DNA from: a virus
Length of the DNA: 28,052 nt
Strand: one strand, 5' to 3'
Virus record (IMG/VR): IMGVR_UViG_3300042485_001292
Span: 1 to 28,052 of that record
Shown here: piece by piece, positions 1 through 28,052 of the stretch
How positions within the stretch are numbered: the stretch's first letter is position 1
How the letters are laid out: the number at the start of each line of letters is the position of its first letter
Program-made: the position numbers and the translations under genes
Notes under the pieces: generated by a model
The model's database searches: none
What the model saw: the letters and a program-made list of their open reading frames with translations, nothing else
Told to the model about the DNA's origin: nothing

Positions 1-11
1 TGGCCCGACAC
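1..11. repeat. Left copy of 11-bp terminal direct repeat (candidate cos end)
   Basis: The first 11 bases, TGGCCCGACAC, are repeated exactly as the last 11 bases of the window (28042-28052). The repeat lies 59 bases upstream of the small-terminase gene, the position of cos relative to Nu1 in lambda. An 11-bp duplication is what filled-in 5' cohesive ends would give. An assembly overlap of a circular or permuted genome would look the same. Confidence 0.6.
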
Positions 12-69
12 CCCGCTTCTTTTTCACAAAAGACATGGGGTTTTTGACCCAAAATAGCACACCCCCCAA

Positions 70-627
70 ATGACCCTTGAGCAACTGGCAACCGCCTTAG
101 ACATCAGCCAAGGCCACGCGTCAAAAATGGTCAGGCAGGGAATGCCCAAGCAGTTGGAACCAGCCCGGGCTTGGCTCGCCGAGCGGGCGGCTGGGCGTGG
201 GCGTCGGATGGCCGGCGTCACGATCGCGGCGCTCAACGAGCATAGCCTGGACGACATCATCAGCCAGCAGGGCAACCTCGTCGCCTCGGCCCGCGTCGCC
301 TACCGCAACGCCATCGAGTCGGGCGACCCCCAGCAGGGCAAACTCCAGACGGCCTACAACCAAGCGCTCAAGACGCTCATCTCCCTGGAGGAGGAGCAGA
401 AGAAGCGAGCCTTAGCCAACGCCGAATATATCTCCAAAGCCGAGGCCGCGACCGCCACGAAGACGCTCATCGGCGAAATCCTTGCCGCCCTCGACGAACT
501 GCCGACGGACGTCGCCGAGCGTTGCAATAAGGCGAACCCAGCCCAAGCCATCAAGCCCCTCCAAGACTGGGTCCGCAAGACGCGGGAAGACATCTCATCG
601 CATGACCCTTTCCCCGAAGACGCTTGA
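70..627 (+). CDS. Terminase small subunit (DNA-recognition subunit)
   Basis: This 185-residue protein probably recognises the phage DNA and recruits the large terminase subunit. The N-terminal ~30 residues (TLEQLATALDISQGHASKMV) read as a helix-turn-helix like the Nu1/terminase small subunit family. The remainder is helical and charged, as in the family's oligomerisation region. It overlaps the start of the large-terminase gene by 26 bases, the usual Nu1-A arrangement, and is the first gene after the candidate cos end. No Shine-Dalgarno sequence precedes the ATG; the leader is ACACCCCCCAA. The family call rests on the HTH, the size and the position next to a clear GpA-type gene. Confidence 0.8.
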   Translation: MTLEQLATALDISQGHASKMVRQGMPKQLEPARAWLAERAAGRGRRMAGVTIAALNEHSLDDIISQQGNLVASARVAYRNAIESGDPQQGKLQTAYNQALKTLISLEEEQKKRALANAEYISKAEAATATKTLIGEILAALDELPTDVAERCNKANPAQAIKPLQDWVRKTREDISSHDPFPEDA

Positions 628-2413
628 GTTGGTACGCCTCGGCCGCGAGGCCATGCGACCGACGACCAGCGGCGACCCCGTCGAATGGCTGGAGCGCAAC
701 GTCGCCGAGATACCCGACTCGCACCTGAAAGGTCCGTTCCGAAACGAGCGGATGCCTTGGGTCGGTGACGCGGTCCGCTACATCGTCCACCCCGAGGTCC
801 GCCAAGTCCTCCTGCCGTGGTGCATCCAAGCGGGCAAGTCCGCTGCCCTCCGCCTCTCGACGGCTTACTTCATCGTCAACGACCCGGGCAATATGCTTCT
901 ATTGCAGATGAACCAAGACGAGGCCGACGACTTTTTCCTCCGTCAATGCCGTCCGCTCTTCGACGCCATCCCCGAGGTCGCTAAGCGGAAGAAAGCCGAC
1001 GATATGCCACGCTCCTCTGTCGGGGACTTCCAGCGCATGATCATCTATTGCCGCTCGGCCCACACGAAGACGAGCCTGCAACGCATCACCACGAAGTACG
1101 TCTTCGGCGACGAGTGTTGGCGCTGGCCCAAAGGCCACATGGAGGAGGCGATGGGACGCACGACCCAATTCTCGTGGAACTCCAAGCACGTCTTCGCAAG
1201 CCAAGGCGGGACGCCGACCGACGACTTTCATCAACTCCTGGAGCAACCGACGACCAACCTCCACGACTGGTCGTTCCTATGCAGTAAGTGCAACACGCTC
1301 CAGCCCTACGACTGGAGTTTCGTCCGTTTCCCCGAGGACGCCAAGGACGGCGACGACTGGGACATCGCCAAGGTAAAGGCCGGCACGACCTACGAGTGCC
1401 GCTCCTGCAACACCCGCCACACGGACAGCCGCGAGACCCGTTTCGAGCTGAACCTCGGCGGGAAGTTCCACCCCCGAGAACCCGGCAAGTCCATCGAGCG
1501 CGTCGGCCTGCATCTCAACGCCCTTGCGATGATGTCGTGGGGAACCCTTGGTCAAATGCTCATAGAAGCAAAGCGGGCATCAGTTATCTACGGAGATGAG
1601 GACCAGCGTAGGATCTGGAAACAAAAGCGGATGGCACTGGCATGGGCAGACGATGGAGGCTCAATGATTGCGCCCGTCAACGCGTCGGACTACGCCCTCG
1701 CCGACGACTGGGCAGAGGAAGCGGTCATCACGCCCAAGGCCCAAATCGCCACCCGCGAGAACGCCCCCGCCGGGAGCATACCCTTCCGCACGATGGGCGT
1801 GGACGTCCAGCGCGGTCACTTCTGGGTCATCGTTCGTCGGTGGTCCCGCACGGGCAACAGCCGCCTGATGGCCTTCGAGAAGGTCGAGACTTGGTCGGGG
1901 CTCGACGACCTCGCCCGAAAGCACGGCATCCACAAGGCGATGGTGATGGTGGACTCTGGCGACAACACCCAGACGGTCTATGCCGAGTGTTGCCGGCGAG
2001 GCTGGAAGGCGACCAAGGGCTCTGGCTCCGAGGACTTCGCGGTGACCTCCACTAACGGCCAGACCACCCGCCGCTTCTACTCGGACCCGCAGGCCATCAT
2101 CGTCCCAGGACAACCCACCCGCGTCTCCCTCGTCGTCTTCTCGGCGATGGCGGCCAAAGACCTCCTGCACGGCCTCCGCGTCCGTAAACTGCACACCTAC
2201 CCCCGTGACGCCGTCGAGGACTACGCCAAGCAACTGAACTCCGAAGTCCGCATCAAGGACAAGCGCACGGGGAAGCCGATGTGGATACTTCCCCAAGGCG
2301 TCTCGGACAACCACGCCCTTGACTGCGAAATCCTCGCCATGCTCATCGCCGTCCGCTGGGGCGTCGTCGGTCGGGAGGCCACGACCACGGAAACGGAAGC
2401 ACCCAATGCTTGA
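602..2413 (+). CDS. Terminase large subunit, lambda GpA family (ATPase + nuclease)
   Basis: This is the packaging motor ATPase and cohesive-end nuclease, 603 residues from the ATG at 602. An upstream in-frame start at 482 would add a low-quality extension inside the previous gene, so I reject it. Motifs are a Walker A-like QAGKSA (about residues 76-81), Walker B FGDE (168-171), a CxxC...CxxC zinc-finger pair (C227, C230, C266, C269) and a nuclease domain with D401 (GVDVQRG), D451 and the family-typical DNHALDC (D574 the likely metal ligand). Length and motif order match GpA-type terminases (Pfam Terminase_GpA), which cut at cos in lambda. It overlaps the small subunit and is followed by a gpW-like gene. 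Confidence 0.95.
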   Translation: MTLSPKTLELVRLGREAMRPTTSGDPVEWLERNVAEIPDSHLKGPFRNERMPWVGDAVRYIVHPEVRQVLLPWCIQAGKSAALRLSTAYFIVNDPGNMLLLQMNQDEADDFFLRQCRPLFDAIPEVAKRKKADDMPRSSVGDFQRMIIYCRSAHTKTSLQRITTKYVFGDECWRWPKGHMEEAMGRTTQFSWNSKHVFASQGGTPTDDFHQLLEQPTTNLHDWSFLCSKCNTLQPYDWSFVRFPEDAKDGDDWDIAKVKAGTTYECRSCNTRHTDSRETRFELNLGGKFHPREPGKSIERVGLHLNALAMMSWGTLGQMLIEAKRASVIYGDEDQRRIWKQKRMALAWADDGGSMIAPVNASDYALADDWAEEAVITPKAQIATRENAPAGSIPFRTMGVDVQRGHFWVIVRRWSRTGNSRLMAFEKVETWSGLDDLARKHGIHKAMVMVDSGDNTQTVYAECCRRGWKATKGSGSEDFAVTSTNGQTTRRFYSDPQAIIVPGQPTRVSLVVFSAMAAKDLLHGLRVRKLHTYPRDAVEDYAKQLNSEVRIKDKRTGKPMWILPQGVSDNHALDCEILAMLIAVRWGVVGREATTTETEAPNA

Positions 2414-2540
2414 CCCTATGCGTTATCCTCTCACCTTAAACGCAAGCGAGTCGGGGGTTTGTGGGGACCTACAATGGCTTGGAGGTTCGGATCGTTGGCC
2501 CTCGGCTCGCCCCCTTTCCTTCCAATCGGAGCAAGTTTAA
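2406..2540 (+). CDS. Doubtful 44-residue ORF between terminase and gpW-like gene
   Basis: An ATG at 2406 overlaps the terminase stop by 8 bases and the ORF closes with TAA one base before the next gene's ATG at 2542, so it would fill this 128-base gap exactly. Against it, its codon choice (TTA, GGT, GTT, TCG, CAA) is unlike the strong C-ending preference of the neighbours, and the predicted peptide has no recognisable feature. It may be a degraded gene or non-coding spacer. Confidence 0.2.
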   Translation: MLDPMRYPLTLNASESGVCGDLQWLGGSDRWPSARPLSFQSEQV

Positions 2541-2541
2541 C

Positions 2542-2805
2542 ATGGCTTACGGCATCTTTATCGGCCTCACCGAGTGCGAACTCCTTGCAATCCGTACCAA
2601 AGCGGTGGCCCTTATCACCGAAGGCAAGACCCTCATGTCCTACTCGGACAGCGGCTCGTCGGCGTCGAAGTCTATGGTCATGCCCGCCAAAGAGATGCTT
2701 GCGGAGGCTCAGTACGCCCTCGGCATCCTCGACCCCCAGCAGTATCCTGGCTCGGTCCGCATGACGGTCGGTCGGACGAATTGGAACAACCCAATCCGCA
2801 ACTAA
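2542..2805 (+). CDS. Head-tail joining protein, gpW-like
   Basis: The 87-residue product is predicted from the ATG at 2542; a GTG at 2461 would add 27 residues of poor coding quality. It resembles lambda gpW-type joiners in size and layout: a helix (TECELLAIRTKAVALITEG), a polar beta-hairpin (SYSDSGSSASKSMVM) and a second helix (PAKEMLAEAQYALGIL). gpW fills the portal channel after packaging and prepares the head for tail binding. Its place between the large terminase and the portal is the lambda A-W-B order and is the strongest support. The C-terminal RMTVGRTNWNNPIRN is longer than in lambda gpW. Confidence 0.7.
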   Translation: MAYGIFIGLTECELLAIRTKAVALITEGKTLMSYSDSGSSASKSMVMPAKEMLAEAQYALGILDPQQYPGSVRMTVGRTNWNNPIRN

Positions 2806-2808
2806 TCT

Positions 2809-4290
2809 ATGGCAGTCAAAAAGCGTCCTACCACTAAGGCCCGCAAGGGTACCCCGAAGCCCGAGGCCTCCGCTGGTGGCTGGCAAAGCACGGGGCTGAC
2901 TCGCCTCCGCTTGGGGCAGTACGGCGCCCAACCGCGTGACCTCCGCCGCGACCTGTCCCCATGGGACCGCCTGTCAATGGTCCGCAAGTGTCGCTGGGCT
3001 GAACGCAACTCGGGGCTGTTCAACCAAATCCTCAACGACCTAACGCTCTACAGCACGGGGGACGGCATCATGCCCCAGAGCCACGCCGAAGACGCAGAGA
3101 AGGCGAAGGCCTACGAGAACTACTTTGAGGAGTGGTCCAAGAAGTGCGACATCACCGGACGCTTCTCCTTTGCTCAGGCTCAGAACATCCTCCTCCGCGG
3201 TATGCTGCGGGATGGGGACTCGTTTGCCATCAAGACCCGCAACGGTTCAAACGCCCCGAAGCTCCAGATCATGGAGTCTCACCGATGTGGCGACCCCATC
3301 AACCCAGATGTCCCTCCGCCCGGTATGCACGACGGCGTGCAGTTCGGTCCCTATGGTGAACTCGCTGGATATTCCATCTACCGCTCTGACGGCTCATCCC
3401 GCTACATTGCCTCCAACGCGGTGATGCACATCGTCGACCAGGAGTGGGCCAGCGGTGCCCGTGGCGTGCCTATCCTACAGAGCGCCGTCAATTCCGTGCA
3501 GGATGACATGGACGTTCGTCAGTTGGAAATCCTCGCAATGAAGGACCACGGCGACGTCACCCGCGTCCTCAAAAAGACCGGTGGCTTCATGCCCACCGAC
3601 ATGGGTGCGGAACTCGGTCAGTCCACGCCCAGCACGCAGGGCCAGCAGTACGCGTCTATGGGCGGTAAAATCCTCGCCCTCGAACCCGGCGAAGACCTCC
3701 AGCTGCTCGCCTCCAACCGTGGCTCTCAGGCTATCGGCTTCTTGCAGGAACTTGAGCGCGACATCGTCCGCGTCCTCCCCTACGAGTTCGTCTCCGACCC
3801 TTCCAAGATTGGCGGGGCTTCCGTACGTCTCGTCACCGCCAAGGCCGCACGTGTTTTCGGGAAATATCAGCAAGTCATTATCACGACCCTCTGTCACCCG
3901 ACTTGGGGCTACGTCATCGGTCAGGCCATCGCCAACGGTGAACTGCCAGATGACCCGACTTGGAACGACGTATCCTGGACTACTCCTAAATCCGTCACCG
4001 TAGACGGAGGCCGTGACGCATCCAACGACCGCAACGACGTTGAGATGGGCCTGCTCTCGATGTCCGAACTCTACGCCCAGCGCGGTCTCGACTTCCGCAA
4101 GGAGATGAAGAAGCGGGCATCCGATATGCTCTTCATTATTGAGGAAGCCAAGAAGGCTCAGATCCCTGTGTGGATGCTGTACAAGCCAGGCTTCAACTGG
4201 CTCCAGCAAGGGCAGGCCAATAACGAGATTTCCCAGCAGGCTGCCGACAACCTCGAAATCCCTCCCGAGCCAACTGAACCAACTTCCTAA
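2809..4290 (+). CDS. Portal protein, lambda gpB-like family
   Basis: This 493-residue protein forms the dodecameric ring at the head vertex through which DNA is packaged. Family-like stretches include LSPWDRLSMVRKCRWAERNS near residues 45-68, an alpha/beta core with MLRDGDSFA and LQIMESHR, and a long helical section (VLPYEFVSDPSKIGGASVRL) typical of lambda-family portals (Pfam Phage_portal_2). The length is close to that of lambda gpB. The basic N-terminus (KKRPTTKARKGTPKP) is disordered-looking. It starts 3 bases after the gpW-like stop and ends one base before the protease ATG, so it is probably translationally coupled. Confidence 0.92.
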   Translation: MAVKKRPTTKARKGTPKPEASAGGWQSTGLTRLRLGQYGAQPRDLRRDLSPWDRLSMVRKCRWAERNSGLFNQILNDLTLYSTGDGIMPQSHAEDAEKAKAYENYFEEWSKKCDITGRFSFAQAQNILLRGMLRDGDSFAIKTRNGSNAPKLQIMESHRCGDPINPDVPPPGMHDGVQFGPYGELAGYSIYRSDGSSRYIASNAVMHIVDQEWASGARGVPILQSAVNSVQDDMDVRQLEILAMKDHGDVTRVLKKTGGFMPTDMGAELGQSTPSTQGQQYASMGGKILALEPGEDLQLLASNRGSQAIGFLQELERDIVRVLPYEFVSDPSKIGGASVRLVTAKAARVFGKYQQVIITTLCHPTWGYVIGQAIANGELPDDPTWNDVSWTTPKSVTVDGGRDASNDRNDVEMGLLSMSELYAQRGLDFRKEMKKRASDMLFIIEEAKKAQIPVWMLYKPGFNWLQQGQANNEISQQAADNLEIPPEPTEPTS

Positions 4291-4291
4291 A

Positions 4292-5128
4292 ATGCGTTTC
4301 CTACTCAACGGCCTCAACGGTCGCGAAGCCCTCCTCATCGACCCAGCCAAGGCCAACGATCACCGCATCCTTGCGGAGAAGTTCGGCTTTACGGATATGC
4401 TGGCCCAGCTCTTCGGTGAAGTCCCGAAGGCCTACATCGCCGAGGACGGCACGGGGGTAATCCCTATCGTCGGCCCTATCGGCAAGGGCCTCGCCCCCAT
4501 CGAACGCATGACGGGCGCCGTGGACGTGAATGACATCGCCGAGACCATCGACGACTACGCCACGAACCCGCAAGTCACCCGCATCGCCTTCCAAGTCGCC
4601 TCCCCTGGCGGCACGGTCACGGGCGTCGAGGAACTCGCCAACAAGGTCCGCAACATCGCCAAGCCGACGATGGCTTACACCGACAGCGAGATGGCTTCCG
4701 CCGCTTACTGGGTCGCCTCCGCTGCCGACAAGGTGGTCGCCTCCCCTTCTTCCACCGTCGGCTCCATCGGCGTCTACATGACCGTCGCCGACATGACCGA
4801 GATGGCGAAGGCCCAAGGAATTAAAATGGTCGTCATCAAGTCGGGCAAGTTCAAGGGTGCTGGCATTCCCGGAACGTCCCTCTCTGACGAGCAAATCGCC
4901 AACCTCCAAGACAGCGTTGACGCGATCCACGCAGACTTCAAAGCATCCGTCCTCCAGACCCGCAAACTCGTCAAGGCCGAGGACATGGAAGGCCAAGTCT
5001 TCTCTGGCAAGCAGGCCGCCCAGCGCAACCTCGTGACGGGCCTTGCGGACTCCTTCAACGAAGCCGTCGCCATGTGGGCTGAGAACAGCATCGCCCCTGC
5101 CCCTGCCGTCCCTGCTAAGAAGAAGTAA
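4292..5128 (+). CDS. Capsid maturation protease, S49 (SppA/SohB-type, lambda gpC-like)
   Basis: The 278-residue serine peptidase probably processes scaffold and head proteins during capsid assembly. The ATG at 4292 immediately follows the portal stop; an ORF extension from 4139 lies inside the portal gene and is rejected. S49 signatures are SPGGTVTG (104-111, oxyanion region), SEMASAAYW with the probable nucleophile Ser136, GSIGVY (157-162) and SGKFKGAG with the probable catalytic Lys188. There is no signal peptide, which fits a cytoplasmic head protease rather than a cellular SppA. The separate downstream coiled-coil gene suggests that scaffold and protease are two genes here, unlike the nested C/Nu3 arrangement of lambda. 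Confidence 0.9.
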   Translation: MRFLLNGLNGREALLIDPAKANDHRILAEKFGFTDMLAQLFGEVPKAYIAEDGTGVIPIVGPIGKGLAPIERMTGAVDVNDIAETIDDYATNPQVTRIAFQVASPGGTVTGVEELANKVRNIAKPTMAYTDSEMASAAYWVASAADKVVASPSSTVGSIGVYMTVADMTEMAKAQGIKMVVIKSGKFKGAGIPGTSLSDEQIANLQDSVDAIHADFKASVLQTRKLVKAEDMEGQVFSGKQAAQRNLVTGLADSFNEAVAMWAENSIAPAPAVPAKKK

Positions 5129-5163
5129 GCCCCTCCAGTTATTCCAAACCAAGCATTATCAAG

Positions 5164-5601
5164 ATGACTATCGAAGACCAACTCTCGACCGCTGAACTCC
5201 TCGCCCAGGCGTTGACGTCTGAACGCGATGACCTCCGTGCCACCGTTGAGAAGCTCACGGTCGGCGCCGCTGACGAACTGACCGCCATCAAGGCCGACCT
5301 CGTCACGAAGGAAGCCGCCCTCGCTGACCTCGGTGCCGCCCTCGAAGGTGCCAAGGCCGAGCGTGACGCCTTCGCCGCCAAGATCGCGGAACTCGAAGCG
5401 ACCAAGGTCTCGGCCTCCAAGGAAGCCGCCAAGATTGCCGCCTCCGTGGGCGTCGAACCGACCGCCATCATCCCCGGCTCCGACAACGCCGCCGCCAAGG
5501 TGGACGTCCTCGCCACCTATAACTCCCTGACCGACCCGAAGGCCAAGGCCGACTTCTTCGCGAAGAACGCCCAAGCCATCTACGCTTCCATCAAGGTATA
5601 A
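5164..5601 (+). CDS. Coiled-coil protein, candidate capsid scaffold
   Basis: The 145-residue product lies between the S49 protease and the major capsid protein, the usual place for a scaffold. Residues ~5-95 are alanine/leucine/glutamate-rich heptads (LAQALTSERDDLRATVEKL, then KAERDAFAAKIAELEATK) with strong coiled-coil character. A linker (VGVEPTAIIPGSDNAA) leads to a C-terminal helix (DPKAKADFFAKNAQAIYASI) that could bind coat protein. No enzymatic motif is visible. The scaffold role is inferred from position and coiled-coil form. A decoration protein is a less likely alternative. Confidence 0.6.
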   Translation: MTIEDQLSTAELLAQALTSERDDLRATVEKLTVGAADELTAIKADLVTKEAALADLGAALEGAKAERDAFAAKIAELEATKVSASKEAAKIAASVGVEPTAIIPGSDNAAAKVDVLATYNSLTDPKAKADFFAKNAQAIYASIKV

Positions 5602-5635
5602 TTTTTCTCTCACCCTAATCTCCTAATAATCACCT

Positions 5636-6505
5636 ATGTCTAACAGCATCGCATCCGCTCCTAGCGTCCTCGCTCAGGGCGTCATCTCCGCTCTCGCCAA
5701 CAAGTTGCCCATGCTCTCGGGCTTCTCGACGGTGTTCACCTCGTCCATCCAGGGCGCCGGCAAGACCATTCAGGTTCCCCTGATCGGCACGTCGACCGCT
5801 ACTGAGTTCTCGACTGGTGGCTACCTCACCCAAGACGACGCAACGGTCACCTCGACCAGCGTCACCCTCAAGCACTTCAAGGTCTCCAGCCGCTTCTCGC
5901 CTCTGGACATCCGCGAATACGGCATGGGCTTCTTCGCCAATAACTTCGTCGAGACGGCTGCTATCGCCCTCTCCCAGAAGTGCATGACGGAAATCAACAG
6001 CCTCATCACCTCCACGAACTACAGCTCTGGCACCAACGTCGGCGCCTCTATCTCCTACGCTGAAGTCGTCGCTGCTCAGAAGACCCTCGATGACGCCAAG
6101 GCCCCTGACAAGCGCGCCCTCGTCCTCGGTAACACCTACCTCGCCGACCTCCGCTCTGACGCGACCATCATCGCCGCCTTCCAGCTCGGTGCGAACGTCA
6201 TCTCCTCCGGCTCCCTCGGCACCATCGCTGGCGCTCAGGTCTACCAGTTCAGCAACCTCGCTAACAACAGCGAGTCCCTCGCGGGCTTCATCTGTGGTGC
6301 TGACGCCATCGCTGTCGCCACCGCTCTGCCCTTCAACGAAATCCCGGGTGCTGAAGTGTCTCAGGCCACCGACCCTGCAACGGGTCTCTCGGTCCAGGTC
6401 ATGATCATCCAGGAGCAGTCGGGCTTCCTCAACGTCACCGCCACCTTGCTCTTCGGCACGGCTGTCGGTCGCGCCACGAGCCTCCGTCGCCTGACGACCG
6501 CCTAA
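5636..6505 (+). CDS. Major capsid protein
   Basis: The 289-residue protein follows portal, protease and scaffold candidates and precedes the only strong terminator, as expected for the most highly expressed head gene. The N-terminus (SNSIASAPSVLAQGVISALANKLP) resembles the N-arm and long helix of coat proteins. The body alternates beta segments with a spine-like helix (VETAAIALSQKCMTEINSLI) and ends in a beta-rich region, consistent with an HK97-type fold. Codons are very C-biased, suggesting high expression. The call rests mainly on gene order, size and fold-like pattern, because no single diagnostic motif exists for this fold. Confidence 0.85.
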   Translation: MSNSIASAPSVLAQGVISALANKLPMLSGFSTVFTSSIQGAGKTIQVPLIGTSTATEFSTGGYLTQDDATVTSTSVTLKHFKVSSRFSPLDIREYGMGFFANNFVETAAIALSQKCMTEINSLITSTNYSSGTNVGASISYAEVVAAQKTLDDAKAPDKRALVLGNTYLADLRSDATIIAAFQLGANVISSGSLGTIAGAQVYQFSNLANNSESLAGFICGADAIAVATALPFNEIPGAEVSQATDPATGLSVQVMIIQEQSGFLNVTATLLFGTAVGRATSLRRLTTA

Positions 6506-6510
6506 TCAAC

Positions 6511-6568
6511 GCGGCTCAAGCCGCTTAACGAGACCCCCTTGGCTAACCCCTTGGGGGTCTTTCGTTTT
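6511..6568 (+). terminator. Rho-independent terminator after the capsid gene
   Basis: An 8-bp GC-rich stem, AGACCCCC (6531-6538) with GGGGGTCT (6553-6560), is followed by TTCGTTTT (6561-6568). A smaller stem, GCGGC/GCCGC (6511-6515 with 6520-6524), lies just upstream. It is placed directly behind the major capsid gene and would separate head-gene from tail-gene transcript levels. Confidence 0.85.
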
Positions 6569-6587
6569 CCTACCAAAGCGGGCATAT

Positions 6588-6971
6588 ATGATGAGCCTCT
6601 ACGGAACCGAGTTTCTTAATGACGCAAAGGAGATGATTGCCGACTTCGGCGTGGCTGGTTCCGCCAACTCGGGGGCCATCACCTTTCAATGCCTCATTTC
6701 CGACCCTGCCGTACAGACCGTCCTTGAGGCAGGGGGGTATGTGGAGCGTACCCAATACACGGTAAGGGTTCCCGCTGTAACGGCCTCCTGGAGCCTCCCA
6801 GATGGGTCTAATGGGGCATCGGCGGCCCTACTGTCCGCTGGCGTCCCCATCGCCTCCCTAGCCCAAGGGAAGAAAATCGTCGCCGGCGGGAAGAACGTCC
6901 GCATCACGACCCAGACCTACAAGCCTGCGTCGGCATGGATCACGCTCCTCGTCATCGACGATAACCAATAA
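6588..6971 (+). CDS. Probable head-tail connector / head-completion protein
   Basis: The 127-residue protein starts with ATGATG, so residue 1 or 2 may be the true start. It is the first gene after the capsid terminator, where lambda-like phages encode FI/FII-type connector proteins. It appears beta-rich (TQYTVRVPAVTASWSLP; KNVRITTQTYKPASAWITLLVIDD), with a short N-terminal helix (EFLNDAKEMIADFG). I recognise no diagnostic motif, and the assignment is from synteny, size and beta content. An alternative is a capsid decoration protein. Confidence 0.5.
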   Translation: MMSLYGTEFLNDAKEMIADFGVAGSANSGAITFQCLISDPAVQTVLEAGGYVERTQYTVRVPAVTASWSLPDGSNGASAALLSAGVPIASLAQGKKIVAGGKNVRITTQTYKPASAWITLLVIDDNQ

Positions 6972-6975
6972 GGCC

Positions 6976-7971
6976 GTGGTCAAGGTCTCCATCACGCCCG
7001 CCAGTCAGCAGGCCTTCGTGGACGCCATCCAGAAGTTCGCCGCCGCGAGCAAGCAGACCATCCGCGACGCCACCTTGGAGCAGGCCGCCCTCGCCTGCCA
7101 AGACGCCGCCACCTTCACCCCTCCCCTTGTCAAGGGCGGAGGCAACGGCCTATCCAACGCCGCCAAGAAGGCCGGGGAGCGGGCCGTGGACCGAGACGTG
7201 GGCAAGGTCGTCACCCCTTTGACGGGCGGAGGTGCAGGGACGCAGGCCACACGCGTCATCAAGCGCCTCGGCTCCTTGGCCTTGAACGATAACCAAGGCC
7301 TGTTCTGGAAGGTGGCCTCCAGCCAATCGACCATCATCTCGGCCAACTCCTTCGTGGCCCGTATGCTCTCCCAGCAGTATAAGGGGTTCGGGACGCCCGA
7401 GGGTTTTAAGAAGGCCAAGAACTACTTCAACCGCATTGGCACCCGAGTCGCCGCAAATTCCTTTGGATCGGAAGGTGGCTTCTTGGAAAGCCCGACCGCC
7501 ATCGACGCGGCCTTCAAGCCAATCTATCAACGGACCAACGGACGACTCTGGAAGAACGGTCGCAACGTGAGCGGCGTTAAGTCCTTCGACAAGCGGGTGG
7601 TCGAGAAGAAGGGCGACCTCGACGCCTACATCCTGCAACGCCAGGAGACGGTCGGCGCCATCAAGTCGGGCTGGTACAAGGCTTTGATGTCCCTCCCCCG
7701 CCCAGTCATCAACGGCGTGGAGAAGAACGCGGGTGCTGCCCTACGCGGAGCCGGCTGGATTACCAAGCACAACAGCGTTGCCGGGAATAGCGTCACATCC
7801 TTCTCTGACAAACTCGCCGACATCACCATCCGCAACCTTTCGGGCAACATCTTCGGCATCGCCGACCAAGCGGGCGTCCTCGGCCTAGTCTACGGCAACC
7901 GCGTCAAACAGATGCCCGCCAAAATCCGCAACCTCATCGACAAGGACGTCGCCAAGTTTAACCGCAAATAA
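6976..7971 (+). CDS. Probable minor tail / tail-completion protein (lambda Z or HK97 gp10 position)
   Basis: The 331-residue product starts with GTG, four bases after the previous stop. The N-terminal ~60 residues form a helical region (FVDAIQKFAAASKQTIRDAT) followed by PPLVKGG, resembling the start of tail-completion proteins of the HK97-gp10/lambda Z type (helix, then PxxTG/G-rich loop). The rest is mixed alpha/beta with many basic residues and no enzymatic motif. It is longer than typical HK97-gp10 proteins (~120-150 residues), closer to Z-type lengths. Position between the connector and terminator-like genes supports a role at the tail's head-proximal end. Confidence 0.5.
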   Translation: MVKVSITPASQQAFVDAIQKFAAASKQTIRDATLEQAALACQDAATFTPPLVKGGGNGLSNAAKKAGERAVDRDVGKVVTPLTGGGAGTQATRVIKRLGSLALNDNQGLFWKVASSQSTIISANSFVARMLSQQYKGFGTPEGFKKAKNYFNRIGTRVAANSFGSEGGFLESPTAIDAAFKPIYQRTNGRLWKNGRNVSGVKSFDKRVVEKKGDLDAYILQRQETVGAIKSGWYKALMSLPRPVINGVEKNAGAALRGAGWITKHNSVAGNSVTSFSDKLADITIRNLSGNIFGIADQAGVLGLVYGNRVKQMPAKIRNLIDKDVAKFNRK

Positions 7972-7973
7972 CC

Positions 7974-8402
7974 ATGCCCGCCTCCATCCGCCACATCGTA
8001 GAGTCCACCCTCGCGACCTACCTATCGACCCAAACGGGGCTGACCTCGGTCACCTTCCTCACGGGCGACAGTAACGCCACCCAGACCTTGCCCAAGGCCG
8101 TCGTCCTTTGCGACTCCGCCCGCCCGCCGGCAAGCTTAGACGAGGGGGCTGGCAACTATGATTGCTCTGTCCGCATTACCCTGTTCTCCAACGCCGACGA
8201 CACGACCCTCGCCGATCACCGCTCCCGCTGCGCCGCCTTGGTCGGGAATATGCGGGACATTGCCAGCATTAAGGCCGCCTTCGTCTCTGGCGGGGACGCG
8301 ACTTGCTACGACGTCAGCATCATCTCCGAGGACGAGGGTATCGACGAACGCTCCTGGGCGACCTCGTTTGCCTTCTCGGTCTGGACCTGTCTGGCCCCGT
8401 AA
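7974..8402 (+). CDS. Probable tail terminator protein (lambda U position)
   Basis: The 142-residue product begins three bases after the preceding stop. It has an N-terminal helix (IRHIVESTLATYLSTQTGL), then beta strands (KAVVLCDSA; YDCSVRITLFSN), a central helix (LADHRSRCAALVGNMRDI) and terminal strands (YDVSIISEDEGI; SWATSFAFSVWTC). This alpha/beta order and length are like tail terminator proteins that cap the tail tube. The call relies on that pattern and on its place just before the presumed tube protein. Confidence 0.5.
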   Translation: MPASIRHIVESTLATYLSTQTGLTSVTFLTGDSNATQTLPKAVVLCDSARPPASLDEGAGNYDCSVRITLFSNADDTTLADHRSRCAALVGNMRDIASIKAAFVSGGDATCYDVSIISEDEGIDERSWATSFAFSVWTCLAP

Positions 8403-8426
8403 TTATTCCAAAACGGGCAAAGACAA

Positions 8427-8831
8427 ATGGCCGCAATCAACACAGGCACGGAATGCAAGTTTGGCATTGAAGACACCTCCATCGGTGAGCTTTTCGTGCA
8501 ATCCTACTCGGTGAACGCTACGTTCAACCTTTCTGGCTTAGTGGCTGATGAGCAAGGCGTGACTCAAACCGCCCGCTACGACGACCGGAAGACCGAGCTG
8601 ACTGTTGACGGCATTTGCAAGACCTCTGGCATGCCAGTCATGGGCGGTGCTTTGACTTTTACTGTCAATGTGGACACCGCTTATAACGATGGCGGAGACG
8701 CAACTACGGACTTTGTCGGCACCATTACTGCCATCACCCAGAAGGGTTCAAATAAGGACTTCACATCGGTTTCGGTTACTGCCGTTGCCTACGAGGATGT
8801 CCCTGCTGTTGCTCCTGCTCCTCCTCCTTAA
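8427..8831 (+). CDS. Probable major tail tube protein
   Basis: The 134-residue beta-rich protein sits between the terminator candidate and the tail-assembly chaperone candidate, the normal place of the tube gene (lambda V). Strands such as LFVQSYSVNATFNLS, KTELTVDGIC, LTFTVNVDTAY and FTSVSVTAVAYEDV fit the tube beta-sandwich/barrel pattern. The C-terminus ends in a short Pro/Ala tail (VPAVAPAPPP). Codons are somewhat less C-biased than in the preceding genes. At 134 residues it is small for a tube protein, so a decoration or structural alternative cannot be excluded. Confidence 0.55.
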   Translation: MAAINTGTECKFGIEDTSIGELFVQSYSVNATFNLSGLVADEQGVTQTARYDDRKTELTVDGICKTSGMPVMGGALTFTVNVDTAYNDGGDATTDFVGTITAITQKGSNKDFTSVSVTAVAYEDVPAVAPAPPP

Positions 8832-8865
8832 TTGACCCAGCCCCAAGCAGGGGCATAGTCCAGGC

Positions 8866-9435
8866 GTGGACCATCGCTTTCTAAACGCTTACATCGACCC
8901 GGCTCCCTTCAAGTTGCTGGGTCGTTCGCTTTATCCGTGGTGCCTCAAGTACCGCGTGCGACTGATGGCCTTTAAGTCCCCGCTGATCACGGGGGAACGC
9001 GGCATCACCCCCGCCGACCTTATCTTCGCCTGTCAGGTATGCGCCGAAGAACCCCTTGGGGAGATTGGCTGGATTGATAAAATCCGCATCTCAGCCCTAA
9101 ACCATAACCCCGCCAAGTTTGAAGCCCTGCTTAACGCCTTCGCCGGCTACATCCTAGTCCACGACTGGCCCAAGTTCTGGGAGCAAGACAAGAGCAAGAG
9201 CGGAGGGGAGACGGGCGTCCCTTGGCCCTTGGCCATCGTCGTCAACCTGATTGCGTCGGGGATCCCAGAGCAGCGGGCTTGGGAAATGCCGGAGTGCCAA
9301 GCCATCTGGCTTAACTCTGCCCTGGCAATCCGCAAGGGGGTTGAAGTCAAGATAATGACCCCCGAGGAGGAGGCCTTTATGGAGTCCCAGAGGGCAAAAT
9401 CTGCTTCCAATCCAGCAAAGGAGAAGACCTCCTGA
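8866..9435 (+). CDS. Probable tail assembly chaperone
   Basis: The 189-residue product starts with GTG. It is rich in aromatic and hydrophobic residues (SLYPWCLKYRVRLMAFKSPL; WPLAIVVNLIASGIP) and ends in a charged, flexible tail (TPEEEAFMESQRAKS). It lies between the presumed tube protein and the tape-measure candidate, where tailed phages encode G/GT-type chaperones that coat the tape measure. I see no clear slippery heptamer or second overlapping frame, so a lambda-style programmed frameshift is not supported. The assignment is from synteny. Confidence 0.45.
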   Translation: MDHRFLNAYIDPAPFKLLGRSLYPWCLKYRVRLMAFKSPLITGERGITPADLIFACQVCAEEPLGEIGWIDKIRISALNHNPAKFEALLNAFAGYILVHDWPKFWEQDKSKSGGETGVPWPLAIVVNLIASGIPEQRAWEMPECQAIWLNSALAIRKGVEVKIMTPEEEAFMESQRAKSASNPAKEKTS

Positions 9436-9436
9436 C

Positions 9437-10306
9437 ATGGCTCAATCCCTCGAAGTAAACATCAAGACGACCTCGGACGTCCCGCAGGCTATGGACAAGG
9501 CCAAGACGGCTGTCAGCGGTCTCGGCGCTCAGATTGACGGCATCGGCAAAAAGTTTTCAGACGTCCCGAAGGCCACCGAAAAAGCTAAGACGGCTGTCAG
9601 CGGTCTCGGCGCTCAGATTGACGGCATCGGCAAGAAGTTCTCCACCTCGTTTAAGGATATCTTCCTGTCCTTCCTTGGGCCGATGGCAATCCTCACGACC
9701 GTCCTTGGCTTGATTGGCAAGATAATCGCTGACAACCAAAGAAAGCAACAAGAGGCCAACCAAGCGGCCATCGATGGAACGAATAATTTAATGTCGGCGC
9801 AGGACAACTACTACGCCAACAAGAGGGCCAATGAGCAGAAGACTGTAGAAGACACAGAACAGGCAAACAAGCAACGCATCCAAACCACGCTCAACTTCAT
9901 CAATGAAGACCCTCGCGGTGAACAACTTTTCCAAGATTACATGAACCGAAAAATCGGCGACCGCAGGACAGTCGCAGAAGGTTTTCCGCGCAGAGGATAT
10001 AACGTTTCCTTGGATAAGGAGGTTCAGGATAAGGTCCAAGCCCTCATCGCCGAAGACATTAAGAAGAACCCTCAACTGACGACCCAAAAGTCACCGACAT
10101 CTTTTAGGGGGCCCGAAGGTTTCAGCAACGTCGTCGGCGTCGGCGCCAATCCCGTCATCGAGGCCATGACCCTTCAGCTCGAAGAAGCCCGCAAGCAGAC
10201 TGCCCTCCTTGAGTCCTTGAACAGCAAGCAACCCGGCGGCGGCGTCCCTGTGGACTTTACCAAAACTCCCTCAACAAATAATCCCTCACTTAGAGGCGGT
10301 AAATAA
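9437..10306 (+). CDS. Short tape-measure-like tail protein with internal duplication
   Basis: The 289-residue protein is placed where a tape measure protein belongs. Two adjacent 28-residue repeats (residues 14-41 and 42-69, sharing KAKTAVSGLGAQIDGIGKKF) are followed by a hydrophobic segment (~72-95, IFLSFLGPMAILTTVLGLIG), a long helical charged stretch and a Pro/Gly-rich C-terminus. Amphipathic repeats plus a hydrophobic segment are typical of tape measures, but the length is very short: at about 1.5 Angstrom per residue it would set a tail near 40 nm. It could instead be a minor tail or ejection protein. The start is one base after the upstream stop. Confidence 0.5.
   Translation: MAQSLEVNIKTTSDVPQAMDKAKTAVSGLGAQIDGIGKKFSDVPKATEKAKTAVSGLGAQIDGIGKKFSTSFKDIFLSFLGPMAILTTVLGLIGKIIADNQRKQQEANQAAIDGTNNLMSAQDNYYANKRANEQKTVEDTEQANKQRIQTTLNFINEDPRGEQLFQDYMNRKIGDRRTVAEGFPRRGYNVSLDKEVQDKVQALIAEDIKKNPQLTTQKSPTSFRGPEGFSNVVGVGANPVIEAMTLQLEEARKQTALLESLNSKQPGGGVPVDFTKTPSTNNPSLRGGK
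9476..9643 (+). repeat. Two tandem 84-bp repeats inside the tape-measure candidate
   Basis: Unit 1 is 9476-9559 and unit 2 is 9560-9643. A 47-base block (9503-9549 and 9587-9633) is identical, while the first ~27 bases and the last codons have diverged mainly at synonymous or conservative positions. In-frame duplication of 28 codons is a known way to lengthen tape measures. Confidence 0.95.
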
Positions 10307-10315
10307 TTTACACAT

Positions 10316-11176
10316 ATGGCACTCGTAGACACAGGAAACACTCTTGAAACCCCGCTCATTCAGCCGGGCTGGACGGTCGTCTCTGACGGCTTTGGCCTGA
10401 ACACCTCGGTCACAGTCTATAAATGCGATCACACTACCGATCTGGAGGACTTCCTCGTCAAGGGCACCGCTCACCCCGACGAGGCATATACCTACCTTAA
10501 ACTGGACAAGTGGCGCATCAGTTGGGACTCGCTCGGGATTGCCACGGTCACCGTTGACTATTGCGGCATCGAGCCTGGAGTCGGTGAAGCGTTAACTCTT
10601 ACCAAGCCGAACATCTCATCTTCCAACGGGCTGACCAGCGAACCCCTGACCTCGCATCCTAACTTCTTTTCTGGACCTACTCCAGCGACTGGTTATGGTG
10701 GTACGCTTGCCGGCCCTGCTCCGTATACCCTCAGTCCAATCGGTCCTTCCGTCGCGTCCAAGGAAACAGGCAAGGCCCAGCAATCATACATCGGTCTGAA
10801 CGGCGCTTGCTTTGAGTCTGCGACTGGAGGTCGCTTCATCGGCTTCGTCAACCCATCAACGCCCAGCCTCTACGGCAAGACCAACTATCTTGCAACGGTC
10901 ACCGCTTACTCTGGGGTAGTCTACAGTTCCGTAATCTCAAACGTCCAAGCGCTGCTTGCCCTGCTCAACACGGCGACATCAACGGACTCATGGGGTGTAT
11001 TCAAGCTCCTTCCTGCTTGGGCACCCAAAGGAACGGTCGCTGGCGTAGGTCACGTTAACCTACTGTCGCAAGTAAACGTCGAGGAGTTCGGTGCCCTCTA
11101 CAAAATCAACTACGAAATCCGTTATTCAAAGACAGGCTGGTCCAACCGCGTCTACATCAACATCGCCGCAACTTAA
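10316..11176 (+). CDS. Unrecognised tail-tip/virion protein A
   Basis: I do not recognise this 286-residue protein. It is rich in Ser/Thr/Gly/Pro and predicted strands. The N-terminal ~85 residues (GWTVVSDGFGLNTSVTVYKC, then WRISWDSLGIATVTVDYCGI) look like a compact beta domain. A Gly/Pro-rich loop region follows (SGPTPATGYGGTLAGPAPYT), and the C-terminal part (GHVNLLSQVNVEEFGALYKINYEIRYS) looks strand-rich. There is no signal peptide or enzyme motif. Its stop overlaps the next ATG by one base (TAATG), so the two are probably co-produced. Position after the tape-measure candidate suggests a distal-tail or baseplate component, but no Dit motif is visible. Confidence 0.7.
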   Translation: MALVDTGNTLETPLIQPGWTVVSDGFGLNTSVTVYKCDHTTDLEDFLVKGTAHPDEAYTYLKLDKWRISWDSLGIATVTVDYCGIEPGVGEALTLTKPNISSSNGLTSEPLTSHPNFFSGPTPATGYGGTLAGPAPYTLSPIGPSVASKETGKAQQSYIGLNGACFESATGGRFIGFVNPSTPSLYGKTNYLATVTAYSGVVYSSVISNVQALLALLNTATSTDSWGVFKLLPAWAPKGTVAGVGHVNLLSQVNVEEFGALYKINYEIRYSKTGWSNRVYINIAAT

Positions 11177-12117
11177 TGAGCATCCAACCAGGAGTAGGGT
11201 TCAACTTTAAGTCGTCCAACCACGGCACCACGCTGGACATCGACCAACCTTGGTCTTCCCTAATCCCTGTCCTTCCTGCCGATCTGGTGCCGGGCGGTGG
11301 CGGTGAACCCGATAACAGCGGAGGCGACAACCCAAACAAGTTCACCTTCACGAAATTGCGGGTCATCTGTCGGACGGCTAATACAGGCGGCGACCCAGTA
11401 ACTTCTTGCCTCCGCGAGTATAACCTAATCGGGATGGCGGTCTACCCGACTGGAAGCAAGACGGCCCCGACGATAGTCAACGCAGACCTAATTGACAATG
11501 GCTCAACGTTCACCCTCGTCCCGCCCGTATCCCCAGCCACGACCAAGGAGTACGTCTTCAGCGTCATCCTTAACCACTATAACATCGCAAGCGGTACGTT
11601 AAGCGCTGGCCTGCCTTACGCGGCCTTGATGGAGGTCGGCGGTGATGCATACACTAAGACCACCCCATTTGAGTTTGAGGCCGCGTGCGACTATCAGGAG
11701 TTCTTTCAAATCTCCCGACTGTCATTGCTTGGCATCCCAGACCCCCTTGACCCCTACAATCCAGAGGCAAGCACCTACTTCTGGGTTACGCACGCAGACA
11801 CCATCGACACGGAGACATTTAATCCGATGCCTTACAAGCTGAAGAACTACAACTGCCAGCGTCTAAGGATTGCGACCATCTCCTGGAACAGCACGACCAG
11901 CGCTTGGGTCGTAACCCAGCACCTTGTCGGCCCAATCACCATTCCTTATAATATCTTCAACGGAGGCATCTACGAAATCAGGACCTCCGAAACTGACCCA
12001 ACTTGGTTTACGACTCCAAACAACGAGACCGAGCAACAAGAATGGGAGGGTGCCTACTCGGACTCTACCAAGTGGTCTGGCAGCGGAACCAACCCAACCC
12101 AGTCCATCTCGGTCTGA
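11176..12117 (+). CDS. Unrecognised tail-tip/virion protein B
   Basis: The 313-residue protein is coupled to the preceding gene. It is beta-rich with a Gly-rich loop near residues 38-52 (VPGGGGEPDNSGGDNPN) and aromatic-rich strands (YFWVTHADTIDTETF; RLRIATISWNSTTSAWVVTQ). The C-terminus is acidic and polar (NNETEQQEWEGAYSDSTKW). There is no catalytic motif or signal peptide. Its position between the tape-measure region and the fibre genes suggests a tail-tip or adhesin-adaptor role; that is inference only. The usual large tail-tip protein (lambda J or Tal-like) is absent from this genome. Confidence 0.7.
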   Translation: MSIQPGVGFNFKSSNHGTTLDIDQPWSSLIPVLPADLVPGGGGEPDNSGGDNPNKFTFTKLRVICRTANTGGDPVTSCLREYNLIGMAVYPTGSKTAPTIVNADLIDNGSTFTLVPPVSPATTKEYVFSVILNHYNIASGTLSAGLPYAALMEVGGDAYTKTTPFEFEAACDYQEFFQISRLSLLGIPDPLDPYNPEASTYFWVTHADTIDTETFNPMPYKLKNYNCQRLRIATISWNSTTSAWVVTQHLVGPITIPYNIFNGGIYEIRTSETDPTWFTTPNNETEQQEWEGAYSDSTKWSGSGTNPTQSISV

Positions 12118-12160
12118 CCCCCCCACCCCCCCCTTCCAATCCCGCCATCATTAAGACGCC

Positions 12161-12475
12161 ATGACTTGCTCGACCTCAGTAACCTTCAAGCGCGGCACGA
12201 CCTTCGCGGGGACCGTCACCTACACCCCCCAAGCCGGCGGCCCTGCTAATCTTCTGACGACCACGGTCACCTCGTCCATCATCGACGCCGCCAATCAGGT
12301 CTACCCGACCACGATCACGATGGCTGGGGACGGCCTTTCCTTCGTGGCCTCCTACAGCCCGACCGCCAACTGGACGCTCGGGTCGGCCCGCTGGGACATC
12401 AAGTTCGCCTACGGCACGACGGTCTTCTACTCGGAGACCATGCGCCTCAACGTCATCGACCAAGTCACCGCCTAA
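12161..12475 (+). CDS. Small beta-sandwich tail protein preceding the fibre
   Basis: The 104-residue protein shows a pattern common in N-terminal baseplate/fibre adaptor domains: a strand with FKRGTTFAGTVTYT, ANLLTTTVTSSIID, YPTTITMAGDGLSFVASY and a final WDIKFAYGTTVFYSETMRLNVI. This resembles the BppU-type 'drive-through' Ig-like fold (family likeness inferred by eye). It ends two bases before the fibre ATG, so it may connect the fibre to the tail tip. C-rich homopolymer runs (7 and 8 C) lie just upstream at 12118-12133. Confidence 0.5.
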   Translation: MTCSTSVTFKRGTTFAGTVTYTPQAGGPANLLTTTVTSSIIDAANQVYPTTITMAGDGLSFVASYSPTANWTLGSARWDIKFAYGTTVFYSETMRLNVIDQVTA

Positions 12476-12477
12476 TC

Positions 12478-15237
12478 ATGTCCATCTCCATCTCTTCCGA
12501 GGTTCTTGGGACGCTCTCGGTCACGGTGGCGGAGACGACGGGGACGCTTGAGGTTGCCGTCCTTGCGACCGCCCCTGCCGTCCTGTCGGTGGAACTCGGG
12601 ACGCCCGGCCCTGCTGCGACGGTTGCCGTCGGCACGACTACGACCCTTGCTTCTGGCTTAAATGCCACGGTGGTCAACTCAGGCACCTCCCTCGCGGCGG
12701 TCTTCGACTTCGGCATCCCCGCTGGGGCCACGGGTGCGACTGGGGCTACGGGCGCCACGGGTGCAGGAGTTGCCGTTGGCGGTACTACAGGGCAAGTCCT
12801 GACCAAGGTCAGCGGAACGAACTACGACACGACCTGGACGACCCCAGCGGACTCAGCTACTTGGGGCAACATCACCGGCACCCTGTCCGCCCAGACGGAT
12901 CTATACACCGCACTTGAGGACAAACTTCCCTTGGCTGGCGGGACGATGGACGCCAACGCCAACATCTATTTAAGCACCGCCACCTATGACTCCCTCGTCA
13001 GCGGTGAAGTCTTTGGCGTAGAACTTAGCGCTGACCCTGAACAGAACGCCTCCCTGTCATTCAATAACGTAAGGGTGCAGGATGGTGCTGGCACGATGGA
13101 GATGCGGGCCGGTGGCTTGACCTTCCCAGACGCCAGCGTCCAGACCACGGCTGGCATCTCAGACGCTCCAAGCGATGGCTCCCAGTACGCCCGAGAGGAC
13201 GCTGCTTGGACTGTCATCATCCCAGGAGACCGCTACCTGACGACCTCGACGACCAGCAACACCGTCAGCAACGGGAACAAGACCTTTACGATTGGCACGG
13301 GCTTGTCGTACACGCCGACCCAGAACATCACGATTTCCTACGACGCCTCCAACCATATGCATGGCGAAGTGCTGACCTACAACTCCGGCACAGGCGTGTT
13401 GACCGTGGACGTGAACCACCACACGGGGTCTGGCACCTATACCTCTTGGGTCGTCAATGTAGGCGGCGTAACCCCTGCGGCATCGGTGGCATGGGGTAGC
13501 ATCACCGGCACGCTCAGCTCGCAGACCGACCTCCAGACCGCGCTTAACGCCAAGGCTCCTCTGGCCTCACCGACCTTCACGGGAACGGTGACCATCCCTG
13601 CGGGGGCTTCCATCTCTGGCTTTGCTCCCCTGGCATCCCCTACCTTCACGGGCGACCCTCGCTCGGTTACCCCTGCGACTGGAGACAACGATACCTCCAT
13701 CGCAACGACGGCCTTCGTCAAGAACCAGAGTTACGTCACAAGCAGCACCCTAAGCAGCGCCCTTGCGGTCTACGCCCTGCAAAACGGCTCTACGGCCTTC
13801 TCGGTTACTGGTGCCAGCATCAAGTCATTTGACGGCTCGGACAACTTTGCGGCTTTGGATCAGGGCGTGCTGAACTTCGGCAACACCTCCACGCCTTCGG
13901 GTATCGTCATCAACGGCTCGTCCATCACCTTCGCGGATGCGACCGTCCAGACCACGGCTGCGGTGGCCGGCGTCCCCGAAGCTCCGATTGACGGCACGAC
14001 CTACGGACGACTGAACGGAACCTGGACGGCTGTCGGCGGTAGCGGACTTGGGACTGTCACCTACTCTAGCCCTTACCTCTACGACACCGTCGGCGCGGCT
14101 AACATCAGCACGATTGACCTTGGTTCTGGTAGCCTAACCGCAAACCAAGTGTTTGCTGGAAATGTCACCTTGGACTCAACGGGTGTTCTCCTTGCTCCTT
14201 CCTCCGGCGCGGTGATCACTTTCCCAGATACCACTACGCAGTCCACGGCCCCGCACGACATCCCCTTTGGCGGTGCTACGGGTACCGTACTTACCAAGAA
14301 CTCTGCGACCGACTACGATGTGTCGTGGGTTGCTCCAAGCGGTGGCGGTGGTGGCGTGGACATCCAGACCTTCGGTTCGTCCACGACCAGCGGTTCATTC
14401 ACCTGGACAAAGCCCGCGAATGCTAAATGGGTTGAGATTTATCTCTGGGGGTCTGGCGGTGGCGGTGGCTCTGGTGCTAAACAAGCTACAACTTCAATCC
14501 GATCTGGAGGTTCTGGCGGTGGAGGAGGCACTTTTCTATATGAAAGAATTAACGCCGAAAAACTTGGAAGCACAGAAACTGTCGTGGTTGCAGCTGGTGC
14601 GGCTGGTGTAGCAGGAAGAACTACCGACAATACAAACGGAATTACAGGAAACTCTGTAACTACGGCCACTTCTTTTTCCATTTACAGAGCCACCAACGGA
14701 AGCAACGGAAGTGCTGGAAATAATATTGGCTCTTCTTCTGGTGGAACTTCCAAGAGTTCTCAAAATAGCATTTATACCTTAAGCGGATATGGTGCTGGTG
14801 GAAATGGAAACACCGCAAATGGTGGTGCCGCTACTTCGCAAGGTGGTGTTATCCATGTTCCTACTGGTGGCGGCGGTGGTGCAGGCGCTCTAGCCAATGT
14901 GACCACAAATGCTTCGGGTGGCATTGGCGGTCAGATTGGTAGCCCACTTGCTGGCTCTGGCTCTTATGTGACCATTTCCGGTGGTTCTGGTGGATCGACA
15001 TTAGGCGTTGCGGCAACCGCTGGAACTTCTGCTACCACGAATTACACCCAAGCCGGAACAGGCGGCGGCGGTGGCTTTTATCGCACAGGACAGTCGGGCG
15101 GAAATGGCGCGCCGGGCGGCTGGCCTGGAGGTGGCGGCGGGGGCGGTGGAGCCGCCGATAATGGCGCAGGAATTTCAAGCGGAGCAGGTGCAGCAGGCGC
15201 CAACGGCTTTGTGGTCGTTGTGACCTATTGCGGATAA
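12478..15237 (+). CDS. Tail fibre with collagen-like segment and glycine-rich receptor-binding C-terminus
   Basis: This 919-residue mosaic protein is the probable host-recognition fibre. Features in order: a beta-rich N-terminus; a collagen-like (GAT)n stretch at ~82-97; GQVLTK...WTTP at ~100-120; fibre repeats WGNITGTLSAQTDL (~129) and WGSITGTLSSQTDL (~339); APLASPTFTG units (~357-395); three FxDxTxQTTA-type modules (~220, ~488, ~586); a second TVLTK...SWVAP unit (~600); then a domain opening with FTWTKPANAKWVEIYLWGSG (~640) and glycine-rich to the end. Such glycine-rich ends bind receptors in some phages. The C-terminal third uses more A/T-ending codons than the rest, suggesting transfer. 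Confidence 0.9.
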   Translation: MSISISSEVLGTLSVTVAETTGTLEVAVLATAPAVLSVELGTPGPAATVAVGTTTTLASGLNATVVNSGTSLAAVFDFGIPAGATGATGATGATGAGVAVGGTTGQVLTKVSGTNYDTTWTTPADSATWGNITGTLSAQTDLYTALEDKLPLAGGTMDANANIYLSTATYDSLVSGEVFGVELSADPEQNASLSFNNVRVQDGAGTMEMRAGGLTFPDASVQTTAGISDAPSDGSQYAREDAAWTVIIPGDRYLTTSTTSNTVSNGNKTFTIGTGLSYTPTQNITISYDASNHMHGEVLTYNSGTGVLTVDVNHHTGSGTYTSWVVNVGGVTPAASVAWGSITGTLSSQTDLQTALNAKAPLASPTFTGTVTIPAGASISGFAPLASPTFTGDPRSVTPATGDNDTSIATTAFVKNQSYVTSSTLSSALAVYALQNGSTAFSVTGASIKSFDGSDNFAALDQGVLNFGNTSTPSGIVINGSSITFADATVQTTAAVAGVPEAPIDGTTYGRLNGTWTAVGGSGLGTVTYSSPYLYDTVGAANISTIDLGSGSLTANQVFAGNVTLDSTGVLLAPSSGAVITFPDTTTQSTAPHDIPFGGATGTVLTKNSATDYDVSWVAPSGGGGGVDIQTFGSSTTSGSFTWTKPANAKWVEIYLWGSGGGGGSGAKQATTSIRSGGSGGGGGTFLYERINAEKLGSTETVVVAAGAAGVAGRTTDNTNGITGNSVTTATSFSIYRATNGSNGSAGNNIGSSSGGTSKSSQNSIYTLSGYGAGGNGNTANGGAATSQGGVIHVPTGGGGGAGALANVTTNASGGIGGQIGSPLAGSGSYVTISGGSGGSTLGVAATAGTSATTNYTQAGTGGGGGFYRTGQSGGNGAPGGWPGGGGGGGGAADNGAGISSGAGAAGANGFVVVVTYCG

Positions 15238-15249
15238 TACTTTAAACCT

Positions 15250-15468
15250 ATGCCCTACACCGACCAAAACAACCTTGTCTGGACTCGTTCCGAAGACCTC
15301 ACCTCCATCACTTGCGAAGACGGACGCCAAGTCCTCGGCAACCCCGAGATGACGGACGAGTATCTCGTCAGCGTTGCCTACCAATCTGCCGAACCCGTCA
15401 AGACGGACGCAGATCGCATCGCCGAACTCGAAGCCCAGCTCGCCGCCCTCCTGGCTAAACTCTCATGA
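15250..15468 (+). CDS. Small protein with C-terminal coiled coil
   Basis: The 72-residue product directly follows the fibre. Residues 1-45 form a small domain (DQNNLVWTRSEDLTSITCED), and residues ~50-72 are a heptad-like helix (DADRIAELEAQLAALLAKL). It has no signal peptide or TM segment. Small proteins with such trimeric-looking helices behind fibre genes can be fibre chaperones or accessory virion proteins; this is only a positional inference. The stop overlaps the next ATG (ATGA at 15465). Confidence 0.65.
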   Translation: MPYTDQNNLVWTRSEDLTSITCEDGRQVLGNPEMTDEYLVSVAYQSAEPVKTDADRIAELEAQLAALLAKLS

Positions 15469-15644
15469 ACGAACCACGCAGTCTTAACCTAAAGGCCGGG
15501 CAGACCATCGTCCTGCACGACGGCTCCAAAGTCCTCCTGCGGGCCGTAGCCGCCAAGGATACCCGGTACTTCACCGCGTGGCTGTCCATCATCGGCACCG
15601 AGGCCGAAGTGAACGCCAAGGTCACCGAACTCAAACTTTCCTAA
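15465..15644 (+). CDS. Small hypothetical protein, 59 residues
   Basis: The ATG overlaps the previous TGA (ATGA), indicating translational coupling. The codon pattern matches the neighbours (GCC, ACC, CTC, ATC). The product has a beta-like core (TIVLHDGSKVLLRAVAAKDT; YFTAWLSIIG) and a short C-terminal helix. No family is recognised and no membrane segment is visible. It is probably part of the same accessory set as the coiled-coil protein before it. Confidence 0.65.
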   Translation: MNEPRSLNLKAGQTIVLHDGSKVLLRAVAAKDTRYFTAWLSIIGTEAEVNAKVTELKLS

Positions 15645-15647
15645 CCT

Positions 15648-15788
15648 ATGTCCTACCTCATCCTCTTCATCACCGGCCTCCTCATCGGTTTCGTCGCTGG
15701 CCTTCTCGTTTACAGAAAGCACTCCGACCGCCTCAAGTCCACCGAGGACAAGGGCAAGACCATCATCGACGCGCTGAAGGGTCGCTGA
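15648..15788 (+). CDS. Single-TM small membrane protein (46 residues)
   Basis: The protein has one N-terminal hydrophobic span (residues ~3-22, ILFITGLLIGFVAGLLVY) followed by a basic-to-mixed cytoplasmic-looking tail (RKHSDRLKSTEDKGKT). It starts three bases after the previous stop and precedes the lysis-type membrane genes. A role as a small holin, antiholin or membrane anchor is possible, but nothing in the sequence fixes it. The start context is CTAACCTATG, without Shine-Dalgarno. Confidence 0.65.
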   Translation: MSYLILFITGLLIGFVAGLLVYRKHSDRLKSTEDKGKTIIDALKGR

Positions 15789-15815
15789 CCTTAAAACGGT
15801 TAAGACCAATTTACG

Positions 15816-16529
15816 ATGCATCGCATTTTGGTCATCTCTCTTCTCCTGGCTGGATGTGCCACGACTCCGCCTGTCCCTGAACCTGTCCCGCAGGAGGGGA
15901 CGCTGGACGTCGTCGGCAAGAAGGAGGACAAGTTGGAGTCCCGCACCTCCGCCGCCGTTGCCGTAGCCAAGGCCAACGCAGACCAACCCGCCATCGTCCG
16001 TGCCGAGTTAACGGTGGCTGAGGCAGGCTTGCCTCCCCCGTCCGCTGCCGACCTACTCTACGCCCAAGCCCGGGCCGCCAAGGCCGACCCTAAGGCCTAC
16101 GAGTCCAGCATCGCCAATGCCGCCAAGGCCAAGGCCGACATCGACGCCATGTGGCACAAGCTCGAAGCCGAGCAGAAACAGAACGCCGAGGTCATGTCGA
16201 AGATGGTCGGTGAAATCGACACGTTAAAGAAACAGGTCGAAGAGGCAAAGAAGGAAGGCCAGCGGAACCTATACGCAATGGTCGCCGCAGGGATGATGGT
16301 CCTCGGTGGTTTCGCCATCGCCTTCGGTCGGGTGATGATCGGGGCTGGCCTCCTCGTCTCTGGGGTCTGCATCGGCGCCGTTCCCTTCCTCCTCGACTCG
16401 CCTTGGTTCCTGCCGTCCGTGGGCGGTCTCTTCCTTGTCGGCCTCCTCCTCGGGGGCTGGCACCTCTACAGCGGACACCTCAACAAATCCCATGGCCCTC
16501 AAGAAAAAGATAAAAATCAAGGAGGCTAG
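15816..16529 (+). CDS. Lipoprotein with periplasmic coiled coil and three C-terminal TM segments (unimolecular-spanin-like)
   Basis: The 237-residue protein begins with a lipoprotein signal, RILVISLLLAGC, lipobox L11-A12-G13-C14, followed by a Pro-rich linker (TTPPVPEPVPQ). Ala at +2 favours the outer membrane under the E. coli rule. Residues ~75-150 are helical/coiled coil (IDAMWHKLEAEQKQNAEVMSK). Three hydrophobic spans follow at ~152-171, 173-192 and 200-218, then a polar tail. An outer-membrane lipid anchor joined by a coiled coil to inner-membrane spans is the layout of unimolecular spanins (T1 gp11 type), which normally have one TM. It lies next to a holin gene. The 3' end overlaps the metallopeptidase gene by 38 bases. 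Confidence 0.75.
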   Translation: MHRILVISLLLAGCATTPPVPEPVPQEGTLDVVGKKEDKLESRTSAAVAVAKANADQPAIVRAELTVAEAGLPPPSAADLLYAQARAAKADPKAYESSIANAAKAKADIDAMWHKLEAEQKQNAEVMSKMVGEIDTLKKQVEEAKKEGQRNLYAMVAAGMMVLGGFAIAFGRVMIGAGLLVSGVCIGAVPFLLDSPWFLPSVGGLFLVGLLLGGWHLYSGHLNKSHGPQEKDKNQGG

Positions 16530-16749
16530 GATGGGGCGGCGTCTCTTGGGTCAGGCCATCAAGGAAGGTGACTCCTACACCATCCGCATCAACTCGAACC
16601 ACGGCACGGAAAGGTCACGGCTCAACACGGTCGTCCACGAAGCCCTGCACGTCGGCGACTTTGACCTCACGGAAGCCCACGTCCGCTCCCTGACTGCCGT
16701 CGTCACCGAAGTCCTCTGGCGGGAAGGCTACCGCCGCATCAAACAATGA
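16492..16749 (+). CDS. Minimal HExxH zinc metallopeptidase-like protein
   Basis: The 85-residue product is read from the ATG at 16492, which is preceded by basic-start context; an extension from 16435 lies inside the previous gene. NTVVHEALHVGDFDL carries HEALH (residues 49-53), the zinc-binding HExxH motif, with E61 and E73 as candidates for a third ligand. The N-terminal ~40 residues form a short basic/beta region, and the C-terminus is VTEVLWREGYRR. Small phage proteins with this motif form a minimal gluzincin-like group of unknown substrate. Its stop overlaps the holin start (ATGA), so the two are co-translated. Confidence 0.75.
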   Translation: MALKKKIKIKEARMGRRLLGQAIKEGDSYTIRINSNHGTERSRLNTVVHEALHVGDFDLTEAHVRSLTAVVTEVLWREGYRRIKQ

Positions 16750-17114
16750 GTCCCCCTCCGCCTATCGACAGCGACTCCACGCAGTCCCTCGTCAAGGACG
16801 GGCTGGTTGCGTCCATCCTCGGAGGCCTCGCGATGACGGCACGGCTTCTTCTCTCGACCGAGCCTGTCTCACCGGGCTGGGTACTACGCCGTATTACTGC
16901 CGCCGCCATCACCGCGGCCCTTGTCGGCTACGGCATTGCCGACCATATCTCTTCCCCTGGACTACGGATGGCAGTCGTTGGTGCGTCTGGGTACGCTGCT
17001 CCCGAGGTCATGGACTACGTCCTGAAGTACGTCAAAGCCCGCGGAGAGGCCGAGGTCGCCAAGGTGACGAAGAAACCCAATGGCAAAAAGAAACCAGCCA
17101 AGCGGAGGAAGTGA
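16746..17114 (+). CDS. Holin
   Basis: The 122-residue membrane protein has three hydrophobic segments at ~19-37, 49-66 and 73-90, and a strongly basic C-terminal tail (KKPNGKKKPAKRRK), the usual holin layout. Holins oligomerise in the inner membrane and form lesions that trigger lysis. The gene overlaps the metallopeptidase stop by 4 bases and the following membrane protein by 35 bases if that starts at 17080. The specific holin family is not certain; LydA/class I-like is suggested by the number of spans and the tail. Confidence 0.7.
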   Translation: MSPPPPIDSDSTQSLVKDGLVASILGGLAMTARLLLSTEPVSPGWVLRRITAAAITAALVGYGIADHISSPGLRMAVVGASGYAAPEVMDYVLKYVKARGEAEVAKVTKKPNGKKKPAKRRK

Positions 17115-17406
17115 GTCGAACATGATGTGGGCGACTGTGGCCCTGCTTGTTTGCTCTGCCGTGGGGGCTTTCAGCGTGGCCTATATCAGCTCATACATCC
17201 TCGACTCATTTCAGAACACGACTGCGATGGTGATGCTGATCACGGACGCCGGCACGAAGTCGGACGACGCGAACCTTGAGCGCCAACTGTCCGTCGCCAC
17301 CTTGGGGCTGAAGGCCTGCCGCGACCTTGGGTGGGCGTTGGCGGTCGGGTGCGTCGGGGTGGGGGTGGCGGTCTTCCTCCGCTTCCGCCGTCAAAACGCC
17401 TCCTGA
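17080..17406 (+). CDS. Two-TM membrane protein of the lysis cassette
   Basis: The 108-residue product has hydrophobic spans at ~16-38 (MWATVALLVCSAVGAFSVAYI) and ~84-100 (GWALAVGCVGVGVAVFL), with a ~45-residue polar loop and a basic C-terminus (RFRRQNAS). The start is uncertain: ATG 17080 overlaps the holin by 35 bases, while ATGATG at 17122 follows a purine-rich GCGGAGGAAG. A second holin, antiholin or pinholin-type partner is plausible from position; no family is recognised. Confidence 0.65.
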   Translation: MAKRNQPSGGSESNMMWATVALLVCSAVGAFSVAYISSYILDSFQNTTAMVMLITDAGTKSDDANLERQLSVATLGLKACRDLGWALAVGCVGVGVAVFLRFRRQNAS

Positions 17407-17466
17407 GGCAAGCCAAGGGGGTCTAATGGGGGTTTCCATAACTCCCCTCGGTCGGCTTCCTTTGCC
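17407..17466 (+). other. Imperfect long inverted repeat after the lysis cassette
   Basis: GGCAA (17407-17411) pairs with TTGCC (17462-17466), GCC (17412-17414) with GGC (17454-17456), and GGGG (17417-17420) with CCCC (17444-17447). The stem is interrupted and no clear T-tract follows, so it may be an RNA structural or weak termination element marking the end of the late transcript. Confidence 0.4.
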
Positions 17467-17468
17467 AA

Positions 17469-17546
17469 CTAAAGGGGGGTAAAGTGTCCAATCTAAGCCC
17501 CTTAGAAAATAGGTCTTGCATTTAAATCTAAAGACCTCATAACTCA
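17469..17546 (+). promoter_or_regulatory. AT-rich control region with two inverted repeats before the early operon
   Basis: A perfect 15-base palindrome-type hairpin, TCTAAGCCCCTTAGA (17492-17506), is followed by a 7-bp inverted repeat, AGGTCTT (17511-17517) and AAGACCT (17531-17537), with an AT-rich 13-base loop. A second ATCTAA(A)G element is at 17525-17532. The stretch is much more AT-rich than the genome and lies immediately upstream of the 17580-25369 gene series. I find no convincing -35/-10 pair, so a promoter/operator is only suggested. Confidence 0.45.
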
Positions 17547-17579
17547 ATGGCGTACCCAATACACCAAGCCAACAACACC

Positions 17580-17813
17580 ATGAGCAAAGAACTCCCCACC
17601 ACCACCGAAACGATCAAGGCCGAATTCTCTGACCGCTTCAACTACTTCACCTTGATGCGCATCGTCTCCGAGTCTCGCGGCTCGTCCGACCAGCGTGGCT
17701 GGTGTTCCTACGCCCGCCGCGTGATGCTGACCCTCGGCTACCCTTCCGAGACCGCCGAGTGGAGCGACGTCAAGATGTGCGACTATGCCGACAACATCGT
17801 CGTCATGGGCTAA
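17580..17813 (+). CDS. Hypothetical protein, 77 residues, first gene after the control region
   Basis: No family is recognised. The ATG at 17580 is preferred because of the CCAAGCCAACAACACCATG leader, which matches other starts in this phage; an in-frame ATG at 17547 would add 11 residues. The product is mixed, with an acidic N-terminus (TTTETIKAEFSDRFNYFTL) and a basic/aromatic middle (QRGWCSYARRVMLTLGYPS). Being first in the operon, it may be an early host-takeover protein; that is inference from position. Confidence 0.65.
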   Translation: MSKELPTTTETIKAEFSDRFNYFTLMRIVSESRGSSDQRGWCSYARRVMLTLGYPSETAEWSDVKMCDYADNIVVMG

Positions 17814-17834
17814 CCTTTCCCCCCACCCAACCCA

Positions 17835-17936
17835 ATGAAAATCCTCCTCGCCCTCCTCGCGGCTGTCGCCCTGACCGCCTACATCCTCGCCCTCGCCGAC
17901 GGCCCCAGCCTCGTCGACATCATCAACAAGTACTAA
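17835..17936 (+). CDS. 33-residue single-TM peptide
   Basis: The ORF runs from ATG 17835 to TAA 17936 with strongly host-like C-ending codons. It encodes MKILLALLAAVALTAYILAL followed by ADGPSLVDIINKY: a basic start, a ~20-residue hydrophobic span and a short polar tail. The CCCAACCCAATG leader matches other starts in this operon, and it fills the gap between two genes. It could be a signal-anchored membrane peptide. Function is unknown. Confidence 0.6.
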   Translation: MKILLALLAAVALTAYILALADGPSLVDIINKY

Positions 17937-17944
17937 TCACCACC

Positions 17945-18259
17945 ATGCCCGACCCAATGTCCCACGTCCCCGACATGATTGCGTCCCCCGCCCATGTCAT
18001 CCGCGGCCTCTCCTACCAAATCGCCTACGCCCGTGATCGCGTCCTCCAAGGCGACTGGACGGAGAAGTACGCCCGCGAGCGTATCCAAGTGAGCGCCGCC
18101 GTAGCTGAAGAGAACCTCCGCGAGTCCCACAACTGCATGGCGGTCTCCATCTACGCCAACCTAACCACCGGCTGCCGTGCCCTGTTCACTTGGTACTACA
18201 TCGACCGCAACGGCAACAAGGAGGCAGGCTCGGTTCACCCGACGATGGACGGACGATGA
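17945..18259 (+). CDS. Hypothetical protein, 104 residues
   Basis: The ATG at 17945 follows an ATCACCACC leader; the longer ORF from 17702 crosses two other genes and is rejected. The product has helical parts (HVIRGLSYQIAYARDRVL; ERIQVSAAVAEENLRES) and a strand/aromatic end (ALFTWYYIDRNGNKEAG). No family is recognised. It overlaps the endolysin gene by four bases (ATGA), so it is translationally coupled to it and might influence lysis, but there is no direct evidence. Confidence 0.65.
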   Translation: MPDPMSHVPDMIASPAHVIRGLSYQIAYARDRVLQGDWTEKYARERIQVSAAVAEENLRESHNCMAVSIYANLTTGCRALFTWYYIDRNGNKEAGSVHPTMDGR

Positions 18260-18699
18260 GAACCCTAGCCCTCCTCCTCGCGGCGACCTCCCTGCACGCC
18301 ATCACCCCTGGACAAGTCGAGGCCATCATCTTCGTCGAGTCCTCCGGCAACCCCAAGGCCATCGGGCGTCTCGGCGAGCGTGGCCTCCTTCAGTTCTTCC
18401 CAGCTGCGTGGGCCGATACGACCCGCTGGCGTGCCCGCCACGGCCTCCCGACCTACGGCTACAGCACTTGGGCCACGGACGAAGGGGTCGGGCGGGAATA
18501 CGCCACCTCTTGGCTGACCCTCCTTGAGGAACGGCTGACCACGGCGCTAGGCCGACAGCCCACCCTTGGGGAAGTCTACGCCGCCCATCAGCTCGGCTTT
18601 GCAGGCTTTAAGTCTAAAGGGTTTGACCTAAAGAAATGTCCGACCATCACTCGGGTCGTGGTTGCTCGCCTTAACCGAGACCCACGCTCCACCAAATGA
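18256..18699 (+). CDS. Endolysin: exported lytic transglycosylase (SLT-like)
   Basis: The 147-residue protein degrades peptidoglycan. It starts at ATG 18256, overlapping the previous stop. Residues 1-15 (MRTLALLLAATSLHA) are a signal peptide or signal-arrest-release segment. The catalytic domain shows EAIIFVESSGNP (E28 as the catalytic acid), GERGLLQFFP (matching SLT GLMQ, residues 40-49) and VYAAHQLGFAGF as the AYNxG-like third motif. This is the SLT/goose-lysozyme-like fold. An own export signal means lysis timing may depend less on the holin opening. The gene lies in the early-side operon and not next to the holin, which is unusual. Confidence 0.8.
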   Translation: MRTLALLLAATSLHAITPGQVEAIIFVESSGNPKAIGRLGERGLLQFFPAAWADTTRWRARHGLPTYGYSTWATDEGVGREYATSWLTLLEERLTTALGRQPTLGEVYAAHQLGFAGFKSKGFDLKKCPTITRVVVARLNRDPRSTK

Positions 18700-19166
18700 A
18701 CAAGCCAACCATCGTCGCCGTCGACCCGGGCGTTAACGGAGGCATCGCCGTCTTCACTCCTTCCGAGGGGACGACCGAACTCCACAAGATGCCCCCGACC
18801 GACTGGGACGTCGTGAACCTCATCAAGTCCATCCATATGAACGCAGGCCGCGTCATCCTGTACCTTGAGGAGCCTCCGCTCTTCGCCGGCAAGAACATCC
18901 CCGGCTCTGCCATCGGGAAACTGATGTGGAACACGGGCGTCCTCTACGGCTCCGCAGTCGCCAACGGCTGGGAAGTCCACCGCGTGAAGCCCGCGATCTG
19001 GATGAAGGCCCACCCTGTCGGCACCAAAGGCGAACGCACCTCGACCCAATGGAAGAACGTCCTCAAGGCACGGGCCTGTGAACTCTTCCCCGATGAGGAG
19101 GTCACCCTTTGGAACGCAGACGCATTACTCATCCTTGACGCTGCTCGACGCGGCGCCATCAACTAA
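18696..19166 (+). CDS. RuvC-like Holliday junction resolvase
   Basis: The 156-residue protein has the RuvC layout: IVAVDPGVNGGIAVF with the first Asp (D10), a central acidic VILYLEEPP (E58/E59) and C-terminal NADALLILDAAR (D142, D148), which together form the metal-binding centre of RNase H-fold resolvases. It would cut branched DNA made by recombination or replication so that the terminase receives linear concatemers. It is coupled by ATGA to the endolysin gene. Confidence 0.85.
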   Translation: MNKPTIVAVDPGVNGGIAVFTPSEGTTELHKMPPTDWDVVNLIKSIHMNAGRVILYLEEPPLFAGKNIPGSAIGKLMWNTGVLYGSAVANGWEVHRVKPAIWMKAHPVGTKGERTSTQWKNVLKARACELFPDEEVTLWNADALLILDAARRGAIN

Positions 19167-19176
19167 CCCCCCTCCC

Positions 19177-19395
19177 ATGCTTAAGAAACAACCCAAGCCC
19201 ACCCCCGAAGTCAAAGTCCCCGCGACCTACCGCGAACTCTCTGGCTCCTCTTACATCGTCCTGTCCGACGGCACGGTCGCCCGCAAGCTGAAGCCCCGCC
19301 CCGCTGGGCAGACCCGCTATTGGTTCCTCTCCCACGATAACCGCCTCCGCTGCGTCTCCCAGAAGACGGTGGACGAGATGACTTCCTTCCCCTAA
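19177..19395 (+). CDS. Hypothetical small protein, 72 residues
   Basis: The product is read from ATG 19177 (leader CCCCCCTCCC); the extension from 19078 lies inside the resolvase gene. It has a basic Pro/Lys-rich N-terminus (LKKQPKPTPEVKVPATYREL) and a beta-like core (SYIVLSDGTVARKLKPR; YWFLSHDNRLRCVS). No family is recognised. The basic character suggests nucleic-acid contact, but this is not shown. Confidence 0.6.
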   Translation: MLKKQPKPTPEVKVPATYRELSGSSYIVLSDGTVARKLKPRPAGQTRYWFLSHDNRLRCVSQKTVDEMTSFP

Positions 19396-19424
19396 TCCTT
19401 TCCACCCAACCCACAAAACAAGCC

Positions 19425-19634
19425 ATGAACGAAACAAACAAAGACACGCAAGAACGCCTAATCACCCGCAGGGAACTTGCCAAACTCTGCAACGTATCGA
19501 CCCGCACGGTCGACAACTGGGTAGCGTCCAACAGCATCCCGGTCCTCCGTGGTCCGAGCGAGCGATGCGTCCGCTTCCTTTGGAGCGATGTCCTAAACTC
19601 CCTTCGCACCTCCAACCAGAACAACGTCAAGTAA
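19425..19634 (+). CDS. Small HTH DNA-binding regulator (MerR/excisionase-like)
   Basis: The 69-residue protein contains LITRRELAKLCNVSTRTVDN followed by WVASNSIPVLRGPSERCVRF: a helix-turn-helix with the wing (WxxxxxIPVxR...RFxxxDV) typical of MerR-like/excisionase-like HTH_17 proteins. The start follows the characteristic ACAAGCCATG leader. Without an integrase in the genome, an excisionase role is unlikely; a transcription regulator of the early region is more likely. The operator candidates at 17492-17537 are possible targets (inference). Confidence 0.75.
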   Translation: MNETNKDTQERLITRRELAKLCNVSTRTVDNWVASNSIPVLRGPSERCVRFLWSDVLNSLRTSNQNNVK

Positions 19635-19656
19635 CCAACCCACACCAAAACAAGCC

Positions 19657-20244
19657 ATGAGCAAAAAAGAAACCGCTCCCCAGGAGCAGACCAATCCCTA
19701 CTTCGACCTGATCACCGCCCTCTCCTCGATGGAGAACGTCGGCGCCAACCGCATCAACCCCGCCTTCAAGGCACGCTACGTCTCGCTCGACGCCCTGCTC
19801 GACGCGGTGAAGCCTGTCCTGCAAGCCAACAACCTAGCCCTCGTCCAAGTCCTTGAGACCGAGGAAGGCAAGGTCGGGGTGTCCACCTCCCTGCTGCACA
19901 CCTCGGGCCACCTCTTCGCCTTCGGCAAGTTAATGGTCAAGGCCGACGGCCTTACGGCTCAACAGGTCGGGGGTGCCATCACCTACATCCGCCGGCAGTC
20001 CATCCAGACGGCTTGCGGCATCTCGGTGGACCTCGACGACGATGGGCATCAAGCCTCCGCACCGAAGCCCCAAGCCCCCAAGGTCTTCATGGGCGAACTC
20101 CGCTTTGAGAAGGCCGCCGTGGAAATCCTCACGCTCAAGGGTTGGCTCAAGCCTGGACAAGGTTTGAAAGACCTCAGCGCTGAACACCTCGCCGCCATTA
20201 ACACCCACGCCTTCGAGCAGGCCGTCCGCAACGCCGCAAAATGA
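19657..20244 (+). CDS. ERF-family single-strand annealing protein
   Basis: The 195-residue recombinase should anneal complementary single strands during phage recombination. Family features are NPYFDLITALSSMENVGANR, the conserved YVSLDALLDAVKPVLQANNL block, GVSTSLLHTSGHLF and the signature QQVGGAITYIRRQSIQTACG...DLDDDG (~105-130). The C-terminus is a helical, less conserved segment. It forms an exonuclease/annealing pair with the RecE-like gene at 21682. The ACAAGCCATG leader lacks Shine-Dalgarno. Confidence 0.88.
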   Translation: MSKKETAPQEQTNPYFDLITALSSMENVGANRINPAFKARYVSLDALLDAVKPVLQANNLALVQVLETEEGKVGVSTSLLHTSGHLFAFGKLMVKADGLTAQQVGGAITYIRRQSIQTACGISVDLDDDGHQASAPKPQAPKVFMGELRFEKAAVEILTLKGWLKPGQGLKDLSAEHLAAINTHAFEQAVRNAAK

Positions 20245-20507
20245 ACATCGACGACATCATCGAGAACGCCCAGCTAAAGGGCCGCGTCATCGCCCTCGAC
20301 GCTGAAGTAAAGTGCCTTGAGGCCGTCATCCGTGCGCACGAACGGGTCGACTGCCTGTCGGTGACCAGCCTCAAGAAGCAACTGGTGGAGGCTGAAGCAC
20401 AAATCGCCCTCCTCCGCAAACTCGGCACCGAGATGGGCAAGCACCTCCCCGACACCGACGCCGCGAACCGGGCATACATCGACTTTGAAGCGGGAGGTCA
20501 GTCGTGA
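20241..20507 (+). CDS. Coiled-coil small protein (coupled cassette, gene 1)
   Basis: The 88-residue product overlaps the ERF stop (ATGA). It is almost wholly helical with heptad-like hydrophobics (RVIALDAEVKCLEAVIRAHE; LKKQLVEAEAQIALLRKLG), giving an obvious coiled coil. No catalytic or DNA-binding motif is visible. Coupling to ERF suggests a partner or modulator of recombination, but this is inferred. Confidence 0.65.
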   Translation: MNIDDIIENAQLKGRVIALDAEVKCLEAVIRAHERVDCLSVTSLKKQLVEAEAQIALLRKLGTEMGKHLPDTDAANRAYIDFEAGGQS

Positions 20508-20719
20508 GCGAGCAAGTCCGCAGGAAACTCAAGGTGGCGATGCAGGAGAACGCCCGCCTCAAGGCACAGGTCGACAGGCTGACCAAGGCGGGGGATGCCT
20601 ATTCTGATTTAATGGACAGGAAAGCAATGTTCCTCACCGATGAGTCACGATTGATGGCACGGACGGCATCGCTTGCATTCAAGGATGCATTGAACGCCGC
20701 CAAGGGGGTGCAGTCGTGA
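20504..20719 (+). CDS. Coiled-coil small protein (coupled cassette, gene 2)
   Basis: The 71-residue product starts with GTG and overlaps the previous stop (GTGA). The first ~30 residues are a basic heptad helix (VRRKLKVAMQENARLKAQVD), followed by a second helix (ARTASLAFKDALNAAKG). Like its neighbour it has no recognised family; the two could pair through their coiled coils. Confidence 0.6.
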   Translation: MSEQVRRKLKVAMQENARLKAQVDRLTKAGDAYSDLMDRKAMFLTDESRLMARTASLAFKDALNAAKGVQS

Positions 20720-21057
20720 CCACCTCGACCACCTCCGAGCGGGATGCCCGGCAACCCATCAACGTCATCCTCCTCGACCACACCATCGTCCTCATGTGGA
20801 TCGTCAAGACCGAGGCCGTCCGTCAGTACTCCATCCAGGACATGAAGCAGGCCGAGGTCGAGCTCGCTGACCTCGAGGCCGTCATCCTGTCCAAGCAGCG
20901 CAAGCACATCCCCGAACTGACAGGGGCGACCTTTGAACTGAACGGAAACGCCTACGTCATCGACGCGGTCAGCCAATCGGTCGCAGACAAGATAAACAAA
21001 AAATCTGTTTATCTGACCCCTATTTGGCTCTCCGCACGCTCTTTCTTCCCAAGATGA
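20716..21057 (+). CDS. Hypothetical protein (coupled cassette, gene 3)
   Basis: The 113-residue product starts with GTG overlapping the previous TGA. It has a hydrophobic strand pair (NVILLDHTIVLMWIVKTEAV), a helical acidic middle (MKQAEVELADLEAVILSKQR) and a beta-like end (ATFELNGNAYVIDAV). The 3' end around 20990-21040 is less C-biased and AT-rich. No family is recognised. Confidence 0.6.
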   Translation: MTTSTTSERDARQPINVILLDHTIVLMWIVKTEAVRQYSIQDMKQAEVELADLEAVILSKQRKHIPELTGATFELNGNAYVIDAVSQSVADKINKKSVYLTPIWLSARSFFPR

Positions 21058-21323
21058 ACGCCAAATCCGTCCCATCTTCCGTCTACAAGACGGCCCAAGC
21101 CTACGTCGACCAACGCAAGCCTTTCGCCCTAATCATCCTCCTCGACTCCATGCTGTACGTGGAAGTGTCAGCCAAGACGGCAATCGTCTTTGAGCGCCTC
21201 CTAAAGGACTGGACCGCCGAGACCATGCCCACCCTTTACCGCTCCAACCTCCGAACCTTCCTTGTTCTCAAGGGCGAGGTCAAGGAGGTCACCCTTAACC
21301 GCATCCGCACCATCCTCAAATGA
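21054..21323 (+). CDS. Hypothetical protein (coupled cassette, gene 4)
   Basis: The 89-residue product is read from ATG 21054, which overlaps the previous stop (ATGA). It has a helix (SVYKTAQAYVDQRKPF), a hydrophobic strand (ALIILLDSMLYVEV), a helix (AIVFERLLKDWTAETMP) and a basic end (LRTFLVLKGEVKEVTLNR). No family is recognised. The basic C-terminus could bind nucleic acid. Confidence 0.6.
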   Translation: MNAKSVPSSVYKTAQAYVDQRKPFALIILLDSMLYVEVSAKTAIVFERLLKDWTAETMPTLYRSNLRTFLVLKGEVKEVTLNRIRTILK

Positions 21324-21655
21324 CCTCCCAAGACCGCCTAGCCGCCACCCTCCGACGGCTCCAGAACGAGGCCCGCAGCCTCTCCGCCTACCAAACGACG
21401 TTCGTCACCCAGCACGATATCCACCGCGTCAGCATCGACGCCGACCGCCTGCTGTCCGTCCTCGCGATCACGGACGCGACTCACATCGACGACCCGGCTG
21501 ACTTGGTCGAGCTGCGGGAACGCCTCAACATCGTCCGAGCGGACTTGGCCTCACTCCTGGTCAGCGTCCAGAACCTCCACGAGAAGGCCGAGGACATGGA
21601 CAAGACGCTAATCGACGCCGAGAACCTTGTGGACAATCCCGACGAGGTGCTGTAG
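21320..21655 (+). CDS. Helical small protein (coupled cassette, gene 5)
   Basis: The 111-residue product overlaps the previous stop by four bases. It is predicted to be nearly all helical, with long amphipathic runs (RLAATLRRLQNEARSLSAYQ; LVELRERLNIVRADLASLLV; SVQNLHEKAEDMDKTLIDAE). No motif is recognised. It closes the overlapping set begun after ERF; the next gene starts only after a 26-base leader. Confidence 0.6.
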   Translation: MTSQDRLAATLRRLQNEARSLSAYQTTFVTQHDIHRVSIDADRLLSVLAITDATHIDDPADLVELRERLNIVRADLASLLVSVQNLHEKAEDMDKTLIDAENLVDNPDEVL

Positions 21656-21681
21656 CCCTTTCCCACCAACCCACCAAAGCC

Positions 21682-22512
21682 ATGTATACCATCGCACAAT
21701 TCAACGAACGCATCGCCGCCCGTACCCGCCAAGAGTACGAGGCGATTGACGCCCTAAACCAGACCTCCGCCAAGTTGCTCCTCAAGGCGCCCGCGAAGTA
21801 CGCCCACGACAAGGCCAACCCCCGCAAGGACTCCAAGGCCCTCCGTGAAGGCATCATGACCCACGCCGCCGTCCTCGACCCCGAGGCCTTCGCCAAGTTC
21901 AAGCCCGAACCCGAGGCCGACAAGCGCACGAAGGAAGGCAAGGAGGTCCACGCCTACTGGGCGTCCACCCTCCAGCCCGATGACATCCGTTGCAAGGCTG
22001 ACGAGTACGACAACGCCCTGTCCTACTCTGACGCGGTGAAGGCCGCCATGGGCCGTTATAACATCGTCCCGGTCGCAACTGAGGTCATGCTCAAGGCCGA
22101 CTATATCGTCCCCATCAAGGGGTCTATCGACCTGATCGCCGAGGACGGCTACCTCTACGACATCAAGACGACGATGGAAGAGGCCACGCCCAAGGGCTTC
22201 GGCAAGCAACTGATTTGGTCGGACGACTTCAAGCTACAGGCCGCTTGGTATCTCCTACTCTGCAAACTCAACTTCGGTGTCCGCCCCAAGGGCTTCCGTT
22301 TTCTGGTCGTCGAGAAGGAGGCGCCGTTCCTCACCGCCGTCTTTGAACTGCACCCCGACCTCATCGCCGAAGGGGAAGCGTTGATGCTCTCCGCGATGAA
22401 GGCCTATGAGGTCTGCAAGTCCTTTAACGAGTGGCCCGCCTACCCGTCCGAGGTCATCACGATTGCCCGCCCGACCTCCACCGCTCCCCTGGCTCCTATT
22501 AATTTCGCCTAA
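21682..22512 (+). CDS. RecE-like PD-(D/E)XK exonuclease
   Basis: The 276-residue nuclease should resect dsDNA ends to give the single strands that the ERF protein anneals. Motifs are LREGIMTHAAVLDP with H61, E134 (ATEVM), GSID with D150, YDIKTT with D160-x-K162, and QAAWY as the QxxxY motif (Q186, Y190). This is the RecB/RecE-type core, like DUF3799/YqaJ-type phage exonucleases. The start follows CCACCAAAGCCATG. It lies downstream of ERF with five small genes between, instead of directly adjacent as in many phages. Confidence 0.85.
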   Translation: MYTIAQFNERIAARTRQEYEAIDALNQTSAKLLLKAPAKYAHDKANPRKDSKALREGIMTHAAVLDPEAFAKFKPEPEADKRTKEGKEVHAYWASTLQPDDIRCKADEYDNALSYSDAVKAAMGRYNIVPVATEVMLKADYIVPIKGSIDLIAEDGYLYDIKTTMEEATPKGFGKQLIWSDDFKLQAAWYLLLCKLNFGVRPKGFRFLVVEKEAPFLTAVFELHPDLIAEGEALMLSAMKAYEVCKSFNEWPAYPSEVITIARPTSTAPLAPINFA

Positions 22513-22524
22513 CCCACAACCAAC

Positions 22525-22950
22525 ATGGAAAACCAAAACGACCGCCCGCCCCTCACCACCATCGCCGCCTCCGGCAAGTACGTCCTGAAGATGTCCCTCC
22601 CCAAGGAGGACAAGGTCAAGGTCTACGACGATGGCGTCTCCGCCCGCCTGTTCTTCAAGACCGCCGAGGGCCTCTGCTTCTCCAAGTCCTACGGCACCAA
22701 GTACGGCAAGTCCCTCGCCATGCTCGTCGGCAAGATCAGCGGGAAGTTCGTCAGCGAACCAAAGGCCGACCTCTCCGTGCCCGACTTCCTGGACTACCTC
22801 CGCCCAGCCACCAACGTCTATTTCGAGGTCGAGGTTGAAGTGACCCCCGATGGCGAATGGCAGGGCAAGCCGCAGTTCAAGTACAAGATGAACTTCCCCA
22901 AGGGCAAGGGCGTTGCCGCGTCGACCATCCCGACCCCGACCGACTGGTAG
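22525..22950 (+). CDS. Probable ssDNA-binding or recombination accessory protein
   Basis: The 141-residue protein is strand-rich: SGKYVLKMSLPKED, VSARLFFKTAEGLCFSKSY, a helix (KSLAMLVGKISGKFV), then VYFEVEVEVTPDGEWQGKPQ and FKYKMNFPKGKG. This G-K-Y...R-L-F-F pattern recalls DUF669-like proteins that act as phage ssDNA-binding proteins, but the match is by eye only. Its place just behind the exonuclease supports a recombination/replication role. The Lys-rich content fits nucleic-acid contact. Confidence 0.5.
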   Translation: MENQNDRPPLTTIAASGKYVLKMSLPKEDKVKVYDDGVSARLFFKTAEGLCFSKSYGTKYGKSLAMLVGKISGKFVSEPKADLSVPDFLDYLRPATNVYFEVEVEVTPDGEWQGKPQFKYKMNFPKGKGVAASTIPTPTDW

Positions 22951-22953
22951 TCC

Positions 22954-23520
22954 ATGCGCCGCATCATCAAAGCCCCGCAGACCATCGTCCTCCTCTCCGG
23001 GTACGCCCGCAGCGGGAAGGACACCTTTGCGGAAGGGATGACCCGCTACAGCGTGGACATCAAGCGCATCGCCTACGCCGACGCCCTCAAGGACGCCGCC
23101 AATGAGTACGCCCGAAACCTCGGACTGTCGGTGAACTTCCACGAAGAGACTTTCAAGGCACAGCACCGCGACACCTTAGTCGCTATGGGTCGGTTCGCCC
23201 GGTCTATCCATAGGGACGTCTTTGTCTTCAATCTGACCGAGGCAGCCAATCGTGAGCGAGGCCACGTCGTCGTCACCGACTGCCGATACCTGAACGAGAC
23301 CATCGTCACGAAGCAAATCATGGGCGAGGTCCGTGGCTGGCGGGTCGTCCATCTGCACATCGAGACCGAAGGCGTCGGCCCGGCGAACGAGGAAGAGGCC
23401 ACCAGCATCCGCGAGATGCTCGAGGGCGTCATCCCCGACCAGACGTACGTCTTCAAACCTAACACCGCCGTGACGATCCGCGAGGTCGGTGCGTCCGTCG
23501 CCAAGCACCTACAACTGTGA
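22954..23520 (+). CDS. Deoxynucleoside monophosphate kinase-like P-loop protein
   Basis: The 188-residue protein has an N-terminal Walker A, VLLSGYARSGKDTFA (G16-T24), in the GxxxxGKDT form typical of phage dNMP kinases, followed by KRIAYADALKDAANEYARNL and the conserved TDCRYLNE with acidic residues at ~105-112. It would phosphorylate dNMPs from degraded host DNA to supply phage replication. The stop overlaps a GTG start (GTGA) at 23517. Confidence 0.8.
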   Translation: MRRIIKAPQTIVLLSGYARSGKDTFAEGMTRYSVDIKRIAYADALKDAANEYARNLGLSVNFHEETFKAQHRDTLVAMGRFARSIHRDVFVFNLTEAANRERGHVVVTDCRYLNETIVTKQIMGEVRGWRVVHLHIETEGVGPANEEEATSIREMLEGVIPDQTYVFKPNTAVTIREVGASVAKHLQL

Positions 23521-23801
23521 GCCGTAAACAAACCAAGCAGGAACGCATCGAGGAACTTGAGAAGCAGTTGGAACAGGTCAACGCCCTCAACAAGCAACTC
23601 GCCGACGTCCTCAAGATGACCGAGGATGGTCAATGGGTCGTCATATCCGAGAAGGACTTGAACCGCTACCGCAACGGCATCGATGTCCTCATCAAGGCCG
23701 GCAATGCCCTGGACGAACACTTGGGCGAGTTTGACCCTACCGAGAACGGCTTTGCCGTGCGCCAAGTCTGGAAGCAAGCCAAGGAGTCAGACAAGTTCTG
23801 A
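23517..23801 (+). CDS. Small coiled-coil protein
   Basis: The 94-residue product starts with GTG overlapping the kinase stop. Residues ~5-35 are a strong heptad helix (QERIEELEKQLEQVNALNKQ), followed by a mixed region (EDGQWVVISEKDLNRYRNGI) and an acidic end. No family is recognised. It might oligomerise or tether one of the DNA-metabolism proteins encoded beside it. Confidence 0.6.
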   Translation: MSRKQTKQERIEELEKQLEQVNALNKQLADVLKMTEDGQWVVISEKDLNRYRNGIDVLIKAGNALDEHLGEFDPTENGFAVRQVWKQAKESDKF

Positions 23802-23802
23802 C

Positions 23803-24354
23803 ATGGCGACCCCCACCGACGACGAGCTGGAGGAAATGTCGAGGTGCTGGGGCGTGTCAGTCGACCGCCTCCGCTTCCTTGCCACCTGTCCCCACTACGA
23901 CTCCAAGCCACATATCCGGGTCGACGACTACAAAGACCCGACCGACCGCCACATCGCCAAGGCCATCCGCGAGGCCATCCGTGGCTCGTGGCTCCCTTCC
24001 GATGCCGCCAAGATAGGCAAGGTCACCCTCAAGACCATCGAGGCCTTCGTCTGCCGTCACGGCATCATCTGGCCTCCCGGCTGTCGGCGCCGTCTCGAAT
24101 GGGGACGCGGCACGACCCACACGCACCGCCTCAACGAGGAACACGCCAACCTCCTAGCCAAGGGACGGCTGACGATGGCACAGGCCGCCGCCAAGGGCGT
24201 AGAGGAAGGGCTGACCGCCACCGAGACCGCCGAGAGGTTTGGCTTCTCCGCTCCAGGGATGTACAACGCCGCCGTGCGTCAAGGCCTCCGCTTCCGCAGC
24301 CATAAGGAGAAGTACGGCACCCGCAAGGGTAAGCCAAACACGCCAAGTGTATGA
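23803..24354 (+). CDS. DNA-binding-like protein with two HTH motifs
   Basis: The 183-residue protein is read from ATG 23803; the longer ORF from 23683 lies inside the previous gene. It shows two helix-turn-helix-like stretches: ~64-88 (LPSDAAKIGKVTLKTIEAFV) and ~137-163 (LTATETAERFGFSAPGMYNA). The region between is basic with conserved-looking RRRLEWGRG. It could be a replication or transcription regulator; the replication position and double HTH make an origin-binding role possible. No known initiator family is recognised. Confidence 0.65.
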   Translation: MATPTDDELEEMSRCWGVSVDRLRFLATCPHYDSKPHIRVDDYKDPTDRHIAKAIREAIRGSWLPSDAAKIGKVTLKTIEAFVCRHGIIWPPGCRRRLEWGRGTTHTHRLNEEHANLLAKGRLTMAQAAAKGVEEGLTATETAERFGFSAPGMYNAAVRQGLRFRSHKEKYGTRKGKPNTPSV

Positions 24355-25106
24355 GCCGCTTGACCAAGTTCATCTTCGCCTCGGACAGTCACGGAGACAT
24401 GGCAGACCCCGAAGCCCTCTCCGCCCTCTACGAGTTCACCAAGGACTTTAAGCCCGACGTCAAGGTGGCCGGGGGCGATCACTACGACTTCCGCAGTCTC
24501 CGCAAGGGCGTTGGGTCCGACAAGGAAGGAGCTGAGTCCCTCCAAGAGGACATCGAGGCCGGCGAGGACTTTTTCGCCAAGTGGAAGCCTACCGTCTACC
24601 TTTGGGGCAACCACGAACATCGCCTCGACTCGATGCAGGGCCACGGGCAGGCCATCGTCCGCGACTACTGCACCGACCTCAAGGACCGCATCAACCGCGT
24701 CGCCCGCCAAAACGGGGCCAAGGTTATCCTGCCCTACCACGCCGACAAGGGCGTCTATCGTCTCGGCCCTGTCGCTATGGTTCACGGCTACGCCCACGGC
24801 GCCAACGCCACCGTCGTCCAGGGACTCCACTACAGCCCCCACGGTGGGGCTTTGATACACGGACACACCCACAACCTCGCCAGCGTCGCCTTGACCAAGC
24901 ACGGGGGCGGAAACGCCTTCTCCGCTGGTTGCCTCTGCCGCAAGGACGAGATGGACTACGCGTCCCACCGCCTCGCCACCTCCCGCTGGGGTTCGGGCTT
25001 CGTTGCCGGGTTCGTCACCAAGGGCGGCGACTACAAGGCTTGGCTCGTCCACAAGATGGGCGGCGTCTGGATCTGGCAAACGGAACTCAAGACCTTTACC
25101 CCATGA
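24351..25106 (+). CDS. Calcineurin-like metallophosphoesterase
   Basis: The 251-residue protein contains the full metallophosphoesterase motif set: DSH (D12, H14), GGDHYD (D43, D46), WGNHEHR (N87, H88), VHG (H145) and GHTHN (H172, H174), the ligands for a two-metal centre. Substrates in phages vary (phosphodiester bonds or protein phosphates), and nothing here fixes it. It overlaps both neighbours by 4 bases (ATGA), placing it inside a coupled HTH-phosphoesterase-HTH set upstream of the helicase. Confidence 0.85.
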   Translation: MSRLTKFIFASDSHGDMADPEALSALYEFTKDFKPDVKVAGGDHYDFRSLRKGVGSDKEGAESLQEDIEAGEDFFAKWKPTVYLWGNHEHRLDSMQGHGQAIVRDYCTDLKDRINRVARQNGAKVILPYHADKGVYRLGPVAMVHGYAHGANATVVQGLHYSPHGGALIHGHTHNLASVALTKHGGGNAFSAGCLCRKDEMDYASHRLATSRWGSGFVAGFVTKGGDYKAWLVHKMGGVWIWQTELKTFTP

Positions 25107-25369
25107 GACAGCGCAAACTCGACCCGCTCCTGGTCAAGGTGATGGCCGCCATCCACCAGACCGCCGAGAAGCCTGCCAAGGGTTTCCGCACCATCGACGA
25201 GTGGGCCGCCAAGTGGAAGGTGCAAAGGTCATCCGCCCGCATGATGCTCCTTAAGGGCGTCAAACTCGGCCTAGTAGAGAAACGCACCTACCTTCGCGTC
25301 ATTCGAAAGGACGCCAAACCCTACCCGACTGCCCACTTCGGAGAAAAGGCTCGACCTCGTAAGACCTAA
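25103..25369 (+). CDS. Winged-helix-like DNA-binding protein
   Basis: The 88-residue product from ATG 25103 overlaps the phosphoesterase stop. GFRTIDEWAAKWKVQRSSAR with the following MMLLKGVKLGLVEKRTYLR reads as a winged helix-turn-helix: helix, recognition helix, then wing. The termini are basic (MRQRKLDP; KARPRKT). It may recruit the helicase encoded 29 bases downstream, or regulate early genes; both are positional inferences. Confidence 0.65.
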   Translation: MRQRKLDPLLVKVMAAIHQTAEKPAKGFRTIDEWAAKWKVQRSSARMMLLKGVKLGLVEKRTYLRVIRKDAKPYPTAHFGEKARPRKT

Positions 25370-25398
25370 GCACCTTAGTCCCCCCTCACCTCCAAGCC

Positions 25399-26757
25399 AT
25401 GGAACAACCCCCACCTTCCGCCCTAGACGCGGAACGGCATATCCTTGCCGTCTCTATCGCCCAAGGGCTACCGCTGCCCGACGGCCTCATCCCGTCCGAC
25501 TTCTTTGAGCCGACCAATCAAGACATCGCCTCCGCGATCACGGCGCTCATCGACGAAGGCACGACCCCCGACGAGCTGACAGTCAGCCAACGCCTTCGCC
25601 AACTCGGCTCACCTGTCGAGGCCTTTGCGGTCTCCGACCTGTCCACCACCGGGCAGTTTATCCAGCCGAACCCCGCATGGAGCCGTGCGGTGATTAAAGC
25701 CCTTAACCTACGCAAAATTGCGGAGAATAGCCGAGCCGTCCTTAAGGTCATCAACGAGGCGGGTGCTGACCCCGACGCCATCCTTCTCGCCCAAGAGCAA
25801 CTTGCCAAGTCTCTCACACGGCGCAAGGGGGAGGGGAAGGAGACCTCGCCCACCGAGTACTTCGACCTCGACTCGATGCTCTCCTTCGACCCAGCCGACG
25901 ACAAGACCGTCCTCATCGGCGCCGAGCGTCGCTGGATTTGCCAAGGCTACCCGTTCCAGATCGTGGGCTTCTCCGGCACGGGCAAGTCCTCCCTCGCGGT
26001 ACACCTCGCCGTCCATTGGGCACTTGGCAAAGCCCCCTTCGGCCTAAAGCCCGTCCGCCCGCTCCGTATCCTCATGGTCCAAGCCGAGAATGACTTCGGG
26101 GACGCAGCCGAAGGACTCAAAGGGGCGACCGCCAAGCTCGTCGAACCAGAACGCCGTGCGCTGAAGGACAACCTCATCTTCGTCCGCCAGTCGTCCAAGA
26201 TGGGCTTTGAGTTCGTCCAATACCTCGGGGAGATGGTCGAGAAGCACTCCATCGACCTCATCATCGCTGACCCCCTCCTCGCCTACGCGAACTTCGACAT
26301 CGCCAAACAGGACGAGACCTCCGCCTTCCTCCGTGGCCCTGGAGGTGTCTTCGAGATGCTCCAGCGCACGAAGGCCGCCCTGCTGTATATGCACCACACG
26401 ACCAAGCCCAAGTCGGCTGACGATCTGGACGCTATGACCCCCCAGCAACTCGCCTATCTCGGGGCTGGGTGCGCTGAGTGGGTGAACTTCGCCCGCGACT
26501 CTGGCTACCTCTTCCGCACGAAGGCCAACACCTCGGACGGTCGTGCAGTCTACCGCTTCGGCTTCTCCAAGCGTCAGTCCCGCTCGGGCCTCAAGGACGC
26601 GAACGACCGCTACACCGGGCACGTCAACCTCTGCCATGCCGAGGACGGGACCATCCGCTGGGAGTACGCCCCGCCCGCTATGCAGGACAGCCAGCCGACC
26701 CAGAAGGCCTATTCCAGCCCCGCTAAGGGGTCGCCAAGGCGTCCAGAGTCCCTCTGA
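25399..26757 (+). CDS. Replicative helicase-type ATPase: DnaB N-like domain fused to RepA-like AAA domain
   Basis: The 452-residue protein has a DnaB N-terminal-like region (DAERHILAVSIAQGLPLPDG; DFFEPTNQDIASAITALIDE, residues 9-53). A RecA-fold ATPase follows: Walker A GFSGTGKSSL (190-199), MVQAEND (E230), Walker B IDLIIADPLL (285-294), and LLYMHHTTKP (328-337), the HHT-K motif of RepA/AAA_25 helicases. The C-terminus is a Pro/Ser-rich tail. It is the main replication motor. There is no DNA polymerase or primase gene, so host replisome parts must be recruited. The start follows CTCCAAGCCATG. Confidence 0.85.
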   Translation: MEQPPPSALDAERHILAVSIAQGLPLPDGLIPSDFFEPTNQDIASAITALIDEGTTPDELTVSQRLRQLGSPVEAFAVSDLSTTGQFIQPNPAWSRAVIKALNLRKIAENSRAVLKVINEAGADPDAILLAQEQLAKSLTRRKGEGKETSPTEYFDLDSMLSFDPADDKTVLIGAERRWICQGYPFQIVGFSGTGKSSLAVHLAVHWALGKAPFGLKPVRPLRILMVQAENDFGDAAEGLKGATAKLVEPERRALKDNLIFVRQSSKMGFEFVQYLGEMVEKHSIDLIIADPLLAYANFDIAKQDETSAFLRGPGGVFEMLQRTKAALLYMHHTTKPKSADDLDAMTPQQLAYLGAGCAEWVNFARDSGYLFRTKANTSDGRAVYRFGFSKRQSRSGLKDANDRYTGHVNLCHAEDGTIRWEYAPPAMQDSQPTQKAYSSPAKGSPRRPESL

Positions 26758-26907
26758 GGGTAAGGACAGCCATCTACCCCCTAAGCCCCCTTCTAATGCC
26801 CAAAAGGCTTACCAATGACTTACGCAGGGGGGAGACTGTGCAAATCCGTTATACTAACGTATATATTATCTCGTTTAGGGCGTCGCTGATGCTCGCCCAA
26901 CTCGCTA
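26758..26907 (+). promoter_or_regulatory. Non-coding region with AT-rich promoter-like island
   Basis: This 150-base gap carries an AT-rich island at ~26841-26875 (TTATACTAACG followed by TATATATTATC) in an otherwise GC-rich genome, with two -10-like elements (TATACT at 26850, TATATT at 26862) but no good -35 element. TAAGCC and GGCTTA (~26783 and ~26806) form a weak stem after the helicase stop. A promoter for the last three genes, and possibly for the late genes through the joined ends, is likely but unproven. Confidence 0.45.
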
Positions 26908-27303
26908 ATGGATGCTGACGCCAAACTACGGGCCAAGAGGAAGGCCACCCCTGCCCAACTCGCCTACCTGTCGGCCAAGCGCAAGCAGACCAAGAAGTGG
27001 CGTCTCCTGTGGAAGACCAAGCCTGAGCTGATGGAGGCCTTCAGGGTCAAGGCTACCCAAGCCGCCGCGTCAAAGGTACGGACAGCCAACCAATGGATAC
27101 AAGAGGCAGTCAAGGAATGGCCTGACCACTTTACCCCAGACGAACTGACCAACCTTGCCCTGGACCTTCCCTACCGACGTAAGGCACGCAAACGCCGGAT
27201 GCCCCACGCCTCCCTCGTCAGACGCCTAAGGTCGATGGGTCTTCTCTCCTACGATCCTGCCTTAGGTCGATGGATTAACCATACACGGATAACGAAAGCA
27301 TAA
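26908..27303 (+). CDS. Highly basic hypothetical protein, probably nucleic-acid binding
   Basis: The 131-residue product is rich in Lys/Arg (KLRAKRKATPAQLAYLSAKR; KQTKKWRLLWKTKP; YRRKARKRRMPHASLVRRLR). A possible helical DNA-binding end is SLVRRLRSMGLLSYDPALGR. It has no signal peptide or TM. It is the first gene after the AT-rich promoter-like island. Codons are slightly less C-biased than upstream. The function is not recognised; DNA or RNA binding is inferred from charge. Confidence 0.6.
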   Translation: MDADAKLRAKRKATPAQLAYLSAKRKQTKKWRLLWKTKPELMEAFRVKATQAAASKVRTANQWIQEAVKEWPDHFTPDELTNLALDLPYRRKARKRRMPHASLVRRLRSMGLLSYDPALGRWINHTRITKA

Positions 27304-27343
27304 TTTCCTTACGCTGTGCTAAAGTCCTCAACAGTCTTCCCCT

Positions 27344-27490
27344 GTGTCCAAGAAGTCCAAGCCTCGCAAGCCGATGCCAAAGCCTTCGAGGTCTATGCCC
27401 TCACGCGTCGACAAGGAACGTCAACGGCGCTTCAACGCGTATCTCAAACTCTGGCGGACGATAACAGACAGGGAGGGAGAGACAATCTGA
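27344..27490 (+). CDS. Small basic ORF (48 residues), coupled to the next gene
   Basis: A GTG at 27344 opens a frame ending in TGA at 27488-27490, which overlaps the next ATG as TGATG. The peptide is strongly basic: SKKSKPRKPMPKPSRSMPSR, then VDKERQRRFNAYLKLWRTIT. The first in-frame ATG is at 27374. An upstream stop at 27320 limits the frame. The TGATG junction and the basic helix make it likely real; it would also explain why the ORF from 27316 in another frame looks poor before 27490. Confidence 0.5.
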   Translation: MSKKSKPRKPMPKPSRSMPSRVDKERQRRFNAYLKLWRTITDREGETI

Positions 27491-28008
27491 TGGCTAAGCT
27501 GAACGACATGACCGCACCGGCTAAGGACTCCAAGACCTTCGACGATTGGTTCTTCAAGCAGCCGAAGAAAGCCCAGGACAAGATGAGGGAGAACGGCGTG
27601 CTGCCTTACCGCGAGATGGTACCTAGCAAGCACGTCTTCGACATCGACCCGAACCATCCTGCATGGGCGCACATGGACACGCCTAGCGTGCGTACTGAGG
27701 TCGACTCCTTCATCTCCCGCGATCACGTGGGCGTAATGCTCAAGGCCTTCATCGATGCCATCGCTTACTCGAACTCGATGGAGTTCCGCCGGCACGTCGA
27801 GCTGGTACGCTGGGCCTTGTCCCTGCCCGGATGCCTGGACTCACGCACCATCGGGAAGATGCATGGCATCAGCCACTTCACCATGCGGTACAGAGCGAGA
27901 AAGATTATGCGCTTGGTGAACTCCGACGCGTGCGGCCTGTTCCCCCACGTCAACGTCCGCCGCGATAAACACCGCAAAGCCCCCAAGGGGCAGGGGTACC
28001 CCCCGTAA
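27490..28008 (+). CDS. HTH protein just upstream of the terminase genes, possible late regulator
   Basis: The 172-residue product from ATG 27490 follows GGGAGGGAGAGAC, one of the few purine-rich leaders here; a GTG at 27316 would add a poor 58-residue extension. The C-terminal half has a sigma-like HTH (CLDSRTIGKMHGISHFTMRY, ~115-134, then RARKIMRLVNS). The N-terminal half has FDDWFFKQPKKAQDKMREN and an acidic/helical middle. With the genome ends joined it lies directly before the small terminase, the position of late-transcription activators in other phages. That role is inferred. Confidence 0.65.
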   Translation: MAKLNDMTAPAKDSKTFDDWFFKQPKKAQDKMRENGVLPYREMVPSKHVFDIDPNHPAWAHMDTPSVRTEVDSFISRDHVGVMLKAFIDAIAYSNSMEFRRHVELVRWALSLPGCLDSRTIGKMHGISHFTMRYRARKIMRLVNSDACGLFPHVNVRRDKHRKAPKGQGYPP

Positions 28009-28041
28009 GACATCTATTTACCCCCCCCTATACGCTTCGCG

Positions 28042-28052
28042 TGGCCCGACAC
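28042..28052. repeat. Right copy of 11-bp terminal direct repeat (candidate cos end)
   Basis: TGGCCCGACAC is identical to positions 1-11. Just upstream is ACGCTTCGCGT (4-bp stem, 28032-28042) and a run of eight C (28021-28028). If the ends join through this 11-base sequence, the intergenic region between the HTH gene and the small terminase is about 100 bases and would hold cos. Confidence 0.6.

Follow-up and report, generated by a model that had tools for sequence, protein, structure and literature searches.

Leaders of the early region and their reuse in related phages

Within the window, that is, the whole 28,052-nt stretch of phage DNA that was analysed, A/C-rich leaders stand before the first early gene, a 33-aa ORF, a HTH gene, the genes of an Erf-like annealing protein and an exonuclease VIII-like protein, gene 22525 and the gene at the helicase slot. 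These leaders, the elements adjacent to them and one counter-example are as follows:

17493..17505, + strand: palindrome CTAAGCCCCTTAG 5′ of the first early gene, exact match
17516..17543, + strand: possible early promoter TTGCAT-16-CATAAC, read by eye; relatives have TTGACG
17547..17579, + strand: slot A leader of the first early gene, conserved ACCCAATACACCAAGCC followed by AACAACACC, ATG at 17580
17814..17834, + strand: SD-less A/C leader of the 33-aa ORF (17835-17936)
19396..19424, + strand: leader of HTH gene 19425, ends in ACAAGCC and resembles the Erf leader
19635..19656, + strand: leader of gene 19657 for the Erf-like annealing protein (Erf by PHROGs), ends in ACAAGCC
20490..20718, + strand: GTG starts 20504 and 20716, a counter-example; both overlap the upstream gene and have SD-like GGGAGG and AAGGGGG, respectively
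21656..21681, + strand: leader ending in AAAGCC, before the exonuclease VIII-like gene 21682
22513..22524, + strand: CCCACAACCAAC, the short A/C leader in front of gene 22525, lacking AAGCC
25366..25398, + strand: slot C (helicase-slot) leader, palindrome CTAAGCACCTTAG, pyrimidine tract, CTCCAAGCC, then ATGGAACAA

The promoter candidate is weak, since it comes from reading by eye only and the consensus promoter scan called nothing near 17516. All six leaders quoted in the initial annotation (17835, 19425, 19657, 21682, 22525 and 25399) are present where it had placed them, and their recurrence stands for AAGCCATG, whose four window copies (19420, 19652, 21677 and 25394) each adjoin a gene start, and for ACAAGCCATG, found exactly twice (19418 and 19650), but not for 17835 and 22525, which are A/C-rich without ending in AAGCC. 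This pentamer occupies positions -5 to -1 at 4 of 43 starts, whereas its base rate at any one position is 0.27% (binomial p=6e-6). Most motif words of the leaders outnumber their counts in 300 dinucleotide shuffles: ACCAA (9 vs 3.2) and CCAACCC (4 vs 0.86), each equalled in 3/300 shuffles, CAACCC (5/300) and AAGCC (8/300); CCAAC is weakly enriched (21/300), and CCCAC shows no enrichment over the shuffled window leaders (48/300 reach its count). C is enriched at -1/-2 in phage and host leaders alike, and no shared RNA fold was seen among the window leaders, which are predicted to be open.

In related phage loci AAGCCATG is observed 156 times vs 39.5 expected. AAGCC(A)ATG has 28 families downstream, several of them internal matches, with no recognised structural-gene start among the 28, and the AAGCC-ATG ending stands before about 20 unrelated gene families; the leaders had been proposed to form a shared element of the early operon, and AAGCC-ATG indeed precedes many unrelated non-structural genes in relatives. 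The slot A leader, ending in AAGCC-ATG, stands before at least five unrelated ORFs (its pattern matches in contigs L293, L294, L299 and L300 were discarded as lying outside an early-region context), and the slot C leader before DnaB variants, Mom, a DNA methylase, a DruA-like protein and an 86-aa ORF; cargo behind AAGCC leaders includes Mom, N6_N4_Mtase (DNA methylases) and the DruA-like protein. For slots A-C identity amounts to 0.93-1.00 at -10..-1 and 0.74-0.94 across the first three codons, and beyond these the coding identity is about 0.3, the chance level. A count over 1.02 Mb of phage loci gave 39 copies of palindrome CTAAGNNNCTTAG, almost all of them belonging to the helicase slot; control palindromes reached 0-6.

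The HTH gene, found in only 2 of the related loci, occupies the place of the Erf gene in relatives. The listed Erf orthologs keep AAGCC, while leader length and upstream bases vary; exonuclease ortholog leaders end in AAGCC, ACGCC or CCACC/CCACT, and in the more distant relative C265 AAGCC is absent at Erf, exonuclease and helicase. In several helicase loci 1-2 bases separate AAGCC from ATG, so its exact placement is not essential.

Shine-Dalgarno use at uncoupled and overlapping starts

Starts were classified as uncoupled if more than 8 nt separated them from the preceding gene (n=22 in the window), with 7974 and 4292 kept out as lying at 8 nt or less. Leaders of uncoupled starts contain 12.7% G vs 23.7% in the other intergenic DNA of the window, their duplex with the anti-SD is weaker than that of ATGs which are not starts (-1.0 vs -3.8 kcal/mol, p=1.6e-5), and their predicted accessibility is 0.63 vs 0.43 (p=3.8e-8). 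Frequency of SD taken alone is borderline at these starts (p=0.058), and 3/22 still reach an anti-SD energy of -4.5. The head-gene starts 2809, 5164 and 5636, as well as 4292 with its leader ACCAACTTCCTAAA, lack SD, in agreement with the initial annotation. No SD depletion was found in the 13 window starts overlapping an upstream gene, and the GTG starts 20504 and 20716 give duplex energies of -11.5 and -14.0 kcal/mol; their SD-like bases are similar in relatives, yet also encode the C-terminus of the upstream gene. As a correction to the initial annotation, weak complementarity to the anti-SD is a property of the uncoupled starts and does not extend to the overlapping ones.

SD rates were compared by applying one start caller to all genomes, which gave 91% for E. 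coli, 64% for Rhodobacter phage RcKemmy, 18% for Verrucomicrobia phage P8625, 16% for Opitutae-family genomes and 0% for the window; in a second comparison based on annotated starts the shares were 92% for E. coli, 91% for RcKemmy and 8% for uncoupled genes of P8625. SD-less leaders are conserved among orthologs: none of the 149 ortholog-supported uncoupled leaders in related loci has SD, and their G content is 6%. The same is seen gene by gene, for the 33-aa ORF (7 distinct ortholog leaders, 0 with SD), Erf (18, 0 with SD) and gene 22525 (31, no SD, G 3%). Purine at -3, present in 66% of uncoupled orthologs, 85% in P8625 and 23/23 distinct exonuclease leaders, does not hold throughout (two ortholog gene groups have 29% and 12%) and was rejected as the whole explanation, E. 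coli (69%) and RcKemmy (78%) controls being equally biased.

Probable host and known systems

Opitutae (Verrucomicrobiota) bacteria are the probable phage hosts. The link relies on binning, the one matched genome carrying, in collinear order, an entire 28-kb phage contig on which no host genes are recognisable; in addition, the portal of P8625 is a distant match to that of the phage (27%). A prophage-based assignment was rejected: the helicase alignment matched contigs of only one Opitutae MAG, C265 being a free phage-like contig, and other class-level helicase matches were partial and confined to the helicase domain. Genes of the Opitutae family, rpsU and most copies of rpsR among them, have SD-less A/C-rich leaders, and CCTCC is intact in the one available 16S tail (GGATCACCTCCTTT / GGATCACCTCCTTTCT), which comes from a member of this family, so that the comparison with host leaders and anti-SD suggested in the initial annotation yields the same leader style in the probable host family. 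None of 116 host leaders ends in AAGCC. The closest MAG (G001) has SD-like leaders at 38-41% of 16-17 roughly called starts, above its family.

SD-independent, Kozak-like initiation is described in F. johnsoniae, a member of Bacteroidia (PMC6847099, PMC9976891, PMC8710568), where Tyr54 of bS21 stacks on A1534 (PMC9976891). Intact 16S anti-SD, SD-less weakly structured leaders and base bias by the start are common to Bacteroidia and the present case, whereas the leaders here are C-rich as well as A-rich, and A does not occupy -3, -6, -12 and -13 as a regular feature. The strong SD that many Flavobacteriales have on rpsU is absent in the inferred host family, and the bS21 residue aligned to Tyr54 is Phe in 30/30 Opitutae-family genomes (Lys in E. 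coli). Anti-SD sequestration in Bacteroidia also involves bS18 and bS6, whose contacts complete the pocket; the genes of both proteins were located here. The host side is already known in outline, because SD-scarce Verrucomicrobia that keep CCUCC, Akkermansia and strain IMCC26134, have been published, and the inferred host shares with them the phylum, the rarity of SD and the retained CCUCC; the passages of that publication consulted here do not describe leader sequence, phages or mechanism for Verrucomicrobia (PMC10783764).

The closest known system is the start-associated SAS/ESAS of Cluster K mycobacteriophages, where the 13-bp 5′-GGGATAGGAGCCC includes an SD core, is placed 3-7 nt away from the start and is preceded by imperfect 17-bp inverted repeats at about half of the sites (PMC3203893). 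In both systems a short conserved asymmetric sequence stands beside start codons, mainly ATG, in the non-structural half only and before different gene families, has an upstream inverted repeat at some copies and is absent or rare in the host. Unlike SAS, the present element has no SD, being an A/C tract that ends in AAGCC adjoining ATG and reaches codons 2-3, and its palindrome, found at the helicase slot and near slot A, differs from the SAS repeats in sequence and size (5-bp arms). The element is SAS-like in working and is not an SAS. Mobile regulatory cassettes combining an early promoter with a stem-loop are represented by PeSLs of T4-type phages, and the present module is likewise a repeated short intergenic cassette bordering exchanged accessory genes, but it is a start leader and has the palindrome at some sites only.

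Reading of the element and its alternatives

We consider it likely that the A/C leaders are SD-independent initiation regions fitted to an Opitutae-type ribosome, to which a portable phage AAGCC module, serving also as an exchange junction, has been added. Beyond the initial annotation, two layers of differing origin are distinguished, a host-type SD-less initiation and a phage-specific AAGCC module placed before unrelated genes; on sequence grounds the SD-independent mode it proposed gains support from the excess of most motif words over shuffled leaders, the SD-less ortholog leaders and the similar leaders of the host family. Both of its proposals, this mode and the shared early element, thus survive the refuting conditions that it had named. 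Non-overlapping genes would start from short, unstructured, G-depleted A/C leaders, often with C at -1/-2, which would themselves drive initiation, and overlapping genes would depend on translational coupling. The non-structural half of the genome would reuse the A/C tract, AAGCC, ATG and codons 2-3 as a ready start site, and, with such a copy ahead of them, new accessory genes would join the early operon, so that the module may also be where homologous exchange takes place, the Erf annealing protein and exonuclease of the phage plausibly assisting in it.

The close likeness of leaders that stand before unrelated genes, and its abrupt end after codon 3, could also mean that the module is mainly a DNA element (a tract of homology, or a nuclease or regulator site) retained on account of gene exchange at that point, translation needing just an open G-poor leader and AAGCC having no role in initiation. 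This possibility, to which we give appreciable though lesser credence, agrees with the tie of CTAAGNNNCTTAG to the helicase slot, the retention of AAGCC despite shifts of 1-2 nt in its spacing to ATG, the Erf and exonuclease encoded by the phage and the leaders without AAGCC in the same genome; however, at the orthologous Erf slot leader length and sequence drift while the ATG-adjoining AAGCC stays, which is not expected of a plain homology tract. Limitation of the leader to non-structural genes, its reuse before recombination, replication and accessory genes and the absence of the AAGCC ending from host leaders would suit a site with an AAGCC core through which an RNA- or DNA-binding protein encoded by the phage co-regulates early genes, but this is unlikely, as 5 nt are short, the leaders are predicted open with no common fold and no candidate regulator was identified.

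The quoted early leaders lie 12-30 nt past a stop codon and many adjacent genes overlap (ATGA/GTGA), as would be the case if ribosomes terminated and reinitiated across a 12-30 nt gap, the leader being a mere spacer and a ribosome-binding site unneeded. A spacer requires neither base bias nor AAGCC, though, the apparently promoter-proximal first early gene (slot A) has the same leader type, and similar leaders precede host rpsU and rpsR, which makes reinitiation rather improbable. Compositional bias of short intergenic gaps combined with recent duplication is very improbable as the source of the recurring leader: an insertion that included a copied leader is indeed the probable origin of the identical ACAAGCCATG copies (19425 and 19657), but G is nearly twice as frequent in other intergenic DNA, shuffled leaders contain fewer of most motif words and the pattern recurs across relatives.

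For SD-independent initiation as preferred here, the cause of SD-blindness might, speculatively and by analogy with Bacteroidia, be anti-SD sequestration by bS21. We regard as doubtful the extended version, in which a mobile SD-less module would express acquired genes (Mom, methylase, DruA-like) on SD-ignoring ribosomes, being read by 30S or a phage factor, and the sequestration in Opitutae would involve the bS21 Phe and have evolved apart from Bacteroidia. Pairing of AAGCC with 16S rRNA, where AGCC is complementary to GGCU beside the anti-SD, was considered and is unlikely by reasoning, because the GGCU stretch should pair in helix 45 and the element is too near AUG.

Through these leaders SD-independent initiation in Verrucomicrobiota can be approached from the side of the phage; our reading of the literature yielded no account of the start signal in this phylum. 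Near-identical leaders before unrelated genes constitute a natural set separating leader effects from coding effects. A G-poor A/C leader with CAAGCC-ATG may serve as a practical signature for gene-start calling in related uncultured phages and, since new genes sit directly behind the leader, for finding accessory DNA-modification genes.

Start leaders and gene content of the window

By gene content the record IMGVR_UViG_3300042485_001292, whose entire 28,052 bases form the window, looks like a tailed phage: head-side genes (terminase, portal and major head protein) are followed by an early half encoding a RuvC-like resolvase, an Erf-like annealing protein, an exonuclease VIII-like protein, a dNMP kinase, a metallophosphoesterase and a DnaB-like helicase. 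The recurrent A/C-rich start leaders proposed in the initial annotation are borne out, as AAGCCATG is present in four copies, every one abutting a gene start, and ACAAGCCATG in two; the leaders of genes 17835 and 22525 lack AAGCC but are likewise rich in A and C. Enrichment over dinucleotide-shuffled leaders holds for several words and fails for others, such as CCCAC. The 33-aa ORF at 17835-17936 has a hydrophobic start and is kept in several relatives.

When the 43 starts were classed by distance to the previous gene, 22 were found more than 8 nt away (uncoupled). Here anti-Shine-Dalgarno (anti-SD) pairing is weaker than at 283 non-start ATGs (-1.0 vs -3.8 kcal/mol, p=1.6e-5), reaching -4.5 kcal/mol still at 3/22, and the sequence is more open (0.63 vs 0.43, p=3.8e-8). 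G content is 12.7%, and since non-leader intergenic DNA has 23.7% G, the depletion belongs to the leaders. Starts overlapping an upstream gene are background-like. Within 20490-20718, two successive GTGA-overlapping starts with a strong SD-like sequence and CAGTCGTGA junctions recur in relatives; this SD-like sequence may reflect coding constraint or a second, SD-using start class.

Leaders of related phages and of the inferred host

Two scans provided 119 related viral loci. For nine genes, aligning the orthologs at their starts left 149 distinct leaders, mutually related and thus not 149 independent events. SD was found in 0/149; G accounts for 6%, and C occupies -1 in 76% and -2 in 72%. The SD-less style of leader is thus kept by the orthologs. 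Erf leaders differ from one another in length and sequence, yet those of the orthologs listed all end in AAGCC; exonuclease leaders of some clades end in ACGCC or CCACC. In C265, a more distant collinear phage contig of the Opitutae MAG G001, the leaders of Erf, exonuclease, 22525 and helicase are of the A/C type and lack both SD and AAGCC, which argues that the SD-less A/C style probably came first and AAGCC later.

Helicase alignment against the genome collection gave matches only in contigs of this MAG; since C265 is itself an entire phage in which no host genes could be recognised, the Opitutae link rests on binning. The window portal is similar to the one in P8625, which infects a Puniceicoccales strain (PMC4642752). 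With a uniform start caller the SD fraction is 0.91 in E. coli, 0.64 in the Rhodobacter phage RcKemmy, 0.18 in P8625, 0.16 in Opitutae-family genomes and 0.41 in G001 (n=17); with annotated starts it is 0.92 in E. coli and 0.91 in RcKemmy, the uncoupled genes of P8625 giving 0.08. SD was not found in Opitutae-family rpsU leaders (e.g. CCTCGACCCTCCAACTGCCAAC-ATG) and is missing from most rpsR leaders (e.g. CTTACTTCCAAACCTCCC-ATG). Inspection of the anti-SD showed CCTCC intact in the 16S tail of the single host-family genome that yielded this tail, and for some Verrucomicrobia scarce SD with conserved CCUCC has been published (PMC10783764). Likeness to host leaders is partial: C at -1/-2 is common to both, but AAGCC endings occur in 0/116 host leaders.

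The AAGCC module before unrelated early genes

Across relatives AAGCCATG is observed 156 times vs 39.5 expected. Together with AAGCCAATG it gives 167 occurrences in 28 protein families, some being internal coding matches, and no recognised structural gene among these families carries either sequence at its start. The suggestion of an element shared by the early operon is thereby supported, near-identical leaders preceding unrelated genes. The slot A leader (first early gene, start 17580), AACTCAATGGCGTACCCAATACACCAAGCC, stands before at least five unrelated ORFs; that of slot C (helicase, start 25399), with CTAAGCCCCTTAG, before helicase variants, Mom protein, N6/N4 methylase, DruA-like protein and a small ORF. 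Methylases occupy slot D, which follows the phosphoesterase. For unrelated genes of one slot (A-C), pairwise identity is 0.93-1.00 at -10..-1, 0.74-0.94 over the first three codons and ~0.3 beyond; lower slot C values further upstream come from ungapped comparison of leaders differing in length. In the window HTH gene 19425, carried by only two of the related loci, lies behind its own CAAGCC leader at the position that Erf has in relatives.

Accessory genes and repeated palindrome
L012:458-2606, L019:572-1258, L010:3266-4117 (related loci): Mom, N6/N4 DNA methylases and DruA-like protein behind shared leaders
Window 17493-17505: palindrome CTAAGNNNCTTAG, start of the early region
Window 25366-25378: palindrome CTAAGNNNCTTAG, helicase slot

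The accessory genes beside the helicase suggest a possible DNA-modification or counter-defence island. The palindrome, a possible regulator site, occurs 39 times in the 1.02 Mb of phage loci, control palindromes 0-6 times. At L029 / L287 the same helicase-slot leader precedes an unrelated helicase N-terminal region (MEQQTTAVDNFERA...) joined to a related C-terminal part, an apparent domain exchange. A 4.7-kb contig, that of L288 and L016, carries this leader twice, on opposite strands, before helicase and methylase; it may be an assembly chimera.

Proposed mode of initiation

Most likely the leader offers 30S subunits that make no use of SD an open, G-poor place to land, overlapping genes being presumably coupled to the upstream gene; judged from sequence, this mode appears to belong to the known SD-scarce kind. 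Reading of AAGCC itself at initiation is putative, and its strict positioning is made less likely by some helicase leaders, where the spacing moves by 1-2 nt. In Bacteroidia Tyr54 of bS21 helps to sequester the anti-SD (PMC9976891); the position of F. johnsoniae Tyr54 holds Phe in 30/30 host-family genomes (L145-L174) and Lys in E. coli, and the Phe offers a candidate lead on mechanism. The closest known element is SAS/ESAS of Cluster K mycobacteriophages, likewise start-adjacent and placed before non-structural genes of different families, whereas its defining 13-bp SD-containing sequence and 17-bp repeats are absent from the leaders here (PMC3203893). The AAGCC module (A/C tract, AAGCC, ATG and codons 2-3) would represent a start site that can be used again and again, with accessory genes entering behind it, possibly via Erf- and exonuclease-mediated recombination.
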